DNA of 64,000 nt. Origin: Fodinibius roseus (GTDB lineage: Bacteria; Bacteroidota; Rhodothermia; Balneolales; Balneolaceae). Shown here in pieces: positions 1 to 64,000 of the stretch. The stretch covers positions 124,001 to 188,000 of the forward strand of contig NZ_FQUS01000001.1 of the NCBI RefSeq assembly GCF_900129315.1. Reading direction: 5' to 3'. Position 1 is the stretch's first letter, and the number at the start of each line of letters is the position of its first letter. A model generated the notes under the pieces. It made no database searches and had not been told where the DNA came from. It saw only the letters and a list, made by a program, of their open reading frames with translations. A program made the translations under genes and the position numbers.

Positions 1-84
1 AGTATACGTCCTCTTTATAATTCGGATAAGGGAAATGAAATACGATAATTTAATTATAATTTGATAAAAGGATAACAGCGTTAC

Positions 85-915
85 ATGAAAGAAGAAATTC
101 TTTTTTTAACACACAAGAAGAATAAAGAGATTGAAAACGCCATTCGCTCTTTGCGGGACAGTATGGGAGATAGAAAACTGACCATTGTTTCCCAGTCACA
201 ACCCTTCGATATTGAAGGAACAGATCTATTTTTGTTTGATGAATCTATCGTTCAACAGATGGATTTTCCAACAATAGGAAATTCCATAATACCCGGACAC
301 GCTCATTTTCCTGTTTTTGCATATATTGGCAACAATAAGACCAATGCTGACTATTACTGGGTTATCGAGTATGATGTGAGATTTTCTGGGAAATGGTCCG
401 TATTGTTTGATCATTTTACCCAGTTCAACGCAGATTTCCTCACATCACATATTCGTTACTTTCATGAGGAGCCGGATTGGTACTGGTGGAAGGAGATGAA
501 CCATCGGGAAATAACAATTTCCAGGGAAAAACGTGTTCGCTCTTTTAATCCTATTTATCGTATCTCCTCGGAGGCATTTAAATTCTTGGAAAAAGCTTTT
601 AAAAGCGGGTGGAAAGGGCACAATGAAGTTCTCTTGACTACCCTGCTTTTTCACCATGGTTATCAGCTGCTTGATTTTGGCGGGAATGGGGACTTCGTTT
701 CCGACCGTAATAAATTTTATATAAGCAGAAGCAGTGGCCAACAGGGACTGTCAACAGGAACCATGAGGTATCGTCCGGCTATGAAAACTCATGGAATGCG
801 AAAAAACAAACTCTATCATCCTGTGAAGGAAGAAAATGGTTTGGGGATTTTGCGTTCAAATGCCGGAAATTTTTACCGGTTGATTAAGATATGGTTCAAT
901 AATATGAGGAGATGA
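85..915 (+). CDS. DUF3405-like polysaccharide-locus protein (putative glycosyltransferase-like)
   Basis: A 276-residue soluble protein with no signal peptide or membrane segment visible. Residues 90-100 read YYWVIEYDVRF, which resembles the conserved Tyr/Trp-x-x-Glu-x-Asp-Val-Arg core of DUF3405-type GT-A-like proteins, where the acidic pair may bind metal and nucleotide sugar. The C-terminus is basic (ends NNMRR), as in enzymes that associate with the membrane. The ATG is preceded by AAAGGATAAC. The gene opens the polysaccharide locus and is followed by a DUF218 protein 71 bp downstream. The family match is from memory of motifs only; acceptor and donor are unknown. Confidence 0.5.
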   Translation: MKEEILFLTHKKNKEIENAIRSLRDSMGDRKLTIVSQSQPFDIEGTDLFLFDESIVQQMDFPTIGNSIIPGHAHFPVFAYIGNNKTNADYYWVIEYDVRFSGKWSVLFDHFTQFNADFLTSHIRYFHEEPDWYWWKEMNHREITISREKRVRSFNPIYRISSEAFKFLEKAFKSGWKGHNEVLLTTLLFHHGYQLLDFGGNGDFVSDRNKFYISRSSGQQGLSTGTMRYRPAMKTHGMRKNKLYHPVKEENGLGILRSNAGNFYRLIKIWFNNMRR

Positions 916-986
916 GCGAGTCCTTAAATTAGGATTTATATGCGATTTCTTATGAAATATGAACAGGTAACTATCCTCGCAGTATA

Positions 987-1778
987 ATGGTTAAGGTACT
1001 CATCAAATTTTTAATAGATCCTTTTAATATTTTTTGGATTTTTTTACTTATTGCCATGGGAGCCTGGTTTTTTAAAAAAAGCCGCCTGTTCAGAGGGTTG
1101 GTCGTCTTCGTGATGGTGTGGTTTCTGATTATTTCCACCCCTTTTGTACCCAATTTAATTCTAAATTCGCTTGAAGATCAGTATGCCCCCGTTTATGAAA
1201 GGGAACTTGCTGACCAAAAAGCAAGATACCATATTATAGTATTGGGAGGGGGACATGGATTTGACAGCAGATTACCAGCGAACTCGCTGTTGTCACAAAA
1301 AGCGCTTGGGAGGTTGAATGAAGCGATACGACTGCATCGTCAACTTCCTAACAGCAAACTGGTGCTGTCTGGTTTTTCTTCTACCGAGGGACAAACAACC
1401 CAGGCCGAGATGTTGCAGGAAACAGCCCTTTTGTTGGGCGTGGAAAGGGAAGCTATTCTTTTACAAAAAGAACCCGGTAATACGTTTGAAGAGGCAAAAA
1501 TGTACAGTGAGGGTTACGGGAGCGCAAGTGAGAACAAGCCTCAGCATCCCGTTATTTTGGTCACAAACGCCTCTCATATGTCCAGGGCGGTGATGACATT
1601 CAGGGAGTTTGGATTCGATCCCATTCCATCCCCGACAAATTTCAGGCTGAAGGGAAGCTGGAAGCACCGATGGGTGGGGCTGCCCGCTATTGAAAATATC
1701 GAAAATTTAAAAGTTGGTGTCTATGAATATGTGGGTATTGCTTGGTATAATTTGTTATTAAGCGATATTGCCATATAG
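987..1778 (+). CDS. YdcF/SanA/ElyC-type DUF218 membrane protein
   Basis: A 263-residue protein with two N-terminal hydrophobic stretches (about residues 12-28 and 37-56) followed by a DUF218 domain from about residue 81. Visible marks are the IIVLGGG strand-loop (83-89), a central LVLSG strand, GNTFEEA (a signature-like segment of the family) and VTNASHMSRA near the end of the domain. Family members are inner-membrane proteins linked to envelope polysaccharide or lipid-carrier metabolism (ElyC and SanA in enterics), but the reaction is not settled. The gene is convergent with the asparagine-synthase-like gene. Assignment to the family is firm; the role in this locus is inferred. Confidence 0.85.
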   Translation: MVKVLIKFLIDPFNIFWIFLLIAMGAWFFKKSRLFRGLVVFVMVWFLIISTPFVPNLILNSLEDQYAPVYERELADQKARYHIIVLGGGHGFDSRLPANSLLSQKALGRLNEAIRLHRQLPNSKLVLSGFSSTEGQTTQAEMLQETALLLGVEREAILLQKEPGNTFEEAKMYSEGYGSASENKPQHPVILVTNASHMSRAVMTFREFGFDPIPSPTNFRLKGSWKHRWVGLPAIENIENLKVGVYEYVGIAWYNLLLSDIAI

Positions 1779-1990
1779 CGGTATGTGATTAGAACTCTGT
1801 GAGAGGATGGGAAGAATAAACTGAACTTGACCGGGCTGCTTACTTTTCTTGGTTAGGTAGTGTAGCCTAAACTCTGTCGGTTGGTAGTATAAATAAACTC
1901 TGTCCGGATTGTTTATTTTTCAGGGTTACGGGTTACCTCCAGTGGCAGTTGATCATCATATCGGATGGTCGATTGTCAGGCTGTCAACCG

Positions 1991-3532
1991 TCACTTAATC
2001 ATTTTTTGAATAACTTTCACCATGCCGGCGGGCAAGCGTCTCCTGATATTTTGCTTTAGTAATCCCCAACCTCTCGGTCCCGGGTTAATAGGTTCAGATA
2101 ATATTTCCGGCCAGAGCTGTTTTATGACTCCTCTAAAAAAGGGAATTTCCGGAGCTATTCGTTGTTCTCTCGGTACTTTGAAACAAGTTTCCAACAGTAA
2201 TCTGCAGTTGAATGGGCTTATTGATTCTTTGGCGATATCGAGTTCGGCGGGGAAAAGAGCTCCCCATTTACTCATTCGCTGTTCCCAGTAAAACATATCG
2301 AAAACGGTTATTCCATCAATGGCCGATATATCAAAAGTTTTAACCCATTTTTCTATTTCCCGGTTAATATAAGCGCTATTGTAGTCATAAAAGTTTAACA
2401 AAGGGTTTAAATTTATTCTACGAGTCTCGTCATCGATAAACGGCTCATAATTCACGGCTCTTTCATGAATCCTTACCAGTTCGGTAACATTACCATTTAT
2501 TAGGATATAGTCGACCCCATTATCCGATATCGCACTGTATATGGATTTTGTTTTTCTCAACAGAGGGGAAGTCCGGGCCAAATGGACATTTTTCGCCAGT
2601 AAGCGAGAAAACCAGGAAGGCGGATTGGTCGCTGAATTTATGACCTCGTGATGCAAGTTGAATTTACGCGCCAGCCTTTTAGGTATGTAAATATCATCAC
2701 AGTATCCATCCATGATTCCCAGGGTATCGGTGCTGTAGATTACACTGTCTGAAATATCTACGGATGCGGCGAGTAATAGTCTGCTGTCAAACCCTGCAGT
2801 AAGACAGATTCTAATATTAAACTTGTGGTCCAGGCCAAGGATAATATTTTGTAAATATTGGGCGGTTTCAGGGATAAGCTCATTTTCGTTTTGCGAAGTG
2901 GCAATAGGTTCATTTGGAAAAAAACGCACTTGGCAGCAGTCATTTAAATCAAGGTAATGGTTGGGCATTAGGTGAAAGCAGTTTTCATAGGCCGTTTTAT
3001 CTCCAATCCATGCAGATTCCTTTTGTTTGAATTGCATACTGTTTTTGAACCGTAAAATGGATTCGTCGGAAGTTAGGGGCAATTTTGTTACCTGATTGAT
3101 CAGGGTCGGTTGTGATGCGTACCAGAGGTGTTCATTGTCTGTGTAGTAGTACACTTGCCGGAGTCCGCAGGGATCGGTAAACAGAAAAGAATTTTCTTTA
3201 TCCTGAAAAAGTATTACCCATCTTCCCGCGAGGGGTTTGGATGCCGTGATAACGGAAAGAATGTCCCCGCAAGATTCCAAAATGGAAGAGATGATCTCCG
3301 GGGCGTTCTTGTAAGGACTCGTGCAATCAACAGCAATACCTATGAGCGTAATTTTGCAACCATTCCTTACACCTGAAAAGAAATTCAGATCCGTGTGTAT
3401 TGATAAAACCAGTCCGTGATATAGTTTTTCCGTTTTCCAGTACTTGTTAGGTGAATACTCAGTGGGACCAATAAGAAATTGTCGTCTGAACTTCAGTTTT
3501 GTAAGGAGCTCTTGATCTGTATCCATGCCCAT
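1991..3532 (-). CDS. Asparagine-synthase-like amidotransferase protein
   Basis: 513 residues. Residues 103-130 (GRWVILF to QVYYY) match the end of a class II glutamine amidotransferase-like fold, and residues 242-251 (ICLTAGFDSR) are an asparagine-synthase-type PP-loop, close to the usual SGGxDS with Ser-Gly replaced by Thr-Ala. The N-terminus is MGMDTDQ, so the catalytic Cys2 of true glutamine-hydrolysing AsnB is absent. The protein may therefore use ammonia, or adenylate and modify a sugar or acyl carboxylate rather than make asparagine. AsnB-like proteins of this sort are common in capsule and exopolysaccharide clusters. It points opposite to most of the locus and follows the OMP gene on the same strand. 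An alternative ATG lies two codons downstream. Confidence 0.7.
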   Translation of the reverse strand: MGMDTDQELLTKLKFRRQFLIGPTEYSPNKYWKTEKLYHGLVLSIHTDLNFFSGVRNGCKITLIGIAVDCTSPYKNAPEIISSILESCGDILSVITASKPLAGRWVILFQDKENSFLFTDPCGLRQVYYYTDNEHLWYASQPTLINQVTKLPLTSDESILRFKNSMQFKQKESAWIGDKTAYENCFHLMPNHYLDLNDCCQVRFFPNEPIATSQNENELIPETAQYLQNIILGLDHKFNIRICLTAGFDSRLLLAASVDISDSVIYSTDTLGIMDGYCDDIYIPKRLARKFNLHHEVINSATNPPSWFSRLLAKNVHLARTSPLLRKTKSIYSAISDNGVDYILINGNVTELVRIHERAVNYEPFIDDETRRINLNPLLNFYDYNSAYINREIEKWVKTFDISAIDGITVFDMFYWEQRMSKWGALFPAELDIAKESISPFNCRLLLETCFKVPREQRIAPEIPFFRGVIKQLWPEILSEPINPGPRGWGLLKQNIRRRLPAGMVKVIQKMIK

Positions 3533-3606
3533 TTACATAATCCCTTATTTAGACAGAAGTAAATATTTACATATTAATGACGTTCTTTAACCCCCAGAAC
3601 GGTAAA

Positions 3607-4335
3607 CTAAAACAGCAAATAAACAGAAAAGGTAACAGCTACATTGTGAGGTTCAAATGACAAGCCGGGAGCGTTGCCTGAATCAAGTACCCCATACAGG
3701 GCACGTGTTTCAAATCCAATTTTTTGCCTTGAACCGTATTCAAAGCCCACTCCCAGGATTGCACCCCCGTCGTATTCGGAGTATTGGGATTTGACGTCGT
3801 TGGAAAAATCACCTTCAAAAGATACGCCGATGGGAGCCCCTGTGTTGGTCCCCGAAAAACGGGCATCTAACAGGTACCCACCGTAAACTCCGCCGGTCAG
3901 ATGATACGTGGTTGTGGCTTTCTCTCGTCCATGCACCCTGACCGATTTTGAAGTGGGATTGGTCGATAATTGGAATACCAAAGGCATTTGAATATACAGC
4001 AGTTCCGTTTTGCTTTCCGTTTGGAATTCAAATCCCCGGAGCATAAACGCTTCCTCATATTTTGCTCCCAGCATGATTAAAGATGGTTCGATTTGCAAAC
4101 GAAATACCCGGGAAAAATCTTTCCGGAGGATAAGTCCCGCTTGATAAGCTGTAGTGACTTTTGGTTTTAAATCGAGATCGATGTCTCCATCTGCGTATCT
4201 GAAACTATTCAGATGAGAGCTGGTATTCAATCCGCCTTTTATTCCAAACTCAATAGATTGGGCCCCGGCAATACTAACGATGCCCGGGGTGATGAATAAA
4301 AAGAGTAAAATCAATAATATTCGATTGAAATTCAT
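3607..4335 (-). CDS. PorT-like outer-membrane beta-barrel protein
   Basis: About 242 residues from the ATG at 4335. This start is preferred over the upstream one at 4392 because it puts a clear Sec signal peptide first (basic start, LLILLFLFI core, cleavage near AGA-QS). The mature part opens with FGIKGGLNTS, the usual beginning of outer-membrane beta-barrel domain proteins in Bacteroidota, and then alternates polar and aromatic residues, ending in a strand closing with YLLF, typical of an OMP C-terminus. It probably sits in the outer membrane as a small barrel. No enzymatic motif is visible. It lies just upstream of the asparagine-synthase-like gene on the same strand, but the 74-bp gap does not prove an operon. 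Confidence 0.75.
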   Translation of the reverse strand: MNFNRILLILLFLFITPGIVSIAGAQSIEFGIKGGLNTSSHLNSFRYADGDIDLDLKPKVTTAYQAGLILRKDFSRVFRLQIEPSLIMLGAKYEEAFMLRGFEFQTESKTELLYIQMPLVFQLSTNPTSKSVRVHGREKATTTYHLTGGVYGGYLLDARFSGTNTGAPIGVSFEGDFSNDVKSQYSEYDGGAILGVGFEYGSRQKIGFETRALYGVLDSGNAPGLSFEPHNVAVTFSVYLLF

Positions 4336-5176
4336 AATTATTCTTAGATCTTGAATATTCTGCACATTTTTTCTGGATGAAATGAGAGCCACTTAACCGT
4401 TATCTTTTAATTCAAATGAATAAAAGGCAAGTGAGTTTTGGGTTGCTGCCACTTGACCTCTCTTATATAATGTTTGTAGGAAAACCCTTTTTTTATTATG
4501 CAATAATAGGTCCAAAATTGTTATAGGAAGGAAATTTGTAGGGTAAATATCAATTGAACGGACAAAAAAGTTGTAAGCTCCGACGGGCAGGACCAGTCTA
4601 CCGTTTTCCCTCTTTTCTCTCTAAAAGCTAAAATAGAGAGTCATTGCGGCCCTTATCAGCCATTTGCGATGCGATAAGGGCGCGTACGTGATATATTGCT
4701 AATATTGAGAGAGACAAGTAACATATGTTTGCTTGATTCAGGCGGCCACAAAGCAATCCATCCTAAAGCATATATCCGGAATTATCGTACCATTTGCTTG
4801 CCTCGAATATTCCCAGGGACGATTGCAGGGAAGCGGGGTCCAAGTTACCTACTTTTCTTCCGGGTACAACAAATCGATAGAGAATCAAGTAAAATTTACT
4901 CAGTAGGATGCATAAACGTAACACTATTTGTGTGTCATTACCTTTGGCTATACCGTGAGGTTATTTCCTGTAAAAACCGTTTTACAGTCTGAGAGGGAAT
5001 ATTAGAAAGGTGAATCCTATCAAATTGATCGCGTGTTAAATAGGATTATATCAAATTGGCATAACTCTTGTATCGATTCATGTAGGATAGTCGAACACTG
5101 TTTCTTACGATTCGTTCGATAGAGAAAAACTGAAATCAGGTGCTTCGTAGGGCCAGTTACATGCCAGATCAATTTT
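4336..5176. other. Long intergenic region upstream of the aminotransferase gene
   Basis: This gap of about 840 bp separates the minus-strand OMP gene from the plus-strand aminotransferase gene. It contains a 9-bp inverted repeat GCCCTTATC/GATAAGGGC (4649-4657 with 4673-4681, 15-nt loop), an 8-bp inverted repeat CTGTAAAA/TTTTACAG (4968-4987), and a sigma-54-like box at 5056-5073. Just upstream of that box, AATCCTAT and ATAGGATT form an inverted pair and TATCAAATTG occurs twice. A 98-codon open frame at 4696-4992 has no recognisable similarity and is not annotated as a gene. Confidence 0.5.
5056..5073 (+). promoter_or_regulatory. Sigma-54-like -24/-12 promoter
   Basis: TTGGCATAACTCTTGTAT carries GG and, ten bases later, the conserved G of a TTG -12 element, against the consensus TGGCAC-N5-TTGCW (here TTGTA replaces TTGCA). 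The predicted start near 5082 gives a leader of about 95 nt for the aminotransferase gene at 5177. The same 16-base core recurs at 6600. Whether the organism uses RpoN here is inferred. Confidence 0.55.
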
Positions 5177-6421
5177 ATGAAAAAAGCTAAACCTCGTATT
5201 TACCTTTCTTCTCCTCATATGGGCGGGGACGAAATCGACTATATTCACGAAGCCTTTGATACAAACTGGATCGCACCACTGGGAGCAAATGTGGATGGAT
5301 TTGAAAAAGACCTGGAGAGCTATACCGGAAGAGCGCACGCTGCGGTTGTTACTTCAGGTACGGCTGCCCTTCACCTGGCGTTGCTCCTTTGTGGAGTAGA
5401 ACGGGATGATGAGGTTATTTGCCAGTCTCTCACCTTTGCAGCTTCTGCCAATCCGATACGATATCTGGGTGCTAATCCTGTTTTTATTGATTCGGAAGCA
5501 GAAACCTGGAATATGGACCCGGAGCTTTTAGAACAGGCCATTATAGATAGAATAGAAAAGAATAAAGGTAAACCCAAAGCGATTATACTGGTTCACCTGT
5601 ATGGTATGCCGGCAAAGGTCGGCAGCATCGCGAGAATTGCGTCAAAATATGGCATCCCTGTTATTGAAGATGCCGCAGAGGCATTGGGTTCATCGGTACG
5701 GGGCAGAATGTGTGGTACTATTGGTAAATTATCTGTTCTCTCTTTTAATGGGAATAAGATTATAACTACTTCGGGAGGAGGAGCATTACTAAGTGATGAG
5801 GAAGATCTTATAAATAAAGCCCGGTTTCTCTCAACACAGGCCCGGGATAATGCTCCGCATTACCAGCACTCAGAGCTGGGCTACAATTACAGGATGAGCA
5901 ATATCATTGCCGGAATAGGCCGGGGACAGATAAAAGTTATAAATGACCGTGTGCGCAAGCGGCGTTCCAATCATGAATACTATTTCCGGGAGCTGGACGG
6001 TACTTGGCTCGATCCCGAAGATCGGTATCCTGTTGATGACATCGGATTCAAAACAAAAAATTCCCCGGGCGGTATCTATTTTTTGAAAGAGCCCGAGCAT
6101 TACTACAGCAACCGGTGGCTTACAACCATACTTGTGAATCCCAATCAGACCGGAGGAATAACCAGAGAAAATCTCCGTCTGGCACTGGAGGATCAGAACA
6201 TCGAAAGTCGTCCCCTGTGGAAGCCCATGCATTTGCAGCCGCTTTATCGAGACTTTCCATATTATGGCAGGGGAATATCTGATGAGGTTTTCAAGTATGG
6301 GTTATGCCTTCCATCCGGTAGTAATCTGAGGGATCAAGATCTATTGCGGGTTGTTACAACTATAAAAAAGGTTCTTCGTCTTTCCTCACGTCGATTAAGC
6401 AAGAGCGGGATGAGATCATAA
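5177..6421 (+). CDS. DegT/DnrJ/EryC1/StrS family PLP-dependent sugar aminotransferase
   Basis: 414 residues, the usual length for this family, which transfers an amino group from glutamate to a 4-keto (or 3-keto) nucleotide sugar in the cytosol. Visible features are the SGTAAL loop (60-65) that binds the PLP phosphate, EDAAEALGS (164-172) with the Asp that contacts the pyridine nitrogen, and SFNGNK (189-194), where Lys194 is the expected Schiff-base lysine. The C-terminal QNIESRPLWKPMHLQP segment is typical of PglE/WecE-like members. The next gene encodes a UDP-GlcNAc 4,6-dehydratase-like enzyme, so the pair probably makes a UDP-4-amino-4,6-dideoxy sugar. The start follows a sigma-54-like box. 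Confidence 0.9.
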   Translation: MKKAKPRIYLSSPHMGGDEIDYIHEAFDTNWIAPLGANVDGFEKDLESYTGRAHAAVVTSGTAALHLALLLCGVERDDEVICQSLTFAASANPIRYLGANPVFIDSEAETWNMDPELLEQAIIDRIEKNKGKPKAIILVHLYGMPAKVGSIARIASKYGIPVIEDAAEALGSSVRGRMCGTIGKLSVLSFNGNKIITTSGGGALLSDEEDLINKARFLSTQARDNAPHYQHSELGYNYRMSNIIAGIGRGQIKVINDRVRKRRSNHEYYFRELDGTWLDPEDRYPVDDIGFKTKNSPGGIYFLKEPEHYYSNRWLTTILVNPNQTGGITRENLRLALEDQNIESRPLWKPMHLQPLYRDFPYYGRGISDEVFKYGLCLPSGSNLRDQDLLRVVTTIKKVLRLSSRRLSKSGMRS

Positions 6422-6764
6422 TCGAGTAGTTTTTACTCGTTCTGATGAATAATATTAACACATTCCACCCGAAACTTTCTTATACCGCTCTGTTGCATCG
6501 GGTTCATGATCAAATAAATTCTTAAGAAAAAGTCCTTTGTAGGTACCTGTGTTCATTTTGAGAGGTGCTTTACCGTTAGTTTACAACAGATTGAATGAAT
6601 TGGCATAACTCTTGTAATAAACAAGTTCAACGTAAGATGCATTTGAATAGTAACAATATCAATAATTGAAATTTATAGCTATTACTTGAAAGACAGAAAC
6701 CAATACATAAACCATAGTTTTTGTCATCAATTTTACTATCGAGAGAAAAAAGAATGGGGCACTA
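6422..6764. other. Intergenic region upstream of the dehydratase gene
   Basis: This 343-bp AT-rich gap holds one recognisable element, the sigma-54-like box at 6600-6616. No gene, terminator hairpin or repeat was recognised besides it. Confidence 0.5.
6600..6616 (+). promoter_or_regulatory. Sigma-54-like -24/-12 promoter
   Basis: TTGGCATAACTCTTGTA repeats the core of the box at 5056 exactly, with GG-N10-G spacing. It would start transcription about 140 nt before the dehydratase gene at 6765. The flanks differ from those at 5056, so the identity is confined to the promoter-like core, which argues for a functional element rather than a recent duplication. Confidence 0.55.
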
Positions 6765-8681
6765 ATGGAAATTGAATCATATAAAGAGAAATACAAGTAC
6801 AGAAACAAGTTTACAAGAGGTTTGTTTTTTCTGGTGGGCGATGCTTTTTCGCTATGCCTCTCAGCACTGCTGTCATATATCATTCTCTTCCCGTTTACCG
6901 ATATTGTAAGGACATTTCCGCTGGAGCATACACTGCTTATCATCGGCTCAATACTTGCGGCTATGGCAGTCTTTCGGATGTATCTGGTGAACTGGAAATA
7001 TACGGGATTAAGAGACCTTGTACGGATTATACTGGCCATTGTGTTGGGAGGGGGACTCTCTTTTGGCATAGCTCCTTTTTACCAGGAGATGGGCAATTAT
7101 GAATATGTATTTACCGCTCTTGTTTTAATTCATGGGGTACTTTTGATATCCGGTTTCAGAATCAGTAAAAGGCTCTATCATGAGTTCATCAGCAGATCCA
7201 AAAATAGCAAAAAGTATACAATCATTTTTGGCGGTGAAAGTGAGGGCGAGCAAATACTGCGGGATATTCTTAAAAATAACCAGTGGGACTTATCGGTCTA
7301 CGGAATCTTTGATGACCGGGTCTTGCCCGGCCTGCGTATGCATGGAGTTCGGGTCCTGGGCGGTAAAAAAGAAATGATTGATCATATTCGACGCTTTCCT
7401 GTGGAGTTGCTGATTGTTGCATTCCCTGAAATGCCCAAAAAAGATTTAAAAGAGATCATTGATGAAATCAAGGAAATCCGTCCTGAAATGGAGATTAAAA
7501 TACTTCCTTCTTTTCATTCCCTGACGGATGATCCGGTGGGTGTGAAACATATTCGTAATGTAAGTATTGAGGATATACTGGGGAGAGAACCGGTTAAGAT
7601 TGATATCAATTCCATTAGAGCCAGTATCACCGGGAAAACAGTTCTGGTGACGGGGGCAGGGGGATCAATAGGCAGCGAACTGGTAGAGCAGTGTGCCAAA
7701 CTGAAACCGACCCGGCTGGTTGCCCTGGATATTGATGAGACCGAATTGTTTTATCTGGTGAATGAATTTGAGGGGTCAGAAACCGAAGTGATACCCTGCG
7801 TGGCAAATATTACGGATGAATCAAAAATCGATCAGGTCTTCGCCCGGTTTCAGCCCGACATCATTTTTCACGCGGCAGCCTACAAGCATGTTCCCATGAT
7901 GGAGAGTTTTCCTGATGAGGCCATAAAGGTCAATATTGGGGGGACGCGTTTAATAGCCTCGCTCGCATGCAAACACAAAGTGGATAAGTTTGTAATGGTT
8001 TCAACCGATAAGGCGGTGAACCCGGCCAATGTGATGGGAGCTACCAAACGGGTTGCGGAAGAAATATGCATGGCCCGAAATGGTACCGGCCCCACAAAAT
8101 TTATTTCCGTTCGGTTTGGAAATGTCTTGGGATCAAGAGGTTCTGTGGTTCCTATATTTATCGAACAGATTAATAATGGGGGACCCGTTACGGTAACCGA
8201 TCCCGAGATGAAACGGTATTTTATGACGATTCCCGAGGCGGTATTATTGACTATGCAGGCGGGATCCATGGGGGATGGCGGAGAAGTTTTTGTACTCGAT
8301 ATGGGAGAGCCGGTTAAAATACTGGATATGGCTAAGGATCTTATCCGGCTGCATAATTTAGAACCGGATAAAGATATTCAAATTGAAATAACCGGTCTTC
8401 GTCCCGGCGAAAAACTATATGAGGAACTGTTAAATGCCGAAGAAGGAGTGCTTGAAACTGAACATGAGGAAATTTTCAAAGCTATTTGCAGTAGAAGAAC
8501 AGATGAAGAAGAGCTTGAAACAAAAATTTCTGACTTGCTTGCCCATCTTAAAAAGGGCAAAAATGAATACATCAGGGATCACTTAAAATCATTGGTACCG
8601 ACGTACACCTATAAGGAAAGGAAGAAAGTTAACGGCACTATGACTCCTCAGAAAGGTAAATCGTTATTTGTAGAAGGATAG
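6765..8681 (+). CDS. FlaA1/CapD/PglF-type nucleoside-diphosphate-sugar 4,6-dehydratase (membrane-anchored)
   Basis: 638 residues, full length for the long membrane-bound class. Four hydrophobic segments fill about residues 18-135, followed by a first Rossmann-like domain (IIFGGESEGE, 153-162) and a catalytic SDR domain with TGAGGSIGSE (296-305). The family active-site region is VSTDKAVNP (412-420) and MGATKR (424-429), where Lys428 is the SDR lysine and the usual Tyr is replaced by Met, the hallmark of UDP-GlcNAc 4,6-dehydratases of the PglF/WbpM group. It would oxidise and dehydrate UDP-GlcNAc to the 4-keto-6-deoxy sugar at the inner face of the membrane, supplying the aminotransferase encoded just upstream. 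Confidence 0.92.
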   Translation: MEIESYKEKYKYRNKFTRGLFFLVGDAFSLCLSALLSYIILFPFTDIVRTFPLEHTLLIIGSILAAMAVFRMYLVNWKYTGLRDLVRIILAIVLGGGLSFGIAPFYQEMGNYEYVFTALVLIHGVLLISGFRISKRLYHEFISRSKNSKKYTIIFGGESEGEQILRDILKNNQWDLSVYGIFDDRVLPGLRMHGVRVLGGKKEMIDHIRRFPVELLIVAFPEMPKKDLKEIIDEIKEIRPEMEIKILPSFHSLTDDPVGVKHIRNVSIEDILGREPVKIDINSIRASITGKTVLVTGAGGSIGSELVEQCAKLKPTRLVALDIDETELFYLVNEFEGSETEVIPCVANITDESKIDQVFARFQPDIIFHAAAYKHVPMMESFPDEAIKVNIGGTRLIASLACKHKVDKFVMVSTDKAVNPANVMGATKRVAEEICMARNGTGPTKFISVRFGNVLGSRGSVVPIFIEQINNGGPVTVTDPEMKRYFMTIPEAVLLTMQAGSMGDGGEVFVLDMGEPVKILDMAKDLIRLHNLEPDKDIQIEITGLRPGEKLYEELLNAEEGVLETEHEEIFKAICSRRTDEEELETKISDLLAHLKKGKNEYIRDHLKSLVPTYTYKERKKVNGTMTPQKGKSLFVEG

Positions 8682-8862
8682 GAAAATGTTATTGACAAAG
8701 AGGGGTCGTATAGCCATGGTCATTTTGTTTAAATTCACTTTATCAGAGCTCAATAGCAGATAATTGTACTTGACACACGCGCTGATAATCTAACAAAAGC
8801 AAATTGATGATTTTCAATTAAAAATTGTCAAAAAGCCAATAATATAAAAAAGAAGGTTTAAA

Positions 8863-11208
8863 ATGTCCGGTTCACTTCAAAAACATAATAATAGTCCTCA
8901 AAATGGGATTGATAAATTTCAATATGCCCCTGATGACAACAACACTTTTAATGAGAAGAGTGATAATGGACTTGATCCACAAAAAATTGTATCGCTCTTG
9001 CAAAAATATAAGTGGATTGTACTTTTATTCCTGGTTGCAGGAGTGGCTGGTGCCTGGTTTTATGCGGACACCATTACTCCTGTTTATGAAAGTAGCGGGA
9101 CTCTGATGATTAGTTCCACTGACCAGTCACCGAGTGATGAGTTGTCTAAGATTGTGTCTCAAACAACCGGCTATGGGACGAGTTCAACCGTCATAAACGA
9201 GCTTCAGGTGCTTCAATCAAGGAAATTTTCGCTTCAAGTGGCCGATAGCCTTATAAAAGAGGATCCGGGAGACCGTAATCAGTTTCCGATTTTGTGGACA
9301 ACAGAAGAAAATGGAGAAATTAACCGTTCCTCAAAAGAAGCAGTGGCCGGTAGAATAAGAAGCAATATCGAATTTCTTCGGGTTGAAGAAGAGGCAGATA
9401 TAGTGGAGGTCAATTTTAACAGTACGTCGCCCGAAGAGGCTTCGAAGATCGTTAATGTAGCCATGCAGATTTATGTTGAGACATCAACGAAGCAAAATCG
9501 GCAGGCTGCCCAGTCGACGGCAGAATTTCTGAGAGAAGAAAAGGAGGAGATTCAGCAAAATCTCCAGGAGGCCGAGGAAGAACTTCAAAATTATATGGAT
9601 GCCACGGGTATTGTCCAGGTTGATGAGCAGGCTTCAAGTATGGTTTCTCAAAGAGCTGAAACGGAAGCTGAGCTGCAGCGCATTAATTTAGAACTCGAGT
9701 CGGTCGAGGAAAACATAGCTAATTATGAAAAACAGCTTGAAAGAATAAAGCCGGGGCTGTCCGAGCAGTTTTCCGAGGCCATCGGACCACGAATTCAGAA
9801 TGCCCAGGAAAGACTGGCAGAGTATGAACAGGAGCGAACATTGATTATTTCGAAGAACCCGGGCGTTTTGGAAAGAAACCCCACGCCCCCCAGGCTGCAG
9901 TATGTAAATGAGCAAATAGATCGGCTTAAAGGTGAAATTAAAGAGCTCTCCGGTAAACTTTTCACATCAGATGAAGAGTTTATGGGAATGAATAGTGAGG
10001 ACAGGGCGCAGATGGTGTCTCAAATCCAAAGCCGCCTGACAGAGTTGCGCATACAACGAAATCAATTGACATCTCGTCGAAGCGCTCTCCAATCGCATAA
10101 GCAGGAGATGGATGCTAACTTTAATTCATTGCCGGAAGGTATGATTGAATTGGCAAAGCTGCAGAGAGATGTCAAAATGAATGAAGAGCTCTATTTGAAT
10201 GTGTCGCGGCAGTATGCGGATATGTCTATATGGAGCCAGTCGCAGTACGGATTTGGCCGTATCATAGACCCGGGAGAATCCCCGAATGCACCCGTAAGTC
10301 CCAATAAAAAACTATTCCTGGTATTGGGCGTCATGTTAGGAGGATTGCTCTCCGTTGGCTTTATTGCCGTCAGGGAATTCAGGGATAACAGCGTCAATAG
10401 CGTAGAGCAGCTCCGGACATATTATCTTCCTTCGCTTACCGTAGTGCCTTCATTGGACAAGGTCTCGAAGGAGGATCGGAAATCATTCTCAGTAGGAGAG
10501 GGCAAGGTACCCGATGAAGCCGTAATGATTCAGAATCGTACGAGTTTTACTTCAGAGGCTATCCGGCGGCTTAAAAACAATATTATTTATCAAAACGGGG
10601 ATACTCCGCCCAAGACGATTGCCATTACAAGTCCCGAAAAGGGAGACGGAAAATCAACCATTGCGGCGAACCTGGGCGTTGCGTTTGCCGAGGAGGGATA
10701 TTGGACACTGGTTATCGGGGCCGATTTTCGACGCCCCAAGCTTCATAAGTACTTCGGTTTGACAGAAGAGGCCGGCTTATCCGATTATCTGAATGGCAGT
10801 CTTCCCTTTCAACAGTTAATCCAGGATACGGATATAGATGCGCTTAAAGTGATAACAGCAGGTAAGAATGCTGATATGCCGGAAATCATTGGAAGCAGCA
10901 TGACCTTTAAAAAGTTGCTGAAGAAAATGGAAGAGGTGTTTGATGTGATTATTCTGGATACCCCTCCCTATGGAATCATCAGTGACTCAGCCGCCCTGCT
11001 GAAGGCCGCGCAAGCTACGGTTGTCGTGGCAAAATACAGAAAAACCAATAAAGGAATGTTGCTTAAAACGATGGACGAGCTTAAGCAAATTAACGCAAAC
11101 GTAACAAGCATTGTTCTTAATGGCTTTGATTATCGTAAGGAAACCGGAAATTACTATGGAGACGGCTACTATCAGTCACTGTATAGTAATTATGAGGAGT
11201 ATTTGTAA
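8863..11208 (+). CDS. Wzc-like polysaccharide co-polymerase with tyrosine autokinase domain
   Basis: 781 residues. A Wzz domain lies between two membrane segments (about 51-69 and 482-502), with a long periplasmic coiled-coil region rich in Glu and Gln in between. The cytoplasmic part is a BY-kinase: Walker A SPEKGDGKST (about 589-598), Walker A' VIGADFRRPK (about 616-625) and Walker B VIILDTPP (about 695-702). The C-terminus is a Tyr cluster (YYGDGYYQSLYSNYEEYL), the autophosphorylation tail that controls oligomer cycling in Wzc/CapAB. It regulates chain length and export of the polysaccharide. The SLBB protein gene follows 60 bp downstream, fitting an export unit. Confidence 0.95.
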   Translation: MSGSLQKHNNSPQNGIDKFQYAPDDNNTFNEKSDNGLDPQKIVSLLQKYKWIVLLFLVAGVAGAWFYADTITPVYESSGTLMISSTDQSPSDELSKIVSQTTGYGTSSTVINELQVLQSRKFSLQVADSLIKEDPGDRNQFPILWTTEENGEINRSSKEAVAGRIRSNIEFLRVEEEADIVEVNFNSTSPEEASKIVNVAMQIYVETSTKQNRQAAQSTAEFLREEKEEIQQNLQEAEEELQNYMDATGIVQVDEQASSMVSQRAETEAELQRINLELESVEENIANYEKQLERIKPGLSEQFSEAIGPRIQNAQERLAEYEQERTLIISKNPGVLERNPTPPRLQYVNEQIDRLKGEIKELSGKLFTSDEEFMGMNSEDRAQMVSQIQSRLTELRIQRNQLTSRRSALQSHKQEMDANFNSLPEGMIELAKLQRDVKMNEELYLNVSRQYADMSIWSQSQYGFGRIIDPGESPNAPVSPNKKLFLVLGVMLGGLLSVGFIAVREFRDNSVNSVEQLRTYYLPSLTVVPSLDKVSKEDRKSFSVGEGKVPDEAVMIQNRTSFTSEAIRRLKNNIIYQNGDTPPKTIAITSPEKGDGKSTIAANLGVAFAEEGYWTLVIGADFRRPKLHKYFGLTEEAGLSDYLNGSLPFQQLIQDTDIDALKVITAGKNADMPEIIGSSMTFKKLLKKMEEVFDVIILDTPPYGIISDSAALLKAAQATVVVAKYRKTNKGMLLKTMDELKQINANVTSIVLNGFDYRKETGNYYGDGYYQSLYSNYEEYL

Positions 11209-11268
11209 TCAATCATCAGAGAGAAATAAAGCACAGCTTATAAATATATACTAAAAAGAGAAAAAATC

Positions 11269-11796
11269 ATGATTAATAATTATAGAGGTTTTACTATTAC
11301 TATCGTTGCCGCATTTTTAATGCTTGTACCCTCGCTTATGCAGGCACAAATGCAGGAAGAACTCAGTGACCGGTATATCCGGGTCGCGGAAGCGGGGGAA
11401 CTGACTGACACCCTGAATGTATGGGGAGATGTGGGCAGCTCCGGGCGGTATATTGTCCCGGAGGGCATCAGCTTGCCGGAATTGATTTCATTTGGTCTGG
11501 GATATACCCAGCTCCGGGGCAGGGAATCCAATATTGACTGGACGAAAACCCAGATAGAGGTCAAAGTCTCCCGGTATGACAGTAACAGGAAACTGGTTGA
11601 AGTCGCCCTGTTCAGGTACCAGTACCAGGATCCTGAGCCCGTGGAAATGTTTGAATTTGATCTCAGGAATAATGATATCGTGTCGCTGCAAGTGCGAAGG
11701 AAACCTTCATTTGGTGATTATGTTGAGGTTGTTGCACCTGTTGTCAGCGTTATCGCTACATCCATACTATTGATTGAAAATCTCAGGGGTAATTAA
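11269..11796 (+). CDS. SLBB-domain secreted protein of polysaccharide export
   Basis: 175 residues with a Sec signal peptide (cleavage near MQA-QM, about residue 26). Residues 50-75 (NVWGDVGSSGRYIVPEG, then SLPELISFGLG) match a soluble-ligand-binding beta-grasp (SLBB) repeat, the domain found in Wza-type export channels. The N-terminal Poly_export domain of Wza is missing. A hydrophobic helix near the C-terminus (YVEVVAPVVSVIATSILLI) could anchor the protein in the inner membrane. It sits between the Wzc-like kinase and an ABC transporter, so it may bridge them in the periplasm. SLBB assignment is good; topology is inferred. Confidence 0.75.
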   Translation: MINNYRGFTITIVAAFLMLVPSLMQAQMQEELSDRYIRVAEAGELTDTLNVWGDVGSSGRYIVPEGISLPELISFGLGYTQLRGRESNIDWTKTQIEVKVSRYDSNRKLVEVALFRYQYQDPEPVEMFEFDLRNNDIVSLQVRRKPSFGDYVEVVAPVVSVIATSILLIENLRGN

Positions 11797-11853
11797 GTTT
11801 AAAGTTAACAGAGAATTAATGAGAATTAACATTAAAATTTTGGTGGTTGCGTT

Positions 11854-13650
11854 TTGTCGTCAATTTTAAAGAAAATATTCTACATTTTACCCAAAGGAGA
11901 TCCATTTAAACTGGTTGTTCTTTTGCTGCTTATGCTGCTGGCCGCTGTCATGGAGGTGGCGGGTATTGGAATGATTCCGGCATTCGTAGCCATTGTGGCG
12001 GATCCGGAACGGGTGCTGGAGATTGAATGGTTGGAACCCGTTCTTTCGACATTGGCCATTTCAAATGCAGAGGACTTGCTTATATGGGGCTCGATTGCTT
12101 TGGTGAGTATTTTTATTATTAAAAGCCTCTATATAATTGCGTTTAACTATTTTGAGGCACGTTTCATTTTTAACCGCCGGTATACCATCAGCCACCGGTT
12201 GATGCGCTCCTACATGCAGGCTCCTTATATATTTCATTTGCGGAGGAATACCGCTGAGCTTCTGAGAAATATTACCCAGGAAATCAATGTGTTTATCAAT
12301 AATGTCGTTTCAATACTTCTCAAAATGGCCCGAGAAGGAGTAATGGCCCTGTCCATTCTTATTTTTCTGTTTGTAATGGAGCCGCTAATAACTATTCTGG
12401 TTATCAGTTTATCGGGGTTGGGAGCGGGGACATTTATCCTGCTGAACAAAAAAAAGATGAAGGAATATGGCCGGGAGGAGCAGGAGCGGCGCTCGGAGAT
12501 GATCAAAGCCCTTAATCAGGGGTTGGGGGGCATAAAGGATGCCCGGGTATTGAACCGGGAAGAAGAGTTTATTGAAAAATTTCGTATCGAGGCGTACATG
12601 AGTACGCGCTTGATGGCCTACATACGGTTTATACAGCAAATCCCCCGGCCGGTGGTTGAGACCACGGCAGTACTTGGCATGTTGCTGGTTTCGGTGTTAT
12701 TAGTGTGGCAGGACCGATCAATGGGGGCTATTATTCCCATTCTTACGTTGTTTGCGATGGCCACGGTTCGCCTGATGCCCTCTATTCAACAGCTGGTGTC
12801 CATGTATACTAACTTACGGTATAATATGGTCTCACTTGACCCTATTTTTGATGATCTTAAAGAACTGGAAGATTATAATACCAGGTTTATTAAAGACAGA
12901 AAAAACAAAAATAAATTAGAATTTGAAGATCAGATTGTTATAAAAAATCTAAGCTATCGCTATCCCGAGAGTGAGGAGCAGGCGATAGACGGGATTTCCA
13001 TTACTATTCCTAAGGGTGAGGCCGTAGCCTTTGTAGGAGCTTCCGGGGCCGGAAAGACCACGGTTGTGGACCTCATATTGGGCTTGCTTGACCCGGATGG
13101 CGGTGAAATACTCCTGGATGGAAAAAGTATTCAGGAGAATATCTCGGCCTGGCAGAGAAATATCGGATACATTCCACAAATGATTTACCTGGCTGATGAA
13201 ACGCTTCGTGCTAATATTGCTTTTGGATTGCCTGAGGACGAGATCGATGATCACAAAGTCATGGAGGCCGTGAGGCTGGCACAATTAGAAACCATGCTTA
13301 ATCGTATGCCCGATGGGTTGGATACCATTGTTGGGGAACACGGTACTCGCTTGTCGGGGGGACAGCGGCAGCGCATTGGGATTGCCAGGGCACTCTATCA
13401 CGATCCTAAAGTACTCGTAATGGATGAGGCCACCTCAGCACTCGACAATATTACCGAGAAAGAAATTACCAATGCTATCTCATCATTGAAGGGCGAGCGA
13501 ACCCTGATCATGATTGCCCACCGGCTTACCACCGTAAAAAACTGCGATAAACTATATTTTATGGAAGATGGTAAAATAATTCAGGAGGGAACATATCAGG
13601 ACCTGGTAAGTACAAATATGAGATTTCGTGAAATGGCTTTGGAAAGTTAG
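11854..13650 (+). CDS. MsbA/PglK-like ABC transporter (fused permease and ATPase), putative glycolipid flippase
   Basis: 598 residues, typical for a half-transporter that works as a homodimer. About residues 1-330 carry six membrane helices. The nucleotide-binding domain has Walker A GASGAGKTT (about 394-402), signature LSGGQRQR (about 500-507), Walker B VLVMDEATSAL (about 519-529) and the switch His in IAHR (about 555). The start is TTG at 11854; no in-frame ATG precedes it. With no Wzx-type flippase visible nearby, this PglK/MsbA-like exporter may flip the lipid-linked oligosaccharide to the periplasm. The substrate is inferred from context only. Confidence 0.9.
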   Translation: MSSILKKIFYILPKGDPFKLVVLLLLMLLAAVMEVAGIGMIPAFVAIVADPERVLEIEWLEPVLSTLAISNAEDLLIWGSIALVSIFIIKSLYIIAFNYFEARFIFNRRYTISHRLMRSYMQAPYIFHLRRNTAELLRNITQEINVFINNVVSILLKMAREGVMALSILIFLFVMEPLITILVISLSGLGAGTFILLNKKKMKEYGREEQERRSEMIKALNQGLGGIKDARVLNREEEFIEKFRIEAYMSTRLMAYIRFIQQIPRPVVETTAVLGMLLVSVLLVWQDRSMGAIIPILTLFAMATVRLMPSIQQLVSMYTNLRYNMVSLDPIFDDLKELEDYNTRFIKDRKNKNKLEFEDQIVIKNLSYRYPESEEQAIDGISITIPKGEAVAFVGASGAGKTTVVDLILGLLDPDGGEILLDGKSIQENISAWQRNIGYIPQMIYLADETLRANIAFGLPEDEIDDHKVMEAVRLAQLETMLNRMPDGLDTIVGEHGTRLSGGQRQRIGIARALYHDPKVLVMDEATSALDNITEKEITNAISSLKGERTLIMIAHRLTTVKNCDKLYFMEDGKIIQEGTYQDLVSTNMRFREMALES

Positions 13651-13705
13651 AAAAAGCGAAACTAAATGTTTGAACTTATCCCATAATATGTACAATTGAG
13701 GAAAA

Positions 13706-14614
13706 ATGATTAGCATTCTGGTATCAACTATCGATGAAGGTATTAAAAGAGTCAAAAATGTGCTTCTGGAACCGAGGGATGATGTCGAATATATTGTTTC
13801 ACATCAATACACGAGTGACAGGTACAGGGAAATTCCTGATGAACTGAAGCGGAGAGATGTTACAATTTCGCAAATTAAAGGCAAGGGCGTTTCCAGATCA
13901 AGGAATAATGCTATAAAACATGCCTCGGGGGAAATTGGCCTCTTTGCGGATGATGACGTAACTTATCGAAATAGTTATATTGATATTGTGAAGGAAACCT
14001 TCCGGGAAAATACGGATATAGATATTGCCCTTTTTAAAATTAAAACAAGAACAGGTGAACCTGAGTACAAGGAATATCCGGAAGCCCGGCTGGAATTGAA
14101 AAAAACAAGTTTTTCTATCAGCAGTGTTGAAATAGGATTTAACATAGAAAAAATAAAGAACGCCGGGCTGTATTTTGATGAACGTTTTGGTGCTGGGAGA
14201 GAGCTGATTGTCGGCGCCGAGGAAACCGTATTTATTGAGGACTGCCTGAAGCACGGGCTAAAAGTATTGTATGTACCTGAATATATTGTCGAGCATCCTT
14301 TTTTAAGCACCATCAAATCTGTCCCTAAATTTGATAAAAGAAGAAATTGGGTAACTGGTGCATATGATTGCCGGACGAATGGAAGTATAGCGCTTTTTAA
14401 AGCTTTTGGGGGTACGCTTAAGATACTACCAACTTTGCTCAGGCATGGAATTAATCCTTTTTCCTATCTTTATCATCGGTTATCTGCAGCCCTATATATT
14501 CTCCGTACTAATAAAAAATATATGGCTGTTGAAGATGATTCTGTAATTTATCCAAGTAAGCGGTCCCGGCCTACATCAAGATCAGAGCATAAGGTTTCTG
14601 CACTGGACGTTTGA
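13706..14614 (+). CDS. Family 2 glycosyltransferase
   Basis: 302 residues beginning with a short GT-A strand (ISILVSTIDEG). The segment KGVSRSRNNAIKHASGEI (60-77) is the typical GT2 nucleotide-binding region, followed by FADDDV (80-85), the DXD-type metal site. An acidic ED pair (AEETVFIEDCLK) about 180 residues in is a plausible catalytic-base region. There is no signal peptide or strong membrane helix, so the enzyme would act in the cytosol at the membrane face. It is the only clear GT2 in the window. Codons are noticeably AT-rich from here to about 17 kb compared with the flanking genes. Confidence 0.88.
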   Translation: MISILVSTIDEGIKRVKNVLLEPRDDVEYIVSHQYTSDRYREIPDELKRRDVTISQIKGKGVSRSRNNAIKHASGEIGLFADDDVTYRNSYIDIVKETFRENTDIDIALFKIKTRTGEPEYKEYPEARLELKKTSFSISSVEIGFNIEKIKNAGLYFDERFGAGRELIVGAEETVFIEDCLKHGLKVLYVPEYIVEHPFLSTIKSVPKFDKRRNWVTGAYDCRTNGSIALFKAFGGTLKILPTLLRHGINPFSYLYHRLSAALYILRTNKKYMAVEDDSVIYPSKRSRPTSRSEHKVSALDV

Positions 14615-15009
14615 CTTACCTGCTACCTGTTTTTAAAGTTTAAAATAACGAACGGCTTTATAATTTGATAAATAAACTCATAGTATACGTTAAATAAAGC
14701 TTTTACATAAAAATACTTAAGGAACTGGGGCATTTGTGATTCAATAGGATTGGGATGTTATTCTCTAAACGATATTTATAAAATACGTTGCGTATATAAA
14801 TATCTGTAAAAGTAGATAAGTAAAGAAAAGCATGGCAGTTTCAACTGTATGTTTTAAATCAAATCATCCAATCTTTGCCTTGGTCTCCAAAAAATTTGCC
14901 CAAGTAAATGTTAAAAATTTAGATTGTAGAAACATCCAAAAGATAATCTAAGATGAAATTAAGCTGGATAAAAATGATTGGCTTAATCTAAGGTTAATGG
15001 GTACAAAAA
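14615..15009. other. AT-rich intergenic region
   Basis: This gap of about 395 bp is strongly AT-rich. It contains a near-miss to the sigma-54-like boxes (ATGGCAGTTTCAACTGTATG around 14831) whose spacing is one base too long, and a short direct repeat TAATCTAAG just before the next gene. No gene or terminator is supported. Confidence 0.4.
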
Positions 15010-15972
15010 ATGAATTATAAGACCATAAGTGAATTAAATAGAGATATCCTGGCATGGATACCAGAACTTCCCCGGGATATCAATGTAATTGTTGGTATTC
15101 CGAGAAGTGGTTTGCTTGTTGCTAATATATTGGGACTTCATCTTAATTTACCTATTACTGATATTGATGGATTAATTGATGGAAAGCTGTTGTCTTCAGG
15201 TAGAAGGCCACTTAAAGAAAGAAATCAGTTGGTCAAGGGATCAAAAATATTAGTAGTTGATGACAGTGTCCACTCCGGATATCAGATGAGTAAAGTTCAA
15301 GAGAAAATACGTAAGCGTGATCTACCTTATAGGATCTCCTATGGGGCCGTTTATGCACTATCCAATTCCATAGATAAAACTGATATATTTAAAGAGGTTT
15401 TGCCTATGCCAAGAATATTTGAATGGAATTTATTTCATCATGGTATCATGAAGTCGTCTTGTGTGGATATCGATGGGGTTTTGTGCAGAGATCCGTCAAA
15501 AGAGGAAAATGACGATGGCCATAAATACAGGCAATTTATTTTAAATGTAGCTCCCAATATTATACCCACCAGGAAGATCGGTTGGTTGGTTACATGCCGA
15601 CTTGAAAAATATAGGGAATTAACCGAACAGTGGTTAAGTAAAAACAATATTTTATATGATAATCTTGTAATGATGGATTATAATACGCGGGAAGAAAGGA
15701 TAAGAGCAGGGAATCATGGTAAGTACAAGGCAAATGTTTATAAAAAAGTCAAAGCTAAGCTATTTATTGAAAGTTCAAGAGGACAAGCAAATGAGATAGC
15801 CAAGATTTCTGGAAAACCGGTTGTTTGTTACCAGGGAGATAGCAAAATAATTTATCCGAACAGGCTCAGTATTTTAAAAAAGCAAACCAGAAATTATTCA
15901 AAGCAATTTTTGAATTCCCCTATTGGCTTTGCCAAGCGAGGTTTTAAAAAGCTTAATAGGGAATTAAGATAG
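15010..15972 (+). CDS. Phosphoribosyltransferase-HAD hydrolase fusion protein
   Basis: 320 residues. The N-terminal half is a type I phosphoribosyltransferase: a VGIPRSG loop (28-34) and the PRPP-binding loop VVDDSVHSG (82-90). The C-terminal half starts at CVDIDGVLCRD (151-161), which matches HAD motif I (DxDGV), and contains VTCRLEKYRE as a motif II/III-like region. PRTases of this kind move a 5-phosphoribosyl group to or from PRPP, and the HAD half could remove a phosphate. Neither half shows a purine or pyrimidine pathway partner here; the neighbours are a glycosyltransferase and a sulfotransferase. Domain calls are firm, the substrate is unknown. The gene is AT-rich. Confidence 0.8.
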   Translation: MNYKTISELNRDILAWIPELPRDINVIVGIPRSGLLVANILGLHLNLPITDIDGLIDGKLLSSGRRPLKERNQLVKGSKILVVDDSVHSGYQMSKVQEKIRKRDLPYRISYGAVYALSNSIDKTDIFKEVLPMPRIFEWNLFHHGIMKSSCVDIDGVLCRDPSKEENDDGHKYRQFILNVAPNIIPTRKIGWLVTCRLEKYRELTEQWLSKNNILYDNLVMMDYNTREERIRAGNHGKYKANVYKKVKAKLFIESSRGQANEIAKISGKPVVCYQGDSKIIYPNRLSILKKQTRNYSKQFLNSPIGFAKRGFKKLNRELR

Positions 15973-15986
15973 GATACTTTTTTTAT

Positions 15987-16305
15987 TGTGTAAGGTTAGA
16001 ATTAAGCGTTGAAATATTTACTCGACTGTAGTATGTAGAACATATTTAAAAAACAGAGAGTATAACGAAAAAAGACTGTTTAAAGCATAGAGATCGTACC
16101 TCTGGTTAAGTTATTTCATTTGGCACATTTTTTGATTTACCACTAGTCTACGTTCAAATAATAAGTGGGATCTACATATAATAATCTTCGTTTACTGACA
16201 AATCTAATTTCAAAAAACTGGAAAAACATTAAAGCAGTAATATTTGCAGGAGGTTGCGTGATTGGATTTAGTGAAGAAATCTTTGTTTGGGCAAAACCCG
16301 TATAA
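15987..16305 (+). pseudogene. Decayed duplicate of the rfbF promoter and 5' end
   Basis: This stretch is a diverged copy of 17219-17538. It includes the sigma-54-like box, the leader and the first 25 codons of rfbF. From 16228 the frame reads IKAVIFAGGC, then VIGFSEE and finally AKPV before TAA, against [13 protein letters not shown] and PKPMV in the intact gene. The ATG has become ATT, the GTRL nucleotide-binding loop is lost, and a stop follows at 16303-16305. No indel breaks the frame over these 25 codons. The sulfotransferase gene lies between the remnant and the intact gene. The alignment was done by eye. Confidence 0.75.
16120..16136 (+). promoter_or_regulatory. Sigma-54-like -24/-12 promoter (in the duplicated copy)
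   Basis: TTGGCACATTTTTTGAT has an exact TGGCAC -24 half and TTGA at -12 with GG-N10-G spacing. It is the duplicate of the rfbF box at 17350. A start near 16147 would give a leader of about 218 nt, containing the rfbF remnant, ahead of the sulfotransferase gene. Confidence 0.55.
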
Positions 16306-16364
16306 AAATTGAGCAAATCATTAATTTCAAAAATTAAATACAGGATTTAATAATAAATATACTC

Positions 16365-16979
16365 ATGAAAAAATTAGTATTTGGAATTGGGACGGGTAGG
16401 TGTGGTACGGTTTCTCTGTGTGAGTTATTAAATAATCAAAAAGATTCAAATTTTACTCATGAGGAAAAACCAGTATTACCGTGGATTCGATCTATCAGGG
16501 ATTTGGATGATAAAATTAAAAGGATCTTATCACGAAAAGAGCACTATGTAGGTGATATTGCTTTTTATTATCTACCGTATATTGAATATATACTTGCTAA
16601 TTATCCTCAAACTAAAATAATTTGTTTGAAGAGGGACAGGCAAGAGGTGGTAAAGAGCTATTTAAAAAAAACAAGGGGACGAAATCATTGGGTCAACCAT
16701 AATGGCTTTATCTGGAGTCATTGTGAATGGGATAAATGTTATCCAACTTACAACAATTTCTTAAAGAGAAATGCGATAAAAAAATATTGGGAAAAATATT
16801 ATAGCAGAGTTGAAGAATTAATATTGAAATATCCCAGATCTATAATGATTATTGATATGTATTACGCTTTAAATACTGAAGATGGAATACTTGAAATGTT
16901 AAATTTTATTGGAATTGAAGAAAATAACTCCATTATTAAAAAAGATATTAAGAAAAATGAATTGAGCTATAAATTTTAG
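16365..16979 (+). CDS. Sulfotransferase family protein
   Basis: 204 residues. The 5'-phosphosulfate loop is GTGRCGTVSL (9-18) and the 3'-phosphate region is KIICLKRDRQEVVKSYL (84-100), both characteristic of PAPS-dependent sulfotransferases. It is short for the family but has a full set of nucleotide-contacting motifs. It would transfer a sulfo group from PAPS to a sugar hydroxyl of the polysaccharide or its lipid-linked precursor. The gene is very AT-rich and stands alone between two copies of the rfbF upstream region, suggesting it was gained or rearranged with that duplication. Acceptor is unknown. Confidence 0.82.
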   Translation: MKKLVFGIGTGRCGTVSLCELLNNQKDSNFTHEEKPVLPWIRSIRDLDDKIKRILSRKEHYVGDIAFYYLPYIEYILANYPQTKIICLKRDRQEVVKSYLKKTRGRNHWVNHNGFIWSHCEWDKCYPTYNNFLKRNAIKKYWEKYYSRVEELILKYPRSIMIIDMYYALNTEDGILEMLNFIGIEENNSIIKKDIKKNELSYKF

Positions 16980-17461
16980 ATATTTGGTACGAATAGCGCA
17001 GTCATGAATCGGATCCGGTCATCCGGATAATTTTGATCCATCCCTTTATGTTTTTAAAAAACCAGCCCGTGGTAATAACAACAGGCAACAAATAATAATT
17101 GGCAGATCCCGGATGGATTAACTCCAGCTTATAGTCTTTATGGTTTAGTTTTTGGACTTGGCCTATAAGGCCGAAGGTCAGCTCGTGATAATTTGCCAGG
17201 GACACATCCAATTTCCTATCGTGTAATCTTAGTCTGAAGCGTAGTAATATTTACTCAACCGCCTATAAAAAAAATACGAAAAACAGGGAGCATAGAAAAA
17301 AAAGGCTATTTGAAGCATAGAGAGCGCAATTCTGATTAATAAATCTCATCTGGCACATTTTTTGAATTACTGTTACTGTACGCAAATAATAAATGGTGAT
17401 CTACACAAGAAAACTCTTGATGTAGTGTCATATCTAACTTCAAAAATTTTAAAGAGAGATC
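16980..17461. other. Intergenic region with a possible minus-strand gene remnant
   Basis: This gap of about 480 bp lies between the sulfotransferase gene and rfbF. On the minus strand, a frame open from about 17250 down to a stop at 17002 (about 82 codons, no ATG start, a possible TTG at 17211) reads like protein in its first part (YHELTFGLIGQVQKLNHKDY, then YYLLPVVITTGWFF). It is less AT-rich than its surroundings. It matches no family recognised here and may be the tail of a broken gene. From 17219 on, the sequence is the intact copy of the duplicated rfbF upstream region. Confidence 0.35.
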
Positions 17462-17538
17462 ATGAAGGCAGTAATACTTGCAGGAGGCTACGGGACCAGA
17501 TTAAGTGAGGAAACCAGCGTTCGGCCCAAACCTATGGT
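17219..17538 (+). repeat. Intact copy of a diverged direct duplication (rfbF upstream and 5' end)
   Basis: This is the parent-like copy of the segment at 15987-16305. The two share long blocks around TATTTACTC, AGCATAGAGA, TGGCACATTTTTTGA, AAATAATAA, GATCTACA and GCAGGAGG, with a roughly constant offset of 1230-1234 bp. The homology covers the promoter, the leader and the first codons of rfbF. Confidence 0.75.
17350..17366 (+). promoter_or_regulatory. Sigma-54-like -24/-12 promoter of rfbF
   Basis: CTGGCACATTTTTTGAA has the TGGCAC half and TTGA with GG-N10-G spacing. A start near 17377 gives a leader of about 85 nt before rfbF at 17462, and could drive the six genes from rfbF to the nucleotidyltransferase. 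Confidence 0.55.
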
Positions 17539-18262
17539 GGAGATTGGGGAAAAACCGATTCTATGGCATATCATGAAAATTTATTCCCATTACGGGGTCA
17601 ATGAATTTGTCATTTGTTGCGGCTATAAAGGATATATGATCAAAGAATATTTTTCAGATTATTTTCTGCACCGCTCGGATATAACCTTTGATCTAAAGCA
17701 TAATGAGATGAACATTCATCAAAATGACGTAGAGCCCTGGAAAGTTACCTTGATTGATACGGGAAACGGGACAATGACGGGGGGACGCTTAAAGCGCGTA
17801 AAAGACTATGTGGGAGACGATACGTTTTGTCTTACTTATGGTGACGGAGTAAGCAATATCAATATAGCTAATCTGATTGAATTTCACCGGGCCCACAATA
17901 CGCTGGCCACTCTTACGGCGGTACAGCCTGAGGGTCGTTTTGGTACTTTTAAGCTGGGATATGAGGAACACAGAATCAGTTCCTTTAAGGAAAAGCCCCG
18001 GGAAGACAACGCATGGATAAATGGAGGCTTTTTCGTGTTGGAACCAGAGGTTTTTGACTACATCGAGGGAGATGATACTGTCTGGGAACGGGAGCCTATG
18101 GAACAACTGGCCAACAATGGAGAACTGGGAGCTTTTAAACATCATTCATTTTGGCATCCGATGGATACGCTGCGCGATAAAAATCATCTGGAGGATTTAT
18201 GGAAAGCTGATGATTGCCCCTGGCGCATCTGGGAAGACCAATCAATACACGCAAAAGTCTAA
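17462..18262 (+). CDS. rfbF: Glucose-1-phosphate cytidylyltransferase
   Basis: 266 residues, the standard length. The nucleotide-binding loop is [13 protein letters not shown] (6-18) with [22 protein letters not shown] following, a signature of RfbF. Other family marks are [31 protein letters not shown] and the [13 protein letters not shown] ending. It makes CDP-glucose from CTP and glucose-1-phosphate in the cytosol, normally the first step to CDP-3,6-dideoxyhexoses. The expected partner, CDP-glucose 4,6-dehydratase (RfbG), is not in the window, which is odd. The next gene starts 11 bp downstream. Confidence 0.95.
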
Positions 18263-18273
18263 TAACAACAACT

Positions 18274-19485
18274 ATGAAAAATTTTATAATTATCGGGGGA
18301 GGAATCGTCGGTCTGGCCACGGCATACGCCATTAAAAAGGCAAGTCCGGAATCGTCTATTCTTATTCTTGAAAAAGAAAAGGAAGCGGCGTCTCATCAGA
18401 CCGGAAGAAACAGCGGGGTGATTCACTCCGGGGTATACTATAAGCCCGGAAGCAAGAAAGCAGAACTGACCACCCGGGGCTGCAAGAGAATGATGAGGTT
18501 CTGCAGGGAATTCGATATTTCCTATGAGCAGTGCGGCAAGGTTATCGTTGCTACCGACCAACGGGAGTTATCCTATTTGGATACTCTGGCTGAAAGAGGG
18601 ATAGAGAACGGCCTGAATATCCGAAAGATATCGAAAGAAGAGCTCAAGGAACTGGAACCGCATGTAAACGGCATCGCGGCGTTACATGTACCCGAAGCGG
18701 GGATCGTAAGCTATAAAAAAGTGGCTGAGGCCCTGGTGGAAGAATTGACACGGCTCGGTGTGGAAATTATCTTTAATCAAGAGGTTGTTTCTATTAACAC
18801 GGATATCAGGCAGTGTTACATTGGCACCCGGAATTCAAATTTTGAGAGTGATTATGTGATAAACTGCGGGGGACTGCACAGTGATACGCTTGCCTCGGAA
18901 GCAGGAGTTGAGATCGAGCACCGTATCGTCCCGTTCAGAGGAGAATACTATGAACTCACGGAAGAGCGGCGCCATCTGGTAAAGAATCTTATCTATCCGG
19001 TACCGAATCCTTCTTTTCCCTTTTTGGGGGTCCACTTTACCCGGATGATAGACGGAAGCATTCATGCGGGTCCCAATGCGGTGCTCAGCCTCAAAAGAGA
19101 GGGCTATTCTAAATTTTCATTCGACGCTGCGGACGCCTGGCAGTCATTAAGCTACCCGGGCCTGTGGAAACTTGCCGGACAGCATTGGAAGGAAGGATTC
19201 AGGGAGCTGTACCGGTCATTTTCAAAGGAAGAATTCGTTAAAAGCCTTCAGAAGTTGATCCCCGAAGTTCGTGCGGAAGATCTGGTTCCCTCACCTGCCG
19301 GCGTGAGGGCCCAGGCGTTGAACCCGGACGGCAGCCTGGTGGATGATTTCCTGATAAAGTATAAGGGCAGAAGTATTCATGTCTGCAACGCTCCCTCACC
19401 GGCAGCTACGGCTTCACTTGAGATCGGCGACAGGATAGCTGGATATGTCATGGAGCATAAATCGACAAAAATATTGAGTGCATAA
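18274..19485 (+). CDS. lhgO: L-2-hydroxyglutarate oxidase/dehydrogenase-like FAD enzyme (LhgO family)
   Basis: 403 residues from the ATG at 18274; the longer frame overlapping rfbF is rejected because this start places IIIGGGIVGLATA right at the N-terminus. The DAO-fold marks are the GGGIVG dinucleotide loop (7-12), the glutamate-ended strand ILEKEKEAASHQTGRNSGVIHSG (family signature split here as HQTGRNSGV and IHSGVYYKPGS) and SPAGVRAQA near the C-terminus, all as in LhgO/YgaF. The known reaction is oxidation of L-2-hydroxyglutarate to 2-oxoglutarate. Its place between rfbF and rfbC suggests it may oxidise a related 2-hydroxy acid used by this locus; that is inference. Confidence 0.85.
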   Translation: MKNFIIIGGGIVGLATAYAIKKASPESSILILEKEKEAASHQTGRNSGVIHSGVYYKPGSKKAELTTRGCKRMMRFCREFDISYEQCGKVIVATDQRELSYLDTLAERGIENGLNIRKISKEELKELEPHVNGIAALHVPEAGIVSYKKVAEALVEELTRLGVEIIFNQEVVSINTDIRQCYIGTRNSNFESDYVINCGGLHSDTLASEAGVEIEHRIVPFRGEYYELTEERRHLVKNLIYPVPNPSFPFLGVHFTRMIDGSIHAGPNAVLSLKREGYSKFSFDAADAWQSLSYPGLWKLAGQHWKEGFRELYRSFSKEEFVKSLQKLIPEVRAEDLVPSPAGVRAQALNPDGSLVDDFLIKYKGRSIHVCNAPSPAATASLEIGDRIAGYVMEHKSTKILSA

Positions 19486-19561
19486 TGCATAGTAAAGAGA
19501 GCTATGTGTTCATTCAGTGGAGATGAAATCTTAAAAACAATCTATACAGAATAAAAAGACT

Positions 19562-20104
19562 ATGATTTTTAAAGAAACGGAATTAAACGACGCCTATATT
19601 ATCGATCTGGATAAGCTGGAGGACAAAAGGGGATTTTTTGCACGATCCTATTGTGTCAATGAGTTTAAGGAAATTGGAATTGATTTTCCGGTGGTCCAGG
19701 CGAATGTCTCCTACAACCGGTATAAGCGTACCCTGCGAGGTATGCATTACCAGCAGGAACCCCACGGTGAAGCAAAGCTGGTACGTTGTACCCAAGGCGC
19801 GATATTTGATGCCATCATAGATGTACGAGCGGATTCCTCCACATATATGCAATGGATGGGCGTTGAACTCAGCGAGCAAAATTATCGCATGCTGTACGTT
19901 CCCGAGGGATTTGCCCATGGATTTATTACGCTGGAGAATAAGACCGAAGTCACCTACCAGGTTTCTGAATTTTATACCCCGGGCGCCGAAAAAGGGATCC
20001 GATGGAATGATTCTGCCTTCAATATTAACTGGCCTGTTGAGCCCAGAATACTGTCAGAAAAGGATAAATCCTGGTCCGATTATAAGAAACTGGTAAATAA
20101 ATAA
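19562..20104 (+). CDS. rfbC: dTDP-4-dehydrorhamnose 3,5-epimerase-like enzyme
   Basis: 180 residues, full length for RmlC/RfbC. The cupin core is clear: TLRGMHYQ (57-64) with the catalytic His62, KLVRCTQGAIFDAIIDVR (72-89) with the catalytic-dyad Asp, and YVPEGFAHGF plus TYQVSEFY, where the Tyr acts as acid. It would epimerise C3 and/or C5 of a 4-keto-6-deoxy nucleotide sugar. No rmlA, rmlB or rmlD is beside it, so the real substrate may be a CDP- or other NDP-4-keto sugar made in this cluster. Follows the FAD oxidase gene by 76 bp. Confidence 0.92.
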   Translation: MIFKETELNDAYIIDLDKLEDKRGFFARSYCVNEFKEIGIDFPVVQANVSYNRYKRTLRGMHYQQEPHGEAKLVRCTQGAIFDAIIDVRADSSTYMQWMGVELSEQNYRMLYVPEGFAHGFITLENKTEVTYQVSEFYTPGAEKGIRWNDSAFNINWPVEPRILSEKDKSWSDYKKLVNK

Positions 20105-20139
20105 GTAACTATAAATGTTGGCAGAAGAGGAGATTTTCC

Positions 20140-21453
20140 ATGATTATTGTAGATAAAGCATTAGAAAAACTTGAAAAGGAGGGCAATCCCATCCGGGTCG
20201 CAATGGTTGGAGCCGGTTTTATGGGCAAAGGAATAGCTTTGCAATTCCAAACAGCCGCAAAGGGAATGCAGTTGGTGGCAATCTCGAACCGGACGCTGGA
20301 CAAAGCAGTTACGGCCTACGAAGAGTCAGGGGTAGAGGATGGAAATATAGCTGAGGTCCATTCCCAGAAAGAAATGGACAATGCCATCCGGGAAAGCAAA
20401 TCCTGTGTAACGACGGATCCCATGCTGTTGTGTCATTCCGATGAAATTGATGTGATTATTGAGGTGACCGGGGCTGTTCAATTTAGTGCGGAAGTGGTAC
20501 TGGCCGCGATCCGTAATAAAAAAGACGTAGTGTTGATGAATGCGGAGCTGGATGGTACGGTGGGACCGCTGCTGAAAGTGTATGCGGATCAAAACGGTGT
20601 GACGATTACCAATGCAGACGGAGACCAGCCCGGCGTGATCATGAATCTCTATCGCTTTGTAAAGGGCATTGGAGTGAAGCCGGTATTGTGTGGAAATATC
20701 AAGGGGTTACAGGATGAGTACCGTAATCCCACCACTCAGGAAGGATTTGCCAAAAAATGGGGCCAAAAGCCTTCCATGGTCACTTCCTTTGCGGATGGAA
20801 GCAAGATCTCTTTCGAGCAGGCGATAGTAGCGAATGCTACCGGCATGAAAGTGGGCAAAAGAGGGATGCATGGTCCGACGGTAGAGACCGGAACTCCCCT
20901 GGAGGAAGCAATTACGGAGTATCCCGATGAGCTTCTGAATACCGAAGAAGGTGTCGTGGACTACGTTGTGGGGGCTTCACCCGGCCCCGGCGTTTTCGTT
21001 ATCGGGACGCATGACCATCCGCAGCAGCAACATTACCTGCACTTGTACAAACTCGGAAAAGGTCCCTATTACTGTTTTTACACGCCCTATCATTTATGCC
21101 ATTTTGAGGTCCCGAATACGGTGGCCCGGGCTTTTTTATTTGATGATGCCACCATAGCCCCTTCAGGAGCTCCCACCGTCGAGGTCGTTACCATAGCCAA
21201 GAAAGATTTGAAAGCCGGCGAGGAGATTGACGGTATCGGTCACTATATGACCTATGGGGTGTGTGAGAATGCGGAAACGGCACACTTGGAAAGGTTACTG
21301 CCCCTGGGCGTTGCGGAGGGATGTGTCTTGAAGAGAGATGTCAAAAAAGATGAAGCACTGACGTACGACGACGTGCAGGTTCCGGAGGGAAGATTGATCG
21401 ACGAGCTTCGCAGGGAGCAAAAAGAACATTTTGGTGTGCCCCACACTGTTTAG
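20140..21453 (+). CDS. COG4091-type homoserine dehydrogenase-like oxidoreductase with C-terminal SAF domain
   Basis: 437 residues. An N-terminal Rossmann fold has VAMVGAGFMGKGIALQ (about 20-35), followed by VDVIIEVTG-type and MNAELDGTVGP segments as in homoserine-dehydrogenase-like proteins. The C-terminal quarter (from about residue 345, KKDLKAGEEIDGIG then GVAEGCVLKRDVKKDE) resembles a SAF/antifreeze-like domain of the sort found in sialic acid synthases and UxaA-type enzymes. The genuine aspartate pathway partners are absent. In this cluster it may reduce or oxidise a keto group of a sugar or of the acid processed by the FAD oxidase. A good AGGAG precedes the ATG. Confidence 0.75.
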   Translation: MIIVDKALEKLEKEGNPIRVAMVGAGFMGKGIALQFQTAAKGMQLVAISNRTLDKAVTAYEESGVEDGNIAEVHSQKEMDNAIRESKSCVTTDPMLLCHSDEIDVIIEVTGAVQFSAEVVLAAIRNKKDVVLMNAELDGTVGPLLKVYADQNGVTITNADGDQPGVIMNLYRFVKGIGVKPVLCGNIKGLQDEYRNPTTQEGFAKKWGQKPSMVTSFADGSKISFEQAIVANATGMKVGKRGMHGPTVETGTPLEEAITEYPDELLNTEEGVVDYVVGASPGPGVFVIGTHDHPQQQHYLHLYKLGKGPYYCFYTPYHLCHFEVPNTVARAFLFDDATIAPSGAPTVEVVTIAKKDLKAGEEIDGIGHYMTYGVCENAETAHLERLLPLGVAEGCVLKRDVKKDEALTYDDVQVPEGRLIDELRREQKEHFGVPHTV

Positions 21454-21468
21454 TCAGGCTCAGGCACA

Positions 21469-21496
21469 ATAGCCCCTGCAAAATAGCCCCTGCAAA
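21469..21496. repeat. Perfect 14-bp tandem duplication
   Basis: ATAGCCCCTGCAAA occurs twice head to tail in the gap before the NRPS gene. It is short and could be a simple slippage product or a paired regulator site; nothing else supports either view. Confidence 0.7.
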
Positions 21497-21653
21497 GGTT
21501 GACAGAGGGAGAGGAGAGAAGTAGGGAGGAATAATTGCCTTGTCCCGCTGCTTATCCGGGATTTATGACCGGATGCAAAAAAATAGATGGAGATAACTTG
21601 AATGGACAGCCGGGGATATGCCCGGGAAAATCACTAATCATGGGGAAGAAAGA

Positions 21654-24446
21654 ATGGAAAAAATATTACATCATAACAATTCTGTAGCTGGTTCTTACAC
21701 GGCAGTCAATACCGTTACAGAATGGCTTAATAAGGGGTTTGATCGTTACAAGAACTCTACGGCACTATATTTTGAGGGGGAGAGCCTGAGTTATGAGGAG
21801 TTGGATCAACAATCTAACAGAATAGCTGACTATCTTGCCAATCAGGGCATTGACAAAGGAGACCGTGTCGGCATATGCCTCGAGCGTTCAGCGGAGATGA
21901 TTGCAAGTATCCTGGGCATACTTAAATCGGGCGCTGCCTATGTGCCCCTGGATCCGAATTATCCGGTGGACCGGCTGGAGATCATGAGAGAAGACGCCCG
22001 TCTAAGCCTCTTAATGACTCATGAAAAATATGCCGATCGGTTTGAAACAAATACCGGGCAGGTGATTTTCTGGGAGGACATAGAGGAGGAATTAAGTCAC
22101 TTTTCCGCTTCTTCGCCTGCGGTTGATATTAATGGAGAGGATATAGCCTACGTGATCTTTACCTCGGGCTCAACCGGTCGTCCCAAAGGCATTGCCATGC
22201 CTCACCGGGCCTTATCCAACCTGATAGAATGGCAACTGGAAAGGGATTATTTTAAAGAGGAGGCCAGGGTAATACAATACTCAAGTATTAGTTTCGACGT
22301 ATCATTCCAGGAGATCGCCACAACGTTGTCCTCCGGTGGAACACTTTTTTTAATAGAAGACGAGAAGCGGCGCGACCCGCGTACGTTATTAAAGACGCTA
22401 AACTATTTTGAAATTGAGCGCCTTTTTATCCCGTTTGTGGCCCTGCGAAGCCTGGTTGAGGCGGCCATGTATAACGACAGGCTACCCGGTTCTCTAACGG
22501 AAGTCATTACCGCCGGTGAGCAGCTGAGGGTGGATGATGATTTGAGAAAATTCTTTTCGAGCCTTCCCGACTCCGTGCTTGAGAATCAATACGGTCCCTC
22601 TGAGACGCATGTTGTTTCAGCCTATTTGCTGGATGAAGATCCGTTCTCCTGGCCGGACCTTCCTCCGATAGGCACTGCTATAAAGAATAATAGTATTTAT
22701 ATTTTGGATGAGCATATGGAGATCGTTGAGGAGGGGGAGACGGGGGAACTGTATCTTGCGGGGCAAAATATCGCCCACGGCTATCTCGGAAGGGAGGAGT
22801 TAACTAAGAAATCTTTTGTCAAGTGTCCGCCAAATATACCGGGCTATGAAATATTGTACAAAACCGGGGACCTGGGGAAATATAATGACGAAGGTGAGAT
22901 CGAATTTTTAGGCCGTGCCGACCATCAGATCAAGATTCGCGGGTACCGGGTCGAACCGGGTGAAATAAATACCGTAGGAGCTACACACCCGGGAATCGCC
23001 CACTGTATTACCCACAGCGTTAATCACGGGAGTAATACCCAACTGGTAACGTACTATGTCTGCAAAAGGGAGGGAGAAGTCAGTGAAGAAGAATTCAAAG
23101 CCTATTTGAGTGAGTCGCTGCCGGGATATATGGTTCCCGCTTTTGTTTTGGAGCTGGAAAGCATACCCTATACTCCAAGCGGAAAAGTTAATTTTAAAGC
23201 GCTGCCCAGGCCGGCAAACCAAGTGACTGGGTCAGGGTCCGAAGAAAAGGGCGAACCTACCTACCAAACAGAAACCGAGGCGCGCCTCGCTGACATATGG
23301 AGTAAATTACTGGGATTTGAAAACATCCCCCGCACTGCAAATTTCTTTGATCTCGGAGGAGATTCCCTTAATGCCTTTACTCTTTTTATAAAAATTGAAG
23401 AACGGTTCGATATCTATTTGCCACTTTCCGTTCTAACACAAGCACCGACCATAGCAGAACTGTCCGAAATTATTGACGGTGACGGAAGTAATGAAAATTC
23501 AGACATTAACAGGTTCAGATCTCTCCAGCTGATCCAGCGCGGAAGTGTGGAAACACCTCCGCTTTTTATGGTCCATGGAGGGGCCGGAAATGTGTTAATG
23601 TTTAAAGATCTGGCCAAAGGCCTTCCCCCGGATCAACCGGTTTTTGCCTTTCAGTGGTCGGGCTGGGATGGGTATAAGGGAGAGGAGGATATCGTAGAAA
23701 TGGCAAAATTCTATAAGAAAGAGCTCCGGGAAGCCTGGCCGCAAGGACCCTATCGGCTGGGGGGACACTGTATCGGGGGCATTATAGCCATCGAAATTGC
23801 TAACCTGCTTAAAGCCGAAGGGGCTGAAGTACTGGATCCGATCTTGGTTTCTGACTCGCCTAATTTGTACTCAGAACACTATCATACTGATGAGCCTGAG
23901 GCATCGGAAGGATATAATGAGGTTTTTCAACAGGTTTCCGACAGTCTGAAGGCTGAGATACCGGTGAATAAAGGGGCCTCTCAAGAGGAGCATACATCCC
24001 GGAAGAAAAGCGGTAAACAGGAAAACTATTCTGTCAGGCGATTTCCCGTATTAGCTAAATACCTGCCTTTCTATCATAAACTGGGGGGGATATTACTCAG
24101 AGCCGAAGAAACAATGCAATGGTGGAAGATCACTATCCTGAAACAGCTTTCAATAAAGATTCCTTTGAAGGACCGGCATCGCTACAGCACCGTTTCACAG
24201 CTTACAGCGATTAAGAAGCATGAGAAAACCATGTATGAGGGAGATATTCTCTATTTGAAATCGGAAGTCATGCATGGTCGAAAAATGGGGCTCCGGGGAT
24301 GGTGGGACGATATCTTTTTTGGATTCAGGGAGCTATGCACCGGACAATTTGATGGCTATGTAATTGGTGGAGCCCACAACGATGTGTTAAAAGAAGACCG
24401 ATCCCACCGGATTATCAGGGAGAAAATATTTGCGGCAGATGAGTGA
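21654..24446 (+). CDS. Single-module nonribosomal peptide synthetase, A-PCP-TE, with Cys-type thioesterase
   Basis: 930 residues from the ATG at 21654, chosen because GGGGAAG lies at good spacing; an in-frame ATG at 21618 would add 12 residues. The adenylation domain shows FTSGSTGRPKG (about 168-178), FDVSFQEI, NQYGPSETH (about 311-319), GRADHQIKIRGYRVEPGEI (about 419-437) and PSGKVNFKAL. The carrier domain has LGGDSL with the phosphopantetheine Ser (about 571). The thioesterase has GGHCIGG, with Cys706 in place of the usual nucleophile Ser, and a likely catalytic His in GGAHNDVL (about 905). There is no condensation domain, so it should activate one amino or hydroxy acid and release or transfer it from the carrier. 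It overlaps the next gene by 8 bp. Confidence 0.88.
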   Translation: MEKILHHNNSVAGSYTAVNTVTEWLNKGFDRYKNSTALYFEGESLSYEELDQQSNRIADYLANQGIDKGDRVGICLERSAEMIASILGILKSGAAYVPLDPNYPVDRLEIMREDARLSLLMTHEKYADRFETNTGQVIFWEDIEEELSHFSASSPAVDINGEDIAYVIFTSGSTGRPKGIAMPHRALSNLIEWQLERDYFKEEARVIQYSSISFDVSFQEIATTLSSGGTLFLIEDEKRRDPRTLLKTLNYFEIERLFIPFVALRSLVEAAMYNDRLPGSLTEVITAGEQLRVDDDLRKFFSSLPDSVLENQYGPSETHVVSAYLLDEDPFSWPDLPPIGTAIKNNSIYILDEHMEIVEEGETGELYLAGQNIAHGYLGREELTKKSFVKCPPNIPGYEILYKTGDLGKYNDEGEIEFLGRADHQIKIRGYRVEPGEINTVGATHPGIAHCITHSVNHGSNTQLVTYYVCKREGEVSEEEFKAYLSESLPGYMVPAFVLELESIPYTPSGKVNFKALPRPANQVTGSGSEEKGEPTYQTETEARLADIWSKLLGFENIPRTANFFDLGGDSLNAFTLFIKIEERFDIYLPLSVLTQAPTIAELSEIIDGDGSNENSDINRFRSLQLIQRGSVETPPLFMVHGGAGNVLMFKDLAKGLPPDQPVFAFQWSGWDGYKGEEDIVEMAKFYKKELREAWPQGPYRLGGHCIGGIIAIEIANLLKAEGAEVLDPILVSDSPNLYSEHYHTDEPEASEGYNEVFQQVSDSLKAEIPVNKGASQEEHTSRKKSGKQENYSVRRFPVLAKYLPFYHKLGGILLRAEETMQWWKITILKQLSIKIPLKDRHRYSTVSQLTAIKKHEKTMYEGDILYLKSEVMHGRKMGLRGWWDDIFFGFRELCTGQFDGYVIGGAHNDVLKEDRSHRIIREKIFAADE

Positions 24447-25242
24447 TTCCGGGGAGATCGTCGGGGTAATACCGGCAGCAGGATATGCAAGAAGAATCTC
24501 GCCGCTGCCATGCAGCAAGGAGATCTATCCCATAGTACAACCGGATGGCAGCTGCAGGGCAGCGGCTTCTTATCTGATGGAAAACCTGAGGAAAGCATCG
24601 GTTGAGAGGGCTTTCATGATTCTCAGAGAGGGAAAATGGGACATTCCGTCTTATTTCAGCGAGGAACCGAAGACCGGATTGGATCTGGCCTATGTGGTAA
24701 CGGAAGCCACCGGAGGGGTCCCGCAGACTATTAATAAGGCCTATCCCTTTATAAAAGAGGACAAGGTGTTGTTTGGGTTTCCCGATATCATCCTGCGGCC
24801 CTCAAGTGCTTACGTTTCGCTGCTTGGAAAGCAGGCTGAAACGGGGGCCGACCTGGTTTTGGGGATATTCAAAGCCAGAGATCCCCGGAAAATGGATATG
24901 GTCGATTTCAACGATAAAGGAGCGATTGAAGATATCGTTATTAAGCCGGAAAAGACCAGCTTGATGTATACCTGGATCATCGCAGCGTGGACGCCGGTTT
25001 TTACCGGTTTTTTGCGTGACTTTATCATCAAGAGCAGCAGTGAGGGGTTTTCGGGAGATGAAACGAGCGAAAATAAAGGGGAATTATATATAGGAGATGT
25101 TTTCAGAGAGGCCATCCAATCGGGGATAAAAGCCAGTTCTGTGAGATTTGAAGGGGGAGCATATCTTGATATTGGGACCCCCTCGGAATTAAAAAAAGCG
25201 GGTAATGTCGACTGGACAGGAAGGTTTAATGCAATCGTGTAA
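24439..25242 (+). CDS. RmlA-like sugar nucleotidyltransferase
   Basis: 267 residues from the ATG at 24439, which overlaps the NRPS stop by 8 bp; a TTG three codons earlier is possible. The start VIPAAGYARRISPLPCSKEIYPI is the glycyl-rich NTP loop of the nucleotidyltransferase fold, with Ala-Ala-Gly-Tyr-Ala-Arg-Arg in place of the common AGGxGTR. Later segments KVLFGFPDIILRP (metal-site strand) and GAYLDIGTPSEL are family-like. It probably activates a sugar-1-phosphate or a related phosphorylated compound. Translational coupling to the NRPS suggests both act on one product. The nucleotide and sugar are not predictable from the sequence. Confidence 0.8.
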   Translation: MSDSGEIVGVIPAAGYARRISPLPCSKEIYPIVQPDGSCRAAASYLMENLRKASVERAFMILREGKWDIPSYFSEEPKTGLDLAYVVTEATGGVPQTINKAYPFIKEDKVLFGFPDIILRPSSAYVSLLGKQAETGADLVLGIFKARDPRKMDMVDFNDKGAIEDIVIKPEKTSLMYTWIIAAWTPVFTGFLRDFIIKSSSEGFSGDETSENKGELYIGDVFREAIQSGIKASSVRFEGGAYLDIGTPSELKKAGNVDWTGRFNAIV

Positions 25243-25594
25243 TCTTACAAACGGGGGAGTAAGAATTACCCAATTTACATTTCGATTGGATTTACAGGAA
25301 GGCGTATAATAAGGATTATTGGCCAAAAAAGGCCTTAACGGCCCATATGGGACTGTTTTCCCGGTTCAAATATTCTTGGCACGTTATTTGAAATAAGTAA
25401 TAGCGGCGCGGGTACGACAGCCGTTGCCGTATGCTTAAATGATTAGATAGAAGGCTTGGAACAGCAAGTAGGATCAGGGCCAACTAACCGCATGAATATG
25501 TGAATAGGTTTTGCCCACTGCCAAGTAGCCTTCATACATAATGGTGCTTAAAGTTATTACTTGAGCCAGAATTAAACAATTTCTTAATATCCAT
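25243..25594. other. Intergenic region upstream of the epimerase gene
   Basis: This 352-bp gap contains a small inverted repeat GGCC-AAAAAA-GGCC (25321-25334) with another GGCC soon after, and the sigma-54-like box at 25376. No gene or strong terminator was found. Confidence 0.45.
25376..25393 (+). promoter_or_regulatory. Sigma-54-like -24/-12 promoter
   Basis: TTGGCACGTTATTTGAAA matches TTGGCACG-N4-TTG with GG-N10-G spacing and is the best -24 half of the five boxes in the window. A start near 25402 would give a leader of about 193 nt for the epimerase gene. Confidence 0.55.
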
Positions 25595-26677
25595 ATGAAA
25601 ATTTTAGTAACGGGAGCAGCAGGTTTTATTGGTTTTCATCTTACAAGGCGCCTGATGAAAGAGAATCATCAGGTTGTGGGACTGGACAACATTAATGACT
25701 ACTACTCAACCGATCTTAAATATGATCGCCTGGCTGAGTTAGGAATTCAAAAGGATGAAATAGCCGAAGATACCATTACAGAGAGCCATACGAGTGACCG
25801 GTTTACATTCATTAAAGCGGACCTGGAGCATAAATCAGTTATTGATGATTTATTCAGGGAAGAAGAATTTGATGTCGTGATAAACCTGGCGGCTCAGGCT
25901 GGTGTTCGATATAGCTTAAAGGATCCATACCGGTATATAGAAAGTAATATAACCGGCTTTTTGAACCTCCTGGAGGGAGCGAGACATCATTCGCTGAAGC
26001 ACCTGATCTATGCCTCTTCAAGTTCCGTATACGGGGCCAATACCAATATGCCTTTTTCGACCGGGGACAATGTTGATCATCCGATGAGTCTCTATGCCGC
26101 CAGCAAAAAGTCGAATGAGTTGATGGCACATACCTATTCAAATCTTTTTGAGATCCCAACAACGGGGTTGCGTTTCTTTACGGTATACGGTCCCTGGGGA
26201 CGCCCGGATATGGCGCTGTTTTTATTTGCGGAAGCGATGCTCAAGGATGAGCCCATCAATGTATTCAATCACGGGAAAATGGAACGTGATTTCACCTATA
26301 TTGATGATATTGTAGAGGGCATTACGCGGTTAATTCCCAGACCGCCTTCTCCCAATTCCGATTGGTCCGGCGACGATCCGGATCCGGCGAGCAGTTTTGC
26401 TCCCTACCGCGTGTTTAATATCGGCAATAGCAATCCGGTCAAGCTCATGGATTTTATCGGTGAAATCGAAAAGCAATTGGGTATCCAAGCTCAGAAAAAG
26501 ATGCTGCCCATGCAGCCGGGCGATGTCCCCAAAACATGGGCCGACGTCGAGGACTTTTATAACTATACGGATTTCAGGCCGCAGGTGGGGATTGAAGAGG
26601 GGATACGGAATTTTATTGACTGGTACAAGAGTTACTACGTTACGCATAAGGAACAGGATCCGGTATTGCAGTCCTGA
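25595..26677 (+). CDS. UDP-glucuronate 4-epimerase (CapI/GAE type SDR)
   Basis: 360 residues, slightly longer than CapI/LspL. The Rossmann loop is TGAAGFIG (6-13). The segment GLDNINDYYSTDLKYDRL (32 onward) is the signature that separates UDP-glucuronate 4-epimerases from GalE. The catalytic region has SSSSVYGAN and MSLYAASKKSNELMAH (Tyr-x3-Lys), and TVYGPWGRPDMALFLF completes the family pattern. It converts UDP-glucuronate to UDP-galacturonate in the cytosol, which predicts an acidic polysaccharide. It has its own sigma-54-like box and is the last gene of the locus. Confidence 0.93.
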   Translation: MKILVTGAAGFIGFHLTRRLMKENHQVVGLDNINDYYSTDLKYDRLAELGIQKDEIAEDTITESHTSDRFTFIKADLEHKSVIDDLFREEEFDVVINLAAQAGVRYSLKDPYRYIESNITGFLNLLEGARHHSLKHLIYASSSSVYGANTNMPFSTGDNVDHPMSLYAASKKSNELMAHTYSNLFEIPTTGLRFFTVYGPWGRPDMALFLFAEAMLKDEPINVFNHGKMERDFTYIDDIVEGITRLIPRPPSPNSDWSGDDPDPASSFAPYRVFNIGNSNPVKLMDFIGEIEKQLGIQAQKKMLPMQPGDVPKTWADVEDFYNYTDFRPQVGIEEGIRNFIDWYKSYYVTHKEQDPVLQS

Positions 26678-27129
26678 TCACCAGGATTCCGTAATATTCA
26701 ATCTTTCTTACCTTAACCGCCTGTATTACCCTTACCCTCCTTGAGCTTGGTTTGTCGTTAGTTTAGATGCTACCCTGTTTATACAAGGAGGCTTTCTTTT
26801 TCTACTTCAAGCTTCTTTAATCCGGGCCATGTCGCTCACGGCTGAGTCTGCCATGCTTGGCTTTCCGGTTGTAGAGTTGCACCGCTGATGCCATGCCGGC
26901 GATAAATATTTCGAACCTTCCGTCCCTGCTCCTGTTTGTTGATGAGGATAGAGATGATTTGGGAATTGCTAAATCGCGGGTTTTCACAGGTAAAAGTAGT
27001 GAATTTTCTCTACTTTCAAACGGTCAACTTTCAGGGAAGCCTACACCCTACACGCATGCGTATGATTGTACGTAGAGGGAGGTGAGAAAATGGCGGACCA
27101 CTTGTTAAGTCCGTAACACCCAGTTTTCC
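26678..27129. other. Intergenic region between the polysaccharide locus and the nuo operon
   Basis: This gap of about 450 bp lies between convergent genes (epimerase on plus, nuoH on minus). A 60-codon frame at 26893-27075 shows no family features and no context. No convincing terminator hairpin with a T-run, repeat or RNA was seen. Confidence 0.4.
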
Positions 27130-28140
27130 CTAACCCAAGTAGTGATTCCAGGCATAGATAATGATAGCCAGGCCAATAAAATTAAGGATACTGATCGGCA
27201 GCATTCGCTTCCAGCCCAGCTTCATAACCTGGTTGTATTTAAACCGGGGGATGGTCCATCGTACCCAGATAAAGGTGAACACCCAGAACACGGTTTTTAG
27301 CGTAAATACCGAGATGTCCAGAATAGCTTTGGCCGTTGATCCCATCTCCGGCAGCCAGTAGCCGGCGAAGGGCAGGTGGTAGCCCCCGAAGAAGAAGGTG
27401 GTAATAAGCATGCTGCCTATGACTACGTGCATGTATTCGGCCAGGAAGAACATCCCGAACTTCATTGAGCTGTACTCGGTATGAAAGCCTCCCACCAGTT
27501 CCTGCTCCGCTTCCACCAGGTCAAAGGGGGTTCGGTTGGCTTCCGCAAAAGCGGCCACGATAAAGATGACCGCCCCGATGGGATTTCTGATGATATTCCA
27601 CCAGTATTCCTGGGAATTGACGACATCGATCATGCTCAGTGACCCGACAAACAGGATACAGGAGGCAACAGCCATTCCCAGGGGCAGTTCGTAGCTGATC
27701 ATCTGAGCCGCCGCCCGGAGTCCCCCGAGCAACGAGTATTTACTGTTGGAGGCCCAGCCTCCCAGGGTGACGCCGTAGACTCCCAGTGAATTGACAGCCA
27801 ACAGGTACAGAACACCCGCATTAATATCGGTAACATACAAACCGTCTCCAAAAGGGATGACGGCAATAGTCAACAGGGCCGTGACTACCGGAATGACCGG
27901 GGCAATGGTGTGGACGGTTTTGAATCCCCGTTCAGGGGTCACATCCTCCTTTAGAAGCAGCTTGACGACATCGGCCAGCGGCTGGAAAAGTCCCCACGGA
28001 CCCACACGATTTGGTCCCAGCCGGTTTTGAATAAATGCGGAAACACGCCGTTCAGCATAAACAGCTATGGCTGCCGAATTCAGCAGCATAAATAGCGCGA
28101 TTCCCAAGACAATATAAGAGGTAGTAGTTACGGGCTCCAT
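27130..28140 (-). CDS. nuoH: NADH-quinone oxidoreductase subunit H
   Basis: 336 residues with eight or more hydrophobic helices. The conserved quinone-site segments are visible: ERRVSAFIQNRLGPNRVGP (about 30-48) with GLFQPLADVVKLLLKED after it, and EANRTPFDLVEAEQELVGGFHTEY (residues about 199-222). It is the membrane arm subunit that meets the NuoB/D quinone chamber. It is the last nuo gene of this operon; nuoI to nuoN are not in the window. It starts 13 bp after nuoG. Confidence 0.97.
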   Translation of the reverse strand: MEPVTTTSYIVLGIALFMLLNSAAIAVYAERRVSAFIQNRLGPNRVGPWGLFQPLADVVKLLLKEDVTPERGFKTVHTIAPVIPVVTALLTIAVIPFGDGLYVTDINAGVLYLLAVNSLGVYGVTLGGWASNSKYSLLGGLRAAAQMISYELPLGMAVASCILFVGSLSMIDVVNSQEYWWNIIRNPIGAVIFIVAAFAEANRTPFDLVEAEQELVGGFHTEYSSMKFGMFFLAEYMHVVIGSMLITTFFFGGYHLPFAGYWLPEMGSTAKAILDISVFTLKTVFWVFTFIWVRWTIPRFKYNQVMKLGWKRMLPISILNFIGLAIIIYAWNHYLG

Positions 28141-28153
28141 GTAATAATGTTGT

Positions 28154-29890
28154 TTACGCTTGTGTTACTTCTTGTTGTTCGATGGGTAGCTGAACGCCCA
28201 GTTCCTCATCCATTCGCTCATAGCTGATCCCTTTCAAAGGATCAATCCGGTCGCTCATCTCATCAAAGATGGCACGCGAGTGATCATATTGAAACTCCAG
28301 GCCTATCCGCTCTCCGAGGTGATTCAGAAATTCCCAAACCGGCAGGCAGTCGATTTTATGCTCTTCGTTCACCCAGTTGTCAAAGTTGGTGCCATAGCGG
28401 TCCAGGCGTCCCTCTGACATCTCCAAATTGAGCCGCCGGTTGGTATATTTTGTCTCTTTCGCCGGGAATGATCGCTGGATGCGTCCGTCGATATTAACAT
28501 AACTTGCCGCATGCTCGGCCACGCAGGTGATGGGAATAACCAGGTCGGATGCCTCAGTCGTATCGGACTGGTTGGTCGCCAGTGAAATGGTGTATCTGTC
28601 CGCCAGGTCATCGGCCGAAAGAACGCCCCTTCCCACCAGATCATCGGAGAGGATAATGACGACTTTTGCGCTTGTAACAGCAGATTGTATACCGGTGTCG
28701 TCGGTTTCCTCCAAATTAATCAGTCGACAACCGTTCGTATTGGGCGCCTGATCGTCGGTGATCAGAAAATCATCGCCGTAGCCCGGAATGATGTGAGGCG
28801 TAAATCGAGCGTTGGAGGCGCCCAGCAGGTTAAAGAATTTATTGAAAGCATAATTTTCTTCTACCGAAGCATGGGGGGTGCCGAAAACAGCAAGCTGATC
28901 GGGATCATGAGCTTCCAGGATCTCGGCAAAGGTTTCAACAGCATTATTCCAGGAAGTATTCGACTGGTTGTTTTCGTCTAAAGTAATAGAGGGACGAGAA
29001 ACACGATTCTTGTTAAACTGTTCAAAGGCCTCGCGTCCCTCATCCGGCATCCAGTAATCGTTTACTTCGGGATTGTGCCGCGGCGTAATGCGGAGCACCT
29101 CGTTATCCCGGGTCCACAGGTCAATATTGCATCCCTTTCCATTGGTGATATCGATGCTGGGCGTCTGATTCATTTCCCAGACGCGGGCTTTAAATCTGAA
29201 GTCGGTGGATGTCAGGGCCCCGACGGGACAGATATCTACGGTATTCAGCGAATAGGGGTCATCGAATGTTTCACTGGGTGCGGTCATGGGATAGTTTTTG
29301 TCTCCCCGCGATACAATAGTCAACTGGTTTGTTTCACTTATTTCTTCGGCAAATCGAACGCAACGGGTACAGTTAATGCACCGCTCCGCATCAAGGGTGA
29401 CACGCGGACCCAGCTGCACGCGCTTGGGTTTGTGCACTTTCTTGACCTCGAACCGGCTGCCTTCGGGTCCGTATTTATAGGTTTGAATCTGGAGGGGACA
29501 TTCACCGGCCTGGTCGCAAATGGGACAATCGAGCGGGTGATTGATCAGGAGAAACTCCAGGGTATCCTTCTGCGCGCGTTCGGCCTCCTCTGAGGTTTCC
29601 TGGGTTTGAATAACCATACCGTCGGATAGCTTGAGGGCACAGGAGGTCTGCATTTTCGGAAACCATCGTATCTTCCGTTCTCCATTCTCATCCAGCTCAT
29701 ATTCTCCCGTTTCCTCATCCTTTATATACTGGCCCGCTTTTACCATGCACTGCCGGCAGTTGGCGGGGATAGACATGGAGGGATGATAGCAGAAAAAAGG
29801 CACCTCTTTCCCCAGGTCAAGGATAAACTGAAGGGCCATGTAGTCTCCTTCAAATTCGTAACGTTCGTTATCTATAAAAACTTCAGGCAT
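28154..29890 (-). CDS. nuoG: NADH-quinone oxidoreductase subunit G (short form)
   Basis: 578 residues, much shorter than the roughly 900 of the E. coli protein. The N-terminal 2Fe-2S cluster ligands are in CYHPSMSIPANCRQCMV (about 34-50), the His-Cys cluster region is DCPICDQAGECPLQ (about 120-133) and a 4Fe-4S site is in RCINCTRCVRFAEE (about 160-173). The molybdopterin-type fold that follows is reduced and ends without a full C-terminal domain. The protein passes electrons along the peripheral arm of complex I. An unusual gap of 291 bp, holding a MITE-like repeat, separates it from nuoF. Confidence 0.95.
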   Translation of the reverse strand: MPEVFIDNERYEFEGDYMALQFILDLGKEVPFFCYHPSMSIPANCRQCMVKAGQYIKDEETGEYELDENGERKIRWFPKMQTSCALKLSDGMVIQTQETSEEAERAQKDTLEFLLINHPLDCPICDQAGECPLQIQTYKYGPEGSRFEVKKVHKPKRVQLGPRVTLDAERCINCTRCVRFAEEISETNQLTIVSRGDKNYPMTAPSETFDDPYSLNTVDICPVGALTSTDFRFKARVWEMNQTPSIDITNGKGCNIDLWTRDNEVLRITPRHNPEVNDYWMPDEGREAFEQFNKNRVSRPSITLDENNQSNTSWNNAVETFAEILEAHDPDQLAVFGTPHASVEENYAFNKFFNLLGASNARFTPHIIPGYGDDFLITDDQAPNTNGCRLINLEETDDTGIQSAVTSAKVVIILSDDLVGRGVLSADDLADRYTISLATNQSDTTEASDLVIPITCVAEHAASYVNIDGRIQRSFPAKETKYTNRRLNLEMSEGRLDRYGTNFDNWVNEEHKIDCLPVWEFLNHLGERIGLEFQYDHSRAIFDEMSDRIDPLKGISYERMDEELGVQLPIEQQEVTQA

Positions 29891-29980
29891 CGGTTTAGTT
29901 GTTTAAATAATCGACAGACGCTGTGTGTAAGGCGCCCTTTATTTCAAATACTATGCTTATCTGTAAAGCTATTTGTTGAA

Positions 29981-30117
29981 CGCTTTGCAAAACCGTTTTT
30001 TTAGCCGGTCTCAGCATTCTCGCGAATTCAACATCCTCGCATATGACTTATAAGTTGCGGTATCGAATTCGTTCAGGGGGTCACATTGACCAAAACTTCT
30101 GGGTTTTTAAAGTGTTC
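29981..30117 (+). repeat. MITE-like repeat, copy A (between nuoF and nuoG)
   Basis: A diverged copy of the roughly 140-bp family best seen at 60090-60229. It begins GCTTTGCAAAACCGT, has GCGGTATCGAATTCG in the centre where others have GCGGTTTTGAA, and ends CTGGGTTTTTAAAGTG. It fills much of the gap between nuoF and nuoG and must be transcribed if the operon is continuous. Confidence 0.75.
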
Positions 30118-30181
30118 TTGTTTATTCATAGATAGTATCGTCAAATAACAAATAACCGCTAACTTTAACTCATGAATAACA

Positions 30182-31471
30182 TCATGCAACAGCGTGAACT
30201 GATTTTTTGCAGCGTTCTTCAAATTCATCTCTGAAACGGTTGATGGTATGACGCACCGGCCAGGCTGCTGCGTCCGCAAGGGCACAGATGGTACGTCCCT
30301 CCATCTGTGTAGTCATATCCAGTAGCAGGTCGAGATCTTTGATTTCTCCTTCGCCGTTCTTGATTTTCAGCAATACTTTTTCAAGCCAGCCGGTGCCTTC
30401 GCGGCAGGGAGTGCATTGTCCGCATGATTCGTGATGGAAAAAGTGCGTAATCCGCCACAGCAGATCGACCATATCGGTATCCTCGTCCAGTACCACCATC
30501 CCCGCTGTTCCCATCATGGAGCCGGCATCGCGCAGGGAGTTCGAATCCATGCTCACGCCTTCAAGCTGATCGGCCCGCAAGACGGGGGTGGAGGTCCCTC
30601 CCGGTATCAATGCTTTCAATTCCTTGTTCCCGCGGATGCCGCCGGCCACGTCGTAGATAAGATCCTCTACCGGCATGCCGGCGGGGTATTCATACACGCC
30701 GGGCTTGTTCACATGTCCGGAAATACCGTAAAGAACAGGACCGTTATGATCTTCTGCACCGATGGACTGGTACCAGTCGGCGCCGTTATTAATGACCAGC
30801 GGGACATTGGCCAGGGTTTCGATATTATTGATAGTCGTGGGATTTCCCCACAGTCCTTTTTGGGCGGGGAAGGGGGGCTTTATGCGCGGATACCCTCGCT
30901 TGCCTTCCAGTGACTCGAGCATCCCTGTTTCTTCCCCGCAGATATAAGCGCCGGCACCATAGGTCGTATACATCTCAATATCGATGCCCGTGCCTAAAAT
31001 ATCCTCACCCAAATACCCTTTTTCATAAGCTTCCTCAACCGCTTTCTCGAATATACGCACCCAGTCGATATACTCGCCCCGGATATAGACATAGATCACA
31101 TCGACGGACATGGCATAGGCGGCAATCAGGGCGCCTTCAATGAAGAGATGGGGGTTAAATTCAAAAATATTGCGATCCTTGAATGTGCCGGGCTCCGACT
31201 CGTCGCCGTTGCAGGCAAGGTAACGGGGGCGCTCATCCGGTTGGGGCATAAAACTCCATTTGAGTCCCGCATTAAAACCCGCCCCGCCCCGTCCCCGGAT
31301 ATTCGCCGCTTTTACTTCATTCGTGACATTCGTGCGCGACCATTCCTCAGGGTTGTCCAGGATTCTGCGAAATGCACGGTACCCGTCATGTTCCTCATAG
31401 ACCTCAATCCTATGAAGATTCGGAATGTCCGGGATGATAAGCGGTTCGTATGATTTCCAGTCTTCAACCAT
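30182..31471 (-). CDS. nuoF: NADH-quinone oxidoreductase subunit F
   Basis: 429 residues, full length. The FMN/NADH site is marked by GRGGAGFNAGLKW (about 55-67) and YACNGDESEPGTFKDR-like sequence (NGDESEPGT visible). An SLBB-type middle region contains GHVNKPGVYE. The C-terminal 4Fe-4S cluster N3 ligands are in SCGQCTPCREGT (about 348-359) with a further Cys in TICALADAAAWP. It binds NADH and starts electron flow. Its ATG overlaps the nuoE stop by one base (TAATG), so the two are translationally coupled. Confidence 0.97.
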   Translation of the reverse strand: MVEDWKSYEPLIIPDIPNLHRIEVYEEHDGYRAFRRILDNPEEWSRTNVTNEVKAANIRGRGGAGFNAGLKWSFMPQPDERPRYLACNGDESEPGTFKDRNIFEFNPHLFIEGALIAAYAMSVDVIYVYIRGEYIDWVRIFEKAVEEAYEKGYLGEDILGTGIDIEMYTTYGAGAYICGEETGMLESLEGKRGYPRIKPPFPAQKGLWGNPTTINNIETLANVPLVINNGADWYQSIGAEDHNGPVLYGISGHVNKPGVYEYPAGMPVEDLIYDVAGGIRGNKELKALIPGGTSTPVLRADQLEGVSMDSNSLRDAGSMMGTAGMVVLDEDTDMVDLLWRITHFFHHESCGQCTPCREGTGWLEKVLLKIKNGEGEIKDLDLLLDMTTQMEGRTICALADAAAWPVRHTINRFRDEFEERCKKSVHAVA

Positions 31472-32028
31472 TATTGTGACAGTTCTTTCTTACGTTTTTC
31501 ATTTTGACGCATGACCATGGACTCAAATTCCGGCTTCTTGCCTTTGCGCAGGTTTTCGATGAGCTTATCGACTTTCTCTTTCGTCAGGTTATTGGCGTAT
31601 ACCCCATTCGTAACCTGCAGCATAGGCGCATACCCACAGGCACCCAGGCATTCAACTTCCTGGATGGTAAACATGCCGTCTTCCGTCGTTTCGCCCGCTT
31701 TGATGCCGAGCTCATCCTCGAGGTGATGTAATATATCATAGCCGCCGCAAACCTGGCAGCTCAGACAGGTACAGACGTCAAGCACATAGGTGCCCGTCTC
31801 TTCCTTGTAATACTGCGTGTAGAAGCTGGCCACCCCGTGCACGTGGGACCGGGGTAAGTCCAGGGTATCTGCCACGAGGTTTTGTACTTCCGGCTTTACG
31901 TGGCCGTATTTCTCCTGGGCAACCCACAGCACGCGCAGCGTTGCCGCCTTGTTGGTCGGAAACTTGGCCTTGATTCGTTCAATTTCATCTAATTCGTCCT
32001 GCGTAAAAGCTAATTCTTGTTCTGTCAT
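31471..32028 (-). CDS. nuoE: NADH-quinone oxidoreductase subunit E
   Basis: 185 residues from the ATG at 32028; a GTG at 32043 is also in frame but would overlap nuoD. The thioredoxin-like 2Fe-2S domain has its four ligands in CTCLSC (C-x4-C) and ECLGACGYAP (C-x3-C). LPRSHVHGVASFYTQY is the typical segment before the cluster. It holds the N1a cluster in the NADH module next to NuoF. It has a long charged C-terminal tail (MRQNEKRKKELSQ). Confidence 0.95.
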   Translation of the reverse strand: MTEQELAFTQDELDEIERIKAKFPTNKAATLRVLWVAQEKYGHVKPEVQNLVADTLDLPRSHVHGVASFYTQYYKEETGTYVLDVCTCLSCQVCGGYDILHHLEDELGIKAGETTEDGMFTIQEVECLGACGYAPMLQVTNGVYANNLTKEKVDKLIENLRKGKKPEFESMVMRQNEKRKKELSQ

Positions 32029-32032
32029 ATCA

Positions 32033-33325
32033 TTATTTGTCACATTCTCCCATTACGGGGTCGACTCCTCCAATGATTACGACGGTATCCGCAACCATCT
32101 CACCGTCTAAAATTTGTTCTAAAATCTGGATATTCTTAAACGAAGGGGAATTGATTTTCAGGCGCCACGGGTGCCCGGAGCCGTCACTTTGGATATAGTA
32201 TCCCAGCTCGCCTTTGGCTGCTTCCACGGCGTGGTAGGCCTCCGCACCGTCAGGGGGACAAATGCCTGTGTCGGTCATCATGAAGTCATGAATCATGCCC
32301 TCCATGGAATAATAGACCTCGTCTTTGGAAGGATAAGCCTGCTTGGCATTATCCGCTCGTACCGGTCCCTTGGGCAGCTTGTCGAGGCACTGCCGGATAA
32401 TGCGGATACTTTCATGCATCTCTTCCATCCGTACATAATAGCGGGCCAGGTTGTCGCCTTCGAGCCGCGTGGGCACCTCGAATTCCACCTCGTCATACCG
32501 GGCGTAGGGCTCAAAAGTCCGTACATCATAGGCATACCCGGATCCCCTGAGCGTAGGTCCTGTGGCCCCGCTTTCCAGCGCGTCTTCCGTTTCCAGGACA
32601 CCGACTCCCCTGTTCCGGTCAAAGAAAATGCGATTACGGTCGAGCGTCTTGTGCCAATCTTTAAGCTCCCGGGGAAATTTATCTGCAAAATCCTTGATCA
32701 TGGCCATGGCGGTATCCGTAATATCATTGGCCACCCCGCCAATGCGCGCATGGGAGACGGTAAACCGGTGGCCGGTCAGCTGGTCAAAAATATCGAGCAC
32801 TTTCTCACGCTCCCGGAACGCCCAGATAAAGTAGGATACGGCTCCGGCATCCATGATCATCGTACCAAGCCAGATCAAATGCGAAGAGATGCGCGAAAGC
32901 TCGCAGCCAATCATCCGGATGTAATGCGCACGCTCGGGCACTTCCACATTCGCTATCTTTTCAACGGCCGTGCAAAGCGCCACGTTGTTGGCGTAGGGGG
33001 AAAGGTAGTCCATGCGATCGGTATAGGGCATGAACTCCTGGTAGGTTTTGTTCTCGGCAATTTTCTCAACGCCACGGTGCAGGTAGCCTACATCAACCTT
33101 TACCTTTTCAATAAGTTCGCCATTTAGCTGCAGGATCAGTCGCAGAACCCCGTGTGTGGCAGGGTGCTGGGGACCCATGTTCAGAACCATCTTGGTATTC
33201 AGCGGATCGTCCTGATCCATCATCTCAACGGTGGTGTGCTTGTCTTCAAGGGCCTGATACAGCTTTTCCTGATGTTCCTTAAAGAACTTTAAATCTACTT
33301 GATCAGAAATATGTTTTGTATCCAT
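32033..33325 (-). CDS. nuoD: NADH-quinone oxidoreductase subunit D
   Basis: 430 residues, full length for the 49-kDa subunit family. Signature regions are NMGPQHPATHGVLRL near residue 50, with the quinone-site His residues, GYLHRGVEKIAE and a C-terminal TVVIIGGVDPVMGECD. It forms the quinone chamber with NuoB and NuoH. It is a separate gene from nuoC here, unlike the fused nuoCD of enterics. It starts 12 bp after nuoC. Confidence 0.97.
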   Translation of the reverse strand: MDTKHISDQVDLKFFKEHQEKLYQALEDKHTTVEMMDQDDPLNTKMVLNMGPQHPATHGVLRLILQLNGELIEKVKVDVGYLHRGVEKIAENKTYQEFMPYTDRMDYLSPYANNVALCTAVEKIANVEVPERAHYIRMIGCELSRISSHLIWLGTMIMDAGAVSYFIWAFREREKVLDIFDQLTGHRFTVSHARIGGVANDITDTAMAMIKDFADKFPRELKDWHKTLDRNRIFFDRNRGVGVLETEDALESGATGPTLRGSGYAYDVRTFEPYARYDEVEFEVPTRLEGDNLARYYVRMEEMHESIRIIRQCLDKLPKGPVRADNAKQAYPSKDEVYYSMEGMIHDFMMTDTGICPPDGAEAYHAVEAAKGELGYYIQSDGSGHPWRLKINSPSFKNIQILEQILDGEMVADTVVIIGGVDPVMGECDK

Positions 33326-33337
33326 AAATATATCTAA

Positions 33338-33850
33338 CTATTCAGGGTCGGGTGTGGTGCTTGGCAAGTCAATGGAACCCGGAATGCCCAGCAGTGGAAA
33401 TTCTTTGCGCAGCGGGAAATAGTCGAAATCTTCCGGCATAAAAATACGACGAAAATCGGGATGATTGGTAAACTCGATGCCAAACATGTCGTAGACTTCC
33501 CGTTCCATCCAGTTTGCAGACTTCCAAACACCCGTAACGGACTCTATGACCGGATTTTCTTCCGGTAGACGCACTTTTATAAAGAGATGTTCCCGGGCGC
33601 GCAGCGAGATGAGATTGTATACCACTTCGAAGCGTTCCCGCGAGGTAAAACGGTCGATGCCAAAGATATCTGACAAGTATATAAAATGCTGTTCGTTTTT
33701 CAGGTACCGGCAAATGTCAACAATAGCCCCGGATTCAACGCGTATGAATGTGTCACCGGATGACTGGTAGACCTCGATAAACGCATCCGAAAATTCCTCG
33801 GACAGTCCGTCGACAACTGTTTGGTGTGTTTCAGATAGTTCCAAATCCAT
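33338..33850 (-). CDS. nuoC: NADH-quinone oxidoreductase subunit C
   Basis: 170 residues, the 30-kDa subunit fold. The hallmark segment SANWMEREVYDMFGIEF (about 130-146), then HPDFRRIFMPEDFDYFPLRKEFPL with PLRKxFP, is complete. It lacks cofactors and stabilises NuoD and NuoB in the peripheral arm. It starts 1 bp after the nuoB stop, so translation is probably coupled. Confidence 0.96.
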   Translation of the reverse strand: MDLELSETHQTVVDGLSEEFSDAFIEVYQSSGDTFIRVESGAIVDICRYLKNEQHFIYLSDIFGIDRFTSRERFEVVYNLISLRAREHLFIKVRLPEENPVIESVTGVWKSANWMEREVYDMFGIEFTNHPDFRRIFMPEDFDYFPLRKEFPLLGIPGSIDLPSTTPDPE

Positions 33851-33851
33851 A

Positions 33852-34334
33852 TTATGTATCGAGCATTACAGAGTGTTCAGTGCGGATCTTATCCTGAATT
33901 TTCATCAGGGCGTGCAGGAGGGCATCGGGACGGGGAGGACAGCCGGAAACATAGGCGTCCACCGGCAGGAAATTGTCGCAACCCTGCACTACGCCGTAAC
34001 AGCGGTGCATGCCGCCGGTTGAGGCGCACGCTCCCATGGCAATACACCACTTGGGATCCGGCATTTGATCCCAGATGCGGCGAATGGCGTGCGCCATTTT
34101 ATAGTTAACCCAGCCGGCGACAATCATGACATCGCTTTGGCGGGGAGAAAAACGCATTACCTCAGAGCCAAACCGGGCCGCATCGTATTTAGGTCCCGCA
34201 AAAGCCATCATTTCAATGGCACAACAGGCCAGTCCCATAGGCATGGGCCATGCGGCATTCGAGCGCGCCCAGTTTGTTAAAGAATCGATTTGTGTGGTGA
34301 AATAACCGTCACCGAGTGAACTTTCAATACCCAT
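33852..34334 (-). CDS. nuoB: NADH-quinone oxidoreductase subunit B
   Basis: 160 residues. The N2 4Fe-4S cluster ligands are the adjacent pair in GLACCAIEM, the Cys of MGACASTGG and that of [12 protein letters not shown]. Overall length and order match the PSST-subunit family. N2 is the last cluster before quinone. It follows nuoA by 21 bp. Confidence 0.97.
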
Positions 34335-34355
34335 ATATTAACAGGCTGAGTTAAG

Positions 34356-34733
34356 TTAGTTAAACATTCCTTTTTTCATATCCCAGTTAAGGGTACCCAC
34401 TTTAACGGTGTACATTAATCCGATAAACAGTGTGATAATAAAAACAGTCATAGCCACCAGCGTGCCCACCCCATAGTCGAGATACCTTACGGCCCAGGGA
34501 TAGACGAATACAACCTCGAGGTCGAAAACGATAAATTCCATGGCCACCAGGTAAAAGCTGATCGAATACCGGTCGCGCGCTTCCCCTACGGGGTCCATCC
34601 CGCTTTCGTAGGGCTGCAGCTTGGTCCTGTTGGGCCGGGAGGGACCGAGAACTTTTGAGAGCGTCATCAGCAGCAGAGCCAGTACAATGGCAATTACAGC
34701 TAAGATTACAATGGGTAAATAATTAGAGAGCAT
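34356..34733 (-). CDS. nuoA: NADH-quinone oxidoreductase subunit A
   Basis: 125 residues with three membrane helices (about 5-27, 62-85 and 95-115). The loop YESGMDPVGEARDRYSISFYLVAMEFIVFDLEVVF carries the family signature (KYECG-like YESG, and FDLE). It is the first gene of the operon. The 190-bp gap upstream contains no recognised terminator and leads to the Mth938-domain gene on the same strand. Confidence 0.95.
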   Translation of the reverse strand: MLSNYLPIVILAVIAIVLALLLMTLSKVLGPSRPNRTKLQPYESGMDPVGEARDRYSISFYLVAMEFIVFDLEVVFVYPWAVRYLDYGVGTLVAMTVFIITLFIGLMYTVKVGTLNWDMKKGMFN

Positions 34734-34923
34734 CTGTCAATTTCAATTTATTTAAGTCAGTCGGAAATTAGGGGCCAACGTTCATAATGTCAATGGAAAT
34801 TAAGGGAGTGAATATAGGATATATTACGCTCAAAACATACAGCCCGCTGAAGGGTTTTTACTATTTAAAATGGTTTTAAACAGTGGCGTTTATCCCTGAA
34901 ACGTAAGGTTCAGCCTGCAGCCG

Positions 34924-35304
34924 TCAACAGGTAGAATGGATGAGAGCCCCCGCAGGTTTTGTTTCCCGCAGCTTATTGTATTTAGCTACGGCTGCTTCGG
35001 TCTGCAGGATATGATACGGAACGGCGTGCTGCTTTAAAAATGTTTCAGCCTGTTGGCTTGTTTTGAGCCGTTCGTTGAATCCTTTTGAGAGAACGACTAC
35101 CTCGGCTCCCTGTTCCAGCAGTTCCCGGATATCAGCGGGCTGAATGCCCGGGCTGTGATGTGTTCCGGTTTCATTCCAGTCCCACTCCCGCGATCCGCCT
35201 GGGTAGAGCTTCGCGTCTTTATAATGTTGTCCCTCACTGATTGAAATTTCTCCCCATTCAATGGAATTAATTTTTGGGGATATGTTTTTACTGTTCATCA
35301 TCAT
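34924..35304 (-). CDS. Mth938-domain protein (DUF498/NDUFAF3 family)
   Basis: 126 residues. The Mth938 core is clear: KDAKLYPGGSREWDWNETG (29-47), HSPGIQPADIRELLEQGAEVVVLSKG and ending NKLRETKPAGALIHSTC. The family includes human NDUFAF3, a complex I assembly factor, and archaeal Mth938 of unknown reaction. No signal peptide, so cytosolic. It lies upstream of nuoA on the same strand, with 190 bp between, so a role in complex I assembly is attractive but is inference from family and position. Confidence 0.85.
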   Translation of the reverse strand: MMMNSKNISPKINSIEWGEISISEGQHYKDAKLYPGGSREWDWNETGTHHSPGIQPADIRELLEQGAEVVVLSKGFNERLKTSQQAETFLKQHAVPYHILQTEAAVAKYNKLRETKPAGALIHSTC

Positions 35305-35386
35305 AGTGAAAGTGGTTTTTCAATTAAGAAGGAGATCATCCAAACAAAAAACAGTTGAAATACGTTTAAGAATAAGTAGTATATAG

Positions 35387-35417
35387 TTTACGGGTACCCA
35401 AAAAATCAGTAAATTTG
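35387..35417 (+). promoter_or_regulatory. Bacteroidota-type promoter upstream of the BFN gene
   Basis: TTTA, a 19-base spacer, and TAAATTTG fit the Bacteroidota pattern TTTG-N19/20-TAnnTTTG with one mismatch in the -33 element. It lies about 40 bp before the proposed TTG start, in the divergent gap between this gene and the Mth938 gene. Confidence 0.45.
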
Positions 35418-35457
35418 TATCCATTAATTAAGAACTCTAAAAGTAACTCTTATAACT

Positions 35458-36030
35458 TTGGATAAAATCAAGATGGACATATTAGGGCTTTCTACCAGTC
35501 CCAGCAGTGGAGGAGCCTATGCTTTGATTCTGAATGAAGTGCACGGAAACCGTCGTCTGCCTATCATTATTGGCACGTTTGAAGCACAGGCTATCGCTCT
35601 TGAACTGGAGCATATCAAACCGCCGAGGCCCATGACACACGATTTGTTGAAGAATATGGTCCAGGCATTTGGTGCGGAAGTGCATCAGGTGTTTATCAAT
35701 GATCTAAGCGAAGGAACATTTTTTGCAAAAATTATTTATGACGATAACGGCGAAGAGCGAGAACAGGATGCACGTCCCAGTGATGCAATAGCGCTTGCGG
35801 TGCGTTTTGATGCCTCTATTTATGTGGATAGCGAGATTCTGGAGGAAGCCGGCATTGTTTCGGATTCGGAGCATGAGGGCGACTTGAGTGCTACGCCGAA
35901 AGAACAGAAGCAAACGGAGGAGATGAGCAAGCTCGAAAAACTTGAAAGTGAGCTGCAGACGGCTATCGACACCGAAAACTATGAAAAAGCTGCGCGCCTG
36001 CGGGATGAAATCCAGAAGCTCAAAAGTTGA
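35458..36030 (+). CDS. Bifunctional nuclease (BFN) family protein with UVR motif
   Basis: 190 residues. The N-terminal domain ILGLSTSPSSGGAYALIL, then GNRRLPIIIGTFEAQAIALELE (about 31-52) and ARPSDAIALAVR are characteristic of the BFN/DUF151 family, which has RNase and DNase activity in plants. The C-terminus (about 157-189) is a UVR motif, KLESELQTAIDTENYEKAA, as in UvrB/UvrC partners. The TTG start at 35458 gives MDKIKMDILG, which fits the family; an ATG five codons later is an alternative. Its stop overlaps the next start. The bacterial role is not established. Confidence 0.88.
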   Translation: MDKIKMDILGLSTSPSSGGAYALILNEVHGNRRLPIIIGTFEAQAIALELEHIKPPRPMTHDLLKNMVQAFGAEVHQVFINDLSEGTFFAKIIYDDNGEEREQDARPSDAIALAVRFDASIYVDSEILEEAGIVSDSEHEGDLSATPKEQKQTEEMSKLEKLESELQTAIDTENYEKAARLRDEIQKLKS

Positions 36031-37652
36031 AGCCATTGCACAGAACTAATTGCTCCTTTCAGAACCTCCCGTTTTCCGGGCTTTTCAAAACATACGTTTC
36101 GGACTTTTCGGAAGTCAGCGCTTTTTACGACTACAACCCTTTTGATGCTGAGTCGGTGGAAGCAAAGGCCCGGGAACTTTCCTACACCGGCGATCGACGC
36201 CGGATGGCGAAGCTTCTCAAAGATTTTAACGACCCCTATGAGCTGCAGGAAGCTGCCCGGGACAACCTGGACCGCTTCAAAGAAGAGGAGGCACTGACGC
36301 TGGTCACCGGACAGCAGCTGGGGGTGTACGGGGGACCGCTTTACACGGTGCTTAAAATAATCAGTACGATCCATCTTGCCCGGCAAACCGAAGCGCGGCT
36401 TGATCGTCCCGTTATACCGGTTTTTTGGCTGGCTGACGAAGACCACGACTACGATGAGATTCGCCGCCTACACCTGTTGGGCAGAGAGGAGCTGCAGACT
36501 TTCGAGCTGCCTTCCCGGCCGCAGCCACTGCCTCCGGTAGCGGATATCAGGCTGCCGGACGAACTCCTTCAGCTGCGAAGTCAAATTAGGGGAGAGCTGT
36601 ACGAAACCGATTTTTCGGCGGATGTGTGGCAGTTGTTAGACTGCTGTTTTCGTCCCGATACCACTTTTGCCAAAGCATTTGGCGATTTTATAACCCGCTT
36701 GTTCTCGAAACACGGCTTAGTGTTGGCCGGCAGTAACGACCCGGCCATCAAGGCACAGACCAAAGAGGTATTCCGGCGGTCGGTAGAGCACGCCGGGGCG
36801 GTCAGGGAGGCACTGGAAGCACAGAGCGAGCGGATTAGTGATCAGTTTTATCAGCAGGTTACGTTATATGATTCGAATCTCTTTTATTTTTCGGATGAGG
36901 GAAACCGCCTGAAAATTAGTGCAACGGATGCGGGCTGGGCGGCGGCAGGAGGCCGTGAATGGACCACCGGCGAGTTGTTGGAACAGATCGATAGTACGCC
37001 CGAACGCTTTTCGCCCAATGTGTTTCTTCGCCCGCTTCTGCAGGACCGGCTGTTACCCACCCTTGGGTATGTGGCGGGACCCGGAGAACTTGCATATTAC
37101 GGGCAGATGAAAAAACTGTACGGTTATTTTGAAGCGAAGATGCCTGTTATTTTCCCACGTATGACCGCTACGCTTGTGGAGCCGGCTATCAGCCGAATAC
37201 TGGGTGAATTGCCGTTCGAATTTTACGAATATGACAGGCGGATTGAGGACCTTGATTCCGCCTACATAGAGCGCACGGAAAAAATGGATATCGAGGCGGT
37301 CTTCTCGGAGTGGAAACGGAAGGTTGAACAGGTTGCCGATCCCAAAAAAGATAAGGTTGCTACCGTCGATCCCACACTGGAGGGCGCGGCCGGTAAGGCG
37401 ACGGCGGTGTATTTTGGGGAACTGGACAAGTTAAAAGGAAAGGTCTATCGAGCGGTCAAACAGCAGGATCAAACGCAACTGAATCGTATTCGCCGGATTA
37501 AACAGAACTTGTTTCCAAGGGATGGCTTGCAGGAACGCTCGGTTGCGGCCATCTATTTTATGAATAAGTACGGTGTCGACATGTGGGACAAGTTGCTGGA
37601 TGCTCTGGATGAGGGCGAGACCTTTGATGAGCACAAGTTAATCGAACTGTAG
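36027..37652 (+). CDS. bshC: Bacillithiol biosynthesis cysteine-adding enzyme
   Basis: 541 residues, full length. Family landmarks are LTLVTGQQLGVYGGPLYTVLK (about 91-111), PVFWLADEDHDYDEI (about 131-145) and PRMTATLVEPAISRIL. BshC joins cysteine to glucosaminyl-malate to give bacillithiol, the low-molecular-weight thiol of Firmicutes, Bacteroidota and some relatives. The start is a TTG overlapping the preceding stop by 4 bp. bshA and bshB are not in the window. Confidence 0.95.
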   Translation: MKPLHRTNCSFQNLPFSGLFKTYVSDFSEVSAFYDYNPFDAESVEAKARELSYTGDRRRMAKLLKDFNDPYELQEAARDNLDRFKEEEALTLVTGQQLGVYGGPLYTVLKIISTIHLARQTEARLDRPVIPVFWLADEDHDYDEIRRLHLLGREELQTFELPSRPQPLPPVADIRLPDELLQLRSQIRGELYETDFSADVWQLLDCCFRPDTTFAKAFGDFITRLFSKHGLVLAGSNDPAIKAQTKEVFRRSVEHAGAVREALEAQSERISDQFYQQVTLYDSNLFYFSDEGNRLKISATDAGWAAAGGREWTTGELLEQIDSTPERFSPNVFLRPLLQDRLLPTLGYVAGPGELAYYGQMKKLYGYFEAKMPVIFPRMTATLVEPAISRILGELPFEFYEYDRRIEDLDSAYIERTEKMDIEAVFSEWKRKVEQVADPKKDKVATVDPTLEGAAGKATAVYFGELDKLKGKVYRAVKQQDQTQLNRIRRIKQNLFPRDGLQERSVAAIYFMNKYGVDMWDKLLDALDEGETFDEHKLIEL

Positions 37653-37654
37653 TG

Positions 37655-38248
37655 ATGGGGGCGGAAGAATCCAAAGAGGAACTCCGGGTGCTGCTGCGTT
37701 CAAAGCGGGCCCGTATTTCCGGTTCCGATTATGCAGCGTATTCAAAAAAAATCGTTGCAACACTTCAGCAGCAGCAGGAATTTCAGTCTGCAAAGACCAT
37801 TCACTGCTATGTATCTATAAATGAACGCCGGGAAGTAAACACCCGCTGGTTGATTAAAGCCATGATAAAAAGGGGAAAGCAGGTGGTGGTGCCGCTAACA
37901 CATTTTAAGGACAAAACGCTCACCCACTTTGAACTGGCCTCATTTGATGATCTTGTACCCCGTAAATGGGGGGGGCTGGAGCCAAAGCCCACAGATAGCC
38001 TAAGGCGCCATCCGTCTGAACTGGAGCTGGTTATTGTGCCGATGGTGGGAGGCGATGAACAGGGGCACCGGATCGGCTACGGAGCGGGGTTTTATGACCG
38101 TTTTTTAAAAAAAACCGTATGCCCGGCCATCGGGCTTTGTTTTGAGCAAAATATTATACCCATCCTGCCCACGGACGATCACGACGTATCCCTGGATAAA
38201 ATAATTACCGAAGAGCGGGTTATTGAGAGGGTGGGGGGCGCTGAATAA
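37655..38248 (+). CDS. 5-formyltetrahydrofolate cyclo-ligase
   Basis: 197 residues from the ATG at 37655; a GTG one codon earlier is also possible. The N-terminal LRVLLRSKRARIS, the central VPLTHFKDKTLTHFEL and the C-terminal VIVPMVGGDEQGHRIGYGAGFYDRFL (ATP-site GxGxGFYDR motif) define the MTHFS/YgfA family. It converts 5-formyl-THF to 5,10-methenyl-THF using ATP. It starts 2 bp after bshC ends. Confidence 0.93.
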   Translation: MGAEESKEELRVLLRSKRARISGSDYAAYSKKIVATLQQQQEFQSAKTIHCYVSINERREVNTRWLIKAMIKRGKQVVVPLTHFKDKTLTHFELASFDDLVPRKWGGLEPKPTDSLRRHPSELELVIVPMVGGDEQGHRIGYGAGFYDRFLKKTVCPAIGLCFEQNIIPILPTDDHDVSLDKIITEERVIERVGGAE

Positions 38249-38630
38249 CCCGATAGCTTGTATTTTTTGATCTATTTAGCCGATGCAATGTTTTGAGGAT
38301 GGAAGGTTAGGGACGGAGACCGTAAAGTGGAGGCCAGACCGTTAGGGTAGGAGGTCGGACAGACGGCCGTGGCAAAAGACTTGGAACCTCCCTGATCTAC
38401 CTTGTCTGGGCTTGACAATAATCGCAGACATGATATTATGGAGTCATTTATACGAGGAGCGGTTTTCGTTGTTTTTTTCGTAACATTCTGCGGTTATCTC
38501 CGTAAAAGATAGAGGTAGCTAAAGAAGCCTTCAAGTACGGTTGTCTTATCCTCCAGATCATTTGAGGGATCATTGAGTGGAGTATCGGGAATTGCAAAGT
38601 CAACTTTGTTAACGCAAAACGAGAAAAGTT
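38249..38630. other. Intergenic region upstream of the PspC gene
   Basis: This 382-bp gap holds a promoter-like pair TTGACA (38412-38417) and TATTAT (38434-38439) with a 16-base spacer, about 190 bp before the PspC start. A 68-codon minus-strand frame at 38448-38654 overlaps the PspC start and has no family features. Nothing else is recognised. Confidence 0.4.
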
Positions 38631-39311
38631 ATGACGGCCAAGACGCGACAACAATCCGGCACGCAGTCCATCGATTCACTCATGGATTTTGAAGATCACG
38701 AGCTTCAGCAGACGCTGAACGAATTTCTGGAGGATGAACAAAAGGAAAATACGAATATCTGGAATTTTTCCACTATCGCGGGTATTGCGATGTTCCTGGT
38801 CATTATGGTTTATATGATTCAAAGCATTATCGGGCTTAATTTGGGCCCCGACCTGTCCGGAATCGTGGAGTATTTGCCGCTTGTCGGTGGCATATTGGTT
38901 ACGCTGGTGGGATTTGGCTTTTTCGTGGGCGACCGCAGGCGGGAACGACAGGCCAAGAAGAAGAAAAAAAGCCGGCAGAAAAGCAGGTATGACTTTGAAT
39001 CGATGGATGATCGTCAGGGGGACGTTAACTTCGAAAACGATCTTGGCCGGAAGCGCACCGGCCGCCGTTTTTCAGATGAGAAGTACCAGTTCGACCGTTA
39101 CGCCTTCCGCCAGCGAAAAAAACTATATAAGTCCCGCTCCAACAAAAAACTGGCCGGGGTATGCGGAGGCCTGGCCGAATACTTCGGGATCAGCACGACC
39201 GTCGTGCGGTTTCTGTTTGTCTTTGCCTTCTTTGCCGGTTCCGGAACGTCGCTCCTGCTGTACATCGCCCTCGCTATTGCCCTTGATAAAGAACCCCAGA
39301 AGCCTTTGTAA
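38631..39311 (+). CDS. PspC-domain membrane protein
   Basis: 226 residues. Two membrane helices lie at about 47-64 and 82-102, followed by a strongly basic and acidic linker (KKKKKSRQKSRY). The C-terminus (from about 167) is a PspC domain: LYKSRSNKKLAGVCGGLAEYFGIS, a helix and LLYIALAIALDK. PspC proteins respond to envelope stress; the N-terminal extension differs from the enteric form. The last codons, AAG CCT TTG TAA, are part of the left end of a MITE-like repeat. Confidence 0.88.
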   Translation: MTAKTRQQSGTQSIDSLMDFEDHELQQTLNEFLEDEQKENTNIWNFSTIAGIAMFLVIMVYMIQSIIGLNLGPDLSGIVEYLPLVGGILVTLVGFGFFVGDRRRERQAKKKKKSRQKSRYDFESMDDRQGDVNFENDLGRKRTGRRFSDEKYQFDRYAFRQRKKLYKSRSNKKLAGVCGGLAEYFGISTTVVRFLFVFAFFAGSGTSLLLYIALAIALDKEPQKPL

Positions 39312-39441
39312 AACCGTTGTTTTGCCCGATTCCTGCATTTTCGCGGTTTCAAAATCCTCACCTGCAGGCTTATATACACCGCGGTTTTGACATCGGTCAG
39401 GGGTTGGTATTGAACAAAACTCCTGGTTTTTCAAAGCCCTC
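39301..39441 (+). repeat. MITE-like repeat, copy B (abutting the PspC stop codon)
   Basis: About 140 bp, starting AGCCTTTGTAAAACCGT and ending GGTTTTTCAAAGCCCTC, with GCGGTTTTGACATCGGTCAGG inside. The left terminal repeat supplies the last codons and the stop of the PspC gene. The rest of the gap to tmk (to 39724) contains no recognised gene. Confidence 0.8.
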
Positions 39442-39724
39442 AACCCCAGGGAATGGATCCGTTCGATTTCTGATTGGGATTTTTCACAAAGGTATATATA
39501 ATGGCTACTGTTTAGTTCGGTTGGTTTCATATACCCTTTTCATATAGTGTCTATAAAGACCGGAAACAATGTTTTCAAAAGACCTTGACCGGAGCTCCGG
39601 CCCGCTGACATGCCGTCCGGCCCGCTAAACGCGGGAGGAAGACCTTTAAAATCCGGTTCGATGGGACAGAGATGATTGTTATATTCCCCCTGAAAATTGA
39701 AACCGGATTAAACCCAGGGAATAC

Positions 39725-40339
39725 GTGTTTATAACTTTTGAAGGGATTGATGGCAGTGGAAAGTCAACGCAAATCACACATTTGAGAGATCATCTGGAGG
39801 GAAAGGGGGCTGAAGTCGAGGTCTTTCGTGATCCCGGGGGGCCCGAAGTTTCGGAAAAAGTGCGAGACATCCTGCTGAACCCGAACTATGAAGTGGATCC
39901 TGTGACGGAGCTGCTTCTTTTCTCCGCTGCGCGCTCACAGCTGGTGGCTGAAGAGGTCTTGCCCGCCCTCCAGGCGGGGTCGGTGGTTATCCTGGATCGC
40001 TTTTACGATTCTACTACCGCCTACCAGGGATATGGACGGGGCTCCCTTCCGCTGAATGAGATTGATCGTATGAATCGTATTGCCAGCCATAAGCGCAGGC
40101 CCGACCTTACCATCTATATGAAAGTGTCGCTGGAGGAAGCTAAAAAACGCATGGGCGAAAAGCACAGGGACCGTATGGAACAGTCCGGGGATACTTTTTT
40201 TCAAAAGGTCATTGCCGGGTTTGATGAGATGTCCACAACTAAAGAGCGTTTTTTTACGGTTGATGCCACGCAGTCTCCCGAAAAGGTTCAGCAACAGATC
40301 TGGAACCATGTTCAAACGCACTTTCTCCGCCGCGGTTAG
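39725..40339 (+). CDS. tmk: Thymidylate kinase
   Basis: 204 residues, full length. P-loop FEGIDGSGKST (5-15), the DR-type motif with FRDPGGPEVSEKVRDILLN (34-52), DRFYDSTTAYQGYGRG (about 93-108) and a short lid region KHRDRME. It phosphorylates dTMP to dTDP. The start is GTG. The DPGG motif, rather than EPGG, is common in Bacteroidota-like enzymes. Confidence 0.95.
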   Translation: MFITFEGIDGSGKSTQITHLRDHLEGKGAEVEVFRDPGGPEVSEKVRDILLNPNYEVDPVTELLLFSAARSQLVAEEVLPALQAGSVVILDRFYDSTTAYQGYGRGSLPLNEIDRMNRIASHKRRPDLTIYMKVSLEEAKKRMGEKHRDRMEQSGDTFFQKVIAGFDEMSTTKERFFTVDATQSPEKVQQQIWNHVQTHFLRRG

Positions 40340-40371
40340 TTTGAGGATTAGTGTTGGCCATTATTAACTTT

Positions 40372-40413
40372 TTGGAGAGGGATACGGGCTGGTTGGAGAG
40401 AGATACGGGTTGG
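40372..40413. repeat. Imperfect 21-bp tandem direct repeat
   Basis: TTGGAGAGGGATACGGGCTGG is followed at once by the same sequence with two changes. It lies in the gap after tmk. No function can be assigned. Confidence 0.65.
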
Positions 40414-40599
40414 CGTATGTTTGCGCTGTCAATTTTCTTAATGGGTTAAAAATGCCTCGAAATTAACGGCGAAATTAATTGCTGATGAGCCAAAAAATGC
40501 GTAAATTTATCGCATTGTGGGTGAGTCCTACTTTAAAACTGGATAATCTCTTTTATCGTTTCAATTAGTAACTTTAACCAATCTTGAAGTATATAAATT

Positions 40600-41106
40600 A
40601 TGGCGCACGAAAGAATCGAAGTTGATCTGCCCTTGGCCAAAGTCTATGAATATTTAAGCGATCCTACCTATTTCCCTCACTACTTTGAACGAATTAATCG
40701 AGTTAAGAAAATAAATTCTCAAACATTTGAATTTTCAACGCTAATGGGAGGTGAAAAATTTGAATGGACAACGAATATCATTGATAACTTGCGCAATACC
40801 CGGTTTGCCTGGATTACGATTAACGGTAACCTCAATCAAACCGGAACCGTTCGCTTTACTCCACTCGATAATGGCGAACGCACCCGGGTCGATTTCAGCC
40901 TCGATTACCGGACATTTTATGGAGAGCCTGATGAAGAATTAGCTAAATTTATTCAGGGGCTTCCCGCACAAATGAAAAAAGATCTGCAGCGTTTCAAGGA
41001 AGAGGTTGAGTCGGATACCTTCAAAGAAAAAGCTGAAGCCACTCTCGAGGAGATGGAAGCTGCTGTAGAGGCAGAAGAAGAGGAAGCTGAGGAAGCTGCT
41101 GCATAA
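40600..41106 (+). CDS. SRPBCC (START-like) family protein
   Basis: 168 residues. The first about 145 look like a polyketide cyclase/SRPBCC fold: IEVDLPLAKVYEYLSDPTYFPHYF at the start and a C-terminal helix LAKFIQGLPAQMKKDLQRFKEEVE. The last about 20 residues are a low-complexity acidic and Ala-rich tail (EEEEAEEAAA). Family members bind hydrophobic ligands; the ligand here is unknown. A clear terminator follows. Confidence 0.75.
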   Translation: MAHERIEVDLPLAKVYEYLSDPTYFPHYFERINRVKKINSQTFEFSTLMGGEKFEWTTNIIDNLRNTRFAWITINGNLNQTGTVRFTPLDNGERTRVDFSLDYRTFYGEPDEELAKFIQGLPAQMKKDLQRFKEEVESDTFKEKAEATLEEMEAAVEAEEEEAEEAAA

Positions 41107-41127
41107 ATGATTGCCATTTTTGGGCTT

Positions 41128-41161
41128 AAATGCGCACTTTTTCCAGGTGCGCATTTTTTTT
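41128..41161 (+). terminator. Intrinsic terminator after the SRPBCC gene
   Basis: AAATGCGCAC and GTGCGCATTT form a 10-bp stem with a 9-nt loop, and eight T residues follow. It ends the SRPBCC transcript and separates it from aroE. Confidence 0.85.
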
Positions 41162-41182
41162 GCCAATCCAGTGTCAAGATAT

Positions 41183-42049
41183 ATGACTCTTTCATTATTT
41201 CTGGAAAGTGATAAGGCCGGTACGCCGCATTATGCCTTATTCGGGAATCCCGTAGAGCACAGTCTCTCTCCGCTCATGCATAATACGGCCCTCGATTTTT
41301 ATGGTTCGGAGGCTCGTTATTATGCCATAGAACTTCAACCTGACGAGTTGAGCCGGCTGGCCTCCTATTTTAACGAGGATGCCTTCCTCGGGGGAAATAT
41401 CACCCTGCCTTACAAACAGGTAATTGCAGATTATTTGGATACGGTCGATTCTGTGGCAGAGTCGATCGGCGCGGTGAATACCATTGTAAAGAAAGGAGAA
41501 GGAGTCCGACTGCAGGGATATAATACCGATGTCCACGGCTTTTTGGCGCCTCTGGGGGACTATGTCCACCAGCTGCAACGAAATCGTGCCATTGTGTTTG
41601 GAACCGGCGGGGCTTCCCGGGCGGTTGTTACGGCACTGACTGAGCTCGGGATGGATGAACTGTACCTGGTATCCCGGAATCCGGGAAAGGTTGACTCATT
41701 CAACCATTATCCGGCCGTTTCGGTTATTTCCTATCACGAATGGACCTCCTATGCCGAGGAATCCAGGCTTATCGTTAATACCACGCCCCTCGGGATGGAT
41801 CCCCGGGTGGACACGTCCCCTGTAAAGGAGTCTGACCAGGAATATTTGTCCGGCCGCATTTGTTATGATGTGGTTTATAATCCAATGAAGACAAAGTTCC
41901 TGGCCCTGGCCGAGCAGGCCGGTGCAACAACCATAGGGGGACTGGAAATGTTGATTCAACAGGGCAGCCGTTCGTTTGAATACTGGACGGGTCGTTCTTT
42001 TCCCCTTGATAACGTTCGAAAGCGGTTGTATGCGCATTTCCGGCAATGA
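41183..42049 (+). CDS. aroE: Shikimate dehydrogenase
   Basis: 288 residues from the ATG at 41183; the longer frame starts inside the preceding terminator region and is rejected. Shikimate-site motifs are FGNPVEHSLSPLMHN and NITLPYKQ (catalytic Lys). The NADP loop is VFGTGGASRAVVTAL (about 136-150). The ending GLEMLIQQGSRSFEYWTG is typical. It reduces 3-dehydroshikimate, upstream of the chorismate used by the trp operon 5 kb away. It overlaps pgeF by 20 bp. Confidence 0.95.
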   Translation: MTLSLFLESDKAGTPHYALFGNPVEHSLSPLMHNTALDFYGSEARYYAIELQPDELSRLASYFNEDAFLGGNITLPYKQVIADYLDTVDSVAESIGAVNTIVKKGEGVRLQGYNTDVHGFLAPLGDYVHQLQRNRAIVFGTGGASRAVVTALTELGMDELYLVSRNPGKVDSFNHYPAVSVISYHEWTSYAEESRLIVNTTPLGMDPRVDTSPVKESDQEYLSGRICYDVVYNPMKTKFLALAEQAGATTIGGLEMLIQQGSRSFEYWTGRSFPLDNVRKRLYAHFRQ

Positions 42050-42794
42050 TTTTTCATATCTTACGCCCGAGGCTCTCAGCGGCACAAAAGGTATTGATGC
42101 GTGGTTTACCCTTAAAAACGGGCACTATTCCTCGCGCGGCGGTCGCATTGAAGGACTGAACTTAGGTTTTAACACTACGGATCACGATACAGCTGTAACC
42201 CAAAACAGGTCTTTGCTGCTGTCAGATCTGGATGTGGATTCCGAGTGGATAGCTTATGCCGATCAGGTGCACAGTGATAACATCCAGGTCGTCAGTGAAG
42301 GCGGTACCTATTCGTCCACGGACGGACTTATTACTACGATGCCCGGACTTACGCTGGCCATACAGGTAGCTGATTGTGCTGCGGTCCTGCTGTGGGATGC
42401 CTCCAGTTATGTCGTAGGGGCCTTTCACGCGGGCTGGCGCGGTGCTGCCGCAGGAATTCTTTCCAAAGGGGTCCGGTCGATGGTACGGGAGGGGGCCGAT
42501 CCCGGCCGGATGGAGGCGTTTGTGAGCCCCTGTCTCTCACAAAAGAATTTTGAAGTGGGTACGGAGGTAGCAGAGCTTTTCCCCTCGTCGTTTGTGGATA
42601 CAACCAGCTACCGGAAGCCTCATGTCGATTTGAAAGGATATCTCGCAGCACAGCTTCGGGATGCAGGGCTTATAGCATCTAATTTGGAAGTACGGGGGGA
42701 GTGCACACTTGATGAGGGCGGTGACTTTTATTCCTACCGGCGTGAGGGAGGGGATAGCGGGCGAATGATGGCGCTGATTCGTCTGAACAGATAA
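42030..42794 (+). CDS. pgeF: Peptidoglycan editing factor / YfiH-type multicopper polyphenol oxidase family protein
   Basis: 254 residues from the ATG at 42030, overlapping aroE in another frame. Family motifs are QVHSDNI (first His), VADCAAVLLWD (the metal Cys) and FHAGWRGAAAGI (second His). YfiH/PgeF proteins bind zinc or copper; reported activities include purine nucleoside phosphorylase-like action and clearing wrong muropeptides. The family call is firm; the specific activity is not tested by the sequence. Confidence 0.9.
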   Translation: MRISGNDFSYLTPEALSGTKGIDAWFTLKNGHYSSRGGRIEGLNLGFNTTDHDTAVTQNRSLLLSDLDVDSEWIAYADQVHSDNIQVVSEGGTYSSTDGLITTMPGLTLAIQVADCAAVLLWDASSYVVGAFHAGWRGAAAGILSKGVRSMVREGADPGRMEAFVSPCLSQKNFEVGTEVAELFPSSFVDTTSYRKPHVDLKGYLAAQLRDAGLIASNLEVRGECTLDEGGDFYSYRREGGDSGRMMALIRLNR

Positions 42795-42907
42795 GTCAAT
42801 AGTGCTGTGACCGGTTTCTACACAATTCCCGCATGGAAATTCCATTCTGAGTTGTACCGGTTTTTGTCTATCTTCGAGGGTCATTTGAATTTGAAGCAGT
42901 TGGATTA

Positions 42908-44059
42908 TTGAGTTCTAAAAAAAACATTGTCATCCTTGGTTCTACGGGTTCGATCGGTGTGCAGACGCTGGAAATCATCCGGGAGCATTCCGACCGGTTT
43001 CATGTATTGGCGCTGAGCTGTAACAGCAGCTGGGGAATGCTGGCCGAGCAGGTCAATGAATTTCGCCCCGAATATGCATTAATGGCAGAGGAAGATGGTT
43101 TTTCTTCCCTGAAAAAACGTATCCGTCATTCTGATACGACCTTGCTGGCGGGACCGGATGAACTGCTCCGCCTTGCCGCCCTGAAAGAAGCGGATATTAT
43201 TTTGAACAGCCTGGTGGGCTATGCCGGTTTTGAGCCTACGATAGAAGCCCTGAAATCCGGAAATAAGGTAGCGCTTGCGAACAAAGAGTCATTAGTCGTA
43301 GGGGGCGCGATTGTCCGTGATATCATCGGTGATCAGACCGATCGGCTTATCCCGGTCGATTCTGAACACAGCGCAATGCTGCAGTGTTTGATTGGTGAGC
43401 CCACAGACGAAGTGGAAAAACTTGTTATTACCGCCAGTGGGGGACCGTTTCGCACATGGTCCAAAAAACAGATGGAGCAGATTACCGTTAAGGAGGCACT
43501 GGATCATCCCAACTGGTCAATGGGATCCAAAATAACGGTCGATTCAGCTACGATGATGAACAAGGGGCTGGAGATTATTGAAGCGCACTGGATGTTTGAC
43601 ATTCCGCTGGAATGCATAGAAGCGGTTGTACACCCGCAAAGCATTGTCCATTCGGTCATAACCTTTAATGACGGGTCGAGCAAGGCTCAACTGGGACCCC
43701 CGACCATGAAGGTGCCTATTTTGTATGCATTGACATATCCGGATCGTATGACACTTGATGTGCCGCGTCTCAATTGGCAGCAGGCGTTTGATTTGACCTT
43801 CGAACCGGTGGATTATGACCGGTTTCCCTGTTTGGAATTGGCCCTGGAGGCGGCACGGCAGGGTGGTTTGGCCCCGGCTATCCTGAATGCAGCCAACGAG
43901 GTGGCGGTGGATCGGTTTCTAAACGAGGAAATTACGTATATTCAAATACCAGATGTTATTGAAAGCTGTTTAACCCGGCTAAATAATTCAGGAACAGTTT
44001 CGTTAGACACGTTAAAGAAAATTGATGAACAGGCCAGAAATATGGCCCGAACCATTTAA
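42908..44059 (+). CDS. dxr: 1-deoxy-D-xylulose-5-phosphate reductoisomerase
   Basis: 383 residues from a TTG at 42908. The NADPH loop ILGSTGSIG (9-17) is at the N-terminus. Active-site segments LANKESLVVGG, VDSEHSAMLQ, TASGGPF and HPNWSMGSKITVDSATMMNKGLEIIEA are intact, including the metal Asp and Glu residues. It commits carbon to isoprenoids via the MEP pathway, including the undecaprenyl carrier that polysaccharide synthesis needs. RseP follows 18 bp downstream. Confidence 0.97.
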   Translation: MSSKKNIVILGSTGSIGVQTLEIIREHSDRFHVLALSCNSSWGMLAEQVNEFRPEYALMAEEDGFSSLKKRIRHSDTTLLAGPDELLRLAALKEADIILNSLVGYAGFEPTIEALKSGNKVALANKESLVVGGAIVRDIIGDQTDRLIPVDSEHSAMLQCLIGEPTDEVEKLVITASGGPFRTWSKKQMEQITVKEALDHPNWSMGSKITVDSATMMNKGLEIIEAHWMFDIPLECIEAVVHPQSIVHSVITFNDGSSKAQLGPPTMKVPILYALTYPDRMTLDVPRLNWQQAFDLTFEPVDYDRFPCLELALEAARQGGLAPAILNAANEVAVDRFLNEEITYIQIPDVIESCLTRLNNSGTVSLDTLKKIDEQARNMARTI

Positions 44060-44077
44060 ACAGCACAGACACGTTTC

Positions 44078-45415
44078 ATGGAATGGATTTTAGGTTTATT
44101 ATCGACACTTGCTATATTTGCAGCCGCGCTGCTAATCCTGGTGTTCTTTCACGAACTGGGACACTTTCTGGCAGCCAAGCTTTTCGGGATGCGCGTAGAA
44201 CGTTTTTCAGTGGGATTCCCTCCCCGCATTTTCGGTATAAAAAAGGGAGAAACAGATTACTGTATCGGAGCAACCCCGCTGGGAGGATATGTAAAGATAT
44301 CCGGGATGATTGATGAAAGCATGGATACCGATTATCTCGAGGAAGAGCCCAAGCCCTGGGAATTTCGCAGTAAACCGGTGTGGCAGCGTATTGTAGTGAT
44401 TACTGCCGGCGTCATCTTTAATATGATTTTGGCCGTTATTATTTATGCGGGAATGGCGTATAGCACAGGCGAGACGAAAGTACAGCTGGACAGCGTCAAC
44501 GGTATATACGTGAGTGAAGGTTCACTGGCCGATGAGGTCGGCTTTCAAACCGGGGACCGCTTGGTCGGGGTGAACGGGGAAGAGGTGGCGTATTTTAATG
44601 AGCTTTTTGCTCCTCAGGTCATGACTTCTTCCACCTTGAGCTATACCGTGATGCGTGATGGCCGGCAGGCGACGGTTACGGTGGCCGACAGTCTGTTAAA
44701 TGATATCGGACAGGAAGGCCTTATCAATTTGTCCAATGCCATGCCCAGCAGCATTAGCAGGATACAGCCCGGAAGTCCGGCAGAGGAAGCGGGTCTGCAG
44801 GGAGGAGACATTATCACGTCTATCAACGATCGGGAGGTCAGCCATTGGTCGGAGGCGGTAGAGCTGATAAGTACGGCCGATGATTCCATCTCTTTGACCA
44901 TCAATCGCGGGGGCGAAACACTCGCCTATACTATTCTGCCCGACGCGAACAATAAGTTGGGGATATATGCCCCGGAACCGGATAGTTTATTTGAAATTGA
45001 TCGATTTAAATACGGGCTCTTTGAATCGGTGAACATAGGTATTGAGCGTTCTAATGCCACCCTGACCGGCATTGTACAGGGCTTTAGTAAAATGTTTTCC
45101 GGGGATATTGCGGTCAGGGAAAGCCTCGGGGGACCCGTGGCCATTGCGAATGTGACAAAAGAGGCCACCGACCGGGGAGGGTGGATTGGCTTCTGGAACA
45201 TAACCGCTTTTCTGAGTATTACACTGGCCATCATGAATATCCTCCCCATTCCGGTGTTGGATGGTGGCCACCTGATGTTCTTAATCTATGAAGGCATTAC
45301 CCGTCGCGAACCTTCTCCTAAAGTGCGGATGTGGCTTCAGCAAATAGGATTTTTGCTTATCATTGCGCTCTTTATTTTTGTGACCTTTAACGATATTCTC
45401 AGGCAGTTTGGATAA
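44078..45415 (+). CDS. rseP: RIP site-2 metalloprotease RseP
   Basis: 445 residues. The zinc-site HELGH is at 25-29 in the first helix, with the second site NILPIPVLDGGH near residue 394-405. Two PDZ domains lie in the periplasmic loop (about 115-200 and 205-290, the second with IQPGSPAEEAGLQGGD). It cuts membrane-embedded substrates such as anti-sigma factors after a first cleavage. The dxr-rseP order is common in many bacteria. Confidence 0.95.
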   Translation: MEWILGLLSTLAIFAAALLILVFFHELGHFLAAKLFGMRVERFSVGFPPRIFGIKKGETDYCIGATPLGGYVKISGMIDESMDTDYLEEEPKPWEFRSKPVWQRIVVITAGVIFNMILAVIIYAGMAYSTGETKVQLDSVNGIYVSEGSLADEVGFQTGDRLVGVNGEEVAYFNELFAPQVMTSSTLSYTVMRDGRQATVTVADSLLNDIGQEGLINLSNAMPSSISRIQPGSPAEEAGLQGGDIITSINDREVSHWSEAVELISTADDSISLTINRGGETLAYTILPDANNKLGIYAPEPDSLFEIDRFKYGLFESVNIGIERSNATLTGIVQGFSKMFSGDIAVRESLGGPVAIANVTKEATDRGGWIGFWNITAFLSITLAIMNILPIPVLDGGHLMFLIYEGITRREPSPKVRMWLQQIGFLLIIALFIFVTFNDILRQFG

Positions 45416-45420
45416 GGATT

Positions 45421-46071
45421 ATGTTCGCACGCGAGGGATATTCTAACATATTCGCAACGGTACTTTTTGCGCTTCTGGTAAGCCTCGGAGCATATTACCT
45501 GAATCACTGGGTTTCCCATATTATTTATGGGGTTATGGCATTGCTGGTCCTTTTTATCCTCTATTTCTTTCGTGACCCGGATCGAGACATCACACCCGGG
45601 GAAAACCTGGTGCTGTCCCCGGCAGATGGCAATATAGTACTTGTGGAAGAAGTGGAAGAAGGGGAGTACATAAAAGAAGCGGCGATACAAATAAGTATCT
45701 TCCTCTCCCCGCTGGATGTTCATGTGAACCGCCTGCCCGTAAGCGGCCGGCTGGAATACCTGGAATATCATCCGGGCGTGTATTTGATGGCGTGGGACCA
45801 CCGGGCTTCGTCGATGAATGAGCGGGCTGATTTCGGCATACGGCATAAAAGCGGCATGAAAATATTTTTTCGGCAAATAACCGGGTTTTTAGCGCGTCGT
45901 ATTGTCTATCATATCCAAAAAGGAGACGAACTTACAGCCGGTGAGCGTTTTGGAATGATGAAATTTGGTTCAAGAATGGATATACTTGTCCCGGCTGACG
46001 TGGAAATAAACGTATCGAAAGGAGAAAAAGCTGTGGCCGGAAAGACAATTTTAGCTACGATAAATTCTTGA
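45421..46071 (+). CDS. psd: Phosphatidylserine decarboxylase (short, archaetidylserine type)
   Basis: 216 residues, the compact form. Two membrane helices occupy about 9-44. Motifs are LSPADGNIV (about 62-70), SIFLSPLDVHVNRLPVSG (about 90-107) and KFGSRMD (about 181-187), where the proenzyme cleaves before Ser to form the pyruvoyl group. It makes phosphatidylethanolamine at the membrane from the product of the next gene, pssA, which starts 1 bp after its stop. Confidence 0.95.
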   Translation: MFAREGYSNIFATVLFALLVSLGAYYLNHWVSHIIYGVMALLVLFILYFFRDPDRDITPGENLVLSPADGNIVLVEEVEEGEYIKEAAIQISIFLSPLDVHVNRLPVSGRLEYLEYHPGVYLMAWDHRASSMNERADFGIRHKSGMKIFFRQITGFLARRIVYHIQKGDELTAGERFGMMKFGSRMDILVPADVEINVSKGEKAVAGKTILATINS

Positions 46072-46072
46072 A

Positions 46073-46867
46073 ATGAAATATCCCATACAAAAATGGAAGC
46101 GATTTCGGCGCCGCAGGAAGCGAGAGAAAGACGGTCGTCCCCGTAAACAGATCCCTCGTATCGTCGTGCCCAGCTTCTTTACCCTGATGAACCTTTTTTG
46201 TGGTTTTCTGGCTATCATCAGCATCTCGGAGGGACGATTGTTCTTCGGGGCCTGGCTTATTGTGTTTGCCGGACTTTTTGATGCGCTGGACGGGTTTATG
46301 GCCCGCCTTTCCAATGCTACCAGCCAGTTTGGTATTGAGCTTGATTCAATCAGCGATGTGGTTTCCTTTGGCGTGGCCCCGGGCTTTTTGCTGTATACCT
46401 TTGGACTGGGAGAGATGCCCTTCGTCGGGATTATTCTCAGCGCTCTGCCCCCGCTTTGCGGGGCCGTGAGACTGGCACGATACAACGTGGATGCCCAGGA
46501 GGGTCCTGCCGATTTTTTCAGGGGACTGCCAATACCGTCTCAGGCTATTATGATCGCTGCCTTCTATCTTACGTTTTATAACCGGCTGGATCTGTTTGCA
46601 GGTTTTAAATACGGTGCCAATACCGTGATCGTGCCCCTGATCATCCTGCTTTCGTTTTTGATGGTGAGCACGATACCATTTGATAAAATTCCCAGCTTTG
46701 ACAGGCAGTCGATCAAAAAACATAAAGGCAAAATCGCACTGTTTGTGTTTTATGGCATTCTCATCCTGCTATTCCAGGAAATCGGACTTATGATGGTTTT
46801 CTCTGCTTTTATACTGAAGGGGATCATTATCGGGGGCATCCTGTTTTTCAGGGAGGCGTACGGGTGA
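46073..46867 (+). CDS. pssA: CDP-diacylglycerol-serine O-phosphatidyltransferase
   Basis: 264 residues with about six to eight membrane helices. The CDP-alcohol phosphatidyltransferase motif is complete: DALDGFMARLSNATSQFGIELDSISD (DGx2ARx8Gx3Dx3D, about 64-86). It condenses CDP-diacylglycerol with serine. With psd it forms the two-step route to phosphatidylethanolamine. The trp leader begins 75 bp after its stop, so part of trp transcription could come from here. Confidence 0.95.
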   Translation: MKYPIQKWKRFRRRRKREKDGRPRKQIPRIVVPSFFTLMNLFCGFLAIISISEGRLFFGAWLIVFAGLFDALDGFMARLSNATSQFGIELDSISDVVSFGVAPGFLLYTFGLGEMPFVGIILSALPPLCGAVRLARYNVDAQEGPADFFRGLPIPSQAIMIAAFYLTFYNRLDLFAGFKYGANTVIVPLIILLSFLMVSTIPFDKIPSFDRQSIKKHKGKIALFVFYGILILLFQEIGLMMVFSAFILKGIIIGGILFFREAYG

Positions 46868-46903
46868 GGAATAAAGTTTTTTTTTCCGGGAGGTTATTCT
46901 TTT

Positions 46904-46932
46904 TTGCTTTTAGCGGATGCGGACATTATATT
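46904..46932 (+). promoter_or_regulatory. Candidate trp promoter
   Basis: TTGCTT (46904-46909) and TATATT (46927-46932) are 17 bases apart. The predicted start falls only a few bases before the leader ATG at 46942, so the leader would be nearly leaderless, or the true promoter lies upstream. This weakens the call. Confidence 0.3.
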
Positions 46933-46941
46933 CAGATCGTA

Positions 46942-47019
46942 ATGGAAAAAACAACTCATAATAACAGCAATTGGTGGTGGCCTGTAGCGAAAAACATACA
47001 GGCAGTGGCAGGATTATGA
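46942..47019 (+). CDS. trpL: trp leader peptide (25 residues, three consecutive Trp)
   Basis: A 25-codon frame starting MEKTTHNNSNWWWPVAK and ending VAGL, with three TGG codons in a row at positions 11-13 and no other Trp. It lies between pssA and trpE and its stop precedes the terminator hairpin by 26 bases, exactly the layout of ribosome-mediated attenuation. Ribosomes starved for charged tRNA-Trp would stall on the Trp run, in segment 1 of the hairpin set described for the attenuator. Confidence 0.85.
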   Translation: MEKTTHNNSNWWWPVAKNIQAVAGL

Positions 47020-47081
47020 GTTAGATTATTAAAAAGCTTTTTGAGAACCCACTGCAGGTAAACTGGAGTGGGTTTTTTATT
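46980..47081 (+). promoter_or_regulatory. trp attenuator: mutually exclusive hairpins
   Basis: Segment 1:2 is GCCTGTA (46980-46986) with TACAGGC (46997-47003), a 7-bp stem starting at the last Trp codon. Segment 2:3 is GCAGTGG (47002-47008) with CCACTGC (47049-47055), 7 bp and overlapping both other structures, so it acts as antiterminator. Segment 3:4 is the terminator at 47046-47074. A ribosome stalled on the Trp codons would cover segment 1 and free segment 2 to pair with 3, letting RNA polymerase continue into trpE. Confidence 0.85.
47046..47080 (+). terminator. Attenuator terminator hairpin of the trp operon
   Basis: AACCCACTGCAG (47046-47057) pairs with CTGGAGTGGGTT (47063-47074) over 12 positions with one mismatch, with loop GTAAA, and is followed by a run of T residues. 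It stands 34 bp before trpE. Confidence 0.88.
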
Positions 47082-47113
47082 TGGATATTATTTTGGTTTA
47101 GAGGAAAGCAGAT

Positions 47114-48592
47114 ATGCAACTTGATGAGTTTAAACAGTTAGCGAAGAATTTCACGGCTGTCCCCGTATACCGCACGCTTATGGCGGATATATTGACCCCG
47201 GTATCGTTGTTTCTGAAGCTGAGGGAACAGAGCCGGTATCCCTTTTTGCTGGAGTCAGTGGAAGGAGGAGAACAGCTTGCCCGCTATTCTTTTTTAGGGC
47301 GCAATCCATACCAGGTGTTAAAATATGAGGAGCAGGAGGTTTCCCTTCGGAAGGGCAGTGAAGTCACGATCCTTGACCAGTCTTATTTTGAAGCCCTGAA
47401 AGAGTTGACGACGCAGCACAGCGAGCCCAAACTTCCGAACCTGCCGAGGCTGACAGGAGGTGCCGTGGGCTTTTCCTCTTATGATACCGTGCGGGAAGTG
47501 GAAGAGCTGCCACGGGCGCCTGAAGCCGATGTGGAGATACCGGAGGCGATCTGGGCCTTTTATGATGAGGTTTTTGCGTTCGATCATGTCAAGCAGCAGG
47601 TTATTATCGTAAAAACGGTGTTTGTCGACAAGGAAGCAGAAAGCGACGATAAATACCACCGCGCTCAGCAACGACTCGATGAGCTGGAAACCCTTGTTCT
47701 CCAGCCCAATCCGGTAACGGATTACTCTTTTTCAATAGATCCGGGGAGTCTGACGAGCAATATCGAGCAATCGGCCTTTGAGTCAATGGTCCGGCAGGCC
47801 AAGGACTATATCTATGAGGGTGATATTTTCCAGGTGGTTCTTTCCCAGCGCTTTGAATGCGACTTTGAGGGTGATCGGTTTATGTTGTACCGGGCCCTGC
47901 GGATGGTTAACCCCTCTCCCTATCTTTTTTTCCTGGATTTCGAGGATTTCGCTCTCGTAGGATCCTCCCCGGAAGTATTGGTGCGCGTACAGGATAGCAC
48001 GGCCCAGCTGCTGCCCATTGCGGGAACACGTCCCCGCGGGGACACAGAAGAAGCGGACCGGGCCCTGGAAGAGGAGCTGAAAAACGATCCCAAGGAGATC
48101 GCCGAACACGTAATGCTGGTTGACCTGGGACGCAATGACTTGTCCCGTGTATGTCGGCCGGGTACGGTTAAGCCCGTGCGGGAGCAGGTCATTGAGCGGT
48201 ACTCTCACGTCATGCATATCGTTTCAGATGTAAAAGGACAGCTGGCCGAAGATCAGACATCCGTTGATGCGCTCATGCAGTGCTTCCCGGCCGGCACCGT
48301 GAGCGGGGCTCCCAAGATCCGGGCGATGGAAATTATCGATGAGCTGGAACCCACCCGTCGGGGTCCCTATGCCGGCGCGGTGGGATATTTTGATTTTTCG
48401 GGAAATATGGATACCTGTATTGTTATCCGAACCATGTTGGTAACGGATTCCAGGGTCTATATTCAGGCCGGAGCGGGGATCGTAGCTGACAGCGATCCGG
48501 AGAAAGAATATCTTGAGACAAAGGATAAGGCCGGCGCGCTGGTTGAGGCTCTTAGTGTGGCCCTGACGATCAGGGCCTCTGGCAACACCTGA
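47114..48592 (+). CDS. trpE: Anthranilate synthase component I
   Basis: 492 residues, full length. The N-terminal LLESVEGGEQLARYSFLG segment carries the tryptophan feedback-site motif (LLES). The chorismate-binding C-terminal domain has DIFQVVLSQRFE, GSSPEVLVR, IAGTRPRG, HVMLVDLGRNDLSRV, SDVKGQL, FPAGTVSGAPKIRAMEIID and YAGAVGYF. It makes anthranilate from chorismate with TrpG. The attenuator above it controls the operon; the Trp-site suggests allosteric control as well. Confidence 0.97.
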   Translation: MQLDEFKQLAKNFTAVPVYRTLMADILTPVSLFLKLREQSRYPFLLESVEGGEQLARYSFLGRNPYQVLKYEEQEVSLRKGSEVTILDQSYFEALKELTTQHSEPKLPNLPRLTGGAVGFSSYDTVREVEELPRAPEADVEIPEAIWAFYDEVFAFDHVKQQVIIVKTVFVDKEAESDDKYHRAQQRLDELETLVLQPNPVTDYSFSIDPGSLTSNIEQSAFESMVRQAKDYIYEGDIFQVVLSQRFECDFEGDRFMLYRALRMVNPSPYLFFLDFEDFALVGSSPEVLVRVQDSTAQLLPIAGTRPRGDTEEADRALEEELKNDPKEIAEHVMLVDLGRNDLSRVCRPGTVKPVREQVIERYSHVMHIVSDVKGQLAEDQTSVDALMQCFPAGTVSGAPKIRAMEIIDELEPTRRGPYAGAVGYFDFSGNMDTCIVIRTMLVTDSRVYIQAGAGIVADSDPEKEYLETKDKAGALVEALSVALTIRASGNT

Positions 48593-48628
48593 TTTAGAAC
48601 CGGGAATATTTTCAAAGGAAGAAAAATA

Positions 48629-48768
48629 GAGTGTTTTGAAAGAACAGGAATTTTGATCAATATCAAAACCAAAACGAGTTCAAAACCGCAACATACAGAT
48701 TATATGTAAAGATGTTGAATTCGTTCAAATGCAGAAATTGGCCAAAAGGACGGTTTTGCAAAGCTCTC
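48629..48768 (-). repeat. MITE-like repeat, copy C (between trpE and trpS, inverted)
   Basis: About 140 bp in opposite orientation to the other copies. Read on the minus strand it starts GAGAGCTTTGCAAAACCGT, has GTTGCGGTTTTGAACTCG inside and ends CCTGTTCTTTCAAAACACTC. It fills most of the gap between trpE and trpS, so it is transcribed within the trp operon. Confidence 0.8.
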
Positions 48769-48803
48769 TGAATTATAATGTTAATCCTTGCACTTATTTA
48801 TCG

Positions 48804-49793
48804 ATGAAAACTATTTTATCCGGCATTCAGTCGTCCGGCAAACTACACCTTGGGAACTACTTCGGGGCCCTGCGCCAGCATATACAGATGCAGGAAAAAG
48901 GAGATGCCTTTTATTTTATTGCCAATTATCATTCCATGACCTCTATTGACGATGGAGAAGAGATCTATCAGAATACCATTGATATTGCCCTCGATTACCT
49001 GGCATTGGGACTTGATCCCGACAAGTGCACCTTTTTTGCCCAAAGTGATGTACCGCAGGTTACCGAACTGGCGTGGATGCTAAGCACGTTCTGTCCCGTC
49101 AGCATGATGGAAAAAGCGGTGGCCTATAAAGATAAAGTGGCCCAGGGCGTGACGCCCAATATCGGGCTCTTTACCTACCCAATTCTACAGGCCGCGGATA
49201 TCCTTATCTATAACTCGGATGTGGTGCCCGTGGGACAGGATCAGAAGCAAAATATAGAAATTTGCCGTGATCTGGCCGGCAGGTTTAATCACAATTACGG
49301 GGATGAGTTTTTGAAGCTGCCGGAAGAATATATTGTCAAATCGGTGGCCGTAGTGCCCGGCATAGATGGGCGAAAGATGAGCAAGTCGTACGGCAATACC
49401 ATCGGCATTTTTGATGAAGGTAAAACACTCAGAAAGAAAGTGATGTCCATTGAAACGGATTCCACCCCGCTGGATGAACCCAAGGATCCGGAGCGTTGTA
49501 ACGTCTTTGCCCTGATCAAACTGTTTGCCGGGGAAAGCAAGCAGCAGCAGATCGCCGATAAGTACCGGGCGGGCGGTTACGGCTACGGGCACGCCAAAAA
49601 TGAATTGCTGGATATGATAGAGGTATATTTTGCTGAAGCGCGTGCGAAACGAAAGGAACTGGCACAGGATATAGACACCGTCCGGGATATTTTATCAGAG
49701 GGCGGGAAAAAAGCCCGGGCCCGGGCTGAATCCGTGATGGAACCCATCCGGGAGGTAGCCGGTGTGTTTAAGAGTTATGAATTTAATGAATGA
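48804..49793 (+). CDS. trpS: Tryptophanyl-tRNA synthetase
   Basis: 329 residues from the ATG at 48804. The longer frame starts within the MITE-like repeat and is rejected, because this start gives the standard MKTILSGIQSSGKLHLGNYFGAL, with the HIGH-type HLGN. The KMSKS loop is GRKMSKSYGN (about 191-200). GPV/DQ-type features such as PVGQDQKQNIE are intact. It charges tRNA-Trp. Its position inside the attenuated trp operon would place the enzyme under the control of the level of its own product. Confidence 0.96.
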   Translation: MKTILSGIQSSGKLHLGNYFGALRQHIQMQEKGDAFYFIANYHSMTSIDDGEEIYQNTIDIALDYLALGLDPDKCTFFAQSDVPQVTELAWMLSTFCPVSMMEKAVAYKDKVAQGVTPNIGLFTYPILQAADILIYNSDVVPVGQDQKQNIEICRDLAGRFNHNYGDEFLKLPEEYIVKSVAVVPGIDGRKMSKSYGNTIGIFDEGKTLRKKVMSIETDSTPLDEPKDPERCNVFALIKLFAGESKQQQIADKYRAGGYGYGHAKNELLDMIEVYFAEARAKRKELAQDIDTVRDILSEGGKKARARAESVMEPIREVAGVFKSYEFNE

Positions 49794-50014
49794 AGATGAA
49801 TCAACCGGTGATATTAAAAAAAATCGATATTCTGATGTTTACTCATTACCTGCCGCTCTGTCCCGCTTCCCTGCCGAGAGGGGACGAAAAAGGAAGCATC
49901 CAGGTTGTATTGTATGCTTTAAAGATCTTGAAGCAGAGTGCCATCATAACTGAGATAAGAAGTAATTTTGATGGGGTCTCCGGAATAAAACATTACTTGC
50001 CAAGCTGAAAGACT

Positions 50015-50611
50015 ATGATCTTAATCATCGATAATTACGATTCATTTACCTATAACCTGGTGGATATCCTTGCCCGGCATACCGGCCAGTACAAGGTGAT
50101 CAGAAATGATGCGCTTACGCTGGAAGAGGTACAAGCGCTAAACCCGGATAAGATACTCATTTCCCCCGGACCCGGACGTCCGGCCGATGCAGGGTTAACG
50201 GAGCCGATCATCAGGGAATTGGGTCCCCACACCCCTATTTTGGGCGTTTGCCTGGGACTTCAGGCCATCGGTGAGGTATACGGAGGAAAAGTTATCCACG
50301 CTCCTAAACTGATGCACGGCAAGACCTCGACCATACGACATGACGGTCGTTCTGTCTTCCGGAATATCCCCAATCACTTTACGGCCACCCGCTACCACTC
50401 ATTGATTCTCGACCCGGAGCAGATTCCGGATGAATTGGAGGTGACGGCCCACAGCGATGATGATGTTATTATGGGTATTCGGCACAGAACCTATCCCGTG
50501 GAAGGAATACAGTTCCACCCGGAAAGCATACTGACCGTTGAGGGACCGGATATCATTAAAAATTGGCTGGAGCTGGCGATGGATCAACAGTCAAAGACAG
50601 GTATAAAATAA
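50015..50611 (+). CDS. trpG: Anthranilate synthase component II (glutamine amidotransferase)
   Basis: 198 residues. IIDNYDSFTYNLVDIL at the N-terminus, the catalytic Cys in GVCLGLQAIGE (about 77-87) and the His/Glu pair in GIQFHPESIL (about 168-177) are the class I GATase triad. SPGPGRP is the oxyanion-loop motif. It supplies ammonia to TrpE. trpS separates it from trpE, which is unusual. The 221-bp gap after trpS holds a 72-codon frame with no family features. Confidence 0.96.
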   Translation: MILIIDNYDSFTYNLVDILARHTGQYKVIRNDALTLEEVQALNPDKILISPGPGRPADAGLTEPIIRELGPHTPILGVCLGLQAIGEVYGGKVIHAPKLMHGKTSTIRHDGRSVFRNIPNHFTATRYHSLILDPEQIPDELEVTAHSDDDVIMGIRHRTYPVEGIQFHPESILTVEGPDIIKNWLELAMDQQSKTGIK

Positions 50612-50651
50612 GTAGTGAAAATATCTATAATACGCTAATATACAGTAACTT

Positions 50652-51683
50652 ATGGAATTTATTGAAGTATTAAATAAGCTGGTGAACCATGGTGATTTAT
50701 CTCTTGATGAGGCTCGCCGCGCCCTCGAATTAATTATCTCCGGGGAGGTGGAGGATGAACGTATTGCGGCCTTTCTGACAGCGATGCGGATGAAAGGAGA
50801 GACGATAGAGGAGCTTACGGCTTTTGTCGAAGTCATGCGTGAGGCTGCCATCAAACCACAGGTTGAGACGGAAGGAGCCGTGGATTTGTGCGGGACCGGC
50901 GGTGATAGTTCCGGGACCTTTAATATTTCGACCGCTGCCATGTTTGTTGTTGCCGGGGCGGGGGTTCCGGTGCTGAAACACGGGAACAGAAGCGTATCGA
51001 GTAAAAGCGGCAGTGCGGATGTTCTGGAGGCCCTGGGTGGGGTTATCGATCTTAATAAGGAGCAGGTGGAACAGGTTTTTGAGCAGACCGGCATGGTCTT
51101 TATGTTTGCTCCCAATTTCCACCCGGCGATGAAGCATGTGATGAAGGCCCGCCGCACGGTGGGCATTCGCACCTTTTTTAATATCCTGGGTCCGCTGTTA
51201 AATCCGGCATCCGTAAAACGTCAGGTCATCGGTGCCTACAGTAAAGAGATTGCGCGAAAAATCGCCCGGATTCTGGCCAACCTGGATACGGAGTTTGCGT
51301 ATACCCTGAATGCACACGACGGATTGGATGAGGTGAGTCTGAGTGCTCAAACCGAAATTTTTGAACTGACCAATCAAATGATGAAAGAGTCGACCACTTT
51401 TGATCCCCGTTCGCTTGAATTTCAATGGGCGGATCTTGAAAAACTGCAGGGAGGGGACGCCGATTTTAATGCGGATATTATCCGTTCCGTTTTAGCTGGC
51501 AAAGCAAAGGAACCACAGAAAAATATTACGCTTTTGAATGCTGCTTTTGGTATTCATGCCTCCGGAAAAACTAAGCATCTCACTGAAGCCAAAGAACTTG
51601 CAAAGGAGAGCTTGAAATCAGGTAAAGCACTTAAGGCCCTTGACCGTTTTGTGGAAGCAACGAACGAGGCCGCAGAAAATTAA
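50652..51683 (+). CDS. trpD: Anthranilate phosphoribosyltransferase
   Basis: 343 residues. CGTGGDSSGTFNISTAAMFVVAGAG (about 80-104) is the PRPP and pyrophosphate loop of the family, with KHGNRSVSSKSGSADVLEALG following and RRTVGIRTFFNILGPLLNPA in the second half. It joins anthranilate to PRPP. It follows trpG by 40 bp and leads to trpC 11 bp on. Confidence 0.97.
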   Translation: MEFIEVLNKLVNHGDLSLDEARRALELIISGEVEDERIAAFLTAMRMKGETIEELTAFVEVMREAAIKPQVETEGAVDLCGTGGDSSGTFNISTAAMFVVAGAGVPVLKHGNRSVSSKSGSADVLEALGGVIDLNKEQVEQVFEQTGMVFMFAPNFHPAMKHVMKARRTVGIRTFFNILGPLLNPASVKRQVIGAYSKEIARKIARILANLDTEFAYTLNAHDGLDEVSLSAQTEIFELTNQMMKESTTFDPRSLEFQWADLEKLQGGDADFNADIIRSVLAGKAKEPQKNITLLNAAFGIHASGKTKHLTEAKELAKESLKSGKALKALDRFVEATNEAAEN

Positions 51684-51694
51684 TACGAAAGACG

Positions 51695-52501
51695 ATGGCA
51701 ACCATACTTGACGAAATCGTAGAGCAGACGGCCCGGGATTTACAAAAACGGAAACAGAAAGTTACCTTTAAGGATCTTGAATCACATGAACGCTACGAGC
51801 AGCCGGCACGAAACTTTAAAAAAGCCCTGGCAGACGCTCCCGACGTAGCGATCATTGCTGAAATTAAGAAAGCTTCTCCTTCCAAGGGTCTCATACGCAA
51901 GGACTTTGATCCCCGTAAAATTGCCGGACAATACCAGGAGGGGGGAGCCTCGGCCATTTCTGTACTGACCGACCAGCCGGCTTTCAAGGGACGGTTGGAA
52001 TATCTGGAAATTGCTTCTAAAGAAGTTTCTATCCCATTGTTGCGCAAGGATTTTATTATTGATCCCTACCAAATAAAGGAAGCAAAGGCCTATGGAGCTG
52101 ATGCCGTGTTGTTAATTGTGGCGATAACCGAGGGACAACAGCTCGAAGAGCTGCTTCATGCTGCGGAGGAGTTTGGGATCCAGGCGCTGGTCGAATGCTA
52201 TTCGGAGAACGATGTTGAGAATGTTATGTTTGATCAGGTTGACATTCTGGGCGTCAATAACCGTGACCTGCGGACGTTTGAAGTAGATTTGCACCGTGGG
52301 GTTGCCCTGTTACAACGCGCTCCTGAAGAAACAGTACTGGTCTCCGAAAGCGGATTACGCAGGGCGGAGGATTTATATTATTTATATGAGAAAAAAATTC
52401 ACGCGGCCCTGATCGGAGAACATTTTATGCGCCAGCCCGATCCCGGCCGGGCGTTACGCAACATGAAGAAAGAGCTCCGGGAACAAATCGAAAACGTATA
52501 G
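51695..52501 (+). CDS. trpC: Indole-3-glycerol-phosphate synthase
   Basis: 268 residues, monofunctional. IIAEIKKASPSKGLI (about 51-65) carries the catalytic Glu and Lys, LLRKDFIIDPYQIKEA (about 114-129) the second catalytic Lys, and VGVNNRDL-like GVNNRDLRTFEVD and VSESGLRRAEDL the phosphate loops. It closes the indole ring. It is separate from trpF, unlike the enteric fusion; trpF starts 7 bp later. Confidence 0.97.
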   Translation: MATILDEIVEQTARDLQKRKQKVTFKDLESHERYEQPARNFKKALADAPDVAIIAEIKKASPSKGLIRKDFDPRKIAGQYQEGGASAISVLTDQPAFKGRLEYLEIASKEVSIPLLRKDFIIDPYQIKEAKAYGADAVLLIVAITEGQQLEELLHAAEEFGIQALVECYSENDVENVMFDQVDILGVNNRDLRTFEVDLHRGVALLQRAPEETVLVSESGLRRAEDLYYLYEKKIHAALIGEHFMRQPDPGRALRNMKKELREQIENV

Positions 52502-52508
52502 TGAACCG

Positions 52509-53183
52509 ATGTTTGCAGATCCTGAAGAACGATCAAAAGTAAAAATATGTGGCATTACCAGCCTGGAGGATGCCCGCTTTGTCTCGGGCGCGCTGGCCGA
52601 TTATCTGGGGTTTATCTTTTATGAAGGCAGTCCGCGTCATATTACACCGGCCAAAGCGGGGGCGATTATCAAATGGGTAGAGGGACCGAAATGTGTGGGA
52701 GTCTTTGTAAATCAGCCGCTGGATGATGTCAATATGATTGCCCGGCAAACAGGGATCGACTATGTGCAGCTGCATGGCAGGGAAAACCCGGATTACTGTC
52801 ACCTGGTGGATAAGCCGGTCATCAAGGCGATCCATATCCGTGAAAATGACCGTCAGGGGGATATTGAATCGCGTATCGGGCCGTACCTTGACCGGGTGGA
52901 TTTTCTGCTGTTCGATACCAAGATCGAAGGGCAGTGGGGCGGGACGGGAGAAGTATTTGACTGGAGCCTGCTCGACAGGGTCACGCAACAGGTGCCTTTT
53001 TTCCTGTCCGGGGGACTCCATCCGGGGAATGTCCGGCAGGCGTGCAAACGGGTACATCCCTACGGGGTTGATCTTGCCAGCGGTGTGGAGAGCGAGCCGG
53101 GTATCAAGGATTTTGATAAGGTTGAAACCTTTATGGATGAGATGCGAGCCATTTGGGAACAGCAGGAGATGGGCGACTTGTAA
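52509..53183 (+). CDS. trpF: Phosphoribosylanthranilate isomerase
   Basis: 224 residues. KVKICGITSLEDAR (about 9-22) contains the catalytic Cys, LGFIFYEGSPRHITP follows, VQLHGRE sits mid-protein, LLFDTKIEGQWGGTGEVFDW has the catalytic Asp, and FLSGGLHPGNV is the phosphate loop. It performs the Amadori rearrangement before TrpC. Confidence 0.96.
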   Translation: MFADPEERSKVKICGITSLEDARFVSGALADYLGFIFYEGSPRHITPAKAGAIIKWVEGPKCVGVFVNQPLDDVNMIARQTGIDYVQLHGRENPDYCHLVDKPVIKAIHIRENDRQGDIESRIGPYLDRVDFLLFDTKIEGQWGGTGEVFDWSLLDRVTQQVPFFLSGGLHPGNVRQACKRVHPYGVDLASGVESEPGIKDFDKVETFMDEMRAIWEQQEMGDL

Positions 53184-53228
53184 GGCGATAAACCGGTAAC
53201 TGGAAACCAAAAAGGAAGGTTTTAAAGC

Positions 53229-54419
53229 ATGACATACAATTTACCAACAAAGAAAGGGTATTTCGGGAGTTTCGGCGGGAAATTTGTCCCTGAAATTTTA
53301 ATCCCGGTACTGGAGGAGCTGGAAAAGGCCTATGATTCGGCCTGGAAGGATGAAGCGTTTCGAAATGATTATCTTGATCTGTTAGACGATTACGTGGGAC
53401 GTCCCACCAAGCTAACCCATGCCAACCGGTTGAGCGAGTATTACGGAAAAGCTAAAATCTATCTGAAACGGGAAGATCTCTGTCACACCGGAGCCCACAA
53501 AATCAACAATGCGATCGGTCAGATATTGCTGGCCCGGCGAATGGGCAAGCAGCGTATCATCGCAGAGACCGGAGCGGGACAACATGGCGTGGCTACGGCC
53601 ACAGCCTGTGCCAAGTTCGGTGTGGACTGCATCGTGTATATGGGCACCGAGGATATGGAGCGGCAGAAATTGAATGTAGAGCGCATGCAGCTGCTGGGCG
53701 CGGAAGTACGTCCGGTGGAAAGTGGTTCCAAAACGCTGAAAGATGCCACCAACGAGGCGATAAGAGATTGGGTTACGAATGTAGAAGATACGTTTTATAT
53801 CATCGGATCGGCCGTGGGTCCGCATCCCTATCCCATGATGGTGCGCAATTTTCAGCGTATTATCGGCGATGAGACCCGGAGACAACTTATGGAAGCTGAA
53901 GGGGAGGGAACGCTGCCTGATTACCTGTTGGCCTGTGTGGGCGGGGGATCCAACGCAATCGGCATTTTCTATCCCTTTATCGACGATGAATCCGTACGAA
54001 TGTATGGGCTCGAGGCGGCCGGGCTGGGAGCCGATACCGACCAGACTGCGGCTACACTGACCATCGGCCGGCCGGGGGTGCTGCATGGGTCGCTAAGCTA
54101 CCTGCTGCATAACAAGGAGGGCCAGATCCAGCTGGCTCATTCCATTAGTGCGGGACTCGATTACCCGGGTATAGGACCGGAGCACGCTTATTTACAGGAT
54201 TCCGCCCGCGTAACCTACGCTCCCATTACCGATGAACAGGCCATGGAGGGGGTCAAACTGCTCTCTGAACTGGAAGGAATCATACCGGCCCTTGAAACCG
54301 CTCACGCCATTGCTTATCTGGAAGAGCTGATGCCCCGGACCAGAGAAGGGGAAATAGTCGTGCTCAATTGCTCCGGACGCGGGGATAAGGATATGGGCAC
54401 GATTTCTGAGTATATATAA
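53229..54419 (+). CDS. trpB: Tryptophan synthase beta chain
   Basis: 396 residues, the standard TrpB1 length. [13 protein letters not shown] (about 82-94) carries the PLP Lys, [12 protein letters not shown] the loop after it, [12 protein letters not shown] the phosphate-binding Gly run and NCSGRGDKD the C-terminal serine that contacts PLP. It condenses indole with serine. Its upstream spacing includes AAGGAAGG as a Shine-Dalgarno. Confidence 0.98.
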
Positions 54420-54544
54420 GTAAGTGTACCTGTAAAACGGTTTTCAAGGGGTGATTTGATCCGGGAGATGCCGGTGCGACGGGGGGGGGACCTCTGCATT
54501 CCTGTCATCCAGGCTGATTACTTGAAATTGTTCACTTGTTAAAA

Positions 54545-54569
54545 ATACCATCCCGGATTTGGATGGTAT
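54545..54569. repeat. Perfect 9-bp inverted repeat between trpB and trpA
   Basis: ATACCATCC (54545-54553) and GGATGGTAT (54561-54569) flank a 7-nt loop. On the plus strand an A-run, not a T-run, follows, so it is not a forward terminator; read on the minus strand the stem is followed by five T residues. It could protect or process the trp mRNA just before trpA. A run of nine G residues lies at 54481-54489. Confidence 0.6.
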
Positions 54570-54589
54570 CCAAAAAAAATGTCAAATAA

Positions 54590-55408
54590 ATGGTTAAAAA
54601 GAATACACAGCAAAATCGTATAAACCGGCTTTTTAAACAGCATGCGGATTCACCAGAAAAAATAATGAGCCTCTTCCTGACGGCCGGTTATCCCGACCCG
54701 GAATCTACCGTTGACCTTATCCTGGGGTTTGAAGAGCACGGGACCGACCTGGTCGAGCTGGGGATGCCTTTCAGTGATCCGCTGGCTGACGGACCTACGA
54801 TCCAGTATTCCAGCAATGTGGCCATCGAGCAGGGGATCACCATGTCCAAAATATTCACTATGGTACGACAGGTGCGGGAGCGGTCCGACATTCCCATCAT
54901 TTTAATGGGATATATCAATCCCGTGTTGCGGTTCGGAATCGATGCCTTTTGTGAGGAAGCGGCCGCTGCGGGAGTCGACGGCCTTATTATCCCGGATATT
55001 CCCCTTGAGGAGTCGGGGATCATGGCTGACAAGGCAGCGGAACAGGGCCTTCCCCTGGTTTACCTGGTAGCTCCCAATACCCCGGATGAGCGCATGCGTA
55101 AAATTGATGCGCTTTCAGAGGGTTTTGTATATTGTGTGTCCGTAACCGGGGTAACCGGCGCCCGCGAGGGAGAGGAAGTGGCCCAATCGGTACAGCGGTT
55201 TATTGACCGGGTCAAGCAGAATGTAACCCGTAATCCAAAAATGGTCGGTTTCGGTATCAAATCGCATGAAGATGCCCGGCGAATTGCGGCAGATATGGAT
55301 GGTTTTATCGTCGGCAGCGCACTTATCGATACCATCAGAGAGTCGTATCCCCGGGAGGGATGGAAGGATGAGGTATTTGCTTTTGTTCATTCGTTAAAGT
55401 ATGGTTAG
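54590..55408 (+). CDS. trpA: Tryptophan synthase alpha chain
   Basis: 272 residues. LFLTAGYPDPESTVDLI near residue 28, LVELGMPFSDPLADGPTIQ (about 51-69) with the catalytic Glu and Asp region, DGLIIPDIPLEES and VSVTGVTGAR are the family motifs, with GFGIKSHEDARR as the phosphate loop. It cleaves indole-3-glycerol phosphate and passes indole to TrpB. It comes 170 bp after trpB, a wider gap than elsewhere in the operon. Confidence 0.97.
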   Translation: MVKKNTQQNRINRLFKQHADSPEKIMSLFLTAGYPDPESTVDLILGFEEHGTDLVELGMPFSDPLADGPTIQYSSNVAIEQGITMSKIFTMVRQVRERSDIPIILMGYINPVLRFGIDAFCEEAAAAGVDGLIIPDIPLEESGIMADKAAEQGLPLVYLVAPNTPDERMRKIDALSEGFVYCVSVTGVTGAREGEEVAQSVQRFIDRVKQNVTRNPKMVGFGIKSHEDARRIAADMDGFIVGSALIDTIRESYPREGWKDEVFAFVHSLKYG

Positions 55409-55435
55409 TCTTAAATTCAAACAGATCGAACAGCT

Positions 55436-56551
55436 ATGAAAGTATTGTTAAAAATAACGGTTTTGCTCATTATTACAGCCGCCTGGATGGGTTGTGAAGG
55501 TGATTACCGGCAGGAGGCGAGAGGGAGTTACGGCGAAGTCGTGGTCGTTATGGATTCCACCCGGTGGGAGAGTCAAACTGCTCAGGCGATCCGCCAGACC
55601 TACGGCCGGCATATCCTGACCCTTCCCTCCGGACAATCCCTGTACGACCTGCGGTTCCGGGATTTCAACAATGACGACCAGCTGGCCCAGCTCAAGCGAA
55701 ACAAAAACCTGATTATAGCCGCGCCCATCGACGATTCCACCAACACGGCGCGGTGGATCCGGGCCCTGCTGAGCGACGAGGTGGAGGCGCAGGTGCGCAA
55801 TGGCAAATCGTTTGCCTTTCCGATGCAGAACCAGTGGTACAAGAATCAGTGGACGATGATCCTGTCAGCCCCCGGCGATTCGGCCCTGGCCGAGCAGATC
55901 CGTAACTCCGAACAGACGCTGACGGGTAACCTGCTCCGCCGGGAGTTCGCGCGCTGGAAGGAGGAGATCTACGGGCAGGGCGAGCAGGTGGCCCTGTCCG
56001 ACAGCCTGTGGTCCGGCCACGGCTGGAAGATCCGCATCCAGCACGACTGGCAGCTGAACATTGATACCACCTACAGCGAGGGCGGGGAGCGGCAGCACTT
56101 TCTGACCATGCGCCGGCCGCTGCCCGAAAACGACCGCTGGTTTTGGGCCTGGTGGAAAAATGACGTGGAGGATATTTCGTATCTCGATGACGAGTGGATC
56201 AATGCCAAACGTGATTCGCTGACCCGGCAGTGGATCCGGGGGACCCGCGACAGCTCCTATGTGACCACCGAATACGGGCGGCCCGTGGAGACCGAATCGT
56301 TCCGGATGAACGGCTACCTGGCCTATGAGACGCTGGGGACCTGGCGGATGACACATGATGCGATGGGGGGACCGTTTGCGAACCTGACGGTCTACGACGA
56401 GCAGAACGACCGGCTGTTTTTGCTGGAGTTCGGGCAGTTCGCCCCCAAGTACAACAAGCGGCGGTTCGTGCGGCAGTTCCGGACCATGCTGCGCACCTTT
56501 ACCGCCGATTCAACCTGGCAGAGCGGTTCAGGTGACGGGGGACAACATTGA
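55436..56551 (+). CDS. DUF4837 family lipoprotein
   Basis: 371 residues. A signal peptide with a lipobox-like end (LIITAAWMGC, Cys20) predicts a lipoprotein. YGEVVVVMDSTRWES starts the DUF4837 domain, with RNKNLIIAAPID, NQWTMILSA and a C-terminal NGYLAYETLGTWRMTHDAMGGPF. The function of the family, known from Bacteroidota-type genomes, is unknown. It follows trpA by 27 bp and may ride on the trp transcript. From about 55640 the codons become distinctly GC-rich compared with the neighbours. Confidence 0.8.
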   Translation: MKVLLKITVLLIITAAWMGCEGDYRQEARGSYGEVVVVMDSTRWESQTAQAIRQTYGRHILTLPSGQSLYDLRFRDFNNDDQLAQLKRNKNLIIAAPIDDSTNTARWIRALLSDEVEAQVRNGKSFAFPMQNQWYKNQWTMILSAPGDSALAEQIRNSEQTLTGNLLRREFARWKEEIYGQGEQVALSDSLWSGHGWKIRIQHDWQLNIDTTYSEGGERQHFLTMRRPLPENDRWFWAWWKNDVEDISYLDDEWINAKRDSLTRQWIRGTRDSSYVTTEYGRPVETESFRMNGYLAYETLGTWRMTHDAMGGPFANLTVYDEQNDRLFLLEFGQFAPKYNKRRFVRQFRTMLRTFTADSTWQSGSGDGGQH

Positions 56552-56621
56552 GTCGGAGAAGTCCGGGCTGCCTATAAAGCAGGTACTGCGTTGCATATTA
56601 AAGATTGAGAATTGGCGGGGA

Positions 56622-58790
56622 TTACAGTCCGGGCACGTACTTATTAAGGGGATCCTGGTAATATTCCAGCGGATGGTCGGGTTCGGGATAGGCGTCGGGG
56701 ATCGGTCGTCCCGAAAATTGCTGAAAATACAGCACGCAGGCATCCCGCCAGAAGGCGGCTTCCTTTTCCTGTATCTCCAGAAGTCTGGCTACATGCGTGT
56801 ATCGCTGCTCATCAATATAGCCCTCCACGGATTCCCAGGTGTCTTGCATCCGGCGGATCGAATCAACGCCGCTGTAGTAATGGTGAACGAGTCCTTCCCA
56901 GAGCGTACGGCCGGAATCCAGCTCGTAATCCCACTCCACATGATGAAACCACAGTAAATACTTTTCCGGAACCTTTTCTATGTCGTTAAATTGCTGTTTA
57001 ACCGGCGGGTGATACTGACTGACCGCATTACTGCCGCTGGTACTGCGGTCAAATCCGATGCCCGAGGAGTCGGCGCGGTGATAATATACCGATGTCCAGT
57101 CAGCACGCCCCTCATCGACCCAGGGACCGGGACCGTAATGGCTCCCGTATCCCATAATGTGATGGAGTCCCAGCGGGGTACGGTAGTCGACCGCAATCTC
57201 TCGTGAGGCGAGCATCATCTCCTTTACCGGCTCGATGAACGCTTCTTTGTTGCTGAATGTCATGGAAATCCACTCTTCGGCAATACGTTCGGAGCCAAGT
57301 TCCGGATTCCAGGCCAGGCGTCCGTATGCGTACCAGTTGGCCTGGGCGAAAGGGTGTCCCGTCCAGTTCCGGTCCGTGCCGATATTAGCCACCCCGGCCA
57401 TCCCTGTCAGCTGCTTGTCGTCCAGGCTTCCGTCGATCACCTTGCGGACATAGGACCCCTCGCCTTTGGCATAGGTATCGGCATCGAGGACTTCTTCGTA
57501 GAGAGGCGCCTGGTATGTAAGATGAGTGGCGAATCCAAGATACTCCTGGGTAATCTGGAATTCCATCATGAGGGGGGTCTCCGGCATGGCCCCAAAAAGA
57601 GGATGGAAAGGCTCGCGTGGCTGGAAGTCGAGCGGTCCATTTTTAACTTGCACCAACACGTTGTCCCGAAACTCACCGTCCAGCGGAGTAAACTCGTTGT
57701 AGGCCTGTTTTACGCGGTCCTCGGGCTCTTCGTTGGAATAGACAAACGCCCGCCACATGACGACGCCTCCGTGCGGGGACAGGGCCTTTGCAAGCATATT
57801 GGCCCCTTCGGCATGACTCCGGTTATAGTCCTGCGGCCCGGGCTGTCCCTCTGAATTCGCTTTCACCAGAAAACCGCCAAAATCCGGAATACGGCTGTAG
57901 ATTTCATTCGCCTTCTTTTCCCACCACCGCCGCACTTCCGGATCTCGGGGATCCGCTGTCGATAAATTTCCTATTTCGATTGGCGCACTGAACCGGGCGC
58001 TCAGGTATACTTTGATGCCATAGGGGCGAAAAACATCGGCCAGTGCTTTCACTTTTTCGAGGTACCCTTCGGTAAGAATGAGAGCGTCTGAATTTACATT
58101 ATTGAGTACCGTCCCGTTGATGCCCACAGAAGCGTTGGCGCGTGCATAATCGGTATACAGCGGATCCTTATAATCCGGCAGCTGTTCCCATTGCCAGATA
58201 GCACCGCCGGCATAGCCGCGTTCGGCGGTCCCATCAAGGTTGAACCAGTGATTTAGTACTCTCAGCTGAATCTGAGGGGCGCTTTTGATGTCAAGATCCT
58301 GGAGAGATTGCTGTGATTGAAGCAACCTCAGAAAATGAAATGTGCCATACAGAAGACCAATATCACGGCTTGCCGCTATGGCGATATTATTCTGCCTGTC
58401 CCTCGTTATCAGATACCCATCCTCTCCAAGAGAACGGAGCTCACCCTGAAGCTCCATCGATCGGATATGCGGTGAGCTTTCGGGCGTCCCTGCGATAAGG
58501 GTGGGCCCGTTGCCGGGCTCATCAGAAAAAGTGATTTTTTGAGCAAGTAGTCCGGAGATCCCGCGCTGTAATTCTTCTTTAGCCTTTTCGATTCGGGCAG
58601 AACTGCCGGCATAGTGTATTTGGCGAAGTTGGTGGAGGTAGTCTTGTCTGAGATCTTCATCCTGTATTTTATCGTACCGCAGCCATAACCGGTATCCGTC
58701 ATCTGCCGAAGCATCGGGAATGAGATCAAAAAACAGAACAGGGAGGAGGATGAGGAATAACATACATGTTTTGAAGTTAGCGACATTCAT
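56622..58790 (-). CDS. aguA: GH67 alpha-glucuronidase
   Basis: 722 residues with a signal peptide (cleavage near ASA-DD), so exported to the periplasm. The GH67 barrel shows NHWFNLDGTAERGYAGGAIW, then KANSEGQPGPQDY (Glu near 311, the probable acid) and VKNGPLDFQPREPFHPLFG (Asp and Glu near 384-392, the probable base pair). It removes 4-O-methyl-glucuronic acid from the reducing-end-distal side of xylo-oligosaccharides. Its neighbours are a LacI regulator and a SusC/SusD pair, so the locus probably handles glucuronoxylan. Convergent with the DUF4837 gene. Confidence 0.95.
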   Translation of the reverse strand: MNVANFKTCMLFLILLPVLFFDLIPDASADDGYRLWLRYDKIQDEDLRQDYLHQLRQIHYAGSSARIEKAKEELQRGISGLLAQKITFSDEPGNGPTLIAGTPESSPHIRSMELQGELRSLGEDGYLITRDRQNNIAIAASRDIGLLYGTFHFLRLLQSQQSLQDLDIKSAPQIQLRVLNHWFNLDGTAERGYAGGAIWQWEQLPDYKDPLYTDYARANASVGINGTVLNNVNSDALILTEGYLEKVKALADVFRPYGIKVYLSARFSAPIEIGNLSTADPRDPEVRRWWEKKANEIYSRIPDFGGFLVKANSEGQPGPQDYNRSHAEGANMLAKALSPHGGVVMWRAFVYSNEEPEDRVKQAYNEFTPLDGEFRDNVLVQVKNGPLDFQPREPFHPLFGAMPETPLMMEFQITQEYLGFATHLTYQAPLYEEVLDADTYAKGEGSYVRKVIDGSLDDKQLTGMAGVANIGTDRNWTGHPFAQANWYAYGRLAWNPELGSERIAEEWISMTFSNKEAFIEPVKEMMLASREIAVDYRTPLGLHHIMGYGSHYGPGPWVDEGRADWTSVYYHRADSSGIGFDRSTSGSNAVSQYHPPVKQQFNDIEKVPEKYLLWFHHVEWDYELDSGRTLWEGLVHHYYSGVDSIRRMQDTWESVEGYIDEQRYTHVARLLEIQEKEAAFWRDACVLYFQQFSGRPIPDAYPEPDHPLEYYQDPLNKYVPGL

Positions 58791-58813
58791 AACGGTAAAA
58801 CACCTTTATTCAG

Positions 58814-58953
58814 GAGCCTTTGCAAAAACCGTTCTTTTGCCCAATGTCGGCATTATGGGTCGGTTGGAATTCTCAGATTAGGGCGATTTGCTGCGAGGTT
58901 AACCTCCCTGGGGCCTTGACCTTGAACAAAGTTCCCGGTTTTTCAAAAGCTTC
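58814..58953 (+). repeat. MITE-like repeat, copy D (at the lacI-type stop codon)
   Basis: The most diverged copy, about 140 bp: starts GAGCCTTTGCAAAAACCGT, keeps TTTGCCCAAT and the CCTTGAACAAAGTTCC block, and ends CGGTTTTTCAAAAGC. It fills the gap between the LacI-type gene and the GH67 gene and reaches the stop codon of the former. Confidence 0.7.
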
Positions 58954-59998
58954 ATTTAGTTTGTTTGCTTCGTTGTGAAGACGCCCGGATAATAAGCTCT
59001 GAGTTCAGCACAATGGTATTGGTGATTGAAATATGATCATCTCCTTCGAGGTGATTAATCAGATTTTGGGCAACGACCTCGCCTACTCGTTGTCCGTCAT
59101 AATCGACGGTGGTAATTTTGGGTTTTACGAATCTGGAAATCGGGTCGTTGTTGAACCCTGCGATGGCTATATCCCGGGGTACCCGGATACCGTTTTCCTG
59201 CAAGTGAGTCATGCAGCTCACCGCACAAACATCATTGGAGACAAACACAGCATCGGGACGCGGGTCCATCTGCAGTATCTTTTCGGCGGCCTCCTGTCCA
59301 TCCCGTTCCTGCAGATCATTAATAAAAACCAGGTCCTCGGAGAACGAGAGCTCATGGTCCAACAGCGCCTGCCTGTACCCGTTCAGGCGGCCGGAATAAA
59401 CATTTCGCGAGGTATTACCGGTAATATGTACAATCCGGCTGCATCCCTGGTCAATCAGGTGACTTACGGAATCGTAGGCCGCCTGGTAGTTATCGATTAC
59501 AACATTGGTCGAATTCGTCAATTCCGCCACACGGTCAAAAAAAATGAGGGGGGTACCCTGCTCAATAACGGTATCGAAATGGGTCATATCCTCGGTATTA
59601 TACGCAAGGGAAACGATCAGACCGTCCACTCGTTGCTCAAGCATCATTTCAACACTGCCGGCCTCATCGCTGGCGGTCTCGTGCGACTGGCTGATAATAA
59701 TCTTGTAATGGTTTTTATTGGCTACTCTTTCCATACCTGAGATAGCCGAGGACATAAAATGGCTGTTGAGGCGGGGGACAATAACACCGATGATGTTGGT
59801 TTTTTGACGCCTCAGGTTTTGGGCGAAGATATTTGACCGGTATCCCATTTTTTCGGCCTGATTCCGGACCTTCCGAATTGTTTTTTTACTGATAGAGGGG
59901 TGTTCTTTCAGGCTTCGGCTTACGGTGGAGGGGGAGACTTCCAGTGCTTCGGCAATATCGTAAATTGTGACGTCCGGTTTTTTAGATTGATTGGCCAT
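58952..59998 (-). CDS. LacI family transcriptional regulator
   Basis: 348 residues. The N-terminal helix-turn-helix and hinge read VTIYDIAEALEVSPSTVSRSL (10-30) and KMGYRSNIFAQNLRRQ. The periplasmic-binding-like ligand domain runs from about residue 68, with GVIVPRLNSHFMS at its start. It lies between the GH67 gene and the SusC gene and points away from the latter. Two LacI-type operators sit in the gap upstream. The likely effector is a xylose- or glucuronate-containing oligosaccharide, by context. Confidence 0.93.
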   Translation of the reverse strand: MANQSKKPDVTIYDIAEALEVSPSTVSRSLKEHPSISKKTIRKVRNQAEKMGYRSNIFAQNLRRQKTNIIGVIVPRLNSHFMSSAISGMERVANKNHYKIIISQSHETASDEAGSVEMMLEQRVDGLIVSLAYNTEDMTHFDTVIEQGTPLIFFDRVAELTNSTNVVIDNYQAAYDSVSHLIDQGCSRIVHITGNTSRNVYSGRLNGYRQALLDHELSFSEDLVFINDLQERDGQEAAEKILQMDPRPDAVFVSNDVCAVSCMTHLQENGIRVPRDIAIAGFNNDPISRFVKPKITTVDYDGQRVGEVVAQNLINHLEGDDHISITNTIVLNSELIIRASSQRSKQTK

Positions 59999-60089
59999 TT
60001 ATAATGGTAGAATAATTAATTAATGCTAAATGGGAGAAAATAAACAATACCGTCGCGCAGGACAATGTTCCTTAGCGGGAAAACTCTTG

Positions 60090-60229
60090 GAGGGCTTTGC
60101 AAAACCGTCCTTTCGGCCAATCTCTGTATTTTTGGTCATTCAAAATCCTCACATATTCATCATATGCTGCGGTTTTGAACTTGTCAGGGGTTGATATTGA
60201 TCAAATATTCCTGGTTTTGCAAAGCCCTC
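60090..60229 (+). repeat. MITE-like repeat, copy E (reference copy, perfect terminal inverted repeats)
   Basis: 140 bp bounded by perfect 17-bp inverted repeats, GAGGGCTTTGCAAAACC (60090-60106) and GGTTTTGCAAAGCCCTC (60213-60229). The interior has CGGCCAAT, ATCCTCACATATTCATC, GCTGCGGTTTTGAACTTG and GATATTGATCAAATATTCC. No open frame of note and no obvious target duplication. It is the best preserved of the five copies in the window. Confidence 0.88.
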
Positions 60230-60286
60230 TTCTGGTTGTCCCAACAAGAGTTAAAAATGAAAATGTAATATTATTACGCAATAGAT

Positions 60287-60298
60287 GCAACCGATTGT
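60287..60298. promoter_or_regulatory. LacI-type operator, degenerate
   Basis: GCAACCGATTGT has a perfect left half of the GCAACC-GGTTGC palindrome found at 60445 and a right half with two changes. It lies 158 bp upstream of that site, a spacing compatible with looping. Confidence 0.5.
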
Positions 60299-60444
60299 TT
60301 AAATTTATATAAATGCGCGGGTTATGCTTACGGGAAATTAGTAATTTAATATTTTGTAAATAAGTATACAGTATTAATGGAAAATATGAAGGATAATTAA
60401 AATTATTTGCGTAATATTTTGTTCTCAAGTTATAAAAAGTTTAC

Positions 60445-60456
60445 GCAACCGGTTGC
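60445..60456. promoter_or_regulatory. LacI-type operator upstream of the SusC gene
   Basis: GCAACCGGTTGC is a perfect 12-bp palindrome with the central CG typical of LacI-family operators. It lies 147 bp before the SusC start and about 446 bp from the LacI gene start, so it probably controls the susCD pair. Confidence 0.7.
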
Positions 60457-60603
60457 ATTAAAGTGGGGTTTTTTATATTGTTTATTCAAGATTTATTTCA
60501 AAAGGTTCCAGGCAGGCTGGATACTTTGATTTGCTGCAGGCGAGATGCAGTTTACAGGCTCCAGGAAGCCAGTTATATTCAGAATTCAAAAATAAGGAGC
60601 ATT

Positions 60604-63600
60604 ATGGGAAATGATACGAGAAGAAAGGGATTAGGTATGGTAAGGCAACTCATCTTGATTTGTCTCGGATTGGTGGTAAGTGTACTGTTTTACCCGGCAC
60701 AAACGGCCGGTTTTGATACATTAACAACCCCACTTACGATGCAAGGTACTCAGCAAGAGCATACGGTCACCGGGGTGGTTTCGGACAGCCAATCCGGGGA
60801 GGTCTTGCCCGGAGTTAATATTTCGGTGGAAGGTACAACAACAGGGACCTCTACAAATTCAGACGGCACGTATGCTATTACGGTATCTTCTGAACAGGAT
60901 ACGCTCGTTTTTTCTTTTGTGGGATTTCAAACCCAGACAATACCCATCAACGGAAGAAGTAGGATCGATGTGGAATTAGCACCGCAGGCTATAGTAGGGG
61001 AAGATGTCGTCGTTGTTGGTTACGGGAGCCAGGAGCAACAAGATGTTACCGGTTCGGTTTCTTCGGTATCATCCGAACAAATTGCTGAAGTGCCGGTCAG
61101 TGACGCGGCTTCCGCTTTGCAGGGCAGAGCCGCGGGGGTGATGGTGGCCCGGTCCGGTAGTCAGCCGGGCGACGGGGTGACAGTCCGGGTGCGGGGACGG
61201 CGCTCGCTGTCCGCATCAAACGACCCTCTTTATATAGTGGACGGGATACCTTTCAGCGGGGATATCAGTGATATCAATCCCCAGAATATCGAATCGATGG
61301 AGGTATTGAAAGATGCCTCCGCCACGGCAATATACGGATCGCGGGGAGCCAATGGAGTCATACTTGTTTCTACCTCCCGCGGGGGAAACTATGAAACCCG
61401 GGTTTCTTATGACGGCTATTTTGGTGTTTCCAGTCAGCTCGAGGAGCCGGATATGATGAGTGGACCGGAATTTGCTGAAATGCGGCGGGAGGCGTTTCGT
61501 GCCATTGGGGAGTACACCGGCGATTCGGATATTTTTACCAATGCCGAACTGGAAGCGGTTAATAATGGCGTCACCTACGATTACCCGGATTTGGTTACGG
61601 ATCAGGCCGGATATCAACAAAGTCACCAGATAACAGTTCAGGGGGGGAATAAACGGACGCAATTTTCGGTGAGTGGTAATTACTTTAATGAGATCGGTAT
61701 TATTTCGGGACAGGATTTCAACCGTTATACATTCAGGATTAACCTGGATCATGAAGTAAGCGACCGGTTCCGAGTCGGTACGTCCACCCTGCTTTCCCGC
61801 TTTGATCAGGCCTATGGGGTCAACCCGTACGGGAATGCCCTTTCTGCTAATCCGCTGGGGGATCCCTATAACGAAGACGGGTCGCTCGATTTTCGACCGA
61901 CCGATGACGGATTGGCGACGAATCCCCTGAGTGACCTGGTTCCCGGAAAAGTGCTCGACGACCGTGAACGACTGCGCGTGTTCAGTAATATTTTTGCCGA
62001 ATACGATATTACGGATAACCTGAATTATCGCATAAACTTTGGTCCGGACCTGCAGGCCTACCGGCGCGGAGTTTTTCAGGGAACGGAGACCAATGCCCGG
62101 GGAGAGGGCGTGCCCTATGCTGAAAAGTCCGAAAATTTACTGCACAATTACACGCTGGAAAATATCCTGAATTACCAGCAGACCTTCAGCGATACCCATG
62201 AGCTGGATATTACCGGTTTGTTTAGTATTCAGACCGAACATTTTGAAACGGATACGGTAGCGGCTTCCGGGCTTCCCTATGAAACACAGAAGTATCATAA
62301 TCTTGGTACGGCCAATACGGCTGAAAATTATTCAAGCTACTTGGAGGAATGGGGAATGATGTCGTTTATGGGACGTGTGAATTACCAGTTTAACAACACA
62401 TATCTTTTTACGATTACGGGACGCGCTGACGGTTCCTCCCGGCTTGCGGAAGACAACAGGTGGGGATTTTTCCCTTCCGCAGCCATAGGATGGAGAATCA
62501 CTGAAGAACCGTTTATGGCCAATCAGGATCTGTTTTCCGATCTCAAGCTGAGAATCAGTTACGGAGTGACGGGTAATACGGCTATTGATCCATACCAGAC
62601 ACAGGATATTCTGGCAAGGAGCACCTACCAGTTTGGTGATAATCCCGGCTACGGTTACCGTCCGGGACAGATTCCCAACAAGAATCTTCAATGGGAAGTA
62701 TCCAGGCAGTTGAATGTAGGATTGAATTACGGTCTTTGGGATTCACGGGTGACGGGCAGTATCGAGGTCTACCAAACCAATACGACCGACATGCTGCTCC
62801 AGCGGAATCTACCTATTACTTCCGGCTTCGGCAGTGTCTTTGAAAATGTAGGAGAAACCAAGAATCGCGGCATCGAGTTTACCCTGAACAGCCAAAATGT
62901 ACTGGACAGCGGCCGGGATGGATTCAGCTGGAGCAGTGAACTCACATTGTTCGCTAACCGTGAGGAGATCATAGACTTGTATGGCAACAGGGAGGATGAT
63001 GTGGGGAATCAGTGGTTTATCGGCGAGCCGCTGACCGTTTGGTACGATTATGAAAAGATCGGGATCTGGCAGGAAAGTGAAGAGGATGAGGCCGATTCCT
63101 ATGGACAGAATCCCGGCGAAATCAAAGTAAAAGATCAAAATGGTGACGGCATTATCAATGAGCAGGATCGCGTCATCCTGGGAAGCGATATGCCGGACTT
63201 AAGTGGTGGTTTAGCCAATCATTTCAGTTATAAGGGGTTTGATCTTTCTGTTTTCCTGTATGGAAGTTTCGGACAAATGATCTTCAATAACTTCAGAGCA
63301 GGCAATGCAGCAGCTATTGATGAAGCCGACGGGGGAAATAATACGCTTGCGGGCCGATATAACAACATAGATATTGACTACTGGACGCCGGACAATCCCA
63401 CCAACAAGGCACCCCGGCCCAATCAGAGCCGGGAATATCCGCTCTATGGAGATACAATGGCTTACCAGGATGGATCTTTTCTCAAGATACGGAATGTAAG
63501 ACTGGGTTATAACCTGCCGCTCGAAACGGTACAGCGTGTAGGCCTGCGTTCCCTGCGGATATATATAAATGCTGAGACTCCGCTGCTCTTTTCTAAAACA

Positions 63601-63693
63601 GGTAACATTGACCCCGAGCAGTATGGCGGAGTTATCGTGGGAGATGTACCAACAACCCGCCTCTACACGGCCGGTGTCAATATCAACTTCTAA
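60604..63693 (+). CDS. SusC/RagA family TonB-linked outer-membrane transporter
   Basis: 1029 residues from the ATG at 60604, chosen for AAGGAG at 60595-60600 and for the signal-peptide-like start; an upstream in-frame ATG at 60463 is less likely. A carboxypeptidase-D-like domain (HTVTGVVSDSQSGEVLPGVNISVEG) comes first, then the plug with VVVVGYGSQ, LQGRAAGVMV, DPLYIVDGIP, IESMEVLKDASATAIYGSRGANGVILV. The remainder is a long beta-barrel ending in GVNINF. It imports oligosaccharides, probably glucuronoxylan fragments by context, together with the SusD-like lipoprotein that follows after 18 bp. Confidence 0.95.
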   Translation: MGNDTRRKGLGMVRQLILICLGLVVSVLFYPAQTAGFDTLTTPLTMQGTQQEHTVTGVVSDSQSGEVLPGVNISVEGTTTGTSTNSDGTYAITVSSEQDTLVFSFVGFQTQTIPINGRSRIDVELAPQAIVGEDVVVVGYGSQEQQDVTGSVSSVSSEQIAEVPVSDAASALQGRAAGVMVARSGSQPGDGVTVRVRGRRSLSASNDPLYIVDGIPFSGDISDINPQNIESMEVLKDASATAIYGSRGANGVILVSTSRGGNYETRVSYDGYFGVSSQLEEPDMMSGPEFAEMRREAFRAIGEYTGDSDIFTNAELEAVNNGVTYDYPDLVTDQAGYQQSHQITVQGGNKRTQFSVSGNYFNEIGIISGQDFNRYTFRINLDHEVSDRFRVGTSTLLSRFDQAYGVNPYGNALSANPLGDPYNEDGSLDFRPTDDGLATNPLSDLVPGKVLDDRERLRVFSNIFAEYDITDNLNYRINFGPDLQAYRRGVFQGTETNARGEGVPYAEKSENLLHNYTLENILNYQQTFSDTHELDITGLFSIQTEHFETDTVAASGLPYETQKYHNLGTANTAENYSSYLEEWGMMSFMGRVNYQFNNTYLFTITGRADGSSRLAEDNRWGFFPSAAIGWRITEEPFMANQDLFSDLKLRISYGVTGNTAIDPYQTQDILARSTYQFGDNPGYGYRPGQIPNKNLQWEVSRQLNVGLNYGLWDSRVTGSIEVYQTNTTDMLLQRNLPITSGFGSVFENVGETKNRGIEFTLNSQNVLDSGRDGFSWSSELTLFANREEIIDLYGNREDDVGNQWFIGEPLTVWYDYEKIGIWQESEEDEADSYGQNPGEIKVKDQNGDGIINEQDRVILGSDMPDLSGGLANHFSYKGFDLSVFLYGSFGQMIFNNFRAGNAAAIDEADGGNNTLAGRYNNIDIDYWTPDNPTNKAPRPNQSREYPLYGDTMAYQDGSFLKIRNVRLGYNLPLETVQRVGLRSLRIYINAETPLLFSKTGNIDPEQYGGVIVGDVPTTRLYTAGVNINF

Positions 63694-63711
63694 CTATAAG
63701 GATTTAGCACA

Positions 63712-64000
63712 ATGAAGAAATTAACTGACATATTCCTTTTAATGATTATTGTTCTTTTGGCTGCCTCCTGTGATGTACTCAATGAAGAGGTTGTTTCGGA
63801 CATCACTGCCCAAACCCATTTTACCACACCGGGTGGCTTTGAAGATGCGGTCAACGCGGCCTATGAACCCCTGCGAAGTTTCTATGGTACCGAGCAGGGG
63901 GGGAATATTACGGAGTACGGGACCGATCTGATTCGAAATGCGGGTCATGGCGGCTACCACTATATGAATCAATACAACGCCGGCCTGAACTCGGAAGGCG
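63712..64000 (+). CDS. SusD/RagB-like surface lipoprotein (partial, runs off the window)
   Basis: The first 96 codons of a gene cut by the window end. The start MKKLTDIFLLMIIVLLAASC gives a lipoprotein signal with Cys20. The early mature part, ITAQTHFTTPGGFEDAVNAAYEPLR, is typical of the SusD N-terminus (tetratricopeptide-like region). ATAAGGATT precedes the ATG. It would bind glycans outside the cell and cap the SusC pore. Confidence 0.9.
   Translation, partial: MKKLTDIFLLMIIVLLAASCDVLNEEVVSDITAQTHFTTPGGFEDAVNAAYEPLRSFYGTEQGGNITEYGTDLIRNAGHGGYHYMNQYNAGLNSEG

Follow-up and report, generated by a model that had tools for sequence, protein, structure and literature searches.

The trp locus and its leader

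The window, by which we mean the whole 64,000-nucleotide stretch of Fodinibius roseus DNA that was analysed, contains the tryptophan genes in the order trpE-trpS-trpG-trpD-trpC-trpF-trpB-trpA (Table 1). The closest named relative of its TrpE was that of Fodinibius sediminis (Balneolaceae), at 83% identity. A search of the F. roseus genome for trpS returned a single strong match, the gene located between trpE and trpG.

A short leader precedes trpE, with 36 bases between the end of the putative attenuator (47078) and the start of the gene (47114). The original prediction had described this region as a 25-codon leader with three adjacent TGG codons, a 7-bp 1:2 stem, an overlapping 7-bp 2:3 stem and a 12-position terminator stem followed by T residues just before trpE. 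The frame was found base for base and translates to MEKTTHNNSNWWWPVAKNIQAVAGL, both 7-bp stems were read as claimed, and the terminator stem consisted of 11 pairs plus one G.G mismatch. The 2:3 stem overlaps both the 1:2 and the 3:4 stems, and region 2 falls within the leader frame. The fold of the leader was more stable than expected (z = -4.6), with none of 200 dinucleotide-preserving shuffles being equally stable. In the 390 kb of the genome that were scanned on both strands, no other short ATG frame contained a Trp run, and no other scanned candidate combined an amino-acid run, a terminator and a close TANNTT box.

Table 1. Positions of the leader features and trp genes within the window.
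Feature	Position	Strand	Sequence or evidence
Promoter-like -33 TTG	46904-46906	+	TTG 20-25 nt before the TA box in 60/62 leaders
Promoter-like -10/-7 box TATATT	46927-46932	+	Begins 15 nt upstream of the leader ATG
Leader peptide frame	46942-47019	+	25 codons plus TGA; ATG 46942, TGA 47017-47019; kept in relatives
Outer helix 5' arm	46953-46962	+	AACTCATAAT; MFE pairing, partner-permutation test
Regulatory Trp codons	46972-46980	+	TGG TGG TGG; read directly, kept in relatives
Region 1	46980-46986	+	GCCTGTA; direct reading and folding
Region 2	46997-47008	+	TACAGGC with region 1, GCAGTGG with region 3
1:2 stem	46980-46986 x 46997-47003	+	GCCTGTA x TACAGGC, 7 bp
Outer helix 3' arm	47013-47022	+	ATTATGAGTT; includes the leader stop codon; MFE pairing, permutation test
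Region 3, antiterminator partner	47049-47055	+	CCACTGC; core pairs in 34/34 aligned sequences, compensatory changes
2:3 stem	47002-47008 x 47049-47055	+	GCAGTGG x CCACTGC, 7 bp
3:4 intrinsic terminator hairpin	47046-47074	+	Arms AACCCACTgCAG (47046-47057) and CTGgAGTGGGTT (47063-47074); 98% of cells paired, double changes at five pairs
Terminator T run	47073-47078	+	Direct reading
trpE	47114-48592	+	Pfam Anth_synt_I_N and Chorismate_bind
trpS	48807-49793	+	Pfam tRNA-synt_1b; only tryptophanyl-tRNA synthetase gene found in the genome
trpG	50015-50611	+	Pfam GATase
trpD	50652-51683	+	Pfam Glycos_transf_3
trpC	51695-52501	+	Pfam IGPS
trpF	52509-53183	+	Assigned from the conserved gene order and from sequence
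trpB	53229-54419	+	Pfam PALP
trpA	54590-55408	+	Pfam Trp_syntA

Conservation and co-variation across Balneolales

A Trp-run leader together with a T-tailed hairpin and the 2:3 pairing was observed before trpE in 62 of the 72 named Balneolales loci with sufficient upstream sequence, and the same layout occurred in most of the family genomes searched, a set that overlaps with the named Balneolales. These leaders lie ~137-240 nt upstream of trpE, and the 5' arm of the hairpin base-pairs with a stretch that lies within the frame or beyond it. The leader peptides diverge in sequence and nearly always retain WWW, mostly as WWWP or WWWH. A second group within Balneolales has a shorter leader (e.g. 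MFNSNTHISIWWWPFC), in which region 2 is positioned at the stop codon and the 2:3 pairing has a different sequence (CTGAAAGCGG with CCCGCTTTCAG).

Pairing was counted in an alignment of 34 leaders, sequences that are kin and for which we chose the stems to be counted. The seven core 2:3 pairs were standard in all 34 leaders, with double changes at two of them (G-C to A-U and U-A to C-G). The 3:4 stem was paired in 98% of cells and contained 36 double-change cells, compared with a mean of 9 in shuffles and a maximum of 3 when slid, while the 1:2 stem was the weakest of the three and paired in 68% of cells. The outer helix around the leader hairpin co-varies as well, judged by its duplex energies in 52 sequences: the mean was -10.3 kcal/mol with the arm's own partner versus -6.8 kcal/mol with permuted partners, and none of 5000 partner permutations matched the own-partner energy. 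The check proposed with the original prediction, a search of relatives for the WWW frame and for co-varying 2:3 and 3:4 stems, was thereby borne out across Balneolales, where frame and stems are conserved and the stems co-vary.

A terminator at this position would by itself be unremarkable, as the preceding gene, which has the same orientation, ends at 46867, and the hairpin might be a constitutive spacer that ends the upstream transcript, the Trp frame being incidental. We find this scarcely credible, however, since three elements, the WWW frame and regions 2 and 3, are retained throughout the order and co-vary as a set, and a conserved promoter-like pair sits between the upstream gene and the leader.

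One marine Balneolaceae clade (loci L099, L101, L104, L105, L107, L109, L112, L113 and L114) was observed without the Trp leader and with the terminator retained. The region ~60-200 nt before trpE in these loci contains a promoter-like box and a strong terminator, and two conserved blocks, CTCYAAAG and CTGTCACTAGTGTTTACCCAC, lie between box and terminator. These upstream regions gave no match to Rfam and have no run of UGG codons, and they perhaps hold a different attenuator in place of the leader peptide.

Promoter spacing and ribosome position

In 60 of the 62 Balneolales leaders the first base of a TANNTT box is found 11-16 nt upstream of the leader ATG, and all 60 also have the upstream TTG. 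At the same distance, 19 such boxes were counted before 318 longer ORFs of the F. roseus genome. The pair of boxes resembles the -33/-7 promoter described for Bacteroidota (PMC7366714), and in the window it places the predicted transcription start at ~46938-46942, or ~0-4 nt before the ATG. Because the pair is held at this fixed distance, the leader mRNA is probably leaderless or nearly so, and the leader peptide would be read from it as such, the promoter box standing directly before the start codon, as expected of a leaderless mRNA. Leaderless mRNAs are rare in Bacteroidota: in B. thetaiotaomicron 3.7% of mRNAs have a 5' UTR under 10 nt (PMC7366714), the figure for F. psychrophilum is 5.5% (PMC9723704), and leaderless mRNAs were reported in 1 of 37 Bacteroidetes/Chlorobi genomes (PMC3160421).

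With transcription probably beginning no more than a few bases away from the leader ATG, a ribosome could load immediately on the 5' end. When charged tRNA-Trp is scarce, this ribosome is predicted to stall on the three Trp codons and to cover region 1 along with some of the outer helix, leaving region 2 free to form the 2:3 stem ahead of the synthesis of region 4, so that the polymerase would continue into trpE, trpS and the remaining genes. When charged tRNA-Trp is plentiful, the ribosome would instead reach the TGA and cover region 2, allowing the 3:4 stem to form and transcription to terminate. Should no ribosome be present, the 1:2 stem and the outer helix would sequester region 2, and termination would again be favored in F. 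roseus itself.

Folding was consistent with this scheme. Using an assumed ribosome footprint of ~13-15 nt downstream of the A-site codon, ensemble folding predicted that regions 2 and 3 share at least 5 bp in 49 of 52 sequences when the first Trp codon is occupied by the ribosome, and in 2 of the 52 when the ribosome sits at the stop codon. The pairing also formed in 17 of the 52 without a ribosome, so the protection afforded by the 1:2 stem and the outer helix is not uniform. Folding energies for the window had region 2 held by the 1:2 stem and outer helix in the absence of a ribosome, and gave 2:3 as the fold behind a stalled ribosome until region 4 exists. As the terminator is the more stable structure once region 4 has been made, the switch would be kinetic, like that of the classical model.

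The terminator and antiterminator taken by themselves are compatible with several types of switch, including a tRNA-binding T-box and a switch operated by a metabolite or a TRAP-like protein in place of a sensing ribosome. Against these stand the conserved feature itself, a translated run of Trp, variable in sequence, within a frame that has its own start and stop, and the absence of any Rfam family at cut-off in the window. TRAP binding moreover requires some 11 spaced (G/U)AG repeats, of which the sequence shows only a few, and these irregular. A non-ribosomal sensor is, to us, very improbable. The T-box, for which Rfam gave no match in the window, and TRAP were both rejected as candidates. 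At E-values up to 10, Rfam gave only weak, below-cut-off matches in the window; the families concerned were unrelated, and several were leaders that carry a terminator.

The features of a trpL-type leader were found together at this locus: a short frame upstream of the first trp gene that contains consecutive Trp codons, three stems (1:2, 2:3 and 3:4) that exclude one another and recur in relatives (1:2 being the weakest), an intrinsic terminator just before the structural gene and, in silico, a ribosome position that predicts the stem formed. Order-wide conservation, co-variation and the modelled response of the fold to ribosome position all support the mechanism first proposed, and we are highly confident that the region upstream of trpE attenuates transcription of the trp operon by a ribosome-mediated mechanism. 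The trp genes are very likely turned on when charged tRNA-Trp is short.

Known leaders and the placement of trpS

While the original prediction did not count this layout as a standard trait of Balneolota/Bacteroidota-type genomes, it is already known in Bacteroidota as Bacteroid-trp, an RNA listed among the cis-regulatory elements of Bacteroidetes (PMC2864571, Table 1; Weinberg 2010). Its Rfam entry is RF01692 ('Bacteroidete tryptophan peptide leader RNA'), which matches other Bacteroidota loci. Leader-peptide attenuation has been inferred in Flavobacterium psychrophilum (PMC9723704, PMC6414381), where Bacteroid-trp was likened to the E. coli attenuator (PMC6414381). The F. roseus leader shares with Bacteroid-trp a Trp-run leader before trp genes and, compared with the consensus, a long imperfect leader hairpin begun inside the frame and followed by the start of a terminator. 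RF01692 gave no match in the window or in the F. roseus genome at its curated cut-off of 49 bits, and was found above cut-off in 11 of 148 Bacteroidota genomes, all within one family (f19), which appears to be Flavobacteriaceae.

Of 80 diverse regions upstream of trpE, 53 contained a short frame with clustered Trp codons, in most cases followed by a terminator; these included Rhodothermales-, Ignavibacteria- and Cytophagia-like regions and excluded Chlorobium-like ones, the group names being inferred. A similar promoter box lay within 11-19 nt in 37 of these 53 leaders of other Bacteroidota, while several of the Flavobacterium-type leaders (f19) stand further from the box than do those of Balneolales. 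Vitreschak et al. reportedly described attenuators in Bacteroidetes/Chlorobi as well in 2004. Our literature search for attenuators in Balneolota found no paper on the subject. Since the trait itself is known in Bacteroidota, what is new here is its conservation across an order, together with a start that is probably leaderless and the place of trpS in the operon.

The leader resembles the enterobacterial trpL of E. coli (RF00513) in its adjacent Trp codons, its mutually exclusive 1:2, 2:3 and 3:4 stems and its T run. It differs in that region 2 lies within the frame, that there is an additional, outer helix, that the operon includes trpS and, if our reading of the promoter is right, that a Shine-Dalgarno sequence would have no room. 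RF00513 (cut-off 41 bits) gave no match at the trpE leader, and elsewhere in the genome only sub-threshold matches. A leaderless trp attenuator whose transcript starts at the leader ATG is known from rnTrpL of Sinorhizobium meliloti, although this is an alphaproteobacterial system with a 14-aa leader, in which RNA and peptide also act in trans (PMC7298713). In Streptomyces, attenuators predicted for the trp operons and for trpS2 likewise tie attenuation to a tryptophanyl-tRNA synthetase gene; there trpS2 has its own predicted attenuator, an arrangement known for a trpS gene of S. avermitilis, whereas here trpS sits within the trp cluster (PMC1262725).

A covariance model built from the trp leaders found no further trp attenuator in the F. 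roseus genome, and its next matches were Cys-rich leaders. One Cys/Met-rich leader (..MDMCMCCCMNPLKGSG..) is located on contig C16 at ~38131-38311 (L268:2132-2310), upstream of a gene for a rhodanese-like sulfurtransferase and a sulfite-reductase-like gene; its segment GGTAGTGG pairs with CCACTACC of a strong terminator. This type of leader is conserved in two other genera (L262:657-840 and L264, minus strand ~760-931) and appears to be a cysteine-responsive attenuator for sulfur assimilation. Cys/Met-rich leaders with terminators were also observed on contigs C34 (~61923-62092; L267, minus strand 1909) and C44 (~5433-5557; L266:486), one preceding a gene for a luciferase-like monooxygenase and the other an isochorismatase-like gene. 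In two Ignavibacteria loci the Trp codons of the leader are spaced and not adjacent (e.g. NWYWFWYRWYG), at ~225 nt (L128) and ~164 nt (L132) before trpE, with a terminator ahead of the gene.

The attenuator might act on trpE alone, with trpS and trpGDCFBA transcribed from their own promoters, and the gaps of 214 nt (trpE-trpS) and 221 nt (trpS-trpG) in the window would leave space for these. The trpE-trpS gap is only ~10 nt in several relatives, however, and in all 76 Balneolales loci (L053-L127, L129) trpS is the next gene after trpE. A promoter/terminator scan of the operon, which does not cover Bacteroidota-type promoters, likewise gave no clear excess of promoter sites over shuffles. We consider control of trpE alone unlikely, though still worth weighing, and favor co-transcription of trpS with trpE from the attenuated promoter. 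In other Rhodothermia (a class name inferred from named relatives), trpS was found on the same strand within 1.7 kb downstream of trpE in 36 of 40 genomes; trpS was not seen near trpE in the Ignavibacteria loci examined.

Since the sole trpS lies between trpE and trpG and its place after trpE is constant in Balneolales, the gene of the charging enzyme, TrpRS, is probably also under the control of the sensor that responds to tRNA-Trp charging. An enzyme of charging placed behind a sensor of charging would form a direct loop, and its placement suggests feedback on charging and not on tryptophan alone. The fixed spacing from promoter to ATG in turn provides a testable claim on how leader peptides start in a phylum without Shine-Dalgarno use. 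These observations extend a textbook form of control to Balneolota and indicate that most of its range in Bacteroidota falls outside the published Rfam family. On balance we lean towards a broader view, in which Balneolales, and probably much of Bacteroidota, regulate trp genes by attenuation on leader-peptide mRNAs that are leaderless, although such messages are rare in the phylum, and in which the attenuation in Rhodothermia would also govern trpS, a closed loop that may hold the charging of tRNA-Trp constant.
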